From: Acaryochloris sp. CCMEE 5410
Lineage (GTDB): Bacteria; Cyanobacteriota; Cyanobacteriia; Thermosynechococcales; Thermosynechococcaceae
Length of the DNA stretch: 64,000 nucleotides
Assembly (NCBI RefSeq): GCF_000238775.2
Contig: NZ_AFEJ02000001.1
Span: 1,922,001-1,986,000, forward strand
Direction of reading: 5' to 3'
This document shows, in pieces, positions 1 to 64,000 of this stretch. Below the pieces are notes generated by a model. The model did no database searches. It was not told the DNA's origin and saw nothing but the letters and a program-made list of their open reading frames with translations. The position numbers were made by a program, and so were the translations under genes. The number at the start of each line of letters is the position of its first letter. Position 1 is the stretch's first letter.

Positions 1-725
1 ATTTATCGGCGCGATCGCGCAAACGATACCGAGCGCTGATTCATGAACAAGAAGACTTAGTGGACTTTTTCTACGAAGTCACCCCCATCAATGAAATTAG
101 CCAATTACAACATGCGGCTCGACCCGCTCGACGACGAGCCGATAATCGCCGAACCTTAGAAGGGCTACGCGCCATTCCTTGGGTGTTTAGCTGGACGCAA
201 AGCCGATTTCTGTTGCCTGCATGGTACGGAGTAGGGACCGCACTCCAAGACTTTCTAGATGAGAAGTCTGCTGAACATCTGACGTTGCTGCAATATTTCT
301 ACGGCAAATGGCCTTTCTTTAAGATGGTGATTTCTAAGGTAGAAATGACCTTAGCCAAAGTAGATCTGCAAATTGCTCATCACTATCTTCAGGAATTAAC
401 ATCTTCTGAGGATGTGGATCGGTTTGAGCGTTTGTTTGAACAAATTGCCCAGGAATATTACCTCACCCGAGAAATGGTCTCCAAGATTACAGGGAATCAG
501 CAGCTTTTGGATGGCGATCCTAACCTGAAGCGTTCGGTCCATCTGCGGAACGGTACGATTGTCCCCTTAGGATTTCTGCAGGTGTCTCTGCTTAAACGGT
601 TGAGACAGCATCAGCGGCAAGATCGGGTTGCCTTAGGCGCTGGAAATGTTAGTGAGAAAGACCTCTTGCGGGGCGCGTTACTCACCATTAACGGGATTGC
701 CGCTGGCATGAGAAACACCGGTTAG
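1..725 (+). CDS. ppc: Phosphoenolpyruvate carboxylase, C-terminal part (cut by window edge)
   Basis: PEP carboxylase adds bicarbonate to phosphoenolpyruvate to make oxaloacetate, the main anaplerotic CO2 fixation step in the cytoplasm of cyanobacteria. Only the last ~240 residues are present. The frame is open from base 3, so the gene begins outside the window, and the GTG at 60 is internal rather than a start. The segment carries the conserved run [12 protein letters not shown] followed by ARPARRR, then [13 protein letters not shown] (residues near the active-site loop), and it ends with MRNTG, the invariant C-terminus that closes the active site in this family. The C-terminus is therefore intact. 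A tRNA gene on the other strand follows 41 nt downstream, so transcription must end in that short gap. Confidence 0.97.
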
Positions 726-766
726 GCCCAACAGCTTAACGGAACCACATAAAACGATACGAAAAA

Positions 767-839
767 TGGAGCTAAGCGGATTCGAACCGCTGACCCCCTG
801 CATGCCATGCAGGTGCTCTACCAACTGAGCTATAGCCCC
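767..839 (-). tRNA. tRNA-Ala (GGC)
   Basis: The minus strand folds into a complete cloverleaf of 73 nt. The acceptor stem is GGGGCTA with TAGCTCC (one G.U pair) and discriminator A. The anticodon stem CCTGC/GCAGG encloses the loop ATGGCAT, giving anticodon GGC, which reads alanine GCC codons. The T arm contains GGTTCGAATCC. CCA is not encoded. It lies convergent to ppc. Confidence 0.96.
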
Positions 840-1072
840 GATCGCGTCTATCATCATGCCTTGAAAAGCATTCGAACGTCAAGAACTTTCTTCAAATCCT
901 CGTTACAAACGAGACACACATCTCATAAAACTTGAGCAAGTCTTCACTCATCTCAGTGTTTGTTTAAATTTTGCATAAAAAATATATATTTAGAATCGTC
1001 AGACTTATTAATTTTGCTAATCATTCACGTTATGATCAAAGTACGAGATTGCAGCCGTTAATCCAAATAAGG

Positions 1073-1092
1073 ATGGGAATGCTCGTTCCCAT
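1073..1092 (+). promoter_or_regulatory. Perfect 7-bp hairpin in the leader of the small gene at 1118
   Basis: ATGGGAA (1073-1079) and TTCCCAT (1086-1092) flank a 6-nt loop, followed by a T-rich stretch. It stands 25 nt before the start codon at 1118. It may be an attenuator or simply a leader structure; the sequence alone does not decide. Confidence 0.4.
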
Positions 1093-1117
1093 TCGTTTTG
1101 TATATGGGAGTCTACGT

Positions 1118-1267
1118 ATGAACCTCATCAATTTATTCGCACAAGGGATCAAGTATTTATCAGAAGCGGTAGGACGCATTTTTGCTCCTAATGATGATCA
1201 CTATCCTGCAACTGGAGTGGTCCCCTTCTTTGGCGACCCTTACTACCAATCCGTTTGGATTGATTAA
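1118..1267 (+). CDS. Small conserved cyanobacterial-type protein (49 aa), function unknown
   Basis: I chose the ATG at 1118 because GGGAG lies 7 nt upstream. A longer frame from 971 is open but starts in AT-rich, low-complexity sequence. The 49-residue product has an amphipathic N-terminal helix (NLINLFAQGIKYLSEAVGRIF) followed by an acidic, aromatic tail with NDDHYPATGVVPFFGDP. I recall short cyanobacterial proteins with a similar YPxTGVxPFxGDP ending, but no function is known to me. There is no membrane segment and no signal peptide. It is probably monocistronic, ending 114 nt before the next gene. Confidence 0.6.
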   Translation: MNLINLFAQGIKYLSEAVGRIFAPNDDHYPATGVVPFFGDPYYQSVWID

Positions 1268-1381
1268 ATAGTCCTCCGACGATAGGAAAGGTGTTGTGTA
1301 CTTCCATCATTCCAACCTTGTCATTTAGCACCTTTCCTTCTCTTCCCATCGCAGTCATGAAATGCCAATACAACATCAGTT

Positions 1382-1789
1382 ATGACAGAAGGGCTCGTAT
1401 GGTTGGCATTGCTTTTTGTATTTATCGGATTAGCCAGCTTTGGGTGGATCGAATATCGCAAAGTTGAAGCTTATCGGGTTTGGGCTCAGTCTTTTGAACG
1501 GGCTAAATATGATATCTATGCTGTATTGGGACAGAAGGGCCAAACTCTGACTTGGGGCAAGCCGACATCAAAAGGCCCCATCAATCTTCAACATTGTTCA
1601 ATCGACACCATTAGAAGTGTTTTGGTCCAAATAGACGGCCAAAGCATTGATTTTAGAAATCCCCCTGATAAAGGTAAGACCATCCAATTGGTACTGGAAA
1701 GTCAAGGGAACGACAATCCTTTTTTGATTCCGTTTACGGATATAACATTGGCAGTAGAATGGGCACAGTATCTTATAACAGTGATTTAA
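1382..1789 (+). CDS. Membrane-anchored hypothetical protein (135 aa)
   Basis: One hydrophobic helix at residues ~5-23 (LVWLALLFVFIGLASFGW) is followed directly by basic and aromatic residues, so the remaining ~110 residues probably sit in the cytoplasm as a single compact domain. That part alternates beta-like segments (VLVQIDGQSIDF, TIQLVLESQ) and ends in a helix, EWAQYLITVI. I do not recognise the family. It precedes nrdR by 83 nt, with a weak inverted repeat (AACGCT...AGCGTT) in the gap, so the two may be separate transcripts. Confidence 0.65.
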   Translation: MTEGLVWLALLFVFIGLASFGWIEYRKVEAYRVWAQSFERAKYDIYAVLGQKGQTLTWGKPTSKGPINLQHCSIDTIRSVLVQIDGQSIDFRNPPDKGKTIQLVLESQGNDNPFLIPFTDITLAVEWAQYLITVI

Positions 1790-1872
1790 AAACGCTAGAG
1801 GTTTGGAACATCGACCTCACAAGCGTTATCTGGAATTAGAATTGCTCTGTTACCCCCTTTGAATAAACCAGT

Positions 1873-2403
1873 ATGCAATGCCCTTTTTGCCAGCATACCG
1901 ATAGCCGAGTTTTAGAATCGCGTTCAGCAGAAGCGGGACAGAGTGTACGTCGTCGTCGGGAATGTCTGCAGTGTAACCGCCGATTTACGACCTATGAGCG
2001 GATTGAGTTTGTCCCTATCACGGTGATCAAACGCAATCAGGACAGAGAGCTGTTTGATCGTTCCAAGTTGCTCAAGGGAGTCGCAACCGCTTGTGAGAAA
2101 ACAGGACTGACTGCATTACAGTTAGAGTCTTTGGTGGATGATGTTGAAGCGGAACTTCAGCAGCAAGCTGTGAGAGAGGTGACGAGTACAGAGCTCGGTG
2201 AATCTGTGTTGACAAAGCTACAATCCCTCAGTGAAGTGGCTTATGTCAGGTTTGCATCTGTCTATCGACAGTTCCGGGGAATTCGAGATTTTGTAGAGGC
2301 CCTCGATCAGCTTCAAGAGTCTGGGGACAGTCCGTTGCCAAGTGTGCCGGATGAACCCTATGAAGACACTGTACAGCCTACTATTATGGTGTCTTCCCAG
2401 TGA
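1873..2403 (+). CDS. nrdR: Transcriptional repressor NrdR
   Basis: NrdR represses ribonucleotide reductase genes when its ATP-cone senses high (d)ATP. The N-terminus has the zinc ribbon with ligands C3, C6, C31 and C34, including the signature MQCPFCQH and the arginine run [13 protein letters not shown]. The ATP-cone spans roughly residues 46-136 ([16 protein letters not shown]... [13 protein letters not shown]). The protein is 176 residues, with a proline/acid-rich tail after the ATP-cone that is longer than in many bacterial NrdRs. rpsA follows 230 nt downstream. No NrdR-box pair was searched for successfully around it; its reductase targets are not in this window. Confidence 0.96.
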
Positions 2404-2635
2404 ATATCGGTCATTGATCTAAGCTGCTAGCACCTCTACCGCTAGACCACAAACAAAAAAAATATATAGTTAAGGTTTCGGATATTGCGCTACGATGGTA
2501 GATCTAGTGCCAAATCTAGATAGATGTAAAAATTGACTCTTTGCATCGCCCAGCGCTCCTATTATTTGAGTCCTTGCGGACAAAGGAGGCGTCATTATCC
2601 ACCTTTAGTAAGAAAAAACCTAGGAACATTAGAGA

Positions 2636-3613
2636 ATGGTCAATCGGGAAACCACACTGCCAGACATTGGCTTTACTCACGAAGATTTCGCCGCGTTACT
2701 TGACAAGTATGATTATCACTTCAATCCAGGTGACGTCGTTGCGGGTACAGTCTTCAGTCTGGAACCCAGAGGGGCTTTGATTGACATTGGTGCTAAAACT
2801 GCCGCCTATATTCCCATTCAGGAAATGTCCATCAATCGGATTGAGAACCCTGATGAGGTGTTGCAATCCAACGAAACCCGTGAGTTCTTCATTCTGGCAG
2901 ACGAGAATGAAGATGGGCAGCTCACCTTATCCATTCGTCGCATCGAGTATATGCGCGCTTGGGAACGGGTTCGCCAACTGCAAACAGAAGATGCAACGGT
3001 CCGTTCTTCTGTATTTGCGACCAACCGGGGTGGTGCCCTAGTCCGAATTGAAGGGTTGCGCGGATTTATTCCCGGCTCTCACATCAGCACTCGAGCCACC
3101 AAAGAAGATTTAATCGGTGAAGAATTACCCCTCAAGTTCCTCGAGGTGGATGAAGAGCGTAATCGCCTTGTTCTCAGTCATCGAAGAGCCTTGGTTGAGC
3201 GGAAGATGAACCGCTTAGAAGTGGGCGAAGTGGTGATTGGAACCGTTCGTGGTATCAAGCCTTACGGTGCCTTTATCGATATCGGTGGTGTCAGCGGCTT
3301 GCTTCACATTTCGGAAATCTCTCACGACCACATCGATACACCTCATAGCGTCTTCAACGTTAATGATGATTTGAAGGTCATGATCATCGACTTGGATGCC
3401 GAACGGGGTCGTATCTCTCTCTCTACTAAGCAGTTAGAGCCTGAACCTGGTGATATGGTCAAGAACCCTCAGCTGGTATATGACAAAGCCGAGGAAATGG
3501 CTGAGCGATATCGACAGCAAATGATGGCTCAACAGGAAGGTGGGCAAGCCGATTCAGATGCTTCTACTGGTGAAGCAGCTTCGGAACCTGAAGAAGTCAC
3601 CTCTCCTGCATAA
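2636..3613 (+). CDS. rpsA: 30S ribosomal protein S1
   Basis: S1 binds mRNA leaders and helps dock them on the 30S subunit. The 325-residue protein has three S1/OB-fold repeats at about residues 30-100 (GDVVAGTVFSLEPRGALIDIG), 118-183, and 197-265 (GEVVIGTVRGIKPYGAFIDIGG), then an acidic low-complexity tail. Cyanobacterial and plastid S1 proteins have three repeats, against six in E. coli, so the length is normal. The ATG at 2636 has a relatively long (~230 nt) leader after nrdR that probably contains its own promoter. The downstream pdxA starts 48 nt after the stop and may be co-transcribed. Confidence 0.96.
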   Translation: MVNRETTLPDIGFTHEDFAALLDKYDYHFNPGDVVAGTVFSLEPRGALIDIGAKTAAYIPIQEMSINRIENPDEVLQSNETREFFILADENEDGQLTLSIRRIEYMRAWERVRQLQTEDATVRSSVFATNRGGALVRIEGLRGFIPGSHISTRATKEDLIGEELPLKFLEVDEERNRLVLSHRRALVERKMNRLEVGEVVIGTVRGIKPYGAFIDIGGVSGLLHISEISHDHIDTPHSVFNVNDDLKVMIIDLDAERGRISLSTKQLEPEPGDMVKNPQLVYDKAEEMAERYRQQMMAQQEGGQADSDASTGEAASEPEEVTSPA

Positions 3614-3661
3614 GAGCTGTTCTTCACCCGATGCATGTGTTTGGATTGATGATGAATCGCA

Positions 3662-4714
3662 ATGGCTGACTCTCATCCTCTGCCCGAGCTTGCAATTCCC
3701 ATGGGTGATCCTGCCGGGATTGGTCCTGAGGTCATTCTCAAAGCTTTAAGTTCACCGCTTCTCAAAGACGTAGCTCATGTTTGCGTCATTGGGGAGCGGT
3801 CTTTATTTGAGGCAGCCTACGAACATCTCCAAGAGCAGGTAGATGCTGATCAGACCTTAGCCGATCCTAACGATCTCGATTTTTTAGAGGTGGGATTGGA
3901 GTTATCTTCTATCCCATGGGGGCAGCCTTCGGCAACGACGGGAGCAGCCAGTTTTCAGTGTTTGTCTATGGCGATTACAGGTGCTCTTGAAGGGCGATTT
4001 GGGGGTATTGTCACTGGTCCCATTGCCAAATCGGCCTGGAAAGCTGCAGGACATCACTATCCTGGACAAACCGAATATTTGGCGGAGCGGTCTCAAACCT
4101 CAGAATTTGGCATGTTCTTTGTGGGTTGCTCACCCTATACCGGGTGGCAACTCAGGGCCTTACTGGCAACGACCCATATACCGCTATCGGAGGTCCCTCA
4201 CCGGCTTTCTCCTGAGTTGCTGACCATGAAGGTGGGACTGTTGAAGAAGACGCTGCAGCGTGAGTTTGGTATTGAGAGTCCGAGGGTTGCGATCGCAGGT
4301 TTGAATCCCCATAGCGGTGAGCAGGGACAGTTGGGGCGAGAAGAAATCGATTGGCTAATTCCGTGGATACGGGAGATGCGATCGCAACATCCTGATCTGA
4401 CATTATCGGATCCCATTCCCCCGGACACCCTTTGGGTAGGACCAGGGCAAGCTTGGTATGGTCCCCGCGAAAAAACAGCACAACCTACCACCTATGACGC
4501 CTACTTAGCCCTCTATCACGATCAAGGCTTAATTCCCGTTAAGCTGATGGCCTTTGACCGGGCCGTCAACACAACAATAGGTCTCCCTTTTATCCGCACA
4601 TCTCCAGATCACGGTACAGCCTTTGATATCGCAGGCAAAGGAATTGCCGACCCTACCAGTATGATTGCTGCGATTCAATTGGCCGCCAACCTGGTTCGCC
4701 AACGTTCCGGTTAG
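3662..4714 (+). CDS. pdxA: 4-hydroxythreonine-4-phosphate dehydrogenase
   Basis: PdxA oxidises and decarboxylates 4-phosphohydroxy-L-threonine in the DXP-dependent pathway to pyridoxal phosphate. The 350-residue protein opens with the family signature [13 protein letters not shown] (residues ~12-24), has TGPIAK and HHYPGQTE in the middle, and shows the metal-binding regions LNPHSGE and [10 protein letters not shown] near residues 215 and 282. The C-terminal motif [14 protein letters not shown] is intact. The ATG at 3662 gives the normal family length. It lies 48 nt behind rpsA on the same strand. Confidence 0.96.
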
Positions 4715-4952
4715 CTAAGTGTGAATGGAAAACAGCGCTGTACGATGTGTTTTTGCAGACCTCAGATCACCCCAATATTTTGTACTGCCTTTAGCTGTTA
4801 GATGATGCATATCGATCAAAGTTATCCAGCGTAGTGAGTTGGACAAACGTTTCGAGTGCAATGGTTGAGGTTGCACATGCGTGAACAACATCACAACCAT
4901 CAATTGCTATGACCAAATCTTCGTAGCCGTACACACGAGTTTTCGTCCACCA

Positions 4953-5516
4953 CTAGTTTGGGAAATCCAGCATTGGAAATGTGTTAGCGATTAACGCGAG
5001 CAGCGGTGATTCTGCAAAACCGTCGATCCAGGCATCGCCATCAGCAAAAGCCAATGTGTAAGTCAACATATATATCGCAAACCGTGATACATGGTTTGTC
5101 TGTGGAACCCATATATTGGAATCATCAACAGATTCGACTACAACGGAGGGATCGTTGACGTTAAGTTCGGCTTCTGGAATGCCCCATTTCACGACACCCT
5201 GATTCTCTACGTAAAAGATCAACGCATTGTTATGTATGTAAAGTTGGTCAGGCGGAAGAAAGTGATCCTGGTGGCACCAGACATCATAACGTTTCCCGTT
5301 CGCAAGGTACCAATACGATAAGGCATCTGGGATTGGAAAGCCACGAATATTCTGTGCACTCTTTAATTCGTCGAGTGAATACCCCGGTAAATCTTTTTGC
5401 TGATGCGGATACCAGCGTTGTATCAGTGTATCGAGCAATGTCCACCGGGCATCATAGTCAGACGGAAGGGATTGCAGAGGCGATGTTTCATGCATGTTTT
5501 TTGCAGGATGCAGCAA
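4953..5516 (-). CDS. SMI1/KNR4 (SUKH)-like protein
   Basis: The 187-residue protein has the layout of SUKH-superfamily proteins: an early helix, GYSLDELKSAQNIRGFPIPDALSYWYLANG (a region where the family has a short helix followed by aromatic and acidic residues), then LPPDQLYIHNNALIFYVENQGVVKWGI, matching the conserved beta-strand segment ending in W-G-I. Many SUKH proteins act as immunity proteins against secreted polymorphic toxins, but others have housekeeping roles. No toxin gene is adjacent, so an orphan immunity protein is only a guess. The alternative start at Met-8 (5495) is equally possible. It lies directly downstream (12 nt) of the HPPD gene on the same strand. Confidence 0.6.
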   Translation of the reverse strand: MLHPAKNMHETSPLQSLPSDYDARWTLLDTLIQRWYPHQQKDLPGYSLDELKSAQNIRGFPIPDALSYWYLANGKRYDVWCHQDHFLPPDQLYIHNNALIFYVENQGVVKWGIPEAELNVNDPSVVVESVDDSNIWVPQTNHVSRFAIYMLTYTLAFADGDAWIDGFAESPLLALIANTFPMLDFPN

Positions 5517-5528
5517 ACTGAGATGAGC

Positions 5529-6596
5529 CTATAGCAATACTCCCCGCTTCTGTTGTTCCCGCTCCATGGCTTGAAACAGAGCCAGAAAGTTTCGCTGTCC
5601 GAACCCTTGGGCCTGTCGTTGGCGCTCAATAATTTCAAAGAAAAAGGTGGGTTGTGGAAAGATAGGCTGCGTGAAGGCTTGCAATAGAATCCCGGCTCCA
5701 GCATCTTCCTCAAAATCAGCCAGAATATGTTGTTTTTCCAGGGCAGGCCAATCGAGGTGAGAATAGACTTGCTCAAACTGGTGTCGTAAGCGTTGATAGT
5801 AGCTGGGTGGAATATCTAGGAGGGATAGCCCTCGATGCTTAAGCTGAGTAACCGTTTCAACAATATTAGAAGTTCCCAATGCGATATGTTGAATACCTGA
5901 CCCCCGATTGACCTCTAGAAATTCTTGGATTTGGGAATTCGCTGAGGTGGGTTCATTGATCGGAAACTTGATTTGGCCTTGGGGATGGGTCAACACTTCG
6001 CTGCGTAGGCCCGACCGATGGGTTTGAATATCAAAATATCGGTGAGTTTCAAATCCAAATATGCGCTGATACCAACTCACAGCCGCTTGCAGCTGATGCT
6101 TACCCACATTCAAAACCCCATGATCAATCTGGGTAAATAGACTCTGATGGGCATGATGCTCATGAATTGAGATGGGGAAAATGCTGGACGGCAGAGCGGA
6201 GGTCTGCCCTCTTCGCTCTACCAAGGTATGTTCTAACACTCCCCACCCTCGTACTTTTCCCCAAGTTAAAGTTCCTTGGTCGTGCTTTTCTGCAGTCAAA
6301 GGTTGTAAAAGAGTTGCCCCTGCCTGGACAGCGCGGTTGAGTGTAGCCTGAACATTCGGGACCAAGAAAGCCAAATCAACGACACCAGGAGGGTGTTGTT
6401 GAAGATACTGGGCAACGGGGCTGGTTTGGTTTAGAGGGCTGGAAAATATACAGACAATCGCCCCTGAAGAGACGACTTCAATCTGCCGATCCGCTGTAGT
6501 GTTTCCCCCAAGATATTGAAATCCTAAAACGTTGGTAAACCAACGCTGACATTGCTTGGAATCATGAACATAAAAATGAATATGATCAAAATCCAT
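5529..6596 (-). CDS. hppD: 4-hydroxyphenylpyruvate dioxygenase
   Basis: This Fe(II) enzyme converts 4-hydroxyphenylpyruvate to homogentisate, the aromatic head group of tocopherols. The 355-residue protein has two vicinal-oxygen-chelate halves. The iron-binding triad is visible as H159 (in IDHGVLNVG), H237 (in QHIALGTSN) and E321 (in TFFFEIIER). The C-terminal helix with FGQRNFLALFQAMEREQ closes the active site and is intact. Two later enzymes of the same pathway lie 8-9 kb downstream on the same strand (13518-15328). The cyanobacterial enzyme is not normally part of tyrosine catabolism, and no homogentisate dioxygenase is seen here. Confidence 0.95.
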   Translation of the reverse strand: MDFDHIHFYVHDSKQCQRWFTNVLGFQYLGGNTTADRQIEVVSSGAIVCIFSSPLNQTSPVAQYLQQHPPGVVDLAFLVPNVQATLNRAVQAGATLLQPLTAEKHDQGTLTWGKVRGWGVLEHTLVERRGQTSALPSSIFPISIHEHHAHQSLFTQIDHGVLNVGKHQLQAAVSWYQRIFGFETHRYFDIQTHRSGLRSEVLTHPQGQIKFPINEPTSANSQIQEFLEVNRGSGIQHIALGTSNIVETVTQLKHRGLSLLDIPPSYYQRLRHQFEQVYSHLDWPALEKQHILADFEEDAGAGILLQAFTQPIFPQPTFFFEIIERQRQAQGFGQRNFLALFQAMEREQQKRGVLL

Positions 6597-6846
6597 AGAT
6601 CACAAATACCGATCTTGAATTGACGTTGAAAACATAATTTGGGAGGCTGCTGGCCCCTCTAGACTGAGATGCACAGCAACATGTTGAGAAGTTTACCCCT
6701 TAAACCTTAACGAATCCCCAGATATTGGGAGAGGGTCTTTACAATAAAACAATGTTGAGCCTTTAGTATGGCTATCTTTTACTCTTAAACACCACCTAGA
6801 AACTCAGTTACTTGAAAATGCCTGATCACTATCGATAAACCGTACC

Positions 6847-7254
6847 TTATGCGATATAGCATTCTAATTCATTAGATAAATGAACGTCATATCCAATGGA
6901 ACGTAAAAGTGGCACAACAACTTTCAGATTCATGATGATGCCCAGATCAGTCAGATGTGTCGGATTAACCCAAACATAGTTCTGGCACTCATTGGGTTTC
7001 AAGATAACTGATTGAAGCGGATCCTCAAGTTTGCACAGGAAGTAATAGTCATCACGAATCTTGGCCACAGTATCAACAATTTTGATGGCAAGTTGTGTCT
7101 CTTCCAAAGCTTCTCGAATACATGCTTGTTCTGGCGTTTCGTTCTTTTTAATGCCACCCCCCGGAAAACACCATTGCTCAGCTCTGGTCGTTTACCAGCT
7201 TCTTTGAATGAAAAGGATGTAGGAAGCGTTCTGTATGATTGCCCAAGATGCCAT
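6847..7254 (-). pseudogene. Nudix hydrolase interrupted by an in-frame TAA at codon 21
   Basis: Read from the ATG at 7254, one frame encodes a whole 135-residue Nudix protein apart from a stop codon (TAA, 7194-7192) at codon 21. The N-terminal part (MASWAIIQNASYILFIQRSW) is the usual first two strands, and after the stop the frame continues TTRAEQWCFPGGG and then the Nudix box with E, RE and EE residues (GIKKNETPEQACIREALEET). The typical box G before the last hydrophobic residue is Q here. The C-terminal half keeps a second sheet. The only usable start after the stop is a TTG inside the box helix, so a functional product is unlikely. A point mutation from AAA or CAA would explain it. Confidence 0.8.
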
Positions 7255-7365
7255 ATTTTCAGTCTAGCTCTCTTACCCTTTGTCCTATGCCAGCTGGATA
7301 TATAACTCTGAATCTTAATCAGAATAAGCTAGTGCAAAACCTATCCATCTTTTTGAGAGAGACAT

Positions 7366-7419
7366 ATGACCTCAGCGATTCCCGTTAAGATGATGAAGCT
7401 GAATGGAGAACTGAATTAA
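7366..7419 (+). CDS. Possible 17-codon leader ORF before the dehydrogenase
   Basis: ATG at 7366 follows GAGAGAGAC and encodes MTSAIPVKMMKLNGELN, stopping one base before the GTG start of the next gene. The end of this mini-ORF contains GGAG, which can serve as the ribosome site for that GTG. It could couple translation. The peptide has no recognised attenuation codon run, so this remains tentative. Confidence 0.3.
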   Translation: MTSAIPVKMMKLNGELN

Positions 7420-7420
7420 C

Positions 7421-8467
7421 GTGCTAGCAGCGGTATTACATGGCCAAACCGATCTCCGCCTAGAAACAGTCCCTGACCCTACCCCTGAACCCGGTGAGGT
7501 GGTGATTCAAGTGGATGTCGCCACAACCTGTGGCACAGACTTGAAAGTTTGGCGACGCGGGGGCCATGCCAAAATGCTGAAGCCGCCCACGCTATTTGGT
7601 CATGAAGCAGCAGGTCAGATTGTGGCTATGGGAGCAGGAGTTCAAGGTTGGTCTATTGGCGATCGCGTCGTTGCCAATAATTCAGCCCCCTGTGGACAAT
7701 GCTTTTTTTGCCAGCGGCAGGAATATTCCCTTTGCACGGATTTAACCTTTAATAACGGCACCTTCGCCCAATACTTGAGAATTCCTGCAGCCATTGTTGA
7801 GCAAAACTTGCTCCCTGTTCCAGAACATTTATCCATGGCGGTCGCCTCTCTGACTGAACCCTTAGCCTGTGTTCTACATGGGATTGCTCGCTCTGGCTTT
7901 AAGCCTGATTTAAAGGACGGTCCTGCCCAACGAGTGGTTGTGATTGGGGATGGTGCGATTGGCCTGATGTTTGTGGGGGTGTTGGCCCATCGAGGTGCTG
8001 AGGTGATTCTATTCGGCGGATCCGAACAACGATTGCAGCTGGGGCGAAAATTAGGCGCAGTTCATACCTATAACCACCATCACACGGATATATCCGCCAC
8101 TACTCTGGAGTTGACCGAGAACTATGGGGCTGATGTTGTGATTGAAGCAACAGGGGTGCCTAGCGTCTGGGAAACGGCCATTTCTTGTGGACGACCAGGA
8201 GCAACCATCAATTTATTTGGCGGTTGTCCTCGGGATACGAGCATTACCGTCAATACGGATTTGCTGCACTACAGTGAGTTAACGCTAAAGGGAGTCTTTC
8301 ACAATACCCCCACTTTTGTTCGGGAATCCTTAGCCTTATTGGCCAGCCAGGAACTGCCCTTTGAACAACTCCTGAACGATACTCAGCCTCTTGATCATCT
8401 GGGGCAGGTGTTTGCTGATATGCGCGATCGCAAAACCATCAAAGCCGTTATCCTCCCCCATACCTAA
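7421..8467 (+). CDS. Zinc-dependent alcohol/polyol dehydrogenase (MDR family)
   Basis: The 348-residue protein belongs to the medium-chain dehydrogenases. Catalytic zinc ligands are C37 (TTCGTD) and H61/E62 (GHEAAG). The structural zinc lobe has C91, C94, C97 and C105. The Rossmann motif is VVVIGDGAIGLMFVG. Closest in style to threonine, sorbitol and related dehydrogenases; the substrate cannot be read from the sequence. The start is GTG at 7421, preceded by GGAG at ~7405 and by a 17-codon ORF. The gene is convergent with the nucleotidyltransferase gene, with only 2 nt between the stop codons. Confidence 0.88.
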   Translation: MLAAVLHGQTDLRLETVPDPTPEPGEVVIQVDVATTCGTDLKVWRRGGHAKMLKPPTLFGHEAAGQIVAMGAGVQGWSIGDRVVANNSAPCGQCFFCQRQEYSLCTDLTFNNGTFAQYLRIPAAIVEQNLLPVPEHLSMAVASLTEPLACVLHGIARSGFKPDLKDGPAQRVVVIGDGAIGLMFVGVLAHRGAEVILFGGSEQRLQLGRKLGAVHTYNHHHTDISATTLELTENYGADVVIEATGVPSVWETAISCGRPGATINLFGGCPRDTSITVNTDLLHYSELTLKGVFHNTPTFVRESLALLASQELPFEQLLNDTQPLDHLGQVFADMRDRKTIKAVILPHT

Positions 8468-8469
8468 CG

Positions 8470-9441
8470 TTATACGGCCACTGTCCCAGGGGGATAGATA
8501 CCCGGTGACAAGGGACGATCAATTAACCCACAGGATCCTAAAATCACACCACTAGAGATATCTGCTTGGGGACCAAGCTTGGCGTTTTCACCCACAAAGC
8601 ACGGTCCCGATAGTTTGGCATTAGGATCAATAGTGGCGTTGTTGGCAACCCAAACTTGAGGCTGGCGTTCTTCCATCGTTTCGGGTAAAGGGAAGGGCAT
8701 TCTTCCCTGCAAAATATCTAAGTGAGCCCCATAGAATTTGGCTGGTGTCCCGAGATCCATCCAATAGCCCTCCCAGACAAACCCAGAAATTTTCTGTTGG
8801 TTTGATAAAAGATTGGGAAAAACCGTGCGTTCAAAGCTGAGGGGCTGATCGGCTGGATACTGCGCGAAAATCTCGGGATTGAGAACATAGGTTCCTGCGT
8901 TAACTGTATCAATGCCTAATGTTGCGGCTTCTTCGGGGGTGGGTTTCTCCCGGAAGGATTGGATGGTACCTGTGGAGGAGTATTCACAGGCCGTAATATC
9001 TGTTAATTCGACTAGACCAAATGCGGTGGGATCTGCAACTCGGGCTAAGGCAATGGTGGCTTGGGCTTGAGTCTGTTCATGGGCTTGCATCAAAGTCTGT
9101 AGATTCAGATTCGTGAGAATATCCGCATTAAAGACGACCAAAGGCTCTCCCGTATAAAAAGGCTCTGCTAGCTTCATCGCTCCTGCTGTGTCCAGGGCTT
9201 CTTTCTCAATGACGTAGCGAATCTTAACGCCAAACTTTTGACCATCTCCGAAATACTCTTGGATTTGAGTGGCCTGGTACCGAATATTCATCAAAATATC
9301 GGTTAATCCGACTTCTTTACACCGCTCAACCATCCAACTGAGAAAAGGGCGCTCGAAAAGGGGCAGCATGGGTTTAGGACTACGTAATGTGAGAGGTGAT
9401 AGCCTTGTTCCTTTTCCACCAGCAATGATTACGGCTTGCAT
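8470..9441 (-). CDS. Sugar-1-phosphate nucleotidyltransferase
   Basis: The N-terminus MQAVIIAGGKGTRLSPLT is the nucleotide-binding signature of NDP-sugar pyrophosphorylases (residues 8-13 GGKGTR), followed by KPMLPL. The core domain runs to ~235, with FNADIL as the metal-binding segment and EKP as the sugar-binding segment. A short left-handed beta-helix follows (VWVANNATIDPNAKLSGPCFVGENAKLG), only a few rungs long. This resembles cyanobacterial glucose-1-phosphate or mannose-1-phosphate nucleotidyltransferases, feeding cell-wall or exopolysaccharide synthesis. I chose ATG 9441, four codons inside a longer frame, because the family begins with that Met. Next to it, divergent, is an LCP-family wall-polymer ligase, a sensible functional partner. 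Confidence 0.9.
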   Translation of the reverse strand: MQAVIIAGGKGTRLSPLTLRSPKPMLPLFERPFLSWMVERCKEVGLTDILMNIRYQATQIQEYFGDGQKFGVKIRYVIEKEALDTAGAMKLAEPFYTGEPLVVFNADILTNLNLQTLMQAHEQTQAQATIALARVADPTAFGLVELTDITACEYSSTGTIQSFREKPTPEEAATLGIDTVNAGTYVLNPEIFAQYPADQPLSFERTVFPNLLSNQQKISGFVWEGYWMDLGTPAKFYGAHLDILQGRMPFPLPETMEERQPQVWVANNATIDPNAKLSGPCFVGENAKLGPQADISSGVILGSCGLIDRPLSPGIYPPGTVAV

Positions 9442-9608
9442 AGTTAACAACCTTAAGTTCTAAGAAGAATTTGGGTAAACTGTCAGTCAATATAACCAAT
9501 CCCCTTGCCATTCCAATCTAATTGTGTAGAATCGTAGCGTTATGCGCAAAGGGAACCGTCGAAAGCCTAGAATCGTCGCCTTTTGTTAACCCTTCACACA
9601 AAATTACC

Positions 9609-11054
9609 GTGGCCGATAATACCTTCAAGAGTGCCAATGTAAAAAAAGGAGCATTTCCTACGAAACGCCAATCTAAGCATCGAGCTGCAAGTGGACCGAG
9701 ACCTTCTCACAAACACCAAAAAATAACCGCAAAGCCTGTAAGGGCGAGCCGTGTTGGGACGCTATTTAGATGGGTAACTTGGGGGGTCACGTTTTCCTTC
9801 GCGATGACCCTCTCGGCTGGTTTGGGCGCAACCCTGGCATTGGTCATGCCTTTCCGTCTGCTCGGAGACACAGATGGTCCAGTGTCTTTGCCTGAACTAC
9901 TCCAGGGCGGTTTGCGTTACGGCATTTCTCGCCCCGTTAACATCATTGTTTTGGGCGTTGATCTTAATCTTGAAGAACCTGAGGAAGGTGAAGAACGCGA
10001 TCCGTTCAAAAGTCGTAGTGACACCATGCTGCTGGTTCGCCTAAATCCAGGTAATGATCGAGTCAGCATTTTATCGATTCCCCGCGATACCCGTGTGTCC
10101 ATTCCAGATGTGGGGGTTACCAAAATTAATTCTGCTAATTGGTGGGGTGGGCCAGATTTAGTCACCGAAGTCGTCAGTACAACCTTGAACGATGTCCAAA
10201 TTGATCGCTATGTCCGGGTGAGTACAGGTGCGTTTAGAGAGCTTGTAGATGTGGTTGACGGGGTTGAGGTGTATGTCCCGTTTGCCATGCAGTATGAGGA
10301 TCAAACCCAAAAACTGAAGATTGATTTAGAACCTGGGCTACAAAAACTCAATGGCGTGGAAGCTGAGGGGTTTGTTCGGTTTCGAAATAATAATTTAGGC
10401 GATATTGGCCGTGCCCAGCGGCAACAAATTCTGCTGAAGGCATTGCAGAAGAAAATGGCTAATCCAGCGATGTTGACGCGTCTGCCTCAAATTTTGTCCG
10501 TTTTGCAAAAGCATATTGACTCTAATTTAAGTGTTGGAGAAATGCTGGCTTTGATGCAGTTCGGACTACAAGTGAATTCTGAACAGCTCCAGATGGTTCT
10601 GCTACCCGGCCGTTTCAGTGGTCCTGATGAGTATGAATTTAGTTTTTGGCTCATGGACTTAGCGGGGATGGACAGGGTAATGCAAACCTATTTCGAGGTT
10701 TCTCCGCCAGAAGGATATGAGATTGCGACTCGGGATCCGGCTCAATTTAAAGACATCAGAATCGTTGTTCAAAATGCTACAGATGATCCTGATGGGGATC
10801 TGACAATGGTTGAGTATCTGCAGGAGCAAGGATTCTACAATATCCATTACGCAGATGACGACTGGCCTGAATCAATTGCCAAAACCCAGATTATTCCCCA
10901 ATGGGGAGATCTTGAATCGGCTGAATATCTGCAGGCATTGCTCAAAGACAGTCAACTGCTAGCTAATTCCACCGGTGACTTGGGCTCGGATTTAACCATT
11001 CGAGTGGGCCGAGACTGGTTACGTAACCGGCCATCTAGCCCTTCGGATTCTTAA
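9609..11054 (+). CDS. LytR-CpsA-Psr (LCP) family protein
   Basis: LCP enzymes transfer polysaccharides from lipid carriers to the cell wall. A membrane helix lies at about residues 60-85 (WVTWGVTFSFAMTLSAGLGATLAL). The extracytoplasmic LCP domain follows, with PVNIIVLGVD, the arginine/aspartate set SRSDTMLLVRLNP and SIPRDTRV, and KINSAN. The C-terminal ~110 residues form a LytR_C-like domain (DIRIVVQNATDDPDG). I place the start at GTG 9609; the frame is open back to a TTG at 9522, so up to 29 more residues are possible. A strong ribosome site is not seen at either. It is divergent from the nucleotidyltransferase and followed by tRNA-Asn. Confidence 0.88.
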   Translation: MADNTFKSANVKKGAFPTKRQSKHRAASGPRPSHKHQKITAKPVRASRVGTLFRWVTWGVTFSFAMTLSAGLGATLALVMPFRLLGDTDGPVSLPELLQGGLRYGISRPVNIIVLGVDLNLEEPEEGEERDPFKSRSDTMLLVRLNPGNDRVSILSIPRDTRVSIPDVGVTKINSANWWGGPDLVTEVVSTTLNDVQIDRYVRVSTGAFRELVDVVDGVEVYVPFAMQYEDQTQKLKIDLEPGLQKLNGVEAEGFVRFRNNNLGDIGRAQRQQILLKALQKKMANPAMLTRLPQILSVLQKHIDSNLSVGEMLALMQFGLQVNSEQLQMVLLPGRFSGPDEYEFSFWLMDLAGMDRVMQTYFEVSPPEGYEIATRDPAQFKDIRIVVQNATDDPDGDLTMVEYLQEQGFYNIHYADDDWPESIAKTQIIPQWGDLESAEYLQALLKDSQLLANSTGDLGSDLTIRVGRDWLRNRPSSPSDS

Positions 11055-11109
11055 TCTGAAAATTAACCTTGCCAAAGTTATCCGTTTATCGCTAGTATGA
11101 GATTCGCTA

Positions 11110-11181
11110 TCCTCAGTAGCTCAGTGGTAGAGCGGTCGACTGTTAATCGATTGGTCGTAGGTTCGAATCCTACCTGGGGAG
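11110..11181 (+). tRNA. tRNA-Asn (GTT)
   Basis: 72-nt cloverleaf: acceptor TCCTCAG with CTGGGGA, D arm GCTCAGTGGTAGAGC, anticodon stem GTCGA/TCGAT with loop CTGTTAA giving anticodon GTT, T arm TAGGTTCGAATCCTA, discriminator G. CCA is not encoded. No integrase or attachment-site duplication is seen beside it. Confidence 0.96.
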
Positions 11182-11223
11182 TTTTTCCCGATTACCCTAA
11201 ATCCCCTGCCATTACATCAAGGC

Positions 11224-11691
11224 TTAGGAGATGGTGGTTAAACATCCAACTTCAAGAAAGTCGCGAATGCGTTCTGCTAGACTATGCTGGGCAATTCGAT
11301 CAGTGGTTGCAAACTGGGTGAGTGTGGAGCGATGACCTGACGCAAAATTCAGCCTGACTTGATAAAAATTGGTCCCCAACCAAGCCTTTTCTTCGACATG
11401 AATGGTTTCAATCTGGGTCATGCAATATCGTCGAACTTGAGAGCTGAACCAGCGGCGTTTTTCCAGAACTACGACATTATCTGATTTATCGAAGGTGCAG
11501 ATTTCGAGGGGGCTTAATGTGCTGATCAGGGCTGCGATCGCAATACAGAAACAGCCAAATAGGTCGAAGGGGAATTCAAATATGATGAAAATCATAAACC
11601 CCAATAAAGCAGTCGCTCCCCCAAAGAGTCGAATTCCAAGTAGCCGTTCTTGCAAGACTAGCAAGGCAGGGGTATGCTCTATAACTTTCAT
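11224..11691 (-). CDS. Membrane protein with two N-terminal helices (155 aa), unknown
   Basis: Two hydrophobic segments occupy about residues 20-60 (GGATALLGFMIFIIFEF and CFCIAIAALISTL). A soluble C-terminal region of ~90 residues follows, with beta-strand alternation (ICTFDKSDNVVVLEKRRWF, YQVRLNFASGHRSTL). The arrangement of a short hairpin followed by a beta-rich region resembles bacterial PH-like membrane proteins, but this is only a structural impression. It converges on tRNA-Asn. The region between its start and the kinase gene at 11882 (190 nt) holds both divergent promoters. Confidence 0.65.
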   Translation of the reverse strand: MKVIEHTPALLVLQERLLGIRLFGGATALLGFMIFIIFEFPFDLFGCFCIAIAALISTLSPLEICTFDKSDNVVVLEKRRWFSSQVRRYCMTQIETIHVEEKAWLGTNFYQVRLNFASGHRSTLTQFATTDRIAQHSLAERIRDFLEVGCLTTIS

Positions 11692-11881
11692 GGGTAGGAA
11701 AAACCTTTTGGCATCAAAAACTGTCTACTCCTAGTGTTGACAACTATCGTTGTTATCCTGACCTTGTTTATCGAATTAGCAGGGCATGCTCCCACGAGGA
11801 ACAAAAGCGGGCAGAATGACTATAGGAGAGTTTGCACCTTCTAAAAGCACACCTGATTCACAATCACCTGAGAGACGCTGA

Positions 11882-13480
11882 ATGAGCTATTGCTTAAATC
11901 CAGCTTGTACGAATCCCAGTAATGCACCACGGCAAATGGTTTGTCAGGCTTGTGGTAATAACCTGGTATTACGTGATCGCTATCGTTCGACTCGAATTTT
12001 GGGTCGAGGAGGGTTTGCAACGACATTTTTGGCTGAAGATGAAGGGCTACCTGGAAAACCCACCTGCGTGATTAAGCAGCTTCGTCCCGTCGTCACCGCT
12101 CCCCACATTCTGGAAATGTCCCGAGAATTGTTTCAACGAGAAGCTGAAACCCTCGGTAAAATCGGTAATCACCCTCAACTGCCGAGACTTTTGGATTATT
12201 TTGAGCTCGGTCAGGAATTTTTCCTGGTTCAAGAGTATGTCAAGGGCGCAACCCTGCAGCAAGAGGTTCGTCGGTCCGGTCCGTTTGACGAATCGATGGT
12301 CTATAACGTGCTGGAAGAAGTTTTACCCTTGATGGAGCATTTGCACAGTGTAGAAGTCATTCATCGCGACCTGAAGCCAGCCAACATCATTCGTCGAGAA
12401 ATTGATGACAAGCTAGTGGTAATTGACTTTGGTGCCGTCAAAGACCAAGTGAGTCAGACGGCGATTGCAAACCCGGATGAGAATAGTACCCTCACTTCTT
12501 TTGCCGTTGGTACTCCCGGTTTTGCCCCACCGGAACAGATGGCTATGCGTCCGGTTTATGCCAGTGACGTATATAGCCTGGGAGTGACTTGCATTTACTT
12601 GTTAACGGGAAAATCTCCCAAAGATTTAAGCTATAACCCCGTGTCAGGCGAGTTAAGCTGGCGAGAGCATGTGCGGATTAGTCCTGAACTACAAGAGATC
12701 CTGGGCAAGATGTTGGAGGTCTCCCTTCGGGATCGCTATCGGTCTGCCAAAGAGGTACTCCAGGCTCTAGCGAAGAATGCTCAGGGATCGTCTTCGGGCA
12801 TTTCTGCCTCTCAACCGCCTCACCGTTCTTCTTCCTCGTCCCGGTCCTATTCACCCACAAGACCGCGTTCCAACTCACCGTCTTCTCGGGCCGCCTCTGG
12901 GATTCGGCGGTATAACTCCCGGGCTCAATCCCCTCTGTCAGGTGCCCTTTCCAAAGTTTCAGGACAACTGTCAACCCCTCGTTCTAGCTATACAGGATTG
13001 GACTCTTCTTCTAGTCTGAGTTCGCGAGGTCCAAAGAAAGCACGCTTAACCCCTAATGCAGTCCAACATGCCTATGGACGGGGTCAGCGAGACTTTAGTG
13101 GACAAGATTTACGCAATCTAAATCTCCGTAAGTTTCAACTGCCAAGCGCCAACTTCCATGAAGGTAAGTTCCAAAATACGGATTTGCGGGATGCCATCTT
13201 GATCAATGCGAATTTTGGTCGGGCTAACTTTACCGGAGCCAACTTACGCAACGCGAATTTGATGCAGGCCTATATGAGCCATGCTGATTTGGCCAATGCG
13301 GATTTGCGAGGCGCTAATCTGAGTGATGCCTATCTTAGCCATGCCAATTTACGGGGAGCTAATCTTTGTGGGGCAGATTTATCAGGTGCCAAACTGAGTG
13401 AGTCTCAATTATCGTTTGCCCAGACAAATTGGTTGACGGTCTACCCTAACGGCAAGCGAGGCAAGAAAGGGCGCTGTTAA
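11882..13480 (+). CDS. Ser/Thr protein kinase with Cys motif and pentapeptide repeats (SpkB type)
   Basis: The N-terminus has a four-cysteine motif (C4, C9, C21, C24). The kinase domain covers about residues 34-290: glycine loop GRGGFATTF, lysine K65 (VIKQL), catalytic loop HRDLKPAN (160-167), DFG at 181-183, and GTPGFAPPEQ in the activation segment, all active-site residues present. A Ser/Pro/Arg-rich linker (~300-390) leads to a pentapeptide-repeat helix (~400-515) with many A(N/D)LxxA units. This order (Cys motif, kinase, pentapeptides) matches what I recall of cyanobacterial SpkB, which has been linked to oxidative stress; orthology is inferred. The Cys motif may be redox-sensitive. Confidence 0.92.
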   Translation: MSYCLNPACTNPSNAPRQMVCQACGNNLVLRDRYRSTRILGRGGFATTFLAEDEGLPGKPTCVIKQLRPVVTAPHILEMSRELFQREAETLGKIGNHPQLPRLLDYFELGQEFFLVQEYVKGATLQQEVRRSGPFDESMVYNVLEEVLPLMEHLHSVEVIHRDLKPANIIRREIDDKLVVIDFGAVKDQVSQTAIANPDENSTLTSFAVGTPGFAPPEQMAMRPVYASDVYSLGVTCIYLLTGKSPKDLSYNPVSGELSWREHVRISPELQEILGKMLEVSLRDRYRSAKEVLQALAKNAQGSSSGISASQPPHRSSSSSRSYSPTRPRSNSPSSRAASGIRRYNSRAQSPLSGALSKVSGQLSTPRSSYTGLDSSSSLSSRGPKKARLTPNAVQHAYGRGQRDFSGQDLRNLNLRKFQLPSANFHEGKFQNTDLRDAILINANFGRANFTGANLRNANLMQAYMSHADLANADLRGANLSDAYLSHANLRGANLCGADLSGAKLSESQLSFAQTNWLTVYPNGKRGKKGRC

Positions 13481-13517
13481 TCCATCGTCTTGGTACGAAT
13501 GGCCGAAACTGACGGGA

Positions 13518-14489
13518 TTATTGCCACAGGCAGGCAACCGGGAATATCACATATTCCAGAAAGAAGAGCTTCCAGATCCATTGATAAAACTGGGTAACCT
13601 GTTGGTGATGCTTGAGGTTGACCCGCTGACTGCGGTACCAAAACCAAAAGAGCAGCCCCAGATGGGTAGACAGCAACAGACCTTGATGCGTCTGGGGTAA
13701 TCCCCAGAAGGCCATGCCGATGATTCCTAAGTAGGCGATACCCAGAACCCAGCAAGATAGCCTGAAGACCCATTCGCCGCCGAGGCGTACGGTTAAGGTG
13801 TGGATGTCAAACTTCAAGTCCCCTTCCCGATCGGGAATGTCTTTGAAGATTGCGATCGCAAAGGCAAACAGAATCACAAATCCTGTTAATACCCACACTT
13901 TCAACGGGATGGCCCCACTTCCGCCTAGTAAATGGCGAAAGTGGAGAAAAAATCCGACATTAACAACGACTCCTCGCACGCCAAAAATACAGAGAGCGGC
14001 CCAAAAGGGAAACCGTTTGAGACGAATGGGGGGAATAGAATAGACCGTGCCCATCAGCATACTCAGCCCAACCGTCCAGAGTAATCGATGGCCTTGGATC
14101 GCAGAGAGGCCTAAGGCTAACAGTCCAGCGCTCGCCACAATCCATCGACCTTGCCGGGGGGAAAACTCGCCGGACGCTAAGGGAAGCTGAGGTTTATTGA
14201 TGCGATCAATATCGATATCAGTGAGCTGATTGAGGCCGACGATATAGACATTGGCTCCTAAGCTCGGTATAAGGGCAGCGCCGAGCCAGCGGAAGAACTG
14301 CAGATAAAAGGCTGGGGCTGGAATGGGGAGATCGATCCATAAGGCACTGCCCCGATATTGGGTAGACAGAGCAATCACGGCTAAACCGATGACGCTGAGG
14401 CTAGTGCCGATAATCGTATGGGGGCGCGAGAACTTCCATAAAGCCTGCAGCCACCGTTGGATGGGGCTGGCGTTAATGCTGGAGGTCAC
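13518..14489 (-). CDS. Homogentisate phytyltransferase
   Basis: This UbiA-family membrane enzyme joins phytyl diphosphate to homogentisate with decarboxylation, the committed step of tocopherol synthesis. The 323-residue protein has about nine hydrophobic helices. The first polyprenyl-diphosphate motif is N-x-x-x-D-x-x-x-D (NQLTDIDID, residues 87-95) and the second is KDIPDREGD (~215). The N-terminus WKFSRPHTIIGTSLS is typical of the plant VTE2 / Slr1736 group. Its start codon overlaps the stop of the methyltransferase gene by 4 nt (ATGA), so the two form a translationally coupled unit. HPPD, which makes its substrate, is at 5529. Confidence 0.93.
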   Translation of the reverse strand: MTSSINASPIQRWLQALWKFSRPHTIIGTSLSVIGLAVIALSTQYRGSALWIDLPIPAPAFYLQFFRWLGAALIPSLGANVYIVGLNQLTDIDIDRINKPQLPLASGEFSPRQGRWIVASAGLLALGLSAIQGHRLLWTVGLSMLMGTVYSIPPIRLKRFPFWAALCIFGVRGVVVNVGFFLHFRHLLGGSGAIPLKVWVLTGFVILFAFAIAIFKDIPDREGDLKFDIHTLTVRLGGEWVFRLSCWVLGIAYLGIIGMAFWGLPQTHQGLLLSTHLGLLFWFWYRSQRVNLKHHQQVTQFYQWIWKLFFLEYVIFPVACLWQ

Positions 14490-15328
14490 GTTTTCGTTCC
14501 CTTTAATAGTCCATAGCGAATCAGACCTTGCCGATAGCCTCGGGACATAAAGCTCAGGGCCAAGGCCCCTTGTAAAGTTTGCAGTCCCGCTTTTAGGATG
14601 CCGATTAGGACCTGAAAGTCCAGGGCAGAGGTAATCACTTCATCCCAAAAGGGGGCAACAGCGGTGGACCAGTCTGCAGTCTGTAGTCCAGATAAGGGGA
14701 GAGTCTGAGCAATGTCTGCATAGCCGGGCAAGGAAATCACGTAGGGCAAATAATAGACGCGATAAATATCGTTGAGCAGTCGCTGTTCGCTCCAGCTTAG
14801 GGCGGGTGGGGTGGGGCGATGGCACCAGGTCGCCACTAACAGGAGTCCTCCTGGTTTGAGTACTCGACAACATTCCTGCAAGAACTGGGTCTTATCGGGC
14901 ATATGTTCGCCACTTTCCAAGGACCAAACCAGATCAAAGGATGCATCAGGAAAAGGCATTTGTTGGGCATCGGCCACTCTAAAGTCTGATTGGGTGGATA
15001 GCCCAGCTTCCCTAGCGCGAGCTTGAGCCCGATTGGCTTGGACGGGGCTGAGGGTAATTCCGGTGACCTGGGCCTTATATTTTTGAGCCAAGTACAGGGA
15101 GCTGCCACCAATGCCACAGCCCACATCTAGAATCTGTTGGGGCTGTTGAACCTCTCCCCAGGCCAGAAGTTCTTCGATCAGATCAATTTGGGCTTGGCGG
15201 CGGGGTTTGGCTTGCTGACCGGTGGGGCCATAGTAGCCATGGTGCATATGCTCGCCCCAAACTTGCTCCCACAAGCCTGAAGAGGTGTCATAGAACTGCT
15301 GAATTTGTTGGGAAAGAGTAGCGGGCAT
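14486..15328 (-). CDS. Gamma-tocopherol methyltransferase
   Basis: A class I SAM methyltransferase that methylates gamma- to alpha-tocopherol. The N-terminal segment [20 protein letters not shown] followed by HHGYYG is closely similar to what I remember of Synechocystis Slr0089, the known gamma-tocopherol methyltransferase. SAM motif I is [12 protein letters not shown] (66-77); [11 protein letters not shown] and VLKPGG lie in the expected places; [10 protein letters not shown] is at the C-terminal side. Length 280. It is the first gene of a coupled pair with homogentisate phytyltransferase and is divergent from petN, so a promoter lies in 15329-15436. An MPBQ methyltransferase role is the main alternative. 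Confidence 0.9.
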
Positions 15329-15436
15329 AGTTGGGAGAAGACCAAATTAGATGCGAGTGAGATGCAGATGCTTGCCGTGGTGACGGGGTTTCAGGATAGA
15401 ATAGCTAAACGTCGTAATTGGTTCACAAACAGCATA

Positions 15437-15526
15437 ATGGATATCTTGACCTTGGGTTGGGTTTCAGTTCTTACTCTCTTCACATACTCCATCGCTATGG
15501 TGGTATGGGGCCGCCACGGCATGTAA
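15437..15526 (+). CDS. petN: Cytochrome b6f complex subunit VIII (PetN)
   Basis: The 29-residue single-helix subunit of the thylakoid cytochrome b6f complex. The sequence begins [20 protein letters not shown] and continues MVVWGRHGM, which matches the nearly invariant PetN sequence in cyanobacteria and chloroplasts. The ATG is at 15437 and the TAA at 15524-15526. It is easily missed because of its size. It begins a + strand run: petN, a 50-residue membrane protein, argS. Confidence 0.95.
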
Positions 15527-15564
15527 TTTGCCTTTGTTAACCCATTCGTCATTCGCTAAATATT

Positions 15565-15717
15565 GTGGACTTCTCAGTTACCAATACCCTGGCATTAGTA
15601 GCCTTGGGAATGTTAATCATCGTCTCTGGTGGCATTGTCTATCTCACTGTCTCAGAGTGGCGTGATCGCAGACGACGCGAGCGCGAGCAGCGTGCCGCTA
15701 GGAAAAAACGCAGTTAA
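15565..15717 (+). CDS. Single-pass small membrane protein (50 aa), unknown
   Basis: A GTG-initiated frame of 50 codons between petN and argS. It has one hydrophobic helix ([21 protein letters not shown]) followed by a very basic tail, [11 protein letters not shown] and QRAARKKRS, which by the positive-inside rule should face the cytoplasm. Base use is coding-like, and the stop is 4 nt before the argS ATG at 15722, so the two genes are probably coupled. I do not recognise the family. An alternative reading in which argS starts earlier (15629) would bury this gene; the well-formed membrane protein argues against that. Confidence 0.65.
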
Positions 15718-15721
15718 GCTC

Positions 15722-17476
15722 ATGAAGTCCATCCTCAAAACCTTAGAGACTCGATTTGATCGAGCGTTAAACGCTGCCTTTGGATCTGAGTTAGTTATTT
15801 CTGTTCCGGTTGTTGGCGTCGCCAGTAATCCCAAGTTTGGTGACTACCAATCGAATGTCTCTCTAGCGTTGGCAAAGCCTTTGGGGCAATCTCCTCGTGG
15901 AATTGCAGATCAGATTCTGCAACATCTTGAGGTTGATGATCTGTGCGAACCGCCTACCATTGCTGGGCCAGGTTTTATCAACTTAACCCTCAAGCCCACC
16001 TTTTTGGCGGAGCAACTTCAGCAGATGCAGGCGGATCCTCGCTTAGGGATTGAGTCGATTGCTGATCCGCAGCGGGTGATTGTTGATTTTTCTAGCCCCA
16101 ATATCGCCAAAGAAATGCATGTGGGCCATTTGCGGTCTACGATTATCGGCGACTGTATTGCCCGAATTCTCGAATTTCAAGGGAATGATGTGCTGCGACT
16201 CAATCATGTCGGAGATTGGGGCACCCAGTTTGGCATGCTGATTACTTACCTCTCTGAAGTTCATCCTGCAGCGTTAACCACCTCGGATGCTCTAGATTTA
16301 GGCGATTTAGTCGCGTTTTATAAAAAAGCCAAGCAGCGCTTTGATGAGGATGAAGACTTTCAGGTGCAGTCCCGGAATGCGGTCGTTAAACTGCAGCAAG
16401 GCGATCCTGAGGCAACTCAAGCTTGGCAACTCCTCTGCGATCAATCTCGGCGTGAGTTTGAGAAGATTTATCGGGATTTGGATATTGAGCTGACGGAGCG
16501 AGGGGAGTCTTTTTATAATCCTTTGCTAGCGGATGTGCTGACAGACTTGGATAAAGCAGGTCTGTTGGAAACGGATCAAGGGGCACAATGCGTTTTTTTG
16601 GAAGGCTTCACCAATAAACAGGGCGATCCGCAACCGCTGATTGTCCAAAAGTCTGACGGCGGATTTAACTATGCCACCACGGATTTAGCCGCTCTACGGC
16701 ACCGGATTAACACTGAATCTGCTACACGAATTATTTACGTCACAGGTGCGGAGCAGATTAACCACTTTGCACAGGTATTTCAAGTTGCAACGAGAGCACA
16801 TTGGATTCCTGATACTGTCCAGGTTGTCCATGTTCCCTTTGGTATGGTCCAGGGTGAAGATGGGAAAAAACTGAAAACTCGCTCAGGCGAAACGGTTCGT
16901 TTACGAGGTCTGTTGGATGAGGCCATTAGTCGTGCCCAGAGTGATGTTGAATCACGATTGGCAGAGGATGAACGAACTGAAACGCCAGAGTTTATCACCA
17001 ATGTTGCCCAGGTCATTGGTTTAGGAGCCGTGAAGTATGCGGATCTGAGTCAAAACCGCACGAGCAATTATGTGTTTAGTTATGACAAGATGCTGGCGTT
17101 GCAGGGTAATACTGCGCCCTATATGATCTATGCCTATGTCCGGGTGCAGGGCATTAGCCGCAAAGGAAACATTGATTTCTCTAAATTAAGTGATGCCTCA
17201 ATGACCATTGCCGAACCTTCAGAATTGGCTTTGGCGAAGCATCTACTGCAAATGCAGGACATTCTAGCTGAGGTTGCTGCTGACCTTATGCCGAACCGAC
17301 TGTGTCAGTATCTGTTCGAGCTGAGCCAAAAGTTCAATCAGTTTTATGATCAATGTCCGGTCCTCAATGCAGAGGAACCGGCTCGAACCTCTCGTCTGGT
17401 GCTGTCTGATCTGACTGCCCGCACGCTGAAGCTAGGGTTATCCCTATTAGGGATTGAAGTACTGGAGCGGATGTAA
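15722..17476 (+). CDS. argS: Arginyl-tRNA synthetase
   Basis: Charges tRNA-Arg. The 584-residue product opens with [12 protein letters not shown] and the Add-1 domain (residues ~1-110) that recognises the tRNA elbow. The class I signature is HVGH (in [11 protein letters not shown]), the equivalent of KMSK is in [10 protein letters not shown], and the anticodon-binding helical domain ends with [11 protein letters not shown], the usual C-terminus. The ATG at 15722 is chosen because it gives the normal N-terminus and because the sequence upstream belongs to the 50-codon membrane protein in another frame. A GATTGGGG/CCCCAATC hairpin follows the stop by 30 nt. Confidence 0.95.
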
Positions 17477-17506
17477 AGTCACACCTAAGTTCTACAAATT
17501 AGACAA

Positions 17507-17535
17507 GATTGGGGATGCGATCACAAACCCCAATC
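17507..17535 (+). terminator. Hairpin after argS
   Basis: Perfect 8-bp stem GATTGGGG (17507-17514) and CCCCAATC (17528-17535) with a 13-nt loop, 30 nt after the argS stop. There is no T tract behind it, so it may end transcription with help or only protect the 3' end. Confidence 0.5.
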
Positions 17536-18378
17536 CGTCACACTAAATAAACAGACCTATACTCGAAGCGCCTCTTATTACCCTGGTGCAAGTGAAGATC
17601 TTTACATCCATTGCGTCAGGAAGCAGCTAGAGACCGCTCGCTCATATCCACGCTGTTCGCAACGTAGAGTTGATGGCAGCTTTCTCGTGAAGACATCCAC
17701 ATTTCTATTAATCTATTCACCTTTTTCTCGAAGAATAATTAAGTAAACTCTCCATCTTCTAGATTTTTATTTTAAGGACGTAAAGTCGCAGATTTCAGCG
17801 TCTTTATTTTGCTTGAAATAAATATAATAAATGCTCAAGAATATCAGCTAGAGGAAAATTATTTATAGTCAGTCTAAATAGAAAATATTTTCTTGTTTAA
17901 GAGCCGCATACTTTTCTAGTTTATTTTTTACAGCACAAGAGAAAGATTATTTTTATAATATTTATATTTCTCGTCAATAAACTATTCCATAAAATCAAAT
18001 TTTCGGTAAATCTATATTTTTATAATACTGACGGGTTTATCTTTTTCCATTTTGAGCACAGAATTGAGCTGAAATTCAATGCCAGAGAGGATTAACAAAG
18101 ACAGATTTTATAATACACAAGATACAAAAAGACTAATCTCAACATAGTTTAAACAGCCTTAATTCAAAAAAATCATTATTTTCTTAGCTAAAAAATCTGC
18201 AAAACAGTTCATTTAACACCTAGGTTTACAGAAAATTAAATTATTTTTGTGTTTAAAAAACAAGCAAGATTATTTAGAATATAGAAAAATTTATCTAACT
18301 CGAATAGCTTAATTTTCAGGAATAATTTTCTCTTGCTTTAGTTCACCTGAGTGATGGGCATATTAGAAATGAGAGTGC
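17536..18378. other. AT-rich intergenic region of ~840 bp without a recognisable gene
   Basis: No frame longer than ~25 codons with coding character was found on either strand. The first 150 bp have ordinary composition; from about 17700 the sequence becomes strongly AT-rich. A weak stem (AAGGACG 17774-17780 with CGTCTTT 17799-17805, one G.U pair) is followed by T-rich sequence and could end a short RNA. The stretch before 18378 probably holds the promoter of the histidine kinase gene. Confidence 0.6.
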
Positions 18379-18399
18379 GTGCAACGTGAATTAAATTCA

Positions 18400-20784
18400 A
18401 TGGTTTTGACAAGTCCTTCTACAAAAGTTCAGCACTTTTTAGTGGTTGAAGATGAACAGGGAAAGCGAACGATTCCCTTAATGGATTCAACTTGTTCCAT
18501 CGGTCGAGATCTTAGTAATTCCATTGTCATTCATTCCCCATCCTCATCTCGGCAACACGCCCTGTTGATGCGGGTGACCATGCCCGATACAGACAGCCAT
18601 ATGTTTCGACTGATTGATGGCAATCTCCAGGGTAAACGAAGCAAAAACGGTCTAACTGTAAATGGACAAGCTTGCACATCTCATGACTTGAAGCATGGAG
18701 ATGAAGTCATCTTTGGCCATGACGTTCGGGCCAGATATTACATGACGAATAATATTTCGGATGTCCATTATCTTGAATCGTGTGCCTCTGAAGATGTGAC
18801 AGGATTTTTGTCCAATCTTCATAATCCGATGCAGACGCTGACGACAGCGGATGAGATGCTCACCAGCTCCAACGAAGCGGCCATTGTTCGCTTAGCCTCT
18901 TTTCCTGAACTTTTTTCAAATCCTATTATTGAGGTCAATCTAACCGGCAGAATCACCTATTTGAACCCGGCAGCTCAGGCCCAATTCCCTAAGCTACGAG
19001 ATGAGCAGTCAAAGCATCCCATCTTGACAGGATTGGTAGCCTTAATTTGCAATGACAATGACAAATTTTTTGTCCGTGAAGTGGACATTGGCAACCAAGT
19101 TTTTGAACAATCCGTTCACTTCATCGCAGAAAGCGATTTAATTCGCAGCTATATCGTTGATATTACAGAGCGAAAACTCACTGAAGCGGCCCTTCAAGAT
19201 AGTGAGCGGCGATTTCGAGCCATTTTTAATCAAACCTTTCAGTTCTCAGGTCTATTAAAGCCCGATGGCACTTTACTAGAAGCGAACCAAACTGCTTTGG
19301 ACTTTGGCGGCCTGCAATTAGAGGATGTGATTGATCGGCCAGTGTGGTTAGCGCGCTGGTGGACGACGTCCACTGACACCCAAAAAAGACTGAAAGCAGC
19401 AGTATTGGAAGCCGCCAGAGGCCAATTTATTCGTTATGAAGTGGCAGTACTAGGGGCGAGAGATGTGGTGGCGACCATTGATTTTTCCCTAAAACCTGTC
19501 CGAGATGACAACGGAGATGTCGTCCTACTCATTTTCGAAGGTCGTGATATTAGCGACCGTAAACAAGTAGAAGCAGCCTTACAGCAAGCCCACAGCGAAT
19601 TGGAGGTGCGCGTGCAACAGCGAACCGCAGAACTTAAGCAAAGTAACGAACAACTGAGAAGCGAAATTGTCGAACGCCAGCGTGCCGAAGCGGCGTTGCA
19701 ATCTAGCGTGGCGACAAATCGGGCTTTGATTAATGCGATGCCCGACTGGATGTTCCGATTTAGTGCTGACGGCATCTTTGTGAACTATAAGGATGCGCCG
19801 AATACAACCTTACCCTTACCCACGGAAGAATTCTTGGGGAAACCTCTGGACCAGGTCTTTCCTCTGGACACAGCAACTTCTTTTATGGAATGCATCAGAA
19901 ACGCCCTAGAGAGTCACGAAATGCAGTTGTTCGAATATGAGCTGGACCATGATAGCAATCCCATGACGTTTGAAGCTCGGATTGCCGTCAGTGCTGAAAA
20001 TGAGGTCATGGCCGTTATTCGAGATATTACTGAGCGAAAACGCTCTGAGGAAGACATTCGGACAGCTCTAAACAAGGAGCGGGAGCTGAACGAACTGAAG
20101 TCTCGGTTTGTGGCGATGACATCCCATGAATTTAGAACGCCTTTGGCGACGATTCTTTCCTCTGCAGAACTGCTAGAACATTACGGTCATAAATGGGATG
20201 ACACTCGAAAGCTCAAACATTTAAACCAGATCCAGCAGTCTGTTGAACATATGACTGGCTTGCTCAATGATGTGCTCTTATTGGGTAAAGCAGAATCTGG
20301 CAACCTGGCCTTTAAGCCGATTCCCATGCAGCTGACTGAGTTTTGCAAGGGGTTGGCAGAAGAGCTGCAAATTACCACCAATACCCATGAGATTGTCTGC
20401 CGTTTACAAGACCAACCGGCAGAAACGCGAATGGACGAAAAGTTGCTGCGTCATATTTTCACCAATTTACTGTCCAATGCGATCAAATATTCTCCCCAGG
20501 GGGGAACAGTAGATTTTGATTTGGTGTTTGAAGATGATGTCGCCATTTTCAATGTTCAAGATCATGGCTTAGGTATTCCGCAATCGGAATGCGATCGCGT
20601 TTTTAATTCCTTTAATCGAGCCAGCAACGTTGGCAATATTTCGGGGACAGGATTAGGTTTGGCCATCGTCAAACGTTCCGTTGACTTGCATGGGGGTGAA
20701 ATCTCACTCACCAGTCAAGAAAAGGTCGGCACAACCTTTACTGTGCAACTTCCAATTAACCAAAGGGTAGAGCAAGATGGCTAA
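18400..20784 (+). CDS. Sensor histidine kinase with FHA and PAS domains
   Basis: Cytoplasmic hybrid sensor without membrane helices. Order from the N-terminus: an FHA domain (~20-110; SIGRDLSNSIVIHSPSSSRQH carries the conserved GR, S and H), a first PAS-like region (~165-260) ending DITERK, a second PAS (~270-390) ending GRDISDRK, a coiled coil (~390-440), a third PAS (~445-555) ending RDITERK, HisKA with the phosphorylated histidine in AMTSHEFRTPLA, and HATPase_c with N box NLLSNAIKYSPQGG and G boxes HGLGIP and GTGLGL. The FHA domain implies input from a phosphothreonine protein, possibly a Ser/Thr kinase target. ATG 18400 is preferred; a GTG at 18379 is in frame. It overlaps the response regulator by 8 nt. 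Confidence 0.9.
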   Translation: MVLTSPSTKVQHFLVVEDEQGKRTIPLMDSTCSIGRDLSNSIVIHSPSSSRQHALLMRVTMPDTDSHMFRLIDGNLQGKRSKNGLTVNGQACTSHDLKHGDEVIFGHDVRARYYMTNNISDVHYLESCASEDVTGFLSNLHNPMQTLTTADEMLTSSNEAAIVRLASFPELFSNPIIEVNLTGRITYLNPAAQAQFPKLRDEQSKHPILTGLVALICNDNDKFFVREVDIGNQVFEQSVHFIAESDLIRSYIVDITERKLTEAALQDSERRFRAIFNQTFQFSGLLKPDGTLLEANQTALDFGGLQLEDVIDRPVWLARWWTTSTDTQKRLKAAVLEAARGQFIRYEVAVLGARDVVATIDFSLKPVRDDNGDVVLLIFEGRDISDRKQVEAALQQAHSELEVRVQQRTAELKQSNEQLRSEIVERQRAEAALQSSVATNRALINAMPDWMFRFSADGIFVNYKDAPNTTLPLPTEEFLGKPLDQVFPLDTATSFMECIRNALESHEMQLFEYELDHDSNPMTFEARIAVSAENEVMAVIRDITERKRSEEDIRTALNKERELNELKSRFVAMTSHEFRTPLATILSSAELLEHYGHKWDDTRKLKHLNQIQQSVEHMTGLLNDVLLLGKAESGNLAFKPIPMQLTEFCKGLAEELQITTNTHEIVCRLQDQPAETRMDEKLLRHIFTNLLSNAIKYSPQGGTVDFDLVFEDDVAIFNVQDHGLGIPQSECDRVFNSFNRASNVGNISGTGLGLAIVKRSVDLHGGEISLTSQEKVGTTFTVQLPINQRVEQDG

Positions 20785-21478
20785 GATCTTAGTAATTGAA
20801 GATGAAGAGTTAGTAAGAGCCAATATCGCTGAGCTTCTAGATGCAGAAGAGCACGATGTTGTGACCGCCGAAAATGGCTTTTTAGGGGCGCTTTGGGCTC
20901 AAGAGCACCTACCTGAACTGATCATTTGCGATGTGATGATGCCCGAACTCAACGGCTATGAGGTGCTAGAAACCCTAAGTGAAAACTCAGATACCGCCAT
21001 GATTCCTTTCATCTTCTTGACGGCGATGGCTGATAAGGCTGAAATCCGCCAAGGGATGACCTCTGGTGCTGATGATTATCTCACTAAGCCCTTTTCCAGA
21101 TCTGAATTGTTAGAAGCGGTGAATACCCGACTTTCTAAGCGAGAAATTGTTCAAAGCCAATATAAGCGCGAACGAGAACGAGCAGAAGATTTACAGGCAA
21201 AAATTTCCAAGATCCAGGCGAATACAGAAGGCAAAGATCATGTGATTGAGCAATTGCAACAGGACTTAGAAAAGTCTATTCCTAAGCTTAATCTAGCGAT
21301 TCAAATGCTCTCAAAGCTAGAACCTGGCGCTCGCCGAGATTGTTGTCTACAAATTCTCAAAGAAGCTTGTAACGACGAGATTTCTTTGTTAAATCAAATT
21401 CCTGATGTTGAGAATGTGCTGACTCCTGAGGGATCAGCCCTTTATCAAGAGTTGGAAATTGTCGAGTCGAATATTTAA
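20777..21478 (+). CDS. Response regulator, REC domain with coiled-coil tail
   Basis: The receiver domain (residues 1-122) has acidic E8, D9, E10, the phospho-acceptor D52 (IICDVMMPELNG), T82 region (FLTAMAD) and K in YLTKPFS. The remaining ~110 residues have no DNA-binding or enzymatic domain; they start as a charged helix (YKRERERAEDLQAKISKIQAN) and continue as amphipathic helices, so the output is probably protein interaction. It overlaps the upstream kinase by 8 nt and is surely its partner. A perfect 8-bp inverted repeat, CTGAATCC/GGATTCAG (21479-21520), follows the stop. Confidence 0.92.
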   Translation: MAKILVIEDEELVRANIAELLDAEEHDVVTAENGFLGALWAQEHLPELIICDVMMPELNGYEVLETLSENSDTAMIPFIFLTAMADKAEIRQGMTSGADDYLTKPFSRSELLEAVNTRLSKREIVQSQYKRERERAEDLQAKISKIQANTEGKDHVIEQLQQDLEKSIPKLNLAIQMLSKLEPGARRDCCLQILKEACNDEISLLNQIPDVENVLTPEGSALYQELEIVESNI

Positions 21479-21520
21479 CTGAATCCTATGATGCAAATGC
21501 AAAACGGAAAAGGGATTCAG
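21479..21520 (+). terminator. Possible terminator hairpin after the response regulator
   Basis: CTGAATCC (21479-21486) and GGATTCAG (21513-21520) form a perfect 8-bp stem with a 26-nt loop immediately behind the stop codon. No T tract follows. It separates the two-component pair from the NACHT gene. Confidence 0.4.
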
Positions 21521-21593
21521 CTAACAATATTGGCGAAAATTATAGGCATTTTCATCTGAACTGGGAGTAATTTGAATTCAGTTTGTCTCCTCA

Positions 21594-21609
21594 GCCCACT
21601 CCCGTGGGC
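21594..21609 (+). promoter_or_regulatory. Compact GC-rich hairpin upstream of the NACHT gene
   Basis: GCCCAC (21594-21599), loop TCCC, GTGGGC (21604-21609); perfect 6-bp stem 36 nt before the ATG at 21646. It may be a terminator for upstream transcription, an operator or a leader structure. Confidence 0.35.
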
Positions 21610-21645
21610 ATTGTTGTAATAGGTAAAGAATAGGCAGCGAAATCG

Positions 21646-23946
21646 ATGGCAAAGCGATCGCTCAATGCCTCAGAACGGGGTCAAGTTATTGCAAAACAAG
21701 CCTTTCAGCGAACAGGCTGGACTCAAGCCTATTTGGCTGAGCAAGTTGGCTTGGAAACCCGACAGTCTGTCTGGAAGTTTTTCACTGGCCGCCCCATTGA
21801 GCGGCATATCTTTATAGATCTATGCTTTCAGCTCGATCTGGAATGGCAAGAAATCGCGATTTTGCCTCAGTTGCCGATTCCCAGTACGACGATTTCGGAA
21901 GAGCAAACAGATCTAGCGGTTGATACCTGGGTACAGAAGGTGCGATCGCAACTGCGAGGTCAAATCCAAGCCCAGTGTGGAGCATTGCAATCCTCCCTAG
22001 ACATCACCCAGCCCGTTCAACTGAACCAGGTCTATACGGGGGTCAACTTCCTATCTAACCTCAGTCATCAACAATGGCTAGAAGTGTCTGACCTGCAGCA
22101 ACGGCAATCCTACAGCAATGAAGAAGAGGTACCCCTTTACGGTTCTACCCTGACTAGTATCGACATCCTGCAAAACCAGGATAAGGTCGTGATTCTAGGT
22201 AAACCTGGGGCTGGAAAAACCACTTTTCTGCGCCACATGGCCTTGGAATGTAATGAAGGCCGCTATAAACCTGAATGTATTCCTGTGTTTCTGTCTTTGC
22301 GAACTTTTGCGACCCAAACGCAAGATGCCGCTGATAGCAGTTTACTCACTTACCTCCACCAGCTTTGGCAGCGATGTGGTTTAGATATTAAGCAGGTCAA
22401 AGGCTTATTAGACCGAGGAAGAGTGCTCTTACTTTTGGATGGTTTGGATGAAGTCCCGGCTTCCCTTAACCAAAGCATATTGACCCAAATTCAGCAATTT
22501 TCGGAAGAATATTATCAGAATCAAATTTTAATTACCTGCCGGATTGAAGCTCAGCATTACCATTTTCAAGGCTTTAACTATATTGAATTGGCAGACTTTC
22601 AGAAAAGTCAGGTGGAAGTGTTTGCCCGCCGCTATTTTGTAGCCACTGCCCGCAACTCCAAAACCGGGGGACTAACCCAGGCCGCCCAATTTCTAGAGCA
22701 GCTGCGACAGCCGGAAAATCAGGCCCTCCAGAATTTAACGGCTTCACCGTTGTTGTTAGGGTTGATTTGTTCCATCTTTCAACAGCGCATGGCCTTCCCC
22801 ACCAAGCGTGCCAAGCTCTATCAGGCCGGTTTAGAAATCCTTCTAGAGCGATGGGATCAAGCTCGGGGCATTAAACGGGAAGCGGATGAATTCTCCCTAA
22901 CCAAACCAGAAACGATTACGTTACTTTGTCAGATTGCTGCCACGACGTTTGCCGAGGGCAATTATTATTTTGAGCAACGACAAGTCCTCAACTTAATTGC
23001 CGAATATCTGCAGTCCATTGCTCCAGAGCCCCAGGATTTTGAGACCCTCTGGTCTCGAAGTGCAGCCATCCTCAAAAGTATTGAGCTACAGTCGGGCCTT
23101 TTAGTCCAGCGGGCGAAGGAAGTCTATTCCTTTTCCCATCTCACCTTCCAAGAATATTTAACGGCACGGAAGATTATCGCCACCCCTGAAACCATCGATG
23201 AATCCCTCCGTCAGCTCGCTACTCAGATCACCGATTCCCGATGGCGAGAAGTGATTTTGCTGACGGCGAGCTTGTTGCCCAATGCCAATACATTTGTTCA
23301 GCAGCTCCTGACCACGTTCAACGATGTGTCGAGTTCTCATCCTGAAGTACAGGACTTTTTAGGGGCGATTCATACGAAAGTGAGTACCCTGGAGACGTCG
23401 GACCAGCACTTACCGATTACGGCCTTTTATATCAGCCTCATCCTCCGCGACGATCCAGGTTTGGCCAATTGTATTGCCCCTAACTTCACCCAAAATTTAC
23501 CGGCGGATCTAGCCATTGACTATGCCTTGTTCTTAACGGTGAGGGCTTTGCAGCGGAAAGGCACCCAAGATTACCCAGCGTTTACCTTCCTGCCCACGTT
23601 CTTAGCGATTGATGAAAGTATTTGTGCAGATCCACACCTCTGGCAATCTTTGCAAGATTTGAAAGTTCAGTTGCCAGACGAATCAGCGGATATAGAAGCC
23701 TTGCAGGCGTGGTACCAACAGCAGGGGCCGCAATGGCAAGAAGATCTACAAGCAGTGATGGTGAAATATCGGGGATTTCAACCGCAATGGTTTAATGGCC
23801 TAGATACCCACGGAAAACTCAAAGAATACTATGGGGTTTTACAAACCCTAGTGGAATGTTTGTATGGGGATTGCTACGTTTCTCCTCCTATCCAGACAGA
23901 TCTAGAAGCTCAGCTGTTTGGCCCTAAAAAGGTGTTTGTTGCTTAA
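21646..23946 (+). CDS. NACHT-domain NTPase with N-terminal helix-turn-helix
   Basis: STAND-type signalling ATPase of 766 residues. Residues ~10-65 form a helix-turn-helix-like region (TGWTQAYLAEQVGLETRQSVWKFF, cut here as one motif region). The NACHT core has Walker A GKPGAGKTT (~185-193) and the Walker B LLLLDGLDEVP (~262), both intact. The nucleotide-binding region continues to ~480 with the HLTFQEYLTARK segment typical of NACHT winged helices. The C-terminal ~250 residues are helical without obvious LRR, WD40 or TPR repeats; a cyanobacterial C-terminal helical domain is likely. Such proteins sense a trigger and oligomerise, some in antiphage defence; no effector domain other than the HTH is visible here, so a regulatory role is equally possible. 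Confidence 0.88.
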   Translation: MAKRSLNASERGQVIAKQAFQRTGWTQAYLAEQVGLETRQSVWKFFTGRPIERHIFIDLCFQLDLEWQEIAILPQLPIPSTTISEEQTDLAVDTWVQKVRSQLRGQIQAQCGALQSSLDITQPVQLNQVYTGVNFLSNLSHQQWLEVSDLQQRQSYSNEEEVPLYGSTLTSIDILQNQDKVVILGKPGAGKTTFLRHMALECNEGRYKPECIPVFLSLRTFATQTQDAADSSLLTYLHQLWQRCGLDIKQVKGLLDRGRVLLLLDGLDEVPASLNQSILTQIQQFSEEYYQNQILITCRIEAQHYHFQGFNYIELADFQKSQVEVFARRYFVATARNSKTGGLTQAAQFLEQLRQPENQALQNLTASPLLLGLICSIFQQRMAFPTKRAKLYQAGLEILLERWDQARGIKREADEFSLTKPETITLLCQIAATTFAEGNYYFEQRQVLNLIAEYLQSIAPEPQDFETLWSRSAAILKSIELQSGLLVQRAKEVYSFSHLTFQEYLTARKIIATPETIDESLRQLATQITDSRWREVILLTASLLPNANTFVQQLLTTFNDVSSSHPEVQDFLGAIHTKVSTLETSDQHLPITAFYISLILRDDPGLANCIAPNFTQNLPADLAIDYALFLTVRALQRKGTQDYPAFTFLPTFLAIDESICADPHLWQSLQDLKVQLPDESADIEALQAWYQQQGPQWQEDLQAVMVKYRGFQPQWFNGLDTHGKLKEYYGVLQTLVECLYGDCYVSPPIQTDLEAQLFGPKKVFVA

Positions 23947-24143
23947 TGCCGAGATGCATAACTGCAGCAATGGCATCTTGTTCTAAGCCTTTTCCCAAGA
24001 CGACCTCTATTTAATGAGTGATGCCAGTTTTTGATGGACTGAATAGTGCCAACCCCTAGGACTATCTCGCCCTCTGTTAAGGAGAAATAGAGCCTTACAG
24101 ATCTCTTAAATGCATGTGCCACAATGGAGGAGACATTAGAGAG

Positions 24144-24455
24144 ATGACAGAGATGCAACCCATTCGTCAAGGTGATGTAATCCTCAGACCTTTGTCCAAC
24201 ACCACACCTAGCTTAGGTCGGCAACTTCCCCATTTGACGTTGGCGGAAGGTGAAGTGACGGGGCATAGCCATCGCATCAGTGAAGGGCAAGCCGAGCTGT
24301 ATGAAAAGGATGGCACCCTTTACTTGCGGGTTCTCTCACCGGAAGCCACCCTCACCCACGAAGAGCACAACGCCCTCTCCATTCCTCAGGGGACTTGGCA
24401 GGTTCGTATTCAACGGGAATATGAGCCAGAAGGTTGGCACTATGTGGCCGATTGA
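24144..24455 (+). CDS. Small beta-rich protein paired with the DUF6745-like gene
   Basis: 103 residues from the ATG at 24144 (an upstream in-frame ATG at 24114 would add ten residues; no clear ribosome site decides). The sequence is strand-rich with conserved-looking patches IRQGDVILRPL, GEVTGHSHRI, GTLYLRVLSP and EHNALSIPQGTW, suggesting a small beta barrel of cupin-like or double-psi type. I have a recollection of such proteins next to DUF6745 proteins. Its last 14 nt overlap the start of the next gene, so the two are translationally coupled. Function unknown. Confidence 0.75.
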   Translation: MTEMQPIRQGDVILRPLSNTTPSLGRQLPHLTLAEGEVTGHSHRISEGQAELYEKDGTLYLRVLSPEATLTHEEHNALSIPQGTWQVRIQREYEPEGWHYVAD

Positions 24456-25764
24456 TACCTTAACGCCCATTCAAAATGCACAAATTGAAGCCTTCTTTCA
24501 GCGTTGGCTAGCGGTTTCCTGCGCCACAACGCCCATTGAAACGCAGCAAGTGGAGCAAACTATTCAGCGCAGCTATGCTCTGATGGGGAAGCGGCAACCT
24601 GAAATTCTATTTTTTTCTGGCCCTTTAGAAGCCCAGGCTTACCTGCAAGAACGCCGGATTGATCAACTGCTCAACCAGTGGGGGGTCCCTTTGTTGACCC
24701 TTCCTTTAGTCAAACAGCTCAGTCACCAAATTCGATCTCAGCTGCGGGCGGAATTGCTGGTAGAAATTAGTGAGCGCCTAAAAGTTGCCGAATTAACAAC
24801 CCTATCCCAAAATTTGAACCTGATCACTTGGACTCCATTGGCCGAATTGTTCGCTTGGAATACCCAGCATATAGAAGAAGATGCTGTCCCTTGGGGAGAA
24901 TGGTCGCCCAATCTGTGGGACCAACTGTGGCAGCAGCAACAAACGGAGTGGCGACAAGCAATTCAAAGTCAGCCTGGCGGAGACTTGCTAGTCCATGTGG
25001 GAGAGACCCTGTGGCAATGGGGAGAGCCAGTAGGACAGGCCTTAGAAGAGGCTGTGATTCACCCTTTTCGCCAACAGCCTGAGATACGGGCTTGGGAACA
25101 GGGAATGCAGCAAATGCTCACGACTATGGGGTTGGTTGGCATGGGCTGGCAGGCTTTAACCCAAACTTTTGAAGTCTTACATCCTGCTCTTTTGGACTAT
25201 TGCATTGAGGTCCTAGAGTGCGATCATGAGCCAGAAGCGTGGATACAGTTGCGATCGCTATCGACGCATTGCGGTTTAATCCTTCCTTTTGAGCAGATGT
25301 GTGTCGTGTTCGATCGGCCCATAGAGTGCCATGCGGACCCCGAAGGGCGCTTTCACTACGAAGGGGGGGCAGCCCTCCAGTTTGCGGACGGCTATCGCAG
25401 TTATCAGTTTCATGGGGTGCAAATCCCAGAGCGATACGGTACCGTCCATCCTCATGTCTGGAAGGCCGATTGGCTGATCCATGAGCAGAATGCTGAACTG
25501 CGGCGGGTGTTGATTCAGGGCATTGGCTATGATCGCCTTTGTCAGGAACTGCAAGCTGAATCCCTCAACACCTGGCGAGAATATACGCTGTTGCGAATTG
25601 CCCCCGCGATTGATGTGGAACCGATTTATTTATTGAAAATGACCTGTCCCAGTACGGGCTATATTCATGCCACTCGGGTTCCCCCCAGTATTCAGTCTGC
25701 GCGGGAAGCCATTCGCTGGGTAAATTGGGATACAGATCCTGAAGAGTTTGCCCAAGAATCTTAA
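24442..25764 (+). CDS. DUF6745-like protein (440 aa)
   Basis: I chose ATG 24442 (product begins MWPIDTLTPIQNAQIEAFF), which overlaps the end of the upstream gene by 14 nt; the frame is open further upstream but runs through that gene. The body is helical and Trp/Gln-rich. The last 50 residues contain the pattern IDVEPIYLLKMTCPSTGYIHA, then VPPSIQSAREAIRWVNW, which I associate with DUF6745 proteins, often found fused to leucine-rich repeats elsewhere. No LRRs are present here. No catalytic motif is evident. It stands 200 nt before the WGR-HEAT gene on the same strand. Confidence 0.7.
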   Translation: MWPIDTLTPIQNAQIEAFFQRWLAVSCATTPIETQQVEQTIQRSYALMGKRQPEILFFSGPLEAQAYLQERRIDQLLNQWGVPLLTLPLVKQLSHQIRSQLRAELLVEISERLKVAELTTLSQNLNLITWTPLAELFAWNTQHIEEDAVPWGEWSPNLWDQLWQQQQTEWRQAIQSQPGGDLLVHVGETLWQWGEPVGQALEEAVIHPFRQQPEIRAWEQGMQQMLTTMGLVGMGWQALTQTFEVLHPALLDYCIEVLECDHEPEAWIQLRSLSTHCGLILPFEQMCVVFDRPIECHADPEGRFHYEGGAALQFADGYRSYQFHGVQIPERYGTVHPHVWKADWLIHEQNAELRRVLIQGIGYDRLCQELQAESLNTWREYTLLRIAPAIDVEPIYLLKMTCPSTGYIHATRVPPSIQSAREAIRWVNWDTDPEEFAQES

Positions 25765-25962
25765 TTGCTCGCTTAAAAAGCTGGACTAGAGCGTGGCTTT
25801 GGGAAACCTAGGGGGATGATTTGTCCATCTCCCTGCCTGGCAATGTTCCAGAGGGACGGACTTGCTGTTGGGATAAAGGTGGCCTAGAATTAGTACATAG
25901 ATACTATTCAAAATTCCTTTGCCTCCTCTCCCTTTGTTGATTGAATCGTTAGGAATACTTGC

Positions 25963-28900
25963 ATGCAACTGATTCAGCGAACCACCCTGGTATATCAAGC
26001 GGGTCGTACTGAAAAAGTGTATGAGGTCGATCTGTACCAGGTGAGTGACGGGGCTTATGTGGTTAATTTTCGCTACGGTCGCCAAGGCACCGCCTTAAAA
26101 GAAGGTTCCGAAACGGTGTCTGCGGTGCCGTTAGAAATGGCGCAGCGTATATTTGATCGACTAATCAATGCCAAATTGCGCAAAGGGTATCGCGTCAGTA
26201 CGGGAGAAGCTAGCCCACCAGAGACGACGGCGGCCCCGGCACCCACCCCAATCGAGACACCGGTTGATCCGAATGCGCGATCGCAAGCCGTCTTAAATCG
26301 CTTAGCCGCTGCTCTTCAATCCTCTGCAGCCCCTCGCCCTGCGCCTAAGGCATGGTCCCTAAATCGGGTAATCTGGCGGGCGGGCGAATTAAAAATTCAG
26401 GCTGCAGCCCCCCTATTGCTACAACTTTGGGGCCAGGAGGATCTGAGAAATTACTGTATTGCTTGGGCACTGGGGCGATGTGGCGATCAGACCACCTACA
26501 CGGCGTTAGAACAGCGTTATCGCCAGCCTGGGGCAGAGTTTGTACAACGCATTACCCTGGAAGCCCTCTTGAAGCTGGGAACTGAGGCCCAACGGGATGC
26601 CCTACGGCAAGAGCTAATTTTACAATTACCGCCAGATTTACGCACCCTGGCTCGCCAAGGCCCAGCAAATGCCTTAACAGAGACCCTCAAAAACACCTTA
26701 GACGCGAATGCCTCTTCCCAGACCTTGGCCGTGCTCGATATCCTTTACCAGATCGATAGTGAGCTAACCCGACCAGCTGTACTTGAGGTGATTCAATCGG
26801 CCCCGTTGCGCCCCAGCTACTTCCAGCGACTCCGCCACATTTTCAAGATGGCCGAATATCGCCAGGATACGGAAGTCTTTGGGCTATTGGCCTATCGATT
26901 TGAGCAAGAAGATGCGCTCTACCGCAATCAAGGCTATGGTGTACGACTGCCAGATGGGGAATATCTCTATGCCGGATATACCTATAATTCCCGAACAGGA
27001 CGGTATGAGCGGACCACGGATAATCCGATTACGGCAGAACAACGGCGTCCAGATACTCGCTTAGCTTACAGCGACAAGACCCGAGCCTACCTGCGACGTC
27101 GAGTTTGGCGCACCTTGCGCAAGCTCGGTCAGGCGGGCGACCCCAACTATGTCAGCTTTGCCGTTGATCTGTTGTTGCAATATGCCGATGAGGATGCTGG
27201 GGCAACTCGGGAATCGGTTTTCTATCGCTGGGATTGGCGGAATAGCTATAGCCGGGTGGAAACGGGGCGGGTTAACTGGGATCTCTTTGCTGGGTATCTC
27301 GCTTTTAACCATGTTCTCTATGAACAAAGCCCTCGCTATGTCCTCAAGCCTGCCAATAAAGCCTGGCGTTGTCAGTCCTCCTATAAACCGGGTGATCCGG
27401 CTCCCCCTGGACGGGAAGAAGCTTTCCCCCATTTATGGGACCAGCAGCCTGATGCATTACTGCGCTTATTGTCGGAAAGTTGCTGCCAACCGGTTCATGG
27501 GTTTGCGGTTAAAGCTATTCGGTCCAGTCGATCATTTCTGGAGGGCTTACCCTTAGAGCGCGTGATCCGGTTGCTGGAGCGCCCCTATGAAATGACGGCC
27601 CAGTTGGGTTTTGAAATTGCCCAGGCTCGCTATAACCCAGCCCAACCCAATCGGGAATTGATCCTTGCGATCGCAACCTGTAACTATGCCCTCGCTCGTC
27701 AGCAAGCTCAAGACTGGATGATGGCTCAGCGGGATATGTTCCTCAACGACAGTCAGCTGATTGCTCAGTTGATGACCTGTAAACCTGCCGATATGCGGGC
27801 CTTTACTCGGCGACTGTTGAGTACAGCTTTACTGGAGGATACGAGGGCACGGGCGATTTTGGGTCAGGTGATTGCCATTCTCCTAAATCAAGCGCCTGAA
27901 CATATCCCGGCAGAAGACTGGGTCACCGATATTAGCGAAACCCTATTTCTGAGTTTCGGGGCTCAACTACGGACCCTCGGTTTGGAAGTGGTGTTGGATA
28001 TCTTGCGCTACCCCACGGCAGAGATGCAGACCTTTGGAGCGCGGATTCTGCTGAACCACACCACTCCGGTGACGGAACTGCCACCGGGTCTAATTGATGC
28101 TCTGATTGATTCCCCCTTCGATTCCGTGCGGGTGGTTGGGGTACGGCTCCTCAGTCAATTGCCCGATGCGGTGTTGATGGAACAAACGGGACTATTGCTC
28201 ACCCTGATCGCCCATCCCCTTGCTGACATGCGTTCGGCCATTCGTCCAGCCATCCAGCGTATGGCTACGGCTCAACCGAGCTTTAGTCAGCACCTGGCCC
28301 AACCACTACTGGAGGTCTTGCAGGCACCCGAAGAAGCAGAAGGCATCCATCGCTTTTTAACGGAGCTGCTGCGCCAGGATCTGCCGGGATGGATGGCCCC
28401 TATTACCCCTGAACAGGTTTACCCACTCCTAGACTCAGAATCTCCCGCAGCCCAAGAAATGGCGGGTTATGTATTGCAGCATCATTGCGATCGCTGGTCG
28501 GCTACCCTACCCACGACTGAGATTGCCCAATTCACCCACCATGAAATGCTCTCTGTGCGCACCGCCGGATGGCGAATGCTGAAAGCGATTTTGCCCCGAT
28601 TGCGCCAGAGCGAATCAGATTTACTGGATATCGTGAGGGTACTGGAGTCTACCTGGGAGGATACGCGCCAATTTGGTTTTACGCTGTTTCGCGAGGATCT
28701 GAGGCCCGATGAACTGACCCCTGCAGTGGTGATTAGCATTTGCGATAGCAACCTTCCCCAGGTCCGCCAACTGGGTCGCGATCTGGTGGGTCGCTGTTTC
28801 CGCGATGCCGATGGGGAAAGCTACTTGCTCAAATTTAGTGAGCATCCTGCCACCGATATGCAGCTTTTTGCTACTCAATATCTGCAGACCTATGTCGTAG

Positions 28901-29199
28901 ATAATCCCCAGCGACTGCAAGACCTGAAGCCTTACTTTACGCGGGTGTTGACCCAAGTCAATCGCGGACGGGTTACCAAGCAGCGGGTCTATGCCTTCCT
29001 AGAAGCCGAAGCAACCAAAAGTCTGGAAGCTGCAGAGATTATCGCTGAAATTTTGACTCGCCAGTCCGTGACGATTGCCATTTGCGATCGTGCTCAGGCA
29101 TTAGAGATTTTATTGAAGATTCACAGCGCCTATCCCCAAATATCAGTCCCCCTGCAAGTGAAGCCCGTCGCTGTGCGAAAGCCTGCTGCCTTGTCTTAA
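25963..29199 (+). CDS. WGR-domain protein with HEAT-like repeats (1078 aa)
   Basis: Residues ~1-85 form a WGR domain (VYEVDLYQVSDGAYVVNFRYGRQGTALKEGS region; the W position is F/Y here while G-R is kept). WGR domains bind DNA or nucleic-acid ends in PARPs and occur in bacterial MolR-type proteins. After a Pro/Ala-rich linker (~86-125) the remainder is a long helical array with HEAT-like units, e.g. LLLQLWGQEDLRNYCIAWALGRCGD (positions ~145-170) and further repeats at 560-1000. No enzyme motif is seen. Just 38 nt separate it from the SWIM protein gene, so they are co-transcribed. In E. coli a WGR protein (YehI) and a SWIM protein (YehQ) are also neighbours, alongside MoxR-AAA and vWA genes that are missing here. 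Confidence 0.85.
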   Translation: MQLIQRTTLVYQAGRTEKVYEVDLYQVSDGAYVVNFRYGRQGTALKEGSETVSAVPLEMAQRIFDRLINAKLRKGYRVSTGEASPPETTAAPAPTPIETPVDPNARSQAVLNRLAAALQSSAAPRPAPKAWSLNRVIWRAGELKIQAAAPLLLQLWGQEDLRNYCIAWALGRCGDQTTYTALEQRYRQPGAEFVQRITLEALLKLGTEAQRDALRQELILQLPPDLRTLARQGPANALTETLKNTLDANASSQTLAVLDILYQIDSELTRPAVLEVIQSAPLRPSYFQRLRHIFKMAEYRQDTEVFGLLAYRFEQEDALYRNQGYGVRLPDGEYLYAGYTYNSRTGRYERTTDNPITAEQRRPDTRLAYSDKTRAYLRRRVWRTLRKLGQAGDPNYVSFAVDLLLQYADEDAGATRESVFYRWDWRNSYSRVETGRVNWDLFAGYLAFNHVLYEQSPRYVLKPANKAWRCQSSYKPGDPAPPGREEAFPHLWDQQPDALLRLLSESCCQPVHGFAVKAIRSSRSFLEGLPLERVIRLLERPYEMTAQLGFEIAQARYNPAQPNRELILAIATCNYALARQQAQDWMMAQRDMFLNDSQLIAQLMTCKPADMRAFTRRLLSTALLEDTRARAILGQVIAILLNQAPEHIPAEDWVTDISETLFLSFGAQLRTLGLEVVLDILRYPTAEMQTFGARILLNHTTPVTELPPGLIDALIDSPFDSVRVVGVRLLSQLPDAVLMEQTGLLLTLIAHPLADMRSAIRPAIQRMATAQPSFSQHLAQPLLEVLQAPEEAEGIHRFLTELLRQDLPGWMAPITPEQVYPLLDSESPAAQEMAGYVLQHHCDRWSATLPTTEIAQFTHHEMLSVRTAGWRMLKAILPRLRQSESDLLDIVRVLESTWEDTRQFGFTLFREDLRPDELTPAVVISICDSNLPQVRQLGRDLVGRCFRDADGESYLLKFSEHPATDMQLFATQYLQTYVVDNPQRLQDLKPYFTRVLTQVNRGRVTKQRVYAFLEAEATKSLEAAEIIAEILTRQSVTIAICDRAQALEILLKIHSAYPQISVPLQVKPVAVRKPAALS

Positions 29200-29237
29200 A
29201 TCATTAAGCCGTCCATCCTGAAGTCGAGAGAGTTTGC

Positions 29238-30881
29238 ATGGAGTTTAACTACAACTACAAGCGGAATAGCAAGGTATCGGGACAGGGCAATCAAGCCCAA
29301 ATGTCCTTCTCCCCGGATTTGACCCGCGAACCGACCTATTTTCGGGGGCAGTTGCGGCAAAATATTGCCTTTCGCGAGGCCATTAGTGCCCTTCATGATG
29401 TGGTGGTCTCTGACTTGCGATTTCAGCCTCAAGATAAAACCGCCTACAAGGCCTGGGCCGCGCAACGGGATGAGATAGATTGGCAATTGGTCGCCACCCA
29501 ACGCCAAGAGGTCACTGATAAACTCCAAGCCCTCCAATCGGAACTCACGGACCTACATCATCGCAGTTCAAGTCGATTAGCCCCCTTCTATCGGGCCAGA
29601 CAACAATATTTTGACTACCTCTATCGCAAAGACTACGATGCCTGGTTTGTCCTTGACCCCGTGATTACAGTTCACCCAGATGAGGTGTTCTTTGAGTGTT
29701 TTAGTCAGGATGAATCTAGCTACGGTCGCTTAGGGGCCAGCTATAACGTCTTTGACCAGGTCAATGAATTTGCCTGCGGCACCACCAATGTTGACTACTC
29801 CGCAGCGCTATACGACGAATTTCAAAAAATCCGTAGCTATCGGCAAACCCTCTTAGAAGTTGATCCCTCTGGGTTTGAAGTCGAAACCACAGGCACGGCG
29901 GCCTACAAAGAGGTCAAAATTGATTTACCCGACACTTGGGTGCGAGGCTTTTTGCAAGTCAGTTCGGCCATGGCTCTACCCGCCATCCAATTTGACCTGC
30001 ATCCGATGGATATTTACAACCTCTGCTTTGCGCTCCGCCGTCGCCGGGAAAAGCAGGGTCCCCGCAGCCTCCGCTATCATCTCACCCCTGGAGAACCGAT
30101 TCGGATGGTTCTAGAACCCTGGGACCAAGAGATCGTTTGTGCCCGCTCTATTTATCAGGGGAGTAAACCAGAAATGGTGAGGGTTTGGGGGCGACGACGA
30201 TTGCTGATTTTAGAGCGTTTGATTCCTGTCGCCCGCAAGTTTACGGTGCATCTGTTGGGCACGGGACTACCCTCGTTTTACGTGGCAGATCTCAACGATA
30301 TGTCCTTCACTTTAGGGCTATCGGGATGGACCGCCAATGACTGGTCACGAGCCGGAAATTTCGACTTAATGGCCCCCCGCGCCCAGGTGGATGACTGGAC
30401 CAAGCGCCAGGTCTTTGACGCCTTGAAGCAGAATTGGGTAGAGGCCCCTGCTGATCTGGCTAAACGCTTGGGGCTGGATCAATCGATCGTGTTAGGAGCC
30501 TTGAGTGCCTATACCCAAGCGGGACGGGCGATTTATGATCTCAACCAGCAGGTCTATCGGGTAAGAGAACTCGCCCGCGATCCACTCCCTATGGATAAAC
30601 TGCGCTTTAGCAATGAGCGGGAAGCCCAAGCCACGCGATTCCTGGATCAAAATGCGGTGCGGGTTAGTCAGTCTTCGGTGGATGGGAAGGGTACCCTGCT
30701 GTTACAGGGCATGATTCAACATCGGGATAAGACATTTCAGCCGATTGTGGCCATTGATCGAGATGAGCGGATGGTTCACGGCGAATGTACCTGTAATTGG
30801 CATCAGCAAAATAAGCTGTTCAAAGGTCCCTGTGAGCATATTCTGGCTTTGCGGATGCAGCACAATCGGGCAAAAACTTAA
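29238..30881 (+). CDS. SWIM zinc-finger protein (547 aa)
   Basis: Near the C-terminus (residues ~514-535) is C-x-C-x(n)-C-x-H: GECTCNWHQ ... GPCEHILAL, the SWIM zinc finger, predicted to bind DNA or proteins. Before it, about residues 390-445, lies a winged-helix-like segment (RQVFDALKQN, LAKRLGLDQSIVLGALSAY). The N-terminal ~330 residues are mixed alpha/beta without a recognised catalytic motif and include a charged coiled segment (~80-115). It is directly behind the WGR-HEAT gene (38 nt) and is almost certainly its partner. Function unknown. Confidence 0.85.
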   Translation: MEFNYNYKRNSKVSGQGNQAQMSFSPDLTREPTYFRGQLRQNIAFREAISALHDVVVSDLRFQPQDKTAYKAWAAQRDEIDWQLVATQRQEVTDKLQALQSELTDLHHRSSSRLAPFYRARQQYFDYLYRKDYDAWFVLDPVITVHPDEVFFECFSQDESSYGRLGASYNVFDQVNEFACGTTNVDYSAALYDEFQKIRSYRQTLLEVDPSGFEVETTGTAAYKEVKIDLPDTWVRGFLQVSSAMALPAIQFDLHPMDIYNLCFALRRRREKQGPRSLRYHLTPGEPIRMVLEPWDQEIVCARSIYQGSKPEMVRVWGRRRLLILERLIPVARKFTVHLLGTGLPSFYVADLNDMSFTLGLSGWTANDWSRAGNFDLMAPRAQVDDWTKRQVFDALKQNWVEAPADLAKRLGLDQSIVLGALSAYTQAGRAIYDLNQQVYRVRELARDPLPMDKLRFSNEREAQATRFLDQNAVRVSQSSVDGKGTLLLQGMIQHRDKTFQPIVAIDRDERMVHGECTCNWHQQNKLFKGPCEHILALRMQHNRAKT

Positions 30882-30898
30882 CAAGCTGCCACACCAAA

Positions 30899-31156
30899 CT
30901 AGATTCGCTCTACTATGCTTAAGATTAAATTTAAATAGTTTTCAAAGTTGGTTTCCTTATATTTTTCTATCGACATATTATAAAGTTCCAATATCACGGA
31001 AATACCAAGGTTGGTAATGGTTGAGGGTGGAAGAGATAAAAAGCCTGTGAACCCTGTATCAATCACGGCTTCAACGCTTTGTTTGGGTGCATCAGCATGA
31101 CCCACTGCAATGCGAAGGATGGCTTCACAACGTTGGTTGACGAAGCCGTGCATCAT
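30899..31156 (-). pseudogene. Clan AA aspartic protease, 3' end lost
   Basis: The 85-residue frame starts like the small retropepsin-like proteases common in cyanobacteria: FVNQRCEAILRIAV, then the catalytic VIDTGFTGFLSLPP and NLGI. Normal family members are ~115-125 residues and continue with a flap and a second hydrophobic segment (GxxLLxG-like). Here, after residue ~55 the sequence changes to unrelated AT-rich residues (NMSIEKYKETNFENY), so the second half has been replaced. The upstream partner frame overlaps its ATG by 4 nt and is itself frameshifted. Confidence 0.7.
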
Positions 31157-31426
31157 ACCGTGTTTTTACGACTCCGTGAACCAAAACGATAGACGGCCTG
31201 AGGCCCTATCCGAATCACCCAGGGTTGAGCATTTGGACAGCGCTCATAAAGTCGATCTGTTGCTGAAATGGGGGTATCAGCTACCTCAAGCGCCCGTTTC
31301 GATATCAATTGCCACAATTTTGCCATGATAGCCCGCTTCAACTTGAGAGCGTACCTGGGTTTCATAAATTTCATTGCCTTGCTTAGCAAACTCTTCTTTG
31401 CTATACCGAGGGTGTCGAACGGTCAT
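31153..31426 (-). pseudogene. Frameshifted partner protein of the aspartic protease
   Basis: From ATG 31426 the frame reads MTVRHPRYSKEEFAKQGNEI, then EAGYHGKIVAIDIETGA and stops at TGA 31288-31286. The downstream frame continues EVADTPISATDRLYER and QPWVIRIGPQAVYRFGSRS. Together they make the ~90-residue protein that in cyanobacteria commonly precedes clan AA proteases (I recognise the pattern DIETG-x-x-E-V and the RIG-x-x-AVYRFG ending). One or two bases are missing near 31287-31293. The pair resembles a toxin-antitoxin arrangement in size and order, but the function is not established. Confidence 0.75.
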
Positions 31427-31652
31427 TGGCTGGTGACGTTACGCTAGTTATGCTCACTATTCTAACTTTGGAAATGGTGCTCCAGTGCTGTTGGACCAAG
31501 TTGTCAAATCCTGAATAGTCATAAGCCTGCCACCCATCATTACGCTCGCTTGCTGGTCTTGGTTTTATGGACCCGAATGCCTTGCACCAGCATGAGTAGT
31601 AGTAAAACTCAACTGTGTACCAAGGTTTTATACGAAGATTTTCAATGAGGCT

Positions 31653-32591
31653 TTATTCATAGGTTGTCCACTCAAAACCTAACTGTCTGACTGATGGTAA
31701 TTCACACAAATCGAAGTATTGGGTTTCTAGGATTTTCGCAATAGCTACTACACCTGATGTATAGATAGGAATATGGAATTTATTGCCTTCAAAAACGCCT
31801 TCGCCTTTATCATGATGGTTATATTTATGATGCCAGTCATCAAATTGAACAAGCTTTTCTAAATCTTTGGAAATATACAAAGATAGCTCCTCATCTGTTG
31901 AGTACAGTTCCTCGCCAAAACTCTCTACAAGATGTACTAGAAGATCAAAGTCAAACTCGGGAGCTCGATTTTGTCTGGCCACATCTTCTGATGGGATTAT
32001 AACCAGCTCATTACGAATATAGACCTCTAATTCTTGAGGGATAATACGCTTATAGTTTTCATCATATTGAAGTTCCCCTTTATCCCATCTAAAAGATGAA
32101 TGTAAACCTGGCGTGCCAAATCCTTCTTCTACTTTTACACCAGGTCCATAGGCACGTAGCATCAGTCCTATCCCATCTGAAGATGGGTAGTTCATCAGTA
32201 GCTCATAGATAATCGCCCAGCTCTCCTGATTGCAAAACCCTGTCACTCTAACTGCTGCGATGTCGTAGTTCAGATTGAGTAGAGGATAATCACTTTCATC
32301 CAAATATTGGAGAATCCCAGATGAAGTGAAGCCTCTTGCTTCCTCCTGAAGCGGGTATTCAGATAAAGCTGATGAAATTTCTTCGAGAAAAGCACTTTTA
32401 GAGCGTTCATAGATCTGATTCCCACGTGCCTTATCCTCAAAGTCTTCCGAGAAAATCTTGGCTTTAATGTCATCTTGCACGTTTTCCAAACTTGCAAAAA
32501 TCTTGGCTGCGATTTTATTTTGCTCATTAGGAGGTAAAGCTAAAATTAAAGCTTTGAGCTTGGCAATGGCTTGTTCAGCAAGTTCTGTCAT
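31653..32591 (-). CDS. Hypothetical protein (312 aa)
   Basis: Not recognised. The N-terminal ~35 residues (AIAKLKALILALPPNEQNKIAAKIFASLE) form an amphipathic helix pair like the start of some antitoxin or DNA-binding proteins. The rest is acidic, with many aromatic residues, no membrane segment and no clear repeats; DDWHHKYNHHDKG near residue 250 is a histidine-rich patch that could bind metal. The gene is more AT-rich than its neighbours, suggesting transfer. It lies alone between the decayed protease pair and a STAND-like ATPase on the same strand. Confidence 0.7.
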   Translation of the reverse strand: MTELAEQAIAKLKALILALPPNEQNKIAAKIFASLENVQDDIKAKIFSEDFEDKARGNQIYERSKSAFLEEISSALSEYPLQEEARGFTSSGILQYLDESDYPLLNLNYDIAAVRVTGFCNQESWAIIYELLMNYPSSDGIGLMLRAYGPGVKVEEGFGTPGLHSSFRWDKGELQYDENYKRIIPQELEVYIRNELVIIPSEDVARQNRAPEFDFDLLVHLVESFGEELYSTDEELSLYISKDLEKLVQFDDWHHKYNHHDKGEGVFEGNKFHIPIYTSGVVAIAKILETQYFDLCELPSVRQLGFEWTTYE

Positions 32592-32710
32592 GACTTCAAT
32601 CCCAGACCAAGGAAAAATTGCATTTTAGTTAATTGCTATTTAAAGATTAGAGATAGGGCTTTTGTAGATAATGTGCACTTCTAGTTTTTTTAAAAAAATT
32701 GATAGGAATG

Positions 32711-34039
32711 TCAGTGCGAATATATCCTTTGAAAATAAGACTCATAAAGGTCATTACGGGGAATGACCTGATTATTCTCCCGTTTAATTAACCCCATACT
32801 GTGGAGTTTATAGGCTTGCACTGGGTTCAGTGATGCAGTAGCCATTAGCACACCTTGAAACGCTTGCATCAGATCAGGCGTCTGCTGCAACGTGACCCAG
32901 TGGTGTAGTAGATGAGCACTATAAATCCCCTCATCACTAACAGCTGTTTGCACAAGCTGATTAAACGTCAGTTCCCGCGTACTGAGGGCAGATAGCGCCA
33001 CTCGAACCAGATAGGGATGTCCCCCAATCATCGCCATTAATTTTGACAGCTCACTTTCAGTAAGTGCCACCTGATGCAGTTGAGCCAGATGTTGGATTTG
33101 GTGGGCAGTAAACTCCGAGAGCCCAATGGGAACCCCTGTATTAAACGGAGATTGATGGTAATCCAGGGGAATATAGGCTTCCGTTGAATGAACCAGAATC
33201 AGCCGCAGTTGCTGCCATTGCTGAGAGATACGCCCCTTCTCATGCCAGCTCCGCAGCATGCCAAAAAAGTCTTCAATAATGTCTTGAAAGGGAAATAGTC
33301 GATCGACATTATCGAGTCCTAAAACAAACGGTCCCTGCACTTCCGGGAATATATGATCTTCAAAATAGGCCGTGCAATTATCATTACTGCCAAAAATCTC
33401 TGAATCCCAAAGTTCTGACAGTCGATTGGGCAGGTGGAGCTGACGGCTAGTCATGGCGCAGAGCCACTTTAATAGCTTCTCCAAGCTCGCCAAAACAGAT
33501 TTATCGATACTGCCCATATCGATATAAACCGTCGGATAGGTTTGCTGTTGGGCAAAGGCCATTAAGTGATAGAGCAACGAGGTTTTGCCCATCAGTTGCG
33601 GTGCTTTAATCCGCAGTAACGCTCCTGGTTTGAGCAAGGTCTGACAGCCCAATTGTTCAACCCCTGCCCGTTCCAAATAAAACGGGGACTCCGGCGAAAT
33701 CGGACCTTCAATGATGGGTGCTGGACTCGACGTTACGACAGGTGGAGCGTGAACCTGCTGTTCCCAAGCCCGTCGCAATGCCTCTTTGAAATTGGTTTTA
33801 CTAACCTTCTCGTTGAGTGCCTGTCCCAAACGCTTCCACAAAGGATTGCCAATATCTCGATTGAGGTAGGCCGCTCCATAGTGCAGCTGCTCCGCCATTT
33901 GCTCATAGGTTTGGTGATGCCAAGACCCTAGCAATACCTGGACTTCCAAATCGCTGAGGTGTTTGGCAGTTGCCATAAAGATGAGTTGATTGGCAAAGTC
34001 CCGAGCCACGGGCCAGCTAAAGTCTGCGTCGTTCTCCAT
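32711..34039 (-). CDS. AAA-like STAND ATPase with N-terminal helix-turn-helix
   Basis: The N-terminal ~90 residues (LSDLEVQVLLGSWHHQTYEQMAEQ) look like the HTH found at the front of cyanobacterial AAA_35-type proteins. The ATPase core has P-loop APQLMGKTSLLYH (~150) and the Walker B-like FVLGLDNVDRLFP (~240), then RLILVHSTE as sensor and a C-terminal winged region with IGGHPYLVRVALSAL. These proteins are often fused to or placed beside WD40, vWA or CHAT partners. None is fused here. I chose ATG 34039; a TTG two codons upstream (34045) is possible. It is divergent from the VIT/vWA gene, with both promoters in 34046-34206. Confidence 0.8.
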   Translation of the reverse strand: MENDADFSWPVARDFANQLIFMATAKHLSDLEVQVLLGSWHHQTYEQMAEQLHYGAAYLNRDIGNPLWKRLGQALNEKVSKTNFKEALRRAWEQQVHAPPVVTSSPAPIIEGPISPESPFYLERAGVEQLGCQTLLKPGALLRIKAPQLMGKTSLLYHLMAFAQQQTYPTVYIDMGSIDKSVLASLEKLLKWLCAMTSRQLHLPNRLSELWDSEIFGSNDNCTAYFEDHIFPEVQGPFVLGLDNVDRLFPFQDIIEDFFGMLRSWHEKGRISQQWQQLRLILVHSTEAYIPLDYHQSPFNTGVPIGLSEFTAHQIQHLAQLHQVALTESELSKLMAMIGGHPYLVRVALSALSTRELTFNQLVQTAVSDEGIYSAHLLHHWVTLQQTPDLMQAFQGVLMATASLNPVQAYKLHSMGLIKRENNQVIPRNDLYESYFQRIYSH

Positions 34040-34206
34040 ACCCAATTTTTAACGCTGCTGATGCCGGAACCCACTTCCCAATTAAAACCTATAAATTCCA
34101 ATAATTTGCGATCGCACCCCGTTCCAACACCCAATTAATTCCCCTTGGTTCTCCCGTTCACCTTGACCAGAATGGGGTCAATTGCATTTGGTGTAAGGAG
34201 TCTCAT

Positions 34207-36333
34207 ATGTCCCATCCCAGTCAACAACCGGGGTCTTGGCACAAACCCATCTCTACCCTGCTACTACTCTCGGGCATGGTCGCGGGAACCGTCTTTGTCA
34301 GCTCAAATGTGTTGCAATTCGAATCCAAATCCCATGCCCAATCCCCCAAGCTATCTCAACCCAAACAAGAGGTAAATCAGAAATCAAAACCGTCTCCACC
34401 CACCGGAGGGCTTTTTGCCGAGGTGGATGGCAAGAAACTGTCTTTTCCCCTTAAACAAACTGATGTCGAAGCCGATATCTCCGGTAATCTGTCGCGGGTA
34501 GAGGTCAAGCAAACCTTTACCAATCCCTACGACCGACCATTGGAAGCGATCTATCAATTTCCCCTACCCGAAGATGCCGCCGTGGACGATATGGAAATTC
34601 GGATTGGCAATCGGATTATTCGCGGTGTGATCAAAGAGCGGCAAGAAGCCAAACAAATCTATGAAACGGCTAAGCAGGAAGGTAAAACCGCTGCTCTCCT
34701 AGAGCAGGAGCGGGCTAATTTATTTACCCAATCCCTCGCCAATATCGTGCCCGGGGAAACCATAGAAGTGGTGATTCGCTACACTAACAGCTTGGAGTTT
34801 GAAGGGGGAGATTACGAGTTTGTCTTTCCCACGGTGGTTGGGCCTCGCTATATTCCCGGCGATCAGATTGATGCCGCAGGTAATACCACTCGGGTCACCG
34901 ATGCTGCCAAGATTACACCTCCCCTCCTGCCGCCTAGTCAGCGGTCTGGTAACGATATCAGTATCACGGTCAATTTAGATGCGGGGGTACCGATACGGAA
35001 TTTGCGATCGCCCTCCCATCCCATTCTCACCAGCAAAAAAGGCCAGCAAACCCAGGTCAAACTGGCCAATCAAAAAACCATCCCCAACAAGGATCTAATT
35101 CTCCGCTATCAGGTGGCCAGCAAGCAGACCCAAGCCACACTCCTAACTCAGTCTGACCAACGGGGCGGTCACTTTGCCACCTACTTAATTCCAGCCTTGA
35201 AATATAAGTCGAACGAGATTGTCCCCAAGGACGTAGTGTTCCTGATTGATACCTCCGGGTCTCAAAGTGGCCCACCCATTGTCCAATCTAGAAAGCTAAT
35301 GGCCCAGTTTTTGGACAAGCTCAATCCCAACGATACTTTCAGCATTATCAACTTCTCCAATACCACCTCTAAACTGTCCCCAAAGCCCCTGGCCAATACC
35401 CCGGCTAATCGCAAAAAGGCCCTGGACTATATTAAAAAACTGGATGCCAATGGCGGGACAGAGCTGATGAATGGCATCAATACCGTTGCCGCCTTTCCCC
35501 CGGCCCCAGATGGACGCCTGCGCAGTGTGGTTCTACTCACGGATGGTCTGATTGGGGATGACGAAACCATCATTGCTGCCGTGCGCGATCGTCTGAAGCC
35601 GGGGAATCGCATTTACCCCTTTGGCGTCGGTTTCTCCACCAATCGTTTTTTGCTGGATCGTCTGGCAGAAGTGGGTCGAGGAACTGTTGAAGTCGTCGCC
35701 CCCAAAGACTCCGCTGAGAAAGTGGCTGCGAAGTTTGTCAAAACCATTAACAAGCCCGTCTTGACCGATATCGAAGTCTCCTGGGTCGGTCCTGGTAAAG
35801 GCCCCGATATTTATCCCCTGCGAGTCCCGGATCTATTTGCCAACCAGCCCCTGGTTCTCCACGGGCGCAAGCAGGATGGCCAATCCGGCAAGCTGAAAAT
35901 TACGGGCCGAATGGCAGGTGGAAAACCCTATAAGCAGGTATTGGACGTTAAGTTTGATGCCTCTGGCAATGAGGCGATAGCCCAGCTCTGGGGCCGGAAT
36001 CGCATCAAAAGTTTAATGAACCAGATGTATGGCCGAGAAACGGACCCGGCTGTTAAGCAGGTGCTTGATACTGCCCTCGCCTATCGCTTGCTCTCTAAAT
36101 ACACCGCCTTTGTCGCTGTTACCGAAGAGATTCGCGTCGACCCCAACAACCCCAACCTCAAACAACGGGTACCGGTTGATCTGCCGGAAGGGATGAAGCT
36201 GACCAACCCAGCGGCCCATGCTACCCCGGAACCCAGCGAAATTCTCGGTTACCTGATTGCTCTATTTGGCATCTTCCTGGTTATGGCCAAAAAGCATGGC
36301 TTGAAATGGTTGCCCACCCGGAGGCAGTCATGA
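34207..36333 (+). CDS. Exported VIT/vWA protein with PEP-CTERM-like sorting tail
   Basis: 708 residues. An N-terminal hydrophobic signal (~18-38; ISTLLLLSGMVAGTVFVSS) is followed by a VIT domain (~70-220; RVEVKQTFTNPYDRPLEAIYQFPLP) and a vWA domain (~335-500) with complete MIDAS residues DTSGS and LLTDGLIGDD. The C-terminus has TPEPSEILG followed by a hydrophobic helix (YLIALFGIFLVMA) and basic residues KK...RR: the PEP-CTERM sorting pattern. The next gene is an exosortase whose start overlaps the stop of this gene, so this protein is the likely dedicated substrate. Anchored or secreted after cleavage. ATG 34207 is preceded by AAGGAG. Confidence 0.93.
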   Translation: MSHPSQQPGSWHKPISTLLLLSGMVAGTVFVSSNVLQFESKSHAQSPKLSQPKQEVNQKSKPSPPTGGLFAEVDGKKLSFPLKQTDVEADISGNLSRVEVKQTFTNPYDRPLEAIYQFPLPEDAAVDDMEIRIGNRIIRGVIKERQEAKQIYETAKQEGKTAALLEQERANLFTQSLANIVPGETIEVVIRYTNSLEFEGGDYEFVFPTVVGPRYIPGDQIDAAGNTTRVTDAAKITPPLLPPSQRSGNDISITVNLDAGVPIRNLRSPSHPILTSKKGQQTQVKLANQKTIPNKDLILRYQVASKQTQATLLTQSDQRGGHFATYLIPALKYKSNEIVPKDVVFLIDTSGSQSGPPIVQSRKLMAQFLDKLNPNDTFSIINFSNTTSKLSPKPLANTPANRKKALDYIKKLDANGGTELMNGINTVAAFPPAPDGRLRSVVLLTDGLIGDDETIIAAVRDRLKPGNRIYPFGVGFSTNRFLLDRLAEVGRGTVEVVAPKDSAEKVAAKFVKTINKPVLTDIEVSWVGPGKGPDIYPLRVPDLFANQPLVLHGRKQDGQSGKLKITGRMAGGKPYKQVLDVKFDASGNEAIAQLWGRNRIKSLMNQMYGRETDPAVKQVLDTALAYRLLSKYTAFVAVTEEIRVDPNNPNLKQRVPVDLPEGMKLTNPAAHATPEPSEILGYLIALFGIFLVMAKKHGLKWLPTRRQS

Positions 36334-37145
36334 GTCTAGCTCAGTCCCAACCAGGGGCGAAGACTTGGCTCGTTGCCATTGGTATGACCCAAGTCTTGCT
36401 CCATCTCCTCCTCGTTCGTCGCAGCCAATATCCCTACCTCTTACCCGCCAGCAGTATCTTTTGGGCCGCCACCGCTATGCAGCTTTACACCCAGCGTCAT
36501 TACTTATCCCTTCGCGACCATCGAGCCACTTGGGGTGGACTGCTGTTGCTGGCAGGCGTGGTTTATCGAGGGCTTCATGCCTTTGAATCTGACTATTTTC
36601 TGCGGCTCTATCCTCTACTAGTGCTGGTGAGTTTGAGTCTCTTAGCTTCCGGCGTCCAGGGATTGGCGCAATATCAAGGAGCGCTTTACCTCTTAGGCTT
36701 CTTTGCCCTGCCTTGGGAGCTGCTCTACCTGCTCGATTTCACCACCTGGACCACTCAGCTTTCTACGATGCTGCTACGACTGATGGGCTTTGCCGTCCAT
36801 CAACAGGGCTTTACCATTGCCCTGCCAGGGGGTGCTATTGAGGTCTATAACGGTTGCTCTGGGGTACGGTCGATTACCCAGCTTCTGGGCTTGGCCTGGA
36901 TATATGTGACTTTAACCGCGACGCAGGGCCAACAGAAATATCTGATCCTACTGGGAGCGATCGGTATTGGCTTCTTTGCTAATGGCTGTCGTGTGGCTCT
37001 CCTCGCCATTCTCTCCAGCCAACCGGATACCCTTCACTACTGGCACCAAGGCGATGGGTCGCTCTTATTTTCGCTACTGGCTGTATTGCTGCTGGGGCTG
37101 CTGCTCCTCAGTTTGCCGACTCGCCAAGGGAGGTATTTATCATGA
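36330..37145 (+). CDS. Cyanoexosortase (exosortase A type)
   Basis: Exosortases are membrane cysteine transpeptidase-like enzymes that process PEP-CTERM proteins. The 271-residue protein has about eight hydrophobic helices. The catalytic residues are in YNGCSGVRS (Cys), NGCRVALLAI (Arg) and HYWHQGDG (His). ATG 36330 is chosen because GGAGG (36320-36324) is 5 nt upstream and it overlaps the TGA of the vWA gene (ATGA); a longer frame opens at 36306. Similar to the cyanoexosortase A group as I remember it. The downstream partner overlaps by 4 nt. Confidence 0.92.
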   Translation: MSLAQSQPGAKTWLVAIGMTQVLLHLLLVRRSQYPYLLPASSIFWAATAMQLYTQRHYLSLRDHRATWGGLLLLAGVVYRGLHAFESDYFLRLYPLLVLVSLSLLASGVQGLAQYQGALYLLGFFALPWELLYLLDFTTWTTQLSTMLLRLMGFAVHQQGFTIALPGGAIEVYNGCSGVRSITQLLGLAWIYVTLTATQGQQKYLILLGAIGIGFFANGCRVALLAILSSQPDTLHYWHQGDGSLLFSLLAVLLLGLLLLSLPTRQGRYLS

Positions 37146-37822
37146 TCAGATGGTGTAGAAACAACCCACTAGCAGTGGTTTGGGGAGTCACGGTTTTGGT
37201 ATGGGGAGTTGCGATCGCAATCTTCCAACCCCAAATCCCTCAAGTTGCGCCCTACCCATTTCCTCAAGTCATTCCCCTTGCAGATTGGACCTTTACTGAT
37301 AGTCAGCCCCTCACGCCTGATCAAACCCCAGACCCTCAAGATATTCCTGGTGAAGTGGTGTCTGGGCAGCGGTATCACTACCACCAAGGCGATACCCATT
37401 TACACATTGAGATGAGATATCTGGCCCAGACCAATGGCGACCTAAAAGCCCTGATTAAACATCAGACCGGCAGTTTAGGCACCGTGCTGCAATCCGTAGA
37501 AGGCGTGGGGGAATTCAGCCTATTTACTCAGGGCGCTGCTAGCCAGCTAGATGCCTGTATCAACCCTCAAGGAACCAGTACCGTCACCAGCGATCAGTTC
37601 AAGCGCAACCGTACCCTATACGATTGGCGATCTGGGCGTTTCCTCGGCTGGATCCTCGGCCAAGCGCCTCTCCATGACAATCGTTGTCTATGGACCCAGA
37701 TGACCTTATCGACCTCAAGCGATGCGACCTCGGCAGTGCAGGCTCAGGCTTTAACGTCTACCTGGACAGACTGGCATCAGTGGTGGCAATTTCACTTTCC
37801 GCCATCAGCCAAGACCCCGTAA
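37142..37822 (+). CDS. Cyanoexosortase-associated protein
   Basis: 226 residues with one N-terminal membrane helix (~10-28; LAVVWGVTVLVWGVAIAIF) and an outside domain. The pattern PLADWTFTDSQPL, then SGQRYHYHQGDTHLHIEMRYL and a late CLWTQMTL, matches the family that accompanies cyanoexosortase A, analogous to EpsI partners elsewhere. Its ATG overlaps the exosortase stop (ATGA). The three genes form one operon ending near a TCCCCC/GGGGGA hairpin at 37876-37893. Confidence 0.85.
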   Translation: MIRWCRNNPLAVVWGVTVLVWGVAIAIFQPQIPQVAPYPFPQVIPLADWTFTDSQPLTPDQTPDPQDIPGEVVSGQRYHYHQGDTHLHIEMRYLAQTNGDLKALIKHQTGSLGTVLQSVEGVGEFSLFTQGAASQLDACINPQGTSTVTSDQFKRNRTLYDWRSGRFLGWILGQAPLHDNRCLWTQMTLSTSSDATSAVQAQALTSTWTDWHQWWQFHFPPSAKTP

Positions 37823-37875
37823 TGCTCTTGAAAACCTTACTCCATCGCCTCTAAGGGCCGCATCCTTACCTCCAT

Positions 37876-37893
37876 TCCCCCGTGATTGGGGGA
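37876..37893 (+). terminator. Hairpin after the exosortase operon
   Basis: TCCCCC (37876-37881), loop GTGATT, GGGGGA (37888-37893), 54 nt behind the last gene of the operon. GC-rich 6-bp stem; no T tract directly after it. Likely the operon end. Confidence 0.45.
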
Positions 37894-38065
37894 TTCACTA
37901 TCAGTGCCGATCGTTTCCAGGTTTTTTAAAGAGATGGGGATGCTAACTTTTTCGCTTAACACTATTTTTTAAGATTTTATAAGGAATTGAATCAAACAAC
38001 CTTGACTGGGTTGATGGGGGTACCATACGTAGCGAACTCTTGAATGCCAACGGGGGGAACTGTAT

Positions 38066-38179
38066 ATGGCATGTATTGAAGACGCGCAGCCACTGTGCGA
38101 TCGCAATCTTTGCGTTTTAGCGGACAACCGATCCGTTAGCAGCCATAGAGAAGGGGGAGTGCATGGCACCACTCTCTAA
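38066..38179 (+). CDS. Possible 37-codon ORF overlapping the oxidoreductase start
   Basis: ATG 38066 has GGGGGGAA 8 nt upstream and reads MACIEDAQPLCDRNLC and on to HGTTL, stopping at 38179, 16 nt inside the oxidoreductase gene. It has three cysteines. It could be a regulatory leader coupled to the next gene or chance; a HIP1 site lies inside it. No family is recognised. Confidence 0.3.
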   Translation: MACIEDAQPLCDRNLCVLADNRSVSSHREGGVHGTTL

Positions 38180-39188
38180 AACGAATGTGGTCGTCATTGG
38201 TGGAGGACCAGGCGGCACTGCAACTGCGATTCGTTGTGCCCAGCATGGATTACAGGTCACACTGATCGAAGGGGCTGAAGAATCCCGGCCTCATACGAGT
38301 GAAACCTTACATCCCGAGATTGAGCCGCTATTGAAGAAACTCGGGGTCAGAGATCAAGTCTTAGCGGCAAACTTCCCACGATGTCCCGGACGTTGGATCG
38401 CTTTGCAAGGGGAGCGCCAATTTTACGGCTTTGGTGAGAATAAACATGGACCCAAGTTGGGATTCCAAGTCAAGCGATCACAGTTCGACACCCTGCTTTT
38501 GGAACAGGCTAAAGCGATGGGAGTCAAGGTTCTTCAACCCTGCCGGGCTATTGAGCCACTGGTCAGCCGAGGACAAGTCCAGGGGCTGATCACCACGGCA
38601 GGGGGAATCGAGGCCACTTATGTGGTGGATGCGACAGGAAGCCATCAATGGCTAGCGCGAAAACTGAAACTCAACACCACACCCTACTCTCCCTCGTTAC
38701 AAGTGGAATACGGCTATAGGATCGGACATTGTCCCAAGCAAGATTATTCTCCCTTGATTGCCCCAGCACCAGGGGGGTGGGTATCCGTTGCGAAGGTCCA
38801 ACCCTTACGTTATCAGTGGACTCGTTTAAAGTGGTTCCAGCCATCGGACACTCCTTGGTCTCCCCCCAACCTAGCCGAGCTTTTGCCCAGTGATACCACC
38901 CATGTTATGGATATGACTTGGCGTCTGATCAATCCAGCGGCTGGCCCTGGTTATTTTTTAGTCGGTGATGCGGCAGCCATTCTCGACCCTATCTCCTCCC
39001 AGGGAGTCTTGAAAGCGATTGCTTCAGGGATGATGGCTGCCCATCTAATCAATCAACAATTTCAGCAAGCGAAACTGCCACTTTCAATAGCAGACCGTTA
39101 CGCGACTTGGTCCCGGACCAATTTTCACCAAGATTTGATGGCATTACAGCGGTTGTACACCCCTATCCTGTCGAAGGTTACAGCTTAA
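38163..39188 (+). CDS. FAD-dependent oxidoreductase (halogenase / geranylgeranyl-reductase-like)
   Basis: 341 residues. FAD-binding GxGxxG: VVVIGGGPGGTATAI (~9-23), EGAEESRP after strand 2, and the second FAD motif GPGYFLVGDAAAILDPISSQGV (~260-282), where GDAA contacts FAD. The overall pattern fits the flavin group containing tryptophan-halogenase-like and geranylgeranyl-reductase-like enzymes. The halogenase signature WxWxIP is not seen, so a halogenase is unlikely. The substrate is unknown. ATG 38163 has GGGGGAG 4 nt upstream. No co-directional neighbour; a 9-bp inverted repeat (39334-39342/39363-39371) follows. Confidence 0.82.
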   Translation: MAPLSKTNVVVIGGGPGGTATAIRCAQHGLQVTLIEGAEESRPHTSETLHPEIEPLLKKLGVRDQVLAANFPRCPGRWIALQGERQFYGFGENKHGPKLGFQVKRSQFDTLLLEQAKAMGVKVLQPCRAIEPLVSRGQVQGLITTAGGIEATYVVDATGSHQWLARKLKLNTTPYSPSLQVEYGYRIGHCPKQDYSPLIAPAPGGWVSVAKVQPLRYQWTRLKWFQPSDTPWSPPNLAELLPSDTTHVMDMTWRLINPAAGPGYFLVGDAAAILDPISSQGVLKAIASGMMAAHLINQQFQQAKLPLSIADRYATWSRTNFHQDLMALQRLYTPILSKVTA

Positions 39189-39333
39189 ACAAACTTGCTG
39201 TATTGATTCGGTGCCATTCTGACATCCTGTTAATCTTTATTCATAGAATCACTGATGAATCGTCCTGTTTCACTGCAACCGTTTGCTCCAATCGACTTTT
39301 TAGACGCTAGAAGTAGATGTTGATATCGGTCAA

Positions 39334-39371
39334 GTCAAACAGACCAGTAATCACAGAGTGGCCTGTTTGAC
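39334..39371. terminator. Inverted repeat between convergent genes
   Basis: GTCAAACAG (39334-39342) and CTGTTTGAC (39363-39371) form a perfect 9-bp stem with a 20-nt loop between the convergent oxidoreductase and YHS genes. Placement fits a shared bidirectional terminator, although T tracts are absent on both sides. Confidence 0.45.
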
Positions 39372-39406
39372 TCAATGATGTCCATGGGTGAAGGACATCG
39401 AGGCCA

Positions 39407-39907
39407 CTAGCTGTCCAAAACCCCCGGCCAATTTTTATCAGCTTCAGCAATATTCCCTGGAATATCTCCCTCCCACTGCTTTTGAACATCAAGACTGTAA
39501 TTGAGATACAGTTTGCCATCTACAATCTTCCAAGCTTGAGGATCGATAGAGGCCGTGGTGCCTTTCTTCACTGCCCAAGCGCAATAGCCCCCATACTGAG
39601 GCGCATACTTTTCTGGGTCGCTGGCAAAAGAGTCCCGATTTTCAGCACTCGCAAATTGCCAAGTGGCTCCCTTCCACTCATGGGAGAACTCTCCTGTGCC
39701 TTTGACAGGCTTACCCTCTGTAAAATAGGCCACCGGATCATATCCTCGAATGGCTGCACCATCTGCCGAGAAAACAGCAGGCTTTGTATTGGCTTGGCTC
39801 TGTTCAGCCCCAGATCCCGCGTTAGACGTTGAAGGATCTGTACACCCCATGCTCAGACCCATACCGAGCAATAACACTGCCGGCCAGAGTGCAAATTTAA
39901 ATTTCAT
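39407..39907 (-). CDS. YHS-domain lipoprotein
   Basis: 166 residues with a lipoprotein signal: hydrophobic LWPAVLLLGMGL then the lipobox LSMGC (Cys ~22). After a Ser/Asn-rich linker comes a YHS-type domain: IRGYDPVAYFTEGKPVKG, FASAENRDSFASDPEKYAPQYGGYCAWAV, and a C-terminal KIVDGKLYLNYS. Cyanobacterial and proteobacterial homologues are about this length. The domain probably binds a metal; the actual role is unknown. It faces the FAD oxidoreductase gene convergently. Confidence 0.88.
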   Translation of the reverse strand: MKFKFALWPAVLLLGMGLSMGCTDPSTSNAGSGAEQSQANTKPAVFSADGAAIRGYDPVAYFTEGKPVKGTGEFSHEWKGATWQFASAENRDSFASDPEKYAPQYGGYCAWAVKKGTTASIDPQAWKIVDGKLYLNYSLDVQKQWEGDIPGNIAEADKNWPGVLDS

Positions 39908-40140
39908 AGATAACCCTCATAACGGATCATGGCAAGTTAAACCTGCCCTCAGGATAATACTGGGTCTTAAATATGAGAGTGATGTGAATCTCCCCTAAAA
40001 AGATGCTGTCATCGTAGTAGCGTTTTTATCTACCCTATTCACAAGAGGAGGGTAGCGCTAAAGTTTGAGCATACTGGACTGAGATTGATATCGATGGTGC
40101 AACTCAACCGTTCTAGCACGCCAAGCATGAGGTGATCCTA

Positions 40141-40734
40141 GTGACTTCTTCCAATCAGATCCACCGTTGTTCTTGGGTGGATCTAAGCAAGCCCGATTAT
40201 GTTCAGTATCACGATCAGGAGTGGGGCATTCCTGTCTATGACGATCCGCATTTATTCGAGCATTTAGTCCTGGAGTCTTCTCAGGCGGGCTTAAGCTGGT
40301 ACACCGTCCTGCGTAAACGCGAAAACTACCGAGCTGCCTTTGATCAATTCAATCCTCAAAAAATTGCCCACTATGATGTAGCCAAGATCGAAACCCTCAT
40401 GGGCAATGCCGGTATCATCCGCAACCGCAAAAAGATAGAAGCCATCATTGGCAATGCTCGCGTCTTTTTACAGATTCAGGCAGAGTTTGGCAGCTTTGCC
40501 CACTATAGCTGGCGCTTTGTGGGCGGACAGCCCATCGTTCATTCCTTCAGTGCATCTGATACCTGGCCTACCACTAGTCCAGAATCCGATGCTATGAGCA
40601 AGGATCTACGAAAACGAGGCTTCAAGTTTTTTGGTTCAACCATCTGTTATGCCCATATGCAGGCCACAGGTATGGTGAACGACCATAGTCTGGAGTGTTT
40701 TCGTCGCCAAGAGATTATCGACAGCTATAAGTAA
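40141..40734 (+). CDS. tag: DNA-3-methyladenine glycosylase I
   Basis: Removes 3-methyladenine from alkylated DNA. The zinc site of the family is visible: Cys in HRCSWVD, His in QYHDQEWG, and H and C in NDHSLECF near the C-terminus. The middle has FEHLVLESSQAGLSW, the typical helix-hairpin-helix-side motif, and GFKFFGSTICYAHMQATGMVNDH. Length ~197 is normal. I prefer GTG 40141, with GAGG 8 nt upstream; GTG 40132 is an alternative adding three residues. It stands alone. Confidence 0.93.
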   Translation: MTSSNQIHRCSWVDLSKPDYVQYHDQEWGIPVYDDPHLFEHLVLESSQAGLSWYTVLRKRENYRAAFDQFNPQKIAHYDVAKIETLMGNAGIIRNRKKIEAIIGNARVFLQIQAEFGSFAHYSWRFVGGQPIVHSFSASDTWPTTSPESDAMSKDLRKRGFKFFGSTICYAHMQATGMVNDHSLECFRRQEIIDSYK

Positions 40735-41305
40735 GCTTCCACTGTTTGGACCATTGAGTGATTTAGTCTAATGCTGGACGTTACAAATGTTGAGAATGGG
40801 CAAATTTGCACTTATTTACTAGAAAAAGAGGGGCAATCTTAACCATTATCCCCTTCTCTAGAGAACAGGTTCTGATAGGAGTGTGGTCAGTGGGATGGGC
40901 TGAACATATCGGTATTTTTTCTCCATTGATAGAACTTAATAAATCTAGAAATGCTTAGCTAGAATAGCTGCCAGAAATAGGCTGGCTTTTAATTTTGCCA
41001 TAAAGAAATAAAAATACAGATTAAAAATACAATATCTGTCCCAAAATAGAAGATACTTCACCCATAAACTGAATCCTTATCTCTATCAATTGATTATTGG
41101 TTGCTGTTGTGAGTTTATTACCCTTATTGCCGTGTTTACACGCCTTAGACCCTCATCCTCCTGGATTTAGGAGGTTCAACGTATCTTGGTTTGAAGCCTG
41201 AGGCTTAAATCAGACACCGATGAGTGTGCTTTTTCCGCAATCCTGAGGCAGATTGGGTATTATAGTGTGAACTTCTTTCTTTAGTGTCCCATCCTTCGAA
41301 TTGCC
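40735..41305. other. 570-bp intergenic region with small hairpins only
   Basis: No convincing gene. Two very short frames (23 and 30 codons) lack coding character. A perfect hairpin CCTCCT-GGATTT-AGGAGG lies at ~41157-41174, and a longer GGGG/CCCC stem with a bulge near 40828-40860. The sequence from 40900 to 41090 is AT-rich. The promoter of the gene at 41306 should be in the last 100 nt. Confidence 0.5.
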
Positions 41306-42169
41306 ATGGCTCGATATACTCGTTCGCTATCAGTTGCATTATCTTTGAGCAACTGTCTTACACAATTGAAGGCTGTGTTAGAGAGTTGTGATTTGGAAGC
41401 GCTTTTCTCCAAAGAGGACTGCATCATTGCCCGAGAGAAACCGGGTAAAGTCCCCTTTGCCAAACTCGTTACCATTGAAGTTTTAGTAGATAGCACTCGG
41501 GCAACCAGTAACATCACGAATATGGATGTTGTCGTTAAAAATGAGGAATTACCGCTACAAAGTAATAATCATTGTTTCCAGATTTTCAACCAATTTAGTC
41601 AAGCCATCGATCAACATTCTGGCTGGCAAGTCATCGCTGAAGAAGATAAGTCTGAGCAATCACAAAAAGCATCTTCAGTAGAACCCCCAGCTCCTTCGCC
41701 AGCCGCCACTGTGTCTCAGATCCCCGTAACATCAGAGACAAGTCCTGCGGCCAAGCCCATCGCCTCAGATCCCTTAGCGCCCTCGGCCAATACTCAACCT
41801 GAGCCTGTTGTGCAGTTACCCAAGGCCACTGAACTTCCTTTGCCACAGCCTTTTACGGATACCACAACTTCAGAGCCAGCTACTCCCCCAGAATCCCCCC
41901 TATCCAAGAACAACGACTCGATTAACCTAGAGTCAACTGCAGAAAAACGGGTGCAAACAACGGCAAATTTAGAGGAGCTGCGACAAAAACGAGCAGAAAG
42001 CGTAGCCAACTTGGAGCGTCTCAGACAAAAACGCGCTGAAAGCATTGCCAACCTAGAAAAGATGCGACAAAAACGAGAGCGTATGTTCGCAGCTAATGAG
42101 CGTGAGGGTGCTGGAGAGGATATTAGCCCCCTCGATTTACCTGAGCGGCCTTCGACCTCCCAGGCATAA
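41306..42169 (+). CDS. Hypothetical protein with 14-residue coiled-coil repeats (287 aa)
   Basis: Residues 1-112 form a conserved-looking alpha/beta domain (YTRSLSVALSLSNCLTQLKAVL, FAKLVTIEVLVDSTRATSN). A Pro/Thr/Ser-rich linker (~113-205) follows. Next come three tandem 14-residue repeats, ANLEELRQKRAESV, ANLERLRQKRAESI and ANLEKMRQKRERMF (~222-263), a highly charged helix. The tail is acidic. No membrane segment. The repeats suggest an assembly or docking helix. Not recognised; gene directly converges on the SLOG gene (2 nt between stops). Confidence 0.75.
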   Translation: MARYTRSLSVALSLSNCLTQLKAVLESCDLEALFSKEDCIIAREKPGKVPFAKLVTIEVLVDSTRATSNITNMDVVVKNEELPLQSNNHCFQIFNQFSQAIDQHSGWQVIAEEDKSEQSQKASSVEPPAPSPAATVSQIPVTSETSPAAKPIASDPLAPSANTQPEPVVQLPKATELPLPQPFTDTTTSEPATPPESPLSKNNDSINLESTAEKRVQTTANLEELRQKRAESVANLERLRQKRAESIANLEKMRQKRERMFAANEREGAGEDISPLDLPERPSTSQA

Positions 42170-42171
42170 TC

Positions 42172-42711
42172 CTAATCAAAATAGAACAGGGTCACTAGCT
42201 TACGCAGTTCTTCAGCTTCTTGACAGGTCTTGAGCAAAGTATGGCTGTCATGGAAGGCAAAGCAAATGAGCTGATCACATCGAGAAACGATCTCCTGGTT
42301 GCAGATAGCACTTGCTTCTGCCAGGGACAGGTTGTCATGTTCTGGTTTTTCCACCAGATGCATCACTTTCTCCAATAGCCGTTGAGACTCCGGGGGCTGC
42401 TCTGTCATGCTTTGGGGAAGTACCACCGTTAATAACTTTGGATCCGCTCGCATCGCACCTCGAATGGCCGCAGCATTGGTGCCAATCGCACCCGATGTGA
42501 GGAGGCGGTTTCCAGAAAGGGCTAATGCATAGCTCATCATTTCGATGATGTGCTGATGCATGAGGGGGACGTGGCGAGAACCCAAAATGGCAATGCGTTT
42601 GGAACTGGTCTGTTGAATCGCTGCTAGTTCTTGTAGAAACTCGTCAGCTTTGGGGTCGCCAACCTGAGGTAAATCGAGAGACTGGCTCAAAGAGGTACTG
42701 TGCCGAAACAA
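42172..42711 (-). CDS. SLOG/DprA-like Rossmann protein (179 aa)
   Basis: The segment KRIAILGSRHVPLMHQ, followed by GNRLLTSGAIGTNAAAIRGAM and LLTVVLPQSM, matches the nucleotide-binding fold of the SLOG superfamily, which includes DprA and LOG. The GSR and SGAxGTNAAA segments are the expected ligand loops. It is shorter than DprA and lacks its C-terminal winged helix, so a sensor of a nucleotide or a small-molecule role is more likely than natural-transformation function. The frame starts at TTG 42711; no other good start is available upstream. Located next to miaA on the same strand. Confidence 0.72.
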   Translation of the reverse strand: MFRHSTSLSQSLDLPQVGDPKADEFLQELAAIQQTSSKRIAILGSRHVPLMHQHIIEMMSYALALSGNRLLTSGAIGTNAAAIRGAMRADPKLLTVVLPQSMTEQPPESQRLLEKVMHLVEKPEHDNLSLAEASAICNQEIVSRCDQLICFAFHDSHTLLKTCQEAEELRKLVTLFYFD

Positions 42712-42769
42712 CCCAGCTATTTTAACAAAGGTCAGTCAGATTTTGGGGGTGATGGATGGAGTTTATTCT

Positions 42770-43678
42770 TTACAACCAGGATTGGCCTTGAATATCCTCC
42801 CAAACGAGAGAAAGTAAGTCAGAATTTGCAGCATCGAACCAATGAATGGCAGAATTCGCTCTAAACCAGGTGCGTTGGCGCTTGGCGAACTGGCGAGTAT
42901 GAAGAACAGTTTGGGTTGCGGCGTCTTCTAAAGAAAATTGTTGGTGTATATGAGCCTTCATTTCTTGATAGCCTAGGGTCTCTAAGAGGGGGAGTTCGGC
43001 CCCATAGTGGTCGATGAGTTTCTGGACTTCAGTCAACCAGCCCTGCTCCACCATGGCAGCCGTGCGCTGCTGAATGATGTCGGTATGCTGGTCCAAATCA
43101 CTAATATCTAAGCCAATTTGCAAAATGGGATAGGACGGGGGATTCTTGCCTTGCTGTGCCGATAGGGGGATGCCCGTGGTGTAAAAGACTTCTAACGCTC
43201 TTAGGGTACGGACTTGGTCATGGGCATGAATTTTTTGGGCTGCTGGTGGATCGACTTGCTGGAGCCATTGGTAAATCTGGATTTGGCCTTGGGATTGGAG
43301 TTGAGATCGCAACGCCAGTTGCGGCGGTACCCGCGGAATCTTCAGTCCCTCCACAATCGCCCGGATATACAGTCCAGTCCCTCCTACTAGAAGCGGCGTT
43401 TGCCCCTCAGCATGAAACTGAGCAATGAGCGCCTGAGCCTGTTCTTGGTAGTCGGCAACCGTCAAAGTCTCAGTAGGGTCACAGATATCAATGAGATAGT
43501 GAGGAACATCTTCTTGATCCGTTACAGAAGGTTTCGCAGTACCAATATCAAACCCCCGATAGATCTGCCGGGAGTCAGCACTGAGAATAGGCCCTCCCAA
43601 ACGTTGGGCTAAAGCTAGTGCCAGAGAGGATTTCCCTGTCGCCGTTGGCCCACAAATTACGATCAACCCTGGCGTCAT
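42770..43678 (-). CDS. miaA: tRNA dimethylallyltransferase
   Basis: Transfers the dimethylallyl group to A37 of tRNAs reading UNN codons. P-loop GPTATGKSSLA (10-20), the DMAPP/tRNA site motif SADSRQIYRG and DIGTAKPS, and LVGGTGLYIRA (~101-111) are all intact, as is RNxARRQRTW-like RQFAKRQRTWFR near the C-terminus. Length 302 is normal. ATG 43678. It is divergent from gyrB, with promoters in 43679-43839. Confidence 0.96.
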   Translation of the reverse strand: MTPGLIVICGPTATGKSSLALALAQRLGGPILSADSRQIYRGFDIGTAKPSVTDQEDVPHYLIDICDPTETLTVADYQEQAQALIAQFHAEGQTPLLVGGTGLYIRAIVEGLKIPRVPPQLALRSQLQSQGQIQIYQWLQQVDPPAAQKIHAHDQVRTLRALEVFYTTGIPLSAQQGKNPPSYPILQIGLDISDLDQHTDIIQQRTAAMVEQGWLTEVQKLIDHYGAELPLLETLGYQEMKAHIHQQFSLEDAATQTVLHTRQFAKRQRTWFRANSAIHWFDAANSDLLSLVWEDIQGQSWL

Positions 43679-43743
43679 TCCTACTGAATCCTAAAGAATT
43701 AATAATGCAACCCCACGGTAAACAGCCCTTAAGACAGGTCTAA

Positions 43744-45780
<2,037 letters not shown>

Positions 45781-45788
45781 GAGCTGCC

Positions 45789-46344
45789 ATGACTCAAACC
45801 ATCAAAGATCCACTCCGTTGGACGACAGCAGATATTGAGTCCTTAGCAGCGGATGAATGGAAACGTTATGAAATTATTGATGGAGAGTTGTTTGTGACTC
45901 GGGCACCGCATATTTGCTGCGGGACGCATTTATGCCAGATTATTGTTGTGGTCTGAAGAAACAAACCAGGGCCAACCCATCCTGACTCCGGGCTTGATTT
46001 TCTCTGATGCCGATAATGTGAGTCCCGATGTGGTTTGGGTGAGCAATCAGCGTCTGGCAGCGATTGTTGATGAAGAAGGCCATTTAACGGGCGCACCGGA
46101 GTTGATTGTGGAGGTGCTGTCAGCAGGGGGGAGCAATGAACGTCGAGATAAAGAAGCGAAGTTGAAATTGTATTCCTTAAAAGGAGTGCAAGAATACTGG
46201 ATTGTTGATTGGCGATTACAACAGTTAGAAGTCTACCGACGAGACGATGCTAGACTGCGGCTTTATCAGACGCTTCTAGCAGATGATGAAATCTCATCCC
46301 CTCTATTACCAGGCTTTTCCTGTGGCGTAGACCGTTTCTTTTAG
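45789..46344 (+). pseudogene. Uma2-family nuclease with a frameshift
   Basis: The first frame (ATG 45789) reads MTQTIKDPLRWTTADIES ... YEIIDGELFVTRAPHI and then runs out of frame to TGA 45954. The second frame carries AAGRIYARLLLWSEE, PGLIFSDADNVSPDVVWVSN, ELIVEVLSAGG and KEAKLKLYSLKGVQEYWIVD through to 46344. Between PHI and AAGRI the family has a few more residues, so a small deletion (3n+2 nt) near 45917 explains the break. Catalytic acidic residues (D in SPDVV, E in IVEVLS, K in KEAKLK) survive in the second part, but no proper start serves it. It lies 8 nt behind gyrB. Confidence 0.8.
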
Positions 46345-46435
46345 AGACGTTTTAATTGCCCTATAGGATGTCTGCTCAATCAACCTCTCCAGAGTTGAAT
46401 GGTATCGGATTGATATTTGCAATACCCGGCATTAA

Positions 46436-46618
46436 TCAGCGGAGATTCTCTAAAGCCGCGAGTAATCCGGCAAGGATGGCTAGCAGGACCAAACCCCAAA
46501 TTACAAAGCCAGGAAAAAAAGTAATTACCTCTAAACCGCGAAGGACATAGACAGCGATCGCACCGGACAGAAAGAAGAAAAACCACTTCGCGGCCCATGA
46601 TCGTGCAAACTGTCCCAT
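46436..46618 (-). CDS. Small membrane protein (60 aa)
   Basis: Two predicted membrane helices: KWFFFFLSGAIAVYVL and VITFFPGFVIWGLVLLAILAG. Begins MGQFARSWA. Size and layout resemble small conserved cyanobacterial membrane proteins, but I cannot assign a family. It is 22 nt downstream of the phytol-kinase gene on the same strand, so the two are probably co-transcribed. Confidence 0.6.
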   Translation of the reverse strand: MGQFARSWAAKWFFFFLSGAIAVYVLRGLEVITFFPGFVIWGLVLLAILAGLLAALENLR

Positions 46619-46640
46619 GTTCTATCCTTTGTTGCTAGGT

Positions 46641-47342
46641 CTATGTTAGCCAAAACTCATTAAAAACAAAGCTCAAAGCTGCGCTAGCAATGGGAACAGT
46701 GAGATTATCAACACCCCATTTAGAAAAAGCTTCTAGGGTAGAAACAATCACAGAAATAGCGACGGCACTAATCCAAGTGGCAGTGATATTTCCCTGAGTA
46801 ATCCACAAAATCCCGTAGATGATCAGACAGCTAACGCCTACCATACTCAAAGAGCCTTCCCAGCTCTTTTTCATCCCCCAGGCTTGATAGGGATGTCGGC
46901 CAAATCGCTGACCAATCAGAGCAGCTAAACCATCTCCCCAGGTCATGGTCAAAATACCTATGGCAGCATATTGGGGCAGCTTTAAGGGCCAAAACCAAGC
47001 AATCAAAATACCAATGCTTAAAGCATAGAAAAAAGTCCCCAGACTTTTCCGGCCCACACCACTCACACTAGACAAAATAGGGTAACGATAAGACAGCAAC
47101 GTCACAATACTGAAAATAACCGAAGCTGAAATTCCAACCCAGGTAGGCACATCCAGCCACCAAGCCAACAAAATGACATTGCCCGTACCAATATGAACCA
47201 CCTTACGGGTGATTTCAGGATCGGTGGTAATTAGTCGCTTTAGGAGTTCAGCACTCCCGATCACAATTCCCAACCATATTCCCACCAGCAGCAGTTGTGC
47301 GGTGATAGATGTAGGAGGGCTAGGAAATGCGAGCACGGTCAA
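46641..47342 (-). CDS. Phytol kinase-like CDP-alcohol/polyprenol kinase
   Basis: 233 residues with 6-7 membrane helices. The motif DPEITRKVVHIGTGN near residue 40 and TMTWGDGLAALIGQRFGR (~125-142) with KKSWEGSLSM are the signature of the phytol kinase (VTE5 / Slr1652) and dolichol kinase family, which phosphorylates phytol released from chlorophyll using CTP. In tocopherol-making cyanobacteria this salvages phytol for phytyl diphosphate. Homogentisate phytyltransferase and other pathway genes are at 5.5 and 13.5-15.3 kb. VTE6-type phytyl-phosphate kinase is the alternative. Confidence 0.82.
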   Translation of the reverse strand: MTVLAFPSPPTSITAQLLLVGIWLGIVIGSAELLKRLITTDPEITRKVVHIGTGNVILLAWWLDVPTWVGISASVIFSIVTLLSYRYPILSSVSGVGRKSLGTFFYALSIGILIAWFWPLKLPQYAAIGILTMTWGDGLAALIGQRFGRHPYQAWGMKKSWEGSLSMVGVSCLIIYGILWITQGNITATWISAVAISVIVSTLEAFSKWGVDNLTVPIASAALSFVFNEFWLT

Positions 47343-47575
47343 TGCAATAGTCCACTATCAATTCGGTCAATGACCTTCACTGTAGTGGATTCTGCTAGTC
47401 CTGAAAAGTGGATTGATTGTACTGACAACCCTTGTTAGAGATCGCTGATCAGCCCCAGTGAGAATTTTCGGATCTCCCGTGGCGCTAAAAAGTGCTCATG
47501 CCCAGAATACTGCTCATATAGTTAGGGTTTCATTCCCCAACTTCCATCACGCTCCAAATGTTTAAGGTATTTACC

Positions 47576-49234
47576 TCATATAGAGGTACGAACCACACGA
47601 AATCCAAGCTGGCTGCTGCTCTCATCCGGAGCATTAGATCCGCGTGAGGCAGAATAGCAGTTCATGGAAGACGAGAACCAATCCCCACCTCTTTTGACAC
47701 ATTGAGAGCGGCCATTATGCATATCAATCCAAGCTGAACCATCTACCGGTGCTAAGTCATAGGTTTTTTGATACGTATCAAGACACCATTCAGAAACATT
47801 GCCATGCATATCATAGAGGCCAAAAGCATTGGCGACCTTAAAGTGGCCTACAGGCGTTGTCCCTCGGCCGACCTTACCCGCTTCTTCCCGGAAAATATTG
47901 ACAAAGGTCATGAGGATTGTGGAATCATAATTGGCAAATTCAGGGCTGATTGTATTGCCAAAGTGAAAGATAGTTTCGGTTCTGGCCCGACAGGCATATT
48001 CCCACTCCGCTTCGCTCGGCAAGCGGTAAGTCATTCCCGTTAGTTGAGAAAGACGATCACAAAACTCTACGGCTTCATACCAAGACACACTCTCAACGGG
48101 AAGTTGACTTCCCTTAAAGTGGGATGGGTCAGCCTTTAATTCAATAGAAATTTTCTCTAGCTGGGCAATAGCACGCCACTGTTCTTGAGTGATGGGATAC
48201 TTACTCATGTAGAACGACGGAAGTTCTACCACATGCTGTGGCTTTTCATTTTTATCATGATATTTGTCATCATCTGTGGATCCCATATGAAATTTCCCCT
48301 CAGGAATGGCGGCGAGCTCTAGGTCCACGTCAGACGCCAATGTCTCGACATAATATTGAATTTGATGTGTCGTACGCTGTTTTTCTTTTCCTTCCTGGTT
48401 TAGCAACACCACATCGAACGGTGTATCTGGCTCTGAGGGCGTCCACTCTTTCAGTATTTCCTGCTGAATTTGGCCAGCGACGTCCTCCGAAATTCCTAAT
48501 GCCAGACGCAGGTCATTGAGAATGTCTTGAGCTTTTTCCAACTTTCCTTGCCGATGTTGGAGTTCAAGCTGCGCTGCATTTCTAAATTCCTGACGGTTAG
48601 ACTTTTCAGTGTCATAGGCGGCCTTCAGCTCAATCCTGATCTGATCGATATCCCTATCAGACAGTTGATATTGCTCAGCCAACCGAGCTAACATTTTTCG
48701 CTCAGCCGGAGAGATATCACCATCTTGGAAAAACTTCTCTGCTAGCTGCTTATACTCCGTAATGCCTGTCAGCCTTCTCTGGGCTTGTTGTGCTGCCAGA
48801 ATCTGCGCTTGAATGTCTTGGGCGATTCGACTCACTTCTTGGACAACGGGTGTCCAAGAGGGGCCTTGAGTCATACGAGCAAACTGGGGTTGAGTCGTTT
48901 CAAATTCTTGATCTTGAGCCACATCTTGGAGCTTGGGTAATGAAGTCTGCTCGAAGTAGCTAGAGCGGATAAAGATAGAGAGGGTTGGCGTGGCTGTTAA
49001 GAACAAAATCACATCAGCCTGGTGAAGGGAACTATCACTGGAGTGCTTTACAGGGACTCCTGTGTCAGACTTGAGATCGCACCCCAATTCAATTAACCCT
49101 TTCTGCTGCAAATCCCTCAGATGCAGTTCCAGTGACTGGCATAACTCAAGGTGCTGATCAGCATTCGAGATCATCACTTTAACCGGCTTAAGTGCCTGGT
49201 CTAAGCAGGAATTGGGCATGGGACGTTTCACCAT
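47576..49234 (-). CDS. TIR-like / formylglycine-generating-enzyme-like fusion (552 aa)
   Basis: Residues ~15-100 look like a divergent TIR domain (VKVMISNADQHLELCQSLE, LIELGCDLKSDTGVPV, ADVILFLTATPTL); the BB-loop and catalytic Glu of NADase TIRs are not obvious. The middle (~120-300) is helical, with a coiled segment at ~205-240. The C-terminal ~250 residues are an FGE-sulfatase (SUMF1) domain: IPEGKFHMGS, PITQEQW, VSWYEAVEFCDRLS, RLPSEAEWEYACR, DMHGNVSEWC, VKRGGDW and LGFRVV. A Cys pair near the end (QCVKRGG and SMNCYS) may be the copper site. Several cyanobacterial signalling proteins have this FGE tail as a ligand-binding module. Downstream 47343-47575 holds only weak repeats. Confidence 0.85.
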   Translation of the reverse strand: MVKRPMPNSCLDQALKPVKVMISNADQHLELCQSLELHLRDLQQKGLIELGCDLKSDTGVPVKHSSDSSLHQADVILFLTATPTLSIFIRSSYFEQTSLPKLQDVAQDQEFETTQPQFARMTQGPSWTPVVQEVSRIAQDIQAQILAAQQAQRRLTGITEYKQLAEKFFQDGDISPAERKMLARLAEQYQLSDRDIDQIRIELKAAYDTEKSNRQEFRNAAQLELQHRQGKLEKAQDILNDLRLALGISEDVAGQIQQEILKEWTPSEPDTPFDVVLLNQEGKEKQRTTHQIQYYVETLASDVDLELAAIPEGKFHMGSTDDDKYHDKNEKPQHVVELPSFYMSKYPITQEQWRAIAQLEKISIELKADPSHFKGSQLPVESVSWYEAVEFCDRLSQLTGMTYRLPSEAEWEYACRARTETIFHFGNTISPEFANYDSTILMTFVNIFREEAGKVGRGTTPVGHFKVANAFGLYDMHGNVSEWCLDTYQKTYDLAPVDGSAWIDMHNGRSQCVKRGGDWFSSSMNCYSASRGSNAPDESSSQLGFRVVRTSI

Positions 49235-49583
49235 TTCTCGTTAATGTTCCCCGGCCTTTATGTCTCGTGATCAATCCTGCAGACTCAACACCTATTTTGA
49301 GACAGATCACCAGTCTGACTCAGATAGGAATGTCCAACAGGCGAGCCCTGCAATACCTGGAGTTTTAGCGAACTTATTAGGTTTTCTTATGCCGTTTAAC
49401 CTTGACCCTCAAGCCAGCTTTAAGGATTAGCCTAAGAACATGGCAATAGTCCTTTGTACCCAGACCAAATTAGTACCCCATCTAGCAAGAGTTAAGTCTT
49501 TAGATCCTGGTATCACCCCCAAGGGATTGAATAGGCTGGGAACAAGAAATACAACCCATCCAGTCAGGAGTCACTCTATACCT

Positions 49584-50006
49584 ATGAAGTTTCGTTCTTC
49601 GTTTTTAATCGCAGCAGTTCTTTTACCCGTCATTGGCCTAGTTGGCATGGGGCAACCCTCTCAAGCCCAACCCGGCCAGAACTCATCGACTGTGCTGGCA
49701 CAACGCCAAAAGCTGAGTCCAGAAGAACGGGCGGCTAAACGAGAAAAGCGAGCTGCACAATTTAAGCAGACCCTAGGTTTAACGGATACCCAAGTCACTC
49801 AAATCAAATCTATTCGCGACTCCTATCGACCCAAGATCAAAACCTTACGCCAAGAGGCTAAAACGCTACGGGAGGGGGGTGCCTCACAAGACCAACTCCA
49901 AACCCTTCGCCAGCAACGAAAAGAATTGCGCAAGCAAATGTACAACGATATCAAAGCTGAGCTGACTCCAGAGCAAGCTCAGAAGTTAGAAGAGCTTAAA
50001 GCCTGA
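49584..50006 (+). CDS. Spy/CpxP-like periplasmic protein (LTXXQ motifs)
   Basis: 140 residues from ATG 49584; the frame is open to 49440 but the signal peptide begins here (MKFRSSFLIAAVLLPVIG, cleavage after SQAQ). The mature protein is helical and basic, with LSPEERAAKREKRAAQFKQ, LGLTDTQVTQIKSIRD and ELTPEQAQKLEELKA, the LTxxQ pattern of Spy-type chaperones. The last five codons and the stop lie inside the left terminal repeat of the IS element (49992-50018), so the present C-terminus may be created by the insertion. Confidence 0.82.
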   Translation: MKFRSSFLIAAVLLPVIGLVGMGQPSQAQPGQNSSTVLAQRQKLSPEERAAKREKRAAQFKQTLGLTDTQVTQIKSIRDSYRPKIKTLRQEAKTLREGGASQDQLQTLRQQRKELRKQMYNDIKAELTPEQAQKLEELKA

Positions 50007-50018
50007 CTGCCTGACAGA
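49992..50018 (+). repeat. Left terminal inverted repeat of the IS
   Basis: 27 bp, one mismatch (7th base) to the reverse complement of 51296-51322. It includes the stop codon of the Spy-like gene. Confidence 0.75.
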
Positions 50019-50022
50019 AGTA

Positions 50023-50053
50023 TCTCAAAGCCTTTATTTTCATAGTCTTTGAG
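50023..50053 (+). terminator. Hairpin inside the IS left end
   Basis: TCTCAAAG (50023-50030) pairs with CTTTGAGA about 16 nt on, before an A-rich tail. Such hairpins near IS ends block read-through transcription. It follows the Spy-like stop codon by 17 nt. Confidence 0.35.
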
Positions 50054-50108
50054 AAAAGAGTGGAGCGACATGTGAAGCTAGATTTAAGCACAAATCAGCG
50101 TTACTCAA

Positions 50109-51363
50109 ATGTCAGGCTCCACCCAAATTTATCGTCAACTGTTCTCCTTTTTACGTCAACACAGCCATTATCGAGATTTGCGTCATCTCATGACCCTGGG
50201 ATGGATGGTGAGCGCCTTAATCTGCAGTGAACGATTATGCTTATCTGCTTGGGAATCCTATGTCCCCTGCCGAGCAAAAAAGCCCAAAGTGTCGAGCGTC
50301 GCTGGCAACGCTTTCTGTGCAATCCGCTCATTGATGTCCACAAACTGTATGTCCCTTTGGTCCTTCTAGCGCTTAAGAACTGGCGAACCCATCGCCTTTA
50401 CCTAGCGATGGATACCACGGTTTTATGGAATGAATACTGCATGATTCATGTATCCGTTGTCTGCTGTGGCAGAGCAGTACCGTTGTTATGGAAAGTATTA
50501 GAGCACAAGAGTGCGGCGGTTGCTTTTGAGGAATATCAACCGCTATTGCGTCAGGCCCGTTGGTTATTACGGCAGCATCCAGATGTCATGTTGTTAGCAG
50601 ATCGTGGGTTCGCGAACCATCAACTGATGAGCTGGTTACAGCAGAGCCGTTGGCATTACTGTCTGCGTATCCCATGTGATGTCCTTCTCCATGGCCCCCG
50701 TCAATGTCCAAGAGAAGTCCGTAGGTTATGGCCATCCAAAGGAGAAGCTCTCCTCTACCGTAATGTCGGGCTTTGGGATGATGGCCTCTATCGGTGCAAT
50801 TTGGTACTGGCGAATATCCGAGGCGTAAAAGAACCATGGGCAGTGATTACAGATGAATCACCCTCGTTACAAACCTTGTGGCAATACGCCTTGAGGTTTC
50901 GGGTGGAAGAATTATTCCTCGATAGTAAATCTGGTGTGTTTGAGCTTGAAGAGTCGAAAATTCGCTGTGCTGATGCTCTGGAGAGGCTGTACCTGATTGC
51001 TGCTGTGGCACTGCTATACAGCACGGCTCAGGGATGGCTGTTCATATTAAAGGGCTACGCCAACAGGTTGATCCCCATTGGCACAGAGGCATTAGCTATC
51101 TCAAGATTGGATTGCGGTGGCTCAAGGGGGTGGTCCATAAAGGACGGGAGTTGTTGATGCCAGTCCCCTTATTCACCAAGGATCCGCAACCGTGTTTTGC
51201 CTCTAAAAAGCTCAAAAGAAACACTACAACAAAATCTGGTTCTCTCGTATCCGCTCTCTACAGTGCAAAGCTTTATGAGCTATGGAATACAAAGATCTGT
51301 CAGGCAGTCAGGCTTAAAGCTCAAAGAAAAGCCCAGAAGCGCAATCGTCGCCGGGACCAATAA
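50109..51363 (+). pseudogene. IS4-type transposase in three frames
   Basis: Frame one (50109) reads MSGSTQIYRQLFSFLRQH... WESYVPCRAKK. At 50276-50282 it meets A AAA AAG in phase, a -1 slippery heptamer, and the -1 frame continues AQSVERRWQRFLCNP, then the first Asp AMDTTVLWNEY, the second Asp LLADRGFANHQ, and RVEELFLDSKSG. Near 51030 another -1 shift is needed (CAGGGATGG reads as if one G was lost) to reach MAVHIKGLRQQVDPHWHRG and KPxLMPVPLFTKDPQP-like sequence. The first shift may be programmed; the second is not at a slippery site and is probably a mutation. The right terminal repeat lies inside the 3' end. Confidence 0.8.
51296..51322 (-). repeat. Right terminal inverted repeat of the IS
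   Basis: 27 bp, 26 identical to the complement of 49992-50018. It carries a TAA in one frame (CAGGCTTAA), the likely original stop of the transposase. Confidence 0.75.
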
Positions 51364-51435
51364 GGCTGAATAATCGGCACTAACCTCACCCAAAATACGC
51401 TTGCACCTTTTACTCTCACTTTCCCCCATGCCCCA

Positions 51436-51472
51436 GAAGACTGATCAGCTTTTGAGGTATGGGGGCTTTATC
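51436..51472 (+). terminator. Long GC-rich hairpin between the IS and leuC
   Basis: CCCCCATGCC and GGTATGGGGG (one G.U pair) form a ten-pair stem around a ~20-nt loop, followed on the + strand by CTTTAT. It sits at the end of leuC read from the other strand, so it may serve either direction; the coordinates are approximate. Confidence 0.5.
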
Positions 51473-51534
51473 TCAGAATGTCCCGATCAATCACACTGCT
51501 CCAAATGCAAAGGCAAGATGCTGACTAGGCCGAA

Positions 51535-52950
51535 TTAAGAGCTTGCCTTAGGGATTTGGCGGACATCTGCAACTTCGCCTTTGATGGCAGCTGCCACTAC
51601 CATCGCCGGACTCATCAGCAATGTTCGCCCAGATGCAGACCCCTGGCGTCCTTTAAAATTCCGATTGGAAGAAGACGCACTGAGCTGCCGCCCTTGGAGC
51701 TTATCGGGATTCATAGCCAAACACATGGAACATCCCGGCTCTCGCCATTCAAATCCAGCTTGTTCAAAAATATGGTGTAACCCTTCCGACTCGGCCTGCT
51801 GTTTAACTTGCTCTGATCCGGGTACCACAAAAGCCTTTACTCCAGCGGCAACCTGGTTGCCTTTAGCAAACTGGGCAGCCTCGCGTAGATCACTGATTCT
51901 GCCATTGGTACAACTGCCAATAAAACAGACATCCACCTTGGTCCCTTGAATCGGTTGCCCAGGCTGCAAGTCCATATACTTGTAAGCTTCAGAGGCAATG
52001 GGCTGATCGGCATCCGTAAAATGGTCGAGGCCAGGAATCGCCTCATCAATGCCAATGCCCTGACCTGGCGTAATGCCCCAAGTCACCGTGGGTGAAATAT
52101 CCTGGGCATCAAAGACAACCACATCGTCATACACAGCATCAGCATCACTGCGAATACTCTGCCACCACGCCACCGCCTGGTCCCAATCTGCTCCTTTAGG
52201 CGCTGCTTCCCGCCCTTTGAGATACTCAAAAGTGATGGCGTCTGGATTGACGTAGCCACAGCGTGCTCCACCCTCGATGGACATATTGCACACCGTCATC
52301 CGCTCATCCATGGTCATTTGCTCAAAGGTAGTTCCAGCAAATTCATAGGCATAACCCACCCCCCCTTTTACTCCCAGGGTGCGAATGATATGCAAGATCA
52401 CATCTTTGGCATACACACCAGCAGGCAAAGTCCCGTTGACTTCCACTTTGCGCACTTTGAGCTTGGCAAGGGCAAGGGTCTGGGACGCCAGCACATCTCG
52501 CACTTGGCTGGTTCCAATCCCAAATGAGATGGCACCAAAAGCCCCATGGGTTGAAGTATGGCTATCACCACAGGCAATGGTCATGCCCGGTTGGGTTAAA
52601 CCTTGTTCAGGCGCAATAACATGGACAATCCCCTGCTTACCCGAGCCAATATTATGAAAGGTAATGCCATGATCTTGGCAGCTCTGTTCCAAGGCCTGCA
52701 TCATTTCTTCGGCCAGAGCATCGGCAAAGGGACGGGCCTGGTTTTCCGTCGGGACGATGTGATCGACCGTCGCCACCGTTCGTTGTGGATATAAAACGCT
52801 AAGCCCACGATCTTTCAGCATCGTAAAGGCTTGAGGACTCGTCACTTCATGGATAAGATGGAGGCCAATAAATAACTGGGTTTGGCCAGAGGGGAGTACA
52901 TCTACGGTATGTAAGTCCCAAACTTTATCAAATAGCGTGCCCTGGCTCAT
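51535..52950 (-). CDS. leuC: 3-isopropylmalate dehydratase large subunit
   Basis: Leucine biosynthesis enzyme with a 4Fe-4S cluster that isomerises isopropylmalate. The 471-residue protein starts [16 protein letters not shown] and has the cluster cysteines in [10 protein letters not shown] and [11 protein letters not shown] near the C-terminus, the substrate-binding DHIVPT and [10 protein letters not shown] (residues ~60 and ~130), and [15 protein letters not shown]. All the motifs are intact. leuD is not in the window. ATG 52950. Confidence 0.96.
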
Positions 52951-53061
52951 ATATCGAAGTCAATAATGGTATCATCGGACTCCAATTTTATCTCAATTAT
53001 GGAAAGGGGTTAGGGCAGATTCTGCGGGGTAGTGACGGTTCAATAGGGAAAGATAGGTTCT

Positions 53062-53403
53062 ATGGGTAAGAAACAGCGTCCTCAATCCGATCGCCGAGTG
53101 TACAGTGAATTTGGCAATTCTTCAGCACCCGATCCAACCTCCCGTCCCGATCCGCCTCCTGCTCAACAGACTTTGAAGATTCAAGTCTCCCGTAAGGGGC
53201 GTAAAGGCAAAACCGTAACCGTTATTAGTGGCTTTCAAGCCCAACCGACCACCCTAGCCGATTTAACAAAAAAGCTGAAAGCTCAATGTGGGGCCGGTGG
53301 CACCCTCAAAGACAAAGAAATTGAGGTCCAAGGCGATCATCGCCAAAAACTTGCCGACTACCTCAAGAAACAAGGATATTCCGTTAAATTCGTGGGTGGT
53401 TAA
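53062..53403 (+). CDS. SUI1/YciH-family translation initiation factor
   Basis: 113 residues. After a basic, proline-rich N-terminal part the SUI1 domain covers ~40-113: IQVSRKGRKGKTVTVISGF, LADLTKKLKAQCGAGGTLKD and EIEVQGDHRQKLADYLKKQGY with FVGG at the end. Bacterial members resemble eukaryotic eIF1 and affect initiation fidelity; their role in cyanobacteria is not firmly known. Single gene, convergent with a cupin gene. Confidence 0.92.
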   Translation: MGKKQRPQSDRRVYSEFGNSSAPDPTSRPDPPPAQQTLKIQVSRKGRKGKTVTVISGFQAQPTTLADLTKKLKAQCGAGGTLKDKEIEVQGDHRQKLADYLKKQGYSVKFVGG

Positions 53404-53470
53404 GTTTAACTTGCAGCCGTATTTTCCCGCAATAAGGGAATCAGAAACATTGAGGCATCCTCTTCTGCCC

Positions 53471-53812
53471 TTAAACGTCGGCTTGCAAACCAAAATAGGT
53501 TAATACCAGGTCTTCTTGCCCCGTATTCACCACTTCATGGACTTCATGGGGTTCTACTGTGATACAAATCCCCGGCGTTAGGGCATGAGTGATGCCTTCA
53601 ATCTGCATTGTCCCAGTCCCTGCTTCAACAAAGAACACTTCATACATATCTGGATGGGAATGAGCCTTGGCCATTTGACCAGCAGGGAAACGAGCTTGAG
53701 AGAATTGAGTTAGTTGAGGAATCTCTCCCGCTCTCAACATCACCTTTTTAGAGATGGCCGCATTATGGCGAACAATTTCGTTAGGCAGGGTTTGCATTTG
53801 GGTGATTTTCAT
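53471..53812 (-). CDS. Cupin-domain protein (113 aa)
   Basis: Single cupin: first motif F-P-A-G-Q-x-A-K-A-H-S-H-P-D-M-Y-E-V-F (two His and Glu as metal ligands), second motif GICITVEPHEVHEVVNTG with a His. Small cupins of this sort bind a metal and sense or convert a small molecule; nothing points to a substrate. I start at ATG 53812 because the family begins there (MKITQMQTL); a frame extends 10 codons further. Convergent with the SUI1 gene. Confidence 0.82.
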   Translation of the reverse strand: MKITQMQTLPNEIVRHNAAISKKVMLRAGEIPQLTQFSQARFPAGQMAKAHSHPDMYEVFFVEAGTGTMQIEGITHALTPGICITVEPHEVHEVVNTGQEDLVLTYFGLQADV

Positions 53813-53941
53813 CGCAGTAATGAGGATTAGAGATCTCAGCACACAGGACTTACAAACCGATGGTGCCTAGCCTTAGTGATAGCAAAAAATTACCCGTCAA
53901 AGGTGCTGTGATACTTGTGATACTAAAGAGGCTGAGGGGGT

Positions 53942-54163
53942 CTAATTTTGCCCAGAAGGTTCTGAGCGTACTTCTGATAAATAAAAAATTCCTTCTCGAT
54001 CCAGGTCGATAACGCCTTGACTCCGCAAGTTTTGGCAAATCCAACTCACCTTTGCCGAGGTTGAATGGGTGTGGCTAATCAGTGAAACTAAGGTCTGGGG
54101 CTCGTTGGAAATAAGTTCAATGATGCGAGCGGTCAGTGAGTCTTCTTCCTTCCCAGATACCAT
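53942..54163 (-). CDS. Small winged-helix-like hypothetical protein (73 aa)
   Basis: The sequence ARIIELISNEPQTLVSLIS, then KVSWICQNLRSQGVIDLD and GIFYLSEV has the order helix, helix, recognition-type helix, wing of a small winged-helix domain. No cysteines or membrane segment. Starts at ATG 54163 and runs towards the cupin gene. Coding character is fair but the family is not recognised. tRNA-Val lies 36 nt upstream. Confidence 0.5.
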   Translation of the reverse strand: MVSGKEEDSLTARIIELISNEPQTLVSLISHTHSTSAKVSWICQNLRSQGVIDLDREGIFYLSEVRSEPSGQN

Positions 54164-54198
54164 TGAACCCCCAATCTACCCTGATCAGAAAATGGTAA

Positions 54199-54272
54199 TG
54201 GACACATCCCGACTCGAACGGGAGACCCCCACGATGTCAACGTGGTGCTCTAACCAACTGAGCTATGCGTCC
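54199..54272 (-). tRNA. tRNA-Val (GAC)
   Basis: 74-nt cloverleaf on the minus strand: acceptor GGACGCA with TGTGTCC (one G.U), D arm AGCTCAGTTGGTTAGAGC, anticodon stem CCACG/CGTGG with loop TTGACAT giving anticodon GAC, T arm CCCGTTCGAGTCGGG, discriminator A. CCA not encoded. Confidence 0.96.
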
Positions 54273-54303
54273 GTAGACATTAAAATTATCACACGTAGAG
54301 AGT

Positions 54304-54666
54304 TTATGTAAACTGAGCATCACTGGAGTTCGCACTGAGCCCTTTCTCTACATACCCAGACACGACATCTTGAAGATGCTCAACTAAATCTGGGTCCATG
54401 TACTGATAGTCATCTGGGATATCCAGAATATGAATGGGGGTATGATCTGCCCATTGCTTAAATTGGGCCAGAATTCGATTTTTATGCTTTTTCTCCATCA
54501 CTAGGACCAGATCGGCCCAGCGAAGATCGGCCATGGACAGAGTCCGCTTAGCTTTGGGGCTGGTGCCTGCGGATCGCACCTGCAAGCCTGGATAATTTTT
54601 CCAGACTTGCTCTGCTGTTGGACTGCGCCACTGGTTACGACTACAGACAAACAATATCTTCAGCAT
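54304..54666 (-). CDS. Low-molecular-weight protein tyrosine phosphatase family
   Basis: The P-loop C-x5-R-S is in LFVCSRNQWRSPTAE (Cys at residue 8, Arg 14). The catalytic Asp of the D-loop fits DIPDDYQYMDPD. The 120-residue length is shorter than classic LMW-PTPs (~155) and matches the short family that some call predicted protein tyrosine phosphatases. Arsenate reductase is the alternative, but the downstream Cys pair is absent. The upstream neighbour on the same strand is 9 nt away. Confidence 0.85.
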   Translation of the reverse strand: MLKILFVCSRNQWRSPTAEQVWKNYPGLQVRSAGTSPKAKRTLSMADLRWADLVLVMEKKHKNRILAQFKQWADHTPIHILDIPDDYQYMDPDLVEHLQDVVSGYVEKGLSANSSDAQFT

Positions 54667-54675
54667 CTTGTGATG

Positions 54676-54960
54676 TTATCCAATGTCTTCCACCTCTAAA
54701 AGCAAGTCTCGCCAGGGTTTACGGGGATATTCAAACCCGAGCTGTGCCGCTCTTTTTAGCTTTCTGGACCGCCAATATAATAGCCTCCAGTCTTTACTGG
54801 GACGGACCTGGGCTGGCTCTCCGTAGGATGGATAGCCTTTCACTTTCGAAAATCGGCCACGCTTGACGGTTTGACCACCCAACAGCCGGACTTGGCGATG
54901 TCGAATTTTGACCGCTCGCTGCCGTCGTCTCCATGCGCGATCGCGTTTGGTATTGATCAT
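54676..54960 (-). CDS. Highly basic hypothetical protein (94 aa)
   Basis: Starts MINTKRDRAWRRRQRAVKIR and is rich in Arg/Lys throughout (HRQVRLLGGQTVKRGRFSKVKG), with an acidic end (LLLEVEDIG). No fold is evident. The charge suggests contact with RNA or ribosomes. It sits 9 nt before the phosphatase gene on the same strand. Coding probability is moderate. Confidence 0.55.
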   Translation of the reverse strand: MINTKRDRAWRRRQRAVKIRHRQVRLLGGQTVKRGRFSKVKGYPSYGEPAQVRPSKDWRLLYWRSRKLKRAAQLGFEYPRKPWRDLLLEVEDIG

Positions 54961-55059
54961 TGATCTTCTCTGATTTATCAGCAGTAGCAGCCGCGATAAG
55001 ACCCAGAGAAATGGCTATTCAGGTGAGACCGGACTCTATCCTAGCCTAAGGAAACTGAC

Positions 55060-55914
55060 TCAATCAAAAACAACGGTGCGATGGTTATAGACCAAGACCC
55101 GGTTTTGCAGGTGAAGACGAACTGCTCTGGCCAACGCGGAACGTTCTACATCTTTGCCCTTACGGATAAATTCATCACTGGAATCCCGGTGGCTGACTCG
55201 TACGACTTCTTGTTCAATAATGGGGCCTTCATCCAGCTCTTCGGTCACATAGTGGGCCGTCGCACCAATAATTTTGACGCCCCGCTTATAGGCTCTTTGG
55301 TAGGGATTTGCCCCCGGAAAGGCAGGTAGGAAGGAATGGTGAATATTGATGGTGGAAGAGAAGGCGGCGATGAATTGAGGGCTGAGGATTTGCATGTATT
55401 TGGCAAGGACCACTAAGTCGATGTTGTATTGCTTGAGTAAGGCAAGCTGCTGTTTCTCCTGCCGAGCTTTACTCTCTTTGTTGATAGGTAAGTGGTAAAA
55501 GTCGATGTTGAATTGTTCAGCAATCGGTTGCAGGGTGTCATGGTTGCTGATGATCAGGGGAATCTCGACGGGAAGATCACCAGCCTGTTGTCGCCATAGT
55601 AAATCCAGCAGGCAGTGATCCTGCTTGCTTACCCAAATAGACATGCGAGGTTTACGGTCGGAAAAGTGCAGTTGCCAGTTGGCCCGTAAGGATTCTGCCA
55701 GTTCAGAGAATTGAGTGCCGATTTGCGATCGCGATAACTGAAACCCCTCTAAACTCCATTCCAGACGACTGAGAAATAATTGATTGGTGAAATCCGTATG
55801 GTGATCGGCATGGATGATGTTGCCATGATGAGTTGCAATAAAGTGGGCAATTTTAGCCACTAGCCCTTGTTGATCTGGGCAAGAAATGAGGAGCGTTGCT
55901 GTTGGTGCAGACAT
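55060..55914 (-). CDS. purU: Formyltetrahydrofolate deformylase
   Basis: Hydrolyses 10-formyl-THF to formate and THF, balancing one-carbon pools. The 284-residue protein has an N-terminal ACT domain (TLLISCPDQQGLVAKIAHFI, HADHHTDF) and a formyl-transferase-like catalytic domain with the conserved N/H/D set: VLAKYMQILS, INIHHSFLPAFPGANPY and TAHYVTEELDEGPII. ATG 55914 (MSAPTATLL) is chosen because the ACT domain begins there; the frame runs 37 codons further upstream to 56025 without homology. Confidence 0.95.
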   Translation of the reverse strand: MSAPTATLLISCPDQQGLVAKIAHFIATHHGNIIHADHHTDFTNQLFLSRLEWSLEGFQLSRSQIGTQFSELAESLRANWQLHFSDRKPRMSIWVSKQDHCLLDLLWRQQAGDLPVEIPLIISNHDTLQPIAEQFNIDFYHLPINKESKARQEKQQLALLKQYNIDLVVLAKYMQILSPQFIAAFSSTINIHHSFLPAFPGANPYQRAYKRGVKIIGATAHYVTEELDEGPIIEQEVVRVSHRDSSDEFIRKGKDVERSALARAVRLHLQNRVLVYNHRTVVFD

Positions 55915-56751
55915 AGCCGATCCCATTGTTTTAACTGCTGCCAAGCTTACACATTTTGTCTCCCAGTGACTAGTCCATGCATTGAGCCGATTGAGCTTGC
56001 AAAGACAAAGCGTGAGGACAACCACACGAATTGTTGGGTAAGTATGTTCAGCATTCCCTTATACCAGGAGAGTTCTACATTGCGGTATAACTTCAACACA
56101 CCGGCATGGGGTTGGAGAGAATTGACTGAATTAACTGAATAGATAAATTCTGATAATTGAAGTTCAAACAGGAAAACCTTTTCTGAGTGGGATCACCCAG
56201 CTTTTAGAAAAAGATTAAATTAGACTTCAATGATAAATTTCTATGCGTACAAGATACTAAATCAAACATTTAGTATACATAGGAAATATATAAGGATAAA
56301 ATGAGAGGCTCAATATATGATCTATAGTATGAGAGTTTTCCCAATTAATGATAAAAATTTTGAAGGCATAGATAATAATTTAAGTTTATGAAAATTTCAT
56401 TAATGCAGGATAATTTGTTGATTAAAATATCCTTAAGCGCTTTTATGTAAAGAGTTGCGGTCTTAAAAATTTCATGTCTTTATCTAGATAAAGACATTTT
56501 TTTATGTATTTTATCTGTAGAAAGTGGTTTTTGATTTTAATTAAATTATTCTAGATTTACATCTGATTCGATAATAGGTTATGGCTTGAGTGATTACACT
56601 GAAATTCTAATATATATTCTAGGGAATTTATCTTTTGATTATACATTAAGTTGAATCGATCGTTTTTTGATATTAAGTAATCGCACTGAAGAAAATAGAA
56701 GATTGGTAAGCCAAAATAGGAGTAAGAGAGATGGCTTAGAGTTCGCGAGTT
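55915..56751. other. AT-rich intergenic region of ~840 bp with an isolated terminator
   Basis: Between divergent purU and the HlyD gene. No gene was found, although short AT-rich frames exist on both strands. Composition is strongly AT-rich from ~56150 on. A textbook + strand terminator sits at 56474-56503, with no + strand gene before it for 3 kb. This hints at an unannotated RNA. Promoters of the HlyD/GT2 operon should be in the last ~200 nt. Confidence 0.6.
56474..56503 (+). terminator. Strong intrinsic terminator without an upstream gene
   Basis: Perfect palindrome ATGTCTTTATCT/AGATAAAGACAT (56474-56497) followed by seven T (56497-56503). On the other strand the tail is not T-rich until later, so the + direction is favoured. 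Confidence 0.75.
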
Positions 56752-58047
56752 ATGACCACCGGAATTGAGAATTTCCCCAATAATGAATCAACTTACCAAT
56801 TAGACAAAGAGAAACAAGCCCCGACGCCGTCTAAGCCTTTATCTTTGCCTTCCCGGCAAACCGTCTTTAAGTTCCTGCGCCTAGGCACTGGTATTGGTGT
56901 TTTAGCAATTTTAGGTTCCTATTTATGGCGGAGCCAAACCTCAGTGGTTAGCCACCAAGCCTATATCAATGCTCCTATCCTGTCCTTGCACTCTCCAATG
57001 CAAGGTCAGCTAACCCTCAACAATTTAACCCCTGGGGAAACCTTAACCGCCGGCACTCAAATTGGACAAGTACAAAATTTGCGTACCCCTGAGATCGAAG
57101 TTAATCGTCAGCAACTTCAGTCGCAATTGCGATTAGACCAATCTCAGCTGCTGCTCCTACAACAAAAAATTGCCAATCGGCGACAACTCCTGGCTGACTT
57201 CTCACAAAAGTTAGTGTTACAGCAGAACTACCAAGCCACCTATCATACTCAGCAAATCAGACTACAAGAAGCCCAGCTACGGGATGCTCAACATGCAGCC
57301 AAACTAGCTGATGTGCAAGCTGAGCGGTATGGCTCCTTAGTCAAAGCAGGGGCCGTATCTCGCGATCGAGCAGACCAGGCTATTACTGCGGCTCAACGGG
57401 CCAATGAGGTGGTGCGAAATCGCCAGGCCGATCTGAACCAAGCCCGGGCAGAGCAGGCGGCCAGTACCAATGGCTTACAGCTCAGTGGCTCTAAAACCTT
57501 TAGTCTGCCAGATATTCGAGCCCGAGAACTGCGAACCGAGGTTGCTGACTTAGAAGAGCAAGTCCAGGTCTTACGCACCCAAATTGAGCAAGATAATCTC
57601 AAAATCGCTCATATTTCCCAACAGCTCACCCTCAGGCAAAATGCTCCTATTACGGTTCCCACAGATAGCGTAGTGTGGTCAGTAGAACGGCGCGGTGGGG
57701 CCTTAGGTCAACATGTGGATAGTGGTGACCCACTGATTAAGCTCCTGGATTGTAAGCAGGTCTGGGTCGATGCCTTTATGGCTGAAGAAGATGTGCGTAG
57801 CCTGCAAATCGGCTCTGCTGTGAATGTCCGGTTACTGACCGATGGCCAGCAAGATCAAATTGAAGGTCGCATCCAATCCATTCGCTCAGGAGTCGGTCGA
57901 GTCGTCACGGGACAAGACGTCGCTCTGCCACCCCCGGAATTAGTGAAGCGCGCTGTTGCCGTAAGGATTATGCTGGCCTCCGATGACCTGAAGCCTGAGC
58001 GGTTCTGTAGTGTCGGCCGCAGTGTCGAAGTTGTCGTCTCTCGCTAA
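56752..58047 (+). CDS. HlyD-type membrane fusion protein
   Basis: 431 residues with one N-terminal membrane helix (~45-62; GTGIGVLAILGSYLW), then a biotinyl-lipoyl-like half (NAPILSLHSPMQGQL), a long coiled-coil hairpin (~120-305; QQLQSQLRLDQSQLLLLQQ), the second half (VPTDSVVWSVERRGGALGQHV), and a beta-barrel (VWVDAFMAEEDVRSLQIGS). It resembles the adaptors beside cellulose synthases and Alg44-type proteins. No PilZ domain here. It is 8 nt before the synthase gene, so the two are one operon. Confidence 0.9.
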   Translation: MTTGIENFPNNESTYQLDKEKQAPTPSKPLSLPSRQTVFKFLRLGTGIGVLAILGSYLWRSQTSVVSHQAYINAPILSLHSPMQGQLTLNNLTPGETLTAGTQIGQVQNLRTPEIEVNRQQLQSQLRLDQSQLLLLQQKIANRRQLLADFSQKLVLQQNYQATYHTQQIRLQEAQLRDAQHAAKLADVQAERYGSLVKAGAVSRDRADQAITAAQRANEVVRNRQADLNQARAEQAASTNGLQLSGSKTFSLPDIRARELRTEVADLEEQVQVLRTQIEQDNLKIAHISQQLTLRQNAPITVPTDSVVWSVERRGGALGQHVDSGDPLIKLLDCKQVWVDAFMAEEDVRSLQIGSAVNVRLLTDGQQDQIEGRIQSIRSGVGRVVTGQDVALPPPELVKRAVAVRIMLASDDLKPERFCSVGRSVEVVVSR

Positions 58048-58055
58048 GGCCATCC

Positions 58056-60206
58056 ATGTTGAAACGAACTGAGATCGATGGGCTGGAACGGATTGTCTGG
58101 GGCTTAGTGATTATCCTTGGGGGCCTTTGGCTATGGAGCCAGTTTCAAGAACGATTGATTCTGGCTGATTTAGCTACACTGTGGCAACAGATGCAGGCCG
58201 TATTCACCCCTGATGCGAATCGCCTCGATCGGCTATTATTGCCAACCGCAATTGGCGGTACCTTTGTTTTTTGCCTTAAAACCATCAGTCCCAGACCTCT
58301 TTTGTGGAGCCGAGCCACCATTTCCATCCTGTTGGTGGGGCTGGGCGTTCGTTATGAGCTGTGGCGCTTATTTAATACTTTGAATTTGTCCGATCCTCTC
58401 AATGGCACTCTCAGCATTTTGCTGTTTGTCATGGAGTTAATGGCCTTCACCAACACGGCAGCGTTTATGCTGCAAACCATCCCCAGCATTGATCGCAGTC
58501 CAGAAGCCGATCACCTGTCTAAGGCCGTCATTAGTGGAGTGTATCAACCCTGGGTGGACGTTTTAATTCCCACCTATAATGAACCACCTGACGTCCTCCG
58601 ACGCACCATTATCGGCTGCCAGGCCATGAAGTATGACCACAAGCGGGTTTTCCTCTTGGATGATCTGCGGCGTCCTCATATTCGCGAGCTGGCTCAAGAG
58701 CTGGATTGCCACTACATCATCCGTCCCAATAATGACCATGCGAAAGCCGGAAATCTCAACCATGCGATCGCAAAAACGGACGGAGACTTAATCGTTGTTT
58801 TTGATGCCGATTTTATCCCCACCACCAACTTTTTAACCCGGACAGTCGGGTTCTTTCAGGACGAAAAAGTCGCCTTACTACAAACCCCTCAGAACTTTTA
58901 CAACGAAGATCCCATTGGCGTCAATCTGGGCTTGCAAGAGGTGCTGACCAATGAGCAAGCCTTGTTCTTTCGCTATATCCAACCCAGTCGAGATGTCACC
59001 AACTCCGTGATTTGCTGTGGGTCTTCCTTTGTTATTCGGCGCACAGCATTGGCCGAGATTGGCGGCATTCCCACCGAAAGCATCACTGAAGACTTCTTTA
59101 CTTCTTTGAAATTACAGTCCTTGGGCTACAAGATTAAATATCTCAATGAAGCCCTCTCGGCTGGCATGTCTCCTGAGAATATGGGTGCTTATATTGACCA
59201 GCGTTTACGGTGGGGGCAGGGAACCTTACAGTCTATGTTTTGCCCGGCCAATGTCTTTACGATTCCCGGATTGAACCTCTTACAGCGGGTGTCCCATTCC
59301 CTAGGATTACTGTACTGGTGCCTTTCTGTCCCCCGGTTTATCTTTTTGGTGATGCCGCTATCCTATCTACTGTTTGAACTCGCCCCTCTGCGAGCAACGA
59401 TTGATGGGGTCCTCTTTTTCTACCTGCCCTATTTCGTTTGTAATGCCATCTCTTTTTCATGGATGACCGAAGGACGGCGATCCGCCTTTTGGTCAGATGT
59501 CTATGAAACGATTCTCTGCATTCCGATGATGCTGACGGTGATTCAAACCCTGAGGAATCCCTTTGGCAAAGCCTTTAAGGTAACCCCCAAAGGAATCGCA
59601 GCCAATCGCTTACATATCAACTGGCATTTACTCTGGCCCTTGGTTCTGTTGATTGTGCTGTCCTTAATCGGTTTAGGCATGCGCATCTTTTATGCCCCTT
59701 GGAGTACGGCCAACCCCGACAGCCTCAGAATTAATATTGTTTGGACTACTTATAATCTCATCCTCCTGTACATTTGCGTTCTGGTTAATATCGATGTGCC
59801 TCAGCGGCAACACTCTCGGTTTGACCGTCAGTTTCCCTGCGAACTCCAAATTAACGGGGAATGGTTATTAGGACGCAGTATCAACATCTCAGAAGGGGGA
59901 GCCGCTGTTCGCTTAAATCGGAAATGGAAACAACCTCCCACCGATAAGTTAGGGGTATTGAGGATTCCTGGTTTGAAAACGGAACTAAAAGTTGAAATTC
60001 GGTGGAAACAAAATAGCGATGCCGGGCCGTTTTTTGTAGGCTTGCGATTTATTGAATGCGATGTCGTGCAGTTGCGATCGCTGATCCCGTTTCTCTACTG
60101 CCAACCCAACCAATGGATCGAACAAAAAGTTCCTGAGCATTTAACCGTTTGGGCTCTCTTTCAATCCGTTTTCCGCCTCTATGCCTTAGCCGAAAGCCGT
60201 GGATAG
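58056..60206 (+). CDS. Cellulose synthase-like GT2 with PilZ domain
   Basis: 716 residues. N-terminal membrane helices, then the GT-A domain (~165-370): DVLIPTYNEPP, VFDADFIPT (substrate-binding D and DxD), TEDFFTSLKL (base), and QRLRWGQGTL (QxxRW). Further membrane helices (~395-590) form the channel. The PilZ domain (~595-690) has RQHSRFDRQF (RxxxR) and INISEGGAAV (N-x-S-x-x-G), so activity should respond to c-di-GMP. Together with the HlyD adaptor this matches the cyanobacterial cellulose-synthase arrangement (XcsA-type), which lacks BcsB and BcsC and presumably uses a TolC-like partner elsewhere. The polymer made is not proven by sequence. Confidence 0.92.
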   Translation: MLKRTEIDGLERIVWGLVIILGGLWLWSQFQERLILADLATLWQQMQAVFTPDANRLDRLLLPTAIGGTFVFCLKTISPRPLLWSRATISILLVGLGVRYELWRLFNTLNLSDPLNGTLSILLFVMELMAFTNTAAFMLQTIPSIDRSPEADHLSKAVISGVYQPWVDVLIPTYNEPPDVLRRTIIGCQAMKYDHKRVFLLDDLRRPHIRELAQELDCHYIIRPNNDHAKAGNLNHAIAKTDGDLIVVFDADFIPTTNFLTRTVGFFQDEKVALLQTPQNFYNEDPIGVNLGLQEVLTNEQALFFRYIQPSRDVTNSVICCGSSFVIRRTALAEIGGIPTESITEDFFTSLKLQSLGYKIKYLNEALSAGMSPENMGAYIDQRLRWGQGTLQSMFCPANVFTIPGLNLLQRVSHSLGLLYWCLSVPRFIFLVMPLSYLLFELAPLRATIDGVLFFYLPYFVCNAISFSWMTEGRRSAFWSDVYETILCIPMMLTVIQTLRNPFGKAFKVTPKGIAANRLHINWHLLWPLVLLIVLSLIGLGMRIFYAPWSTANPDSLRINIVWTTYNLILLYICVLVNIDVPQRQHSRFDRQFPCELQINGEWLLGRSINISEGGAAVRLNRKWKQPPTDKLGVLRIPGLKTELKVEIRWKQNSDAGPFFVGLRFIECDVVQLRSLIPFLYCQPNQWIEQKVPEHLTVWALFQSVFRLYALAESRG

Positions 60207-60212
60207 ATCCCA

Positions 60213-60769
60213 TCACGAAGCGGGGAAATCGGGAGACCAAATATCTTTGTAGTAGCTTTCTAAACAGTGCTTCATAATGCCGTTATGGTTAAACGCCAAT
60301 TGCATATTAATGGCCTCTCCCAGCTCATACCACCGGGTTTCAGCTACTTCATCAACGGCGACTTGGGGTTTTAACGGCGGCAGCTGAGTCATATTTTCCA
60401 AGAAAAACATCAGGGGAAATCGCAAGGACACATTTTGCAGTCGTAACGGTCGAGACCCCACATAGTAGGGCTGGTCTAAGGCCCCCTGAAATGGATACTG
60501 GCTCTGAAGATGGGGAATATTGAGTCCCAGCTCTTCCCATATTTCTCGAACCATCGCTTCTCCAGCTGTTTCATCGTAATCGAGATACCCCCCGGCAGCC
60601 CCCATTTTCCTGGTTCTGTTGGCATTTGGTCCCCTCTGAGGCCCAAGGGAACATATGCCGTCTCGCCAATCACAAAAAAAATAACGCCTAAGACCGTCAC
60701 ATCTCGACTAATCCAACAGGTCTTACCGGATACTTCAATACAACGATTGGGGCGATTGTTGAATTTCAC
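60213..60769 (-). pseudogene. Nudix hydrolase with a -1 frameshift at a G6 run
   Basis: The 5' frame (GTG 60769) reads MKFNNRPNRCIEVSGKTCW, then DVTVLGVIFFVI and EPGKWGLPGG. A run of six G on the minus strand (60588-60593) lies in the context CCG GGG GGT. In the -1 frame the sequence continues YLDYDETAGEAMVREIWEELGL, a perfect Nudix box, and on to DFPAS at 60213. A -1 shift gives exactly WGLPGGYLDYD. The G GGG GGT heptamer is slippery, so the options are programmed frameshifting, a base lost from the run, or a sequencing error. Intact length would be ~185 residues. Confidence 0.78.
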
Positions 60770-61029
60770 TGCAGTGGGTACGCGAATAGAACGGGAATGT
60801 AATTTTTGACAGAACGCTGAGGTTTTGCCAGCTCAGGAGAAGCAATAAACCTTTCACTTTCGAACATATTATGGATCACCCTGTCTAATTCATTCATTTT
60901 TCTATCGTTTTCCTTCCGCATTCCCCCCTAAAGACCAGATGCGGATCAGGCAAACTAAAAAATCACCAACTGGAGAAGCACAGCAGTACAATCGACCCAT
61001 TCACCAACGACCGAGTGAGGGGTGCCCTT

Positions 61030-61980
61030 ATGAAACCATATCGACCTAGTAACAAAGTGCCTGGGACAGGATGGGTATGGTTACTGGCCCTATCAACCCT
61101 GGGGGGTGCAGTTGTAGGGGGTGGAATTGCATTTATCGCCCGTTGGATTTATTTATTGCTGATCTTCCCAGCCCTGATGGGGTTTACTAGTGGCAGTGCC
61201 ACAACTGTCGCCATTAAGAAAGGCAAAGCTCGCAGTCCCCTGGTGGGTGTGTTGTTTGGGGTCTTAGCAGGCTTAAGCACTTATGGTGCTTATCATGGGG
61301 GTGAGTATTTTTTTACTCGCCAGTCCTTTGCCAAAGAGATTGAAGCTGAGCTGGGTCAAGACATGGAGCCGGCAGAGATTGATGCTCTGATGGATGCTTT
61401 TTTTCAAGAACAAACGGGCTCATCTGGCTTTGTAGGGTATCTTAAATTTTCCGCCAAACAGGGGCTCAGCATCGGTCGGGCGGGCAGCAGTAGTGAGGGC
61501 GTCCCTTTAAACGAAACCTTTACCTGGATCTATTGGCTGATTGAGTTAGCCATCATTGAAGCCATTAGTGTGATCATGGCCAAGTCTGCAGCCGAAGACC
61601 CTTTTTGCGAAACCTGCGATCAATGGTATGGCCTGGGCCAAAGGATTGGCATGGTCGAAGATGATCAGTCCGAGGTATTTCTCAAGGCTTTAGAGGCCGA
61701 TCAGATCGTCCAAGCCGCCACTCATATTCAACCTAGAGTCGCGACCATTCCTCATTTAGAAGTGGATCGGCGACAATGTCCGGGGTACCCCCAGGAAGAC
61801 GTGGTGCTTGAAGTGCAACGGTATTCTGAGAATAAAAAAGGAGAGGGTAAACGCTCTCCAGTCTTACTTGGCATGTTGTCCCATCGACAAAACGTACAGT
61901 TGACTGAAGCAATTTCCACGTCGCAAACGCCTAACCCCAAGCCTGATACCAATGAACCGGATACTAGTCCAGAAACTTAG
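61030..61980 (+). CDS. Membrane protein of unknown function (316 aa)
   Basis: Four hydrophobic segments: WLLALSTLGGAVVGGGIAF, YLLLIFPALMGFTSG, LVGVLFGVLAGLSTYGAY and WIYWLIELAIIEAISVIMA (about residues 18-80 and 160-185). The C-terminal ~130 residues are cytoplasmic with a CETCDQWY pair (CxxC), which could bind zinc, and end in a Thr/Pro-rich acidic tail. GC-coding character is good. ATG 61030 chosen with AGG 9 nt upstream; GTG 61015 would add five residues. Not recognised. Confidence 0.75.
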   Translation: MKPYRPSNKVPGTGWVWLLALSTLGGAVVGGGIAFIARWIYLLLIFPALMGFTSGSATTVAIKKGKARSPLVGVLFGVLAGLSTYGAYHGGEYFFTRQSFAKEIEAELGQDMEPAEIDALMDAFFQEQTGSSGFVGYLKFSAKQGLSIGRAGSSSEGVPLNETFTWIYWLIELAIIEAISVIMAKSAAEDPFCETCDQWYGLGQRIGMVEDDQSEVFLKALEADQIVQAATHIQPRVATIPHLEVDRRQCPGYPQEDVVLEVQRYSENKKGEGKRSPVLLGMLSHRQNVQLTEAISTSQTPNPKPDTNEPDTSPET

Positions 61981-62031
61981 GAGTAGCTGGCTGAAGTGTT
62001 GAAGCACATGCTGCTGTAGATATCAAACCGT

Positions 62032-62427
62032 TTAAAACTTCAATAAACGGATAAAGCCTTCTTGCTCAAAGTGCTTATCAGTGGTCAACGCCTCTGTAAT
62101 CGAACATTGACGCATCAACTCGAAGCTGACTGCATCACAGAGTGAGTATGTTTTATCTAATCTCATCGTCAACAGTTTGACAGCTGCTTGATGCAAAGGC
62201 TGATCAACCCAAACTGTCTCAATTTGGGGATTACTCACCAAATCCACTACAAAATCTAAAGCAAATTTACGGGGAAACCGCCTTGCGTTAGCTAAAGCGA
62301 CATACTCAGCAACAATGTAATTATGAGTGACCAGACGGGCTGCGCTTTTGTATGCAGAAAGAGCCTGGGTATGGGAAGGTTCAGCTGGATAATGTAAACA
62401 AAGCAATCCTGATGTATCAAGCAGCAT
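62032..62427 (-). CDS. PIN-domain toxin (VapC-like)
   Basis: 131 residues with the acidic residues of PIN nucleases: D4 (MLLDTSGLL), E41 (VAEYVAL), D98 (CDAVSFEL) and D117 (TTDKHF). This family cleaves RNA, often tRNA, when its antitoxin is lost. The ATG at 62427 overlaps the TAA of the antitoxin gene by one base (TAATG), typical for coupled TA genes. Confidence 0.88.
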   Translation of the reverse strand: MLLDTSGLLCLHYPAEPSHTQALSAYKSAARLVTHNYIVAEYVALANARRFPRKFALDFVVDLVSNPQIETVWVDQPLHQAAVKLLTMRLDKTYSLCDAVSFELMRQCSITEALTTDKHFEQEGFIRLLKF

Positions 62428-62714
62428 TACTTTAGCTCATGGTTGCTAGCGTACTCGCTAGCTAAATCTGCATCAATGGTCTGATTATCTATACTGATGG
62501 GAGTTTCTGAGCTAAGGGTGCCAAAATGGCTCTCAAATTTTATCCGGGCGGTTTCTGCTTTCGTTGCATCATGATGCACACTATCGATGGAAGTTAATCG
62601 TTGCTCTATCAATGTTGCAGCTAAACGCTCTGGAGCAACACCAACTTTGGCTGCTTGTCTCTGTATGGCGATGAAAACTTGCTCACTGATTTCCAATGTC
62701 AAAATTTGGTTCAT
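62427..62714 (-). CDS. Antitoxin of the VapBC-type pair
   Basis: 95 residues from ATG 62714 (a TTG/other start at 62735 would add seven). N-terminal half QILTLEISEQVFIAIQRQAAK is like a small RHH or AbrB-type DNA-binding segment; the second half is acidic and presumably wraps the toxin. Order (antitoxin first, one-base overlap) fits autoregulated TA operons. No operator palindrome was identified. Confidence 0.78.
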   Translation of the reverse strand: MNQILTLEISEQVFIAIQRQAAKVGVAPERLAATLIEQRLTSIDSVHHDATKAETARIKFESHFGTLSSETPISIDNQTIDADLASEYASNHELK

Positions 62715-62836
62715 AGGAGTTTTGCAAAGCAACAATAGATTTTAATTTTACCTTACCTCAAAAAAATCTTTCCTTTTCGGAGCACCTTTATAAGGTACAA
62801 GAAATATCTATCTATTATTTAATTTAGCTCTTGAAA

Positions 62837-63697
62837 CTAACATGCTTCAGGAGATTTAAGTGCACTTATAGAGTTAGTAAAATCTATTTTATCTGAGAAT
62901 ATAAAAATTTCGTTACCCACCCTATTTGATGCAGACTGAGAGAGATTATGTCTCAGTTTATTGTTTTTTGCATATAAATTTAATATGAACTCATGATTAT
63001 CATATGAAACTATCCACTTTTTACGCAAGGCATTAACTTTTTTAGAAAGCTTTTTATGATCTTCATATGAGTAGAAGTTCATGTAAAGATTCGCCCCTTT
63101 TTGATAATAAGGCGGATCTAAATATATAAATATATCTTCTTTCCTTTTGTCTAATCTCTTGATGAATTCCATCCCATCAATATTGGAAACCGAGATACGA
63201 TTCTTGAGACCTTTTATATTCTGTATTCGTCTTATTAAATCTGTCTTATTAAATCTTGCATCAATTTTATATTTACCTGTTTGATTTAGCCCTCCAATTA
63301 CTCCTCCCTTAATTACTCCGGAGACATTAGTTCTATTTAAAAAGAACGTTGATTTTGCTAACTCAAAATAGTTATATACTTCTGTTTGATCCTGTATTTT
63401 TCGATACTTCCTCCAATTTTCTATGGATACTTCAACATCCTCAATCCATCTACAAAACTCATCAGATCTATCTAAGAGAGTTGTCCAAAAAGAATAAATT
63501 GAATTATCAAGATCATTGATGTAAATGTGATCAACATAACCTTCAAACAAAAGTCTAAGTGCTAAGCCAGCGCCTCCAGAATATGGTTCAGCATATTTTA
63601 CTCCAATTAATTGATTTTCATAAAACAAATTGGATATAAATGGAAATATACAGTTTTTACCACCTGGATATCTCAAAGGAGAGTAATAAATACCCAT
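62837..63697 (-). CDS. D12-class DNA adenine methyltransferase
   Basis: 286 residues. SPLRYPGGK (motif X, SAM binding), AEPYSGGAGLALRLL (motif I) and FIYLDPPYYQKG (motif IV, DPPY) are the signatures of Dam/DpnM-type N6-adenine methyltransferases. FNKTDLIRRI lies in the target-recognition stretch. The gene is strongly AT-rich, unlike the chromosome around it, so it is probably acquired. ATG 63697 is one base after the stop of the upstream frame; an ATG at 63715 is possible. A restriction partner may lie beyond the window edge. Confidence 0.9.
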   Translation of the reverse strand: MGIYYSPLRYPGGKNCIFPFISNLFYENQLIGVKYAEPYSGGAGLALRLLFEGYVDHIYINDLDNSIYSFWTTLLDRSDEFCRWIEDVEVSIENWRKYRKIQDQTEVYNYFELAKSTFFLNRTNVSGVIKGGVIGGLNQTGKYKIDARFNKTDLIRRIQNIKGLKNRISVSNIDGMEFIKRLDKRKEDIFIYLDPPYYQKGANLYMNFYSYEDHKKLSKKVNALRKKWIVSYDNHEFILNLYAKNNKLRHNLSQSASNRVGNEIFIFSDKIDFTNSISALKSPEAC

Positions 63698-63698
63698 G

Positions 63699-64000
63699 CT
63701 AGTCGCTCTTCCCATGAGTTTGGGTTAATATTGCCCCAATCATAATTGATAGTGCTATAGTTTGCTCTATATTACTTGACGAAGCATACATATGAGCACC
63801 AGTATGAAGTAATTGCACAATACTTTTTTCGCTCACATTGTGATTTGAAAGAGTAGTCTTTTGGTCTCGATTCAAATCTTTTTTTGCGCTTGCGAAATTT
63901 TTTACTAAATAGTTGTTGAGTTGCATACTTCGATCATTTGCGGCAGTTGGCACTGGTCTACTAACAGGGCACATACCTAAACCCTTTATTGGTGAGGAGT
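63699..64000 (-). CDS. AT-rich hypothetical protein upstream of the methyltransferase (partial)
   Basis: Reads CPVSRPVPTAANDRSMQLNNY and on to ILTQTHGKSD, stopping at 63699, one base before the methyltransferase ATG. The frame is open to the window edge (no stop in 63975-64000), so the true start may lie outside; ATG 63974 and ATG 63926 are internal candidates. It has a helical look and one hydrophobic stretch (TIALSIMIGAIL). Not recognised. The tight spacing points to co-transcription with the methyltransferase and thus to a restriction-modification or mobile-element setting. Confidence 0.5.
   Translation of the reverse strand, partial: SSPIKGLGMCPVSRPVPTAANDRSMQLNNYLVKNFASAKKDLNRDQKTTLSNHNVSEKSIVQLLHTGAHMYASSSNIEQTIALSIMIGAILTQTHGKSD

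Follow-up and report, generated by a model that had tools for sequence, protein, structure and literature searches.

The three-gene locus

We analysed a 64,000-nt window of DNA from Acaryochloris sp. CCMEE 5410 (contig NZ_AFEJ02000001.1, assembly GCF_000238775.2), to which all positions refer. The locus holds three consecutive overlapping genes on the forward strand, encoding a VIT/vWA protein, an exosortase and a second protein of the cyanoexosortase A system, hereafter the partner:

34207..36333, + strand: VIT/vWA protein, 708 aa, putative secreted cargo (ORF; TIGR and Pfam profiles)
34246..34305, + strand: N-terminal hydrophobic segment, residues 14-33, candidate signal peptide or membrane anchor (hydropathy scan)
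34450..34782, + strand: VIT domain, residues 82-192 (PF08487, 132.8 bits)
35230..35691, + strand: vWA domain, residues 342-495 (PF13768, 68.4 bits)
36226..36330, + strand: PEP-CTERM-like tail, PEPSEILGY followed by a hydrophobic helix and a basic end (sequence and profile scans; helix at residues 676-696 in a low-confidence model)
36320..36324, + strand: GGAGG, probable ribosome binding site for exosortase translation (sequence)
36330..37145, + strand: cyanoexosortase A, 271 aa from its best start (TIGR03763, 167.8 bits, above the cut-off of 150; Cys176, Arg221 and His239)
37142..37822, + strand: cyanoexosortase A system-associated protein, the partner, 226 aa (TIGR04153, 207.1 bits, above the cut-off of 100)

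The reading frames, protein families and ATGA overlaps bear out an earlier note on this DNA, which had described three overlapping genes and a PEP-CTERM-like tail ending the VIT/vWA protein, with one revision. The exosortase ORF as listed spans 36306-37145 (279 aa), and its best start is not 36306 but the ATG at 36330, which shares an ATGA with the VIT/vWA stop codon (36331-36333) and has the GGAGG upstream; in a close relative a start is possible at the equivalent position. The partner repeats this arrangement, its ATG at 37142 lying over the exosortase TGA (37143-37145). Promoter and terminator scans of the locus yielded about as much as shuffled sequence did. The trio is also present in two other Acaryochloris genomes, where the VIT/vWA protein is 97% and 93% identical, and in diverged form in six other cyanobacterial families, so the cassette goes beyond chance.

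The VIT/vWA protein contains the only VIT domain encoded in the whole genome and scores 512.4 bits against TIGR03788 (marine_srt_targ), below the cut-off of 551.65. Its structure model is poor (pLDDT 51). The vWA motifs DTSGS, GGTEL and LTDG, at residues 348, 416 and 444, probably make up an intact metal site. The tail, PEPSEILGYLIALFGIFLVMAKKHGLKWLPTRRQS, combines a PEP motif, a hydrophobic helix and a basic end, all at the C-terminus, which is the PEP-CTERM architecture; in the genome scan it narrowly missed TIGR02595 (14.0 bits, cut-off 16) and missed TIGR04155 (12.8 bits, cut-off 21.6). In the exosortase, Cys176, Arg221 and His239, which we take to be the catalytic residues, are invariant in all ten aligned exosortases. 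The partner was modelled as a single N-terminal helix followed by a beta-rich domain (pLDDT 76.6), a fold for which Foldseek returned no match at E 0.001 or better and VIA-align returned matches of mixed kinds with Z up to 8.8; a PDB sequence search with the exosortase and the partner found no convincing relative.

Association of tailed cargo with one exosortase clade

Of 35 tailed VIT/vWA proteins from cyanobacteria, 17 have an exosortase and/or partner on the same stretch, versus none of 35 tail-less ones (Fisher p 1.2e-6, related genomes being treated as independent). The adjacency recurs in different families, with the genes in either of two orientations. The possibility that it was unique to this genome, as it seemed among the 386 of a phylum sample, was rejected: that sample consisted mostly of tail-less proteins, and an order sample searched with a C-terminal profile revealed the recurrence. 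The other 18 tailed proteins had neither gene on the fetched stretch, and at four loci (L130, L131, L142 and L143) an exosortase was nearby and the partner was not found on the fetched stretch. An exosortase is nevertheless encoded in all 34 genomes that have a tailed protein, often more than one. G211, considered as an exception, proved to carry its exosortase and partner elsewhere in the genome.

The adjacent exosortases form one 23-row clade (SH-aLRT 99), comprising 16 adjacent rows, six whose tailed VIT/vWA protein is elsewhere or on another contig and one cut by a contig end, and excluding all 20 control enzymes as well as both other exosortases of this genome. G391 (L065), examined as a clade exosortase without cargo, was uninformative, as its contig breaks off where the gene begins. 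The tails vary with the enzyme: G[N/Y/S] follows the PEP motif in 23/23 tails where the clade enzyme is present and in 2/13 where it is absent, a count for which all 13 drifted tails were read (the hydropathy filter alone misses six of them). The motif is kept without the clade enzyme in G446 and G424, and is found in 0 of 28 ordinary PEP-CTERM tails of the same genomes. This clade appears to be specialised for tailed VIT/vWA cargo, with the caveat that the p values are uncorrected for shared descent.

On this evidence we consider it probable that the three genes are a dedicated cell-surface sorting cassette. The alternative that a general exosortase serves every PEP-CTERM protein of the genome, its site beside the VIT/vWA gene being incidental, is unlikely. 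It draws on the three cyanoexosortase A genes of this genome, the cassette enzyme included, and on three other PEP-CTERM places above a cut-off, two of which have tails reading PEPST[IF]LGS, close to PEPSEILGY. However, it leaves unaccounted for an adjacency that recurs across families and orientations, a clade confined to genomes with tailed VIT/vWA proteins save the row cut by a contig end, and a tail motif that tracks that clade. With three such genes in the genome, the claim that the VIT/vWA protein has its own exosortase is one from clade phylogeny and tail motif, not from this being the sole enzyme of its kind.

The expectation that other PEP-CTERM tails would be few held for this genome and across three Acaryochloris genomes (3, 1 and 1 matches), and the VIT/vWA-exosortase link does recur in other cyanobacteria; many tails here combined with no link elsewhere, the outcome that would have counted against the idea, was found on neither count. 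Strict one-to-one use is something we infer, since where a tailed protein occurs the genome often contains numerous further PEP-CTERM matches, up to 78, and multiple exosortases.

It is less probable still that the tail serves purely to anchor the protein in the membrane and is never cut, the exosortase having another target. The tail does fall below the curated PEP-CTERM cut-offs, and its cleavage is a prediction from sequence, but all five specified residues of PEPxxIxG, plus one K, are invariant in 8/8 aligned tails, and the enzyme was nearby in none of the 35 tail-less proteins.

Comparison with known sorting systems

The parallel drawn in the earlier note with a marine proteobacterial VIT/vWA protein and its sortase is real. 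At L078 the gene of a class GN sortase (TIGR03784, 188.1 bits) overlaps that of a VIT/vWA protein (TIGR03788, 713.9 bits) whose tail reads LPQTAT. The TIGR03784/TIGR03788 system thus shares with the Acaryochloris locus a homologous VIT/vWA cargo, a C-terminal tail and an overlapping enzyme gene, and differs in pairing an LPxTx tail with a sortase, whereas the Acaryochloris locus pairs a PEP tail with an exosortase and a partner and its cargo falls below the TIGR03788 cut-off. An LPxTx-type tail with an adjacent class GN sortase was sought at the window locus, which instead has PEPSEILGY and the exosortase.

The note's suggestion that this kind of cargo is served by sorting enzymes of unrelated families is also right, and was already published in 2011: the available text of the rhombosortase paper (PMC3237569) reports LPXTG, GlyGly-CTERM and PEP-CTERM tails within the VIT/vWA family. 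Its Verrucomicrobium spinosum example is comparable: a VIT/vWA homologue ends in a PEP-CTERM tail, and an exosortase is given as its sorting enzyme. What sets it apart from the system described here is that the account in section 12 mentions neither a dedicated exosortase next to the gene nor a partner or a kinase.

VIT-like regions also occur in TIGR04477 (XrtN VIT), MSEP-CTERM TIGR04286 and TIGR02921, whose NCBIfam names point to exosortase-type sorting, but the window protein matched none of them (12.5, 13.2 and 11.7 bits; cut-offs 250, 150 and 200). Other cyanobacterial pairs of cyanoexosortase A and TIGR04153 partner belong to the same families as those of the window, whereas the window-type enzymes group in a clade of their own, linked to a single cargo. 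Cyanoexosortase B of Nostoc punctiforme is likewise a cyanobacterial exosortase acting on PEP-CTERM proteins, with roles in motility, biofilm and scytonemin indicated by its mutant, but according to the available text it is one enzyme for many such proteins and sits in a polysaccharide locus (PMC12188702).

Literature searches for links of VIT to exosortases, of VIT/vWA to sortases and of VIT to cyanobacterial kinases gave, in the passages retrieved, no match beyond the shared-cargo account of PMC3237569; the passages on VIT and vWA in PMC1262709, PMC1569441 and PMC7517822 contain no such protein, and a search on XrtN found nothing relevant. As far as we searched, the dedicated cyanobacterial cassette is new, and so are the exosortase clade, together with the tail motif that varies with it, and the kinase fusion described below.

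Kinase fusion and a model of processing

Outside Acaryochloris an N-terminal Ser/Thr kinase is present on 31 of 32 tailed relatives, the remaining one being cut by a contig end, and Pfam found Pkinase in all five fused relatives tested (L071-L074 and L081). Two apparent negatives under a strict pattern, L074 and L151, were rejected, L074 having Pkinase by Pfam and L151 matching a kinase pattern. The window VIT/vWA protein has no Pkinase match by Pfam, and Acaryochloris has lost the kinase while keeping tail and enzyme. That its cassette is therefore a functionless, decaying vestige is highly improbable despite this loss, given three open genes, a VIT/vWA protein so well conserved within Acaryochloris, and intact catalytic residues and tail.

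In the dedicated cassette as we picture it, the N-terminal signal would take the VIT/vWA protein across the inner membrane and the C-terminal helix would keep it held there. The exosortase of the specialised clade would then recognise PEP-x-x-[IL]-[IL]-G-[N/Y] as an extended tail signal, use its Cys/Arg/His site to cut close to PEP and transfer the new C-terminus to an acceptor, perhaps a lipid or surface polymer, with the TIGR04153 partner presumably assisting. In most relatives the cargo would make up the external half of a membrane-spanning Ser/Thr kinase, and its processing would thus complete a receptor; Acaryochloris, with the kinase gone, would retain the surface half alone.

Exosortases have mostly been studied as many-substrate enzymes linked to slime production, for which cut and acceptor are difficult to establish. 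A naturally occurring set in which one enzyme serves one cargo, marked by a recognisable motif in the tail, would be a clean test system, and the series of sortase tail, exosortase tail, lost tail and lost kinase makes specificity readable from sequence. The kinase on the same protein in relatives suggests that such exosortases can finish receptors besides slime proteins; should the forms fused to a kinase also be processed, signalling receptors would be among the targets of exosortases.

More tentatively, in many cyanobacteria the dedicated exosortase might cut the C-terminal helix of the extracellular VIT/vWA half of a transmembrane Ser/Thr kinase receptor and join that half to a surface polymer, so that a single polypeptide would tie the outside matrix to a cytoplasmic kinase. 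If so, C-terminal tethering of VIT/vWA proteins to polysaccharide would recur from animal inter-alpha-trypsin heavy chains, which are ester-linked to glycosaminoglycan, to bacteria with sortases, rhombosortases or exosortases. The PDB sequence relatives of the window cargo are PARP4 and the inter-alpha-trypsin heavy chains H4 and H1.

The window cassette and the other exosortases of its genome

Re-reading of the sequence returned the same three genes and overlaps that the earlier note had described, with the exosortase start shifted to 36330:

34207-36333, (+), VIT/vWA protein
36330-37145, (+), cyanoexosortase A
37142-37822, (+), TIGR04153 partner

VIT and vWA domains were matched in the cargo protein (Pfam), which is 97% and 93% identical to its counterparts in two other Acaryochloris records (L069 and L070, respectively). 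Both the cyanoexosortase A and the TIGR04153 partner scored above their family cut-offs, the partner being a beta-rich domain with an anchor and of uncertain kinship. The PEP-CTERM-like tail claimed for the cargo stood as to its parts, with PEP, a hydrophobic helix and basic residues at the C-terminus, but scored slightly under two curated PEP-CTERM cut-offs. Upstream of the cassette a divergent AAA_35 gene (window:32711-34045) is kept in other Acaryochloris, and its counterpart (42% identity) also lies upstream of the cassette in L075, a Leptolyngbyaceae locus.

The genome encodes three cyanoexosortase A genes and a single VIT domain. At one further locus (L014) the exosortase gene is followed by a gene for a small membrane protein, and at the other (L015) the exosortase carries a fused TIGR04153-like domain, its gene likewise preceding one for a similar membrane protein; neither has a VIT/vWA neighbour. 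The L015 fusion occupies one reading frame (L015:5906-7432), and similar open frames of 517-569 aa were found in other genomes. Paralogous FAD-dependent oxidoreductases (window:38163-39188 and L014:9359-10447) each lie near one exosortase locus of this genome, and the window copy had no match beside the cassette in L069 or L070. Decayed exosortase genes, their matches interrupted by 8 to 11 in-frame stops, were seen in three genomes of one genus (G268:C1:1188151, G147:C1:1164867 and G183:C1:1172557).

The search of the rest of the genome for PEP-CTERM tails, proposed earlier as a check on dedication, gave few: three other places above cut-off, a lower bound because the models miss divergent tails and almost missed that of the window. 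Going by gene names assigned on reading, one adjoins a polysaccharide tyrosine-kinase-like gene, one lies amid glycosyltransferase-like genes and one adjoins a transposase-like gene. The PEP-CTERM gene at L018:3517-4308 has its tail apparently broken off directly before a transposase-like gene.

Adjacency across cyanobacteria and the sortase parallel

The suggested link between VIT/vWA genes and exosortases extends outside Acaryochloris, as an exosortase and/or partner gene adjoins the VIT/vWA gene in Coleofasciculus (L071), Microseira wollei (L072), two Xenococcaceae (L073 and L074) and L075, the genes lying tail to tail in L071-L074 and in one direction, like the window, in L075. Since most full-length VIT/vWA proteins in the phylum sample (386 genomes) end without a tail, a profile (A1) was made from the tailed form of the C-terminus and run against 388 genomes from the order to which G229 belongs. 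Its matches fell into proteins of about 1000-1080 aa, in which they extend through the tail, and proteins mostly of 770-900 aa, in which they stop short of it.

An exosortase and/or partner was present on the same stretch for 17 of 35 tailed proteins versus 0 of 35 tail-less ones (Fisher 1.2e-6). These stretches span roughly 4-16 kb with the gene inside, and contig ends truncate some of them in each group; the tailed set comprised every protein with a readable tail that the searches gave, and the tail-less set a portion of many listed, picked down the list. The adjacent cases (the window, L083, L084, L130-L133, L138-L143, L145, L146, L157 and L160; distances of 2.7 and 4.8 kb in L138) cover seven families (f1, f16, f17, f46, f49, f50 and f58), and each of the 34 searched genomes with a tailed protein has one or more exosortase genes.

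The parallel drawn with a dedicated proteobacterial sortase was also recovered: in L078 the gene for a TIGR03788 protein, whose tail reads VELPQTAT, helix and basic end, overlaps a class GN sortase gene, and similar tails occur in L076, L077 and L079. That different sorting systems share VIT/vWA cargo is already known, cargo common to the LPXTG, GlyGly-CTERM and PEP-CTERM systems having been reported in 2011 (PMC3237569). The same paper describes a tendency of enzyme and target to adjoin in genomes with a single target, the pattern found here.

An exosortase clade and its tail motif

Eighty-six exosortases were compared in a quick tree, 20 of them cyanoexosortase A controls taken from the phylum sample. 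All 16 enzymes adjacent to tailed genes fell within one 23-row clade (SH-aLRT 99), with none of the controls and neither of the other two enzymes of the window's genome inside. Six of the remaining seven rows come from genomes in which the tailed gene lies at another place or on a separate contig (G488, G571, G538, G464, G211 and G441), and the last (G391) is cut at a contig end. An earlier 79-row tree was similar and weaker: its clade had 26 rows, 18 of them adjacent, and a support of 81.

The tail varies with the enzyme. The motif PEP..[ILVMF][ILVF]G[NYS] fits 23/23 VIT/vWA tails from genomes with a clade exosortase, the last motif position being N in 19 tails, Y in the 3 from Acaryochloris and S in 1 tail, and 2/13 (G446 and G424) from genomes without one, these being 12 genomes plus a second copy in G450 (p = 1.3e-7, a value that ignores the ancestry the groups share). 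The non-fitting tails read LGTA, LGMA, LTN, LAV, LAT, FAQ and similar. Ordinary PEP-CTERM tails, 28 in number and drawn from 12 of these genomes, never fit it, the ninth residue being L in 26, though they were read at 30 loci taken from top-scoring TIGR02595 matches and so tend towards that consensus. S also stands at the ninth residue in two ordinary tails from the genome of the window, so that N and Y alone look distinctive there.

Kinase fusion and proposed processing

A Ser/Thr kinase domain precedes VIT and vWA in L071-L074 and L081 (Pfam), with a cysteine-rich start before the kinase and, in several, a hydrophobic stretch between kinase and VIT. By sequence pattern or reading, the kinase is present in 31 of 32 tailed proteins outside Acaryochloris, the remaining one (L139, G568) being cut at a contig end with its start unreadable; the pattern was found in none of the tail-less proteins examined. 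In the second, diverged VIT/vWA copy of G450 (L153:4470-7679) HRN replaces HRD and the kinase looks degenerate, and the tail has drifted. Two tail-less proteins (L163 and L165) have an FHA-like N-terminus in place of the kinase.

In a VIT tree rooted on four alphaproteobacterial sortase-type proteins, a root that rests on long branches, the 58 tail-less proteins from cyanobacteria group together as a single clade (support 100). Because this clade nests among the tailed proteins, the tree suggests that the kinase-fused tailed form is ancestral in cyanobacteria, that one branch lost tail and kinase together, and that Acaryochloris lost the kinase only.

Judging from the exosortase family, the window cargo would be cleaved and transferred to an acceptor. 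According to PMC11980579, substrates of such enzymes appear to be surface-retained, carrying a new group where the C-terminus was cut, and PMC12188702 describes an altered PEP-CTERM exoproteome in a Nostoc crtB mutant. The kinase-fused forms would have a single membrane span ahead of VIT. Were their cut C-terminus attached to a polymer, the outside would thus be linked to the kinase, a bold reading that we consider rather unlikely.
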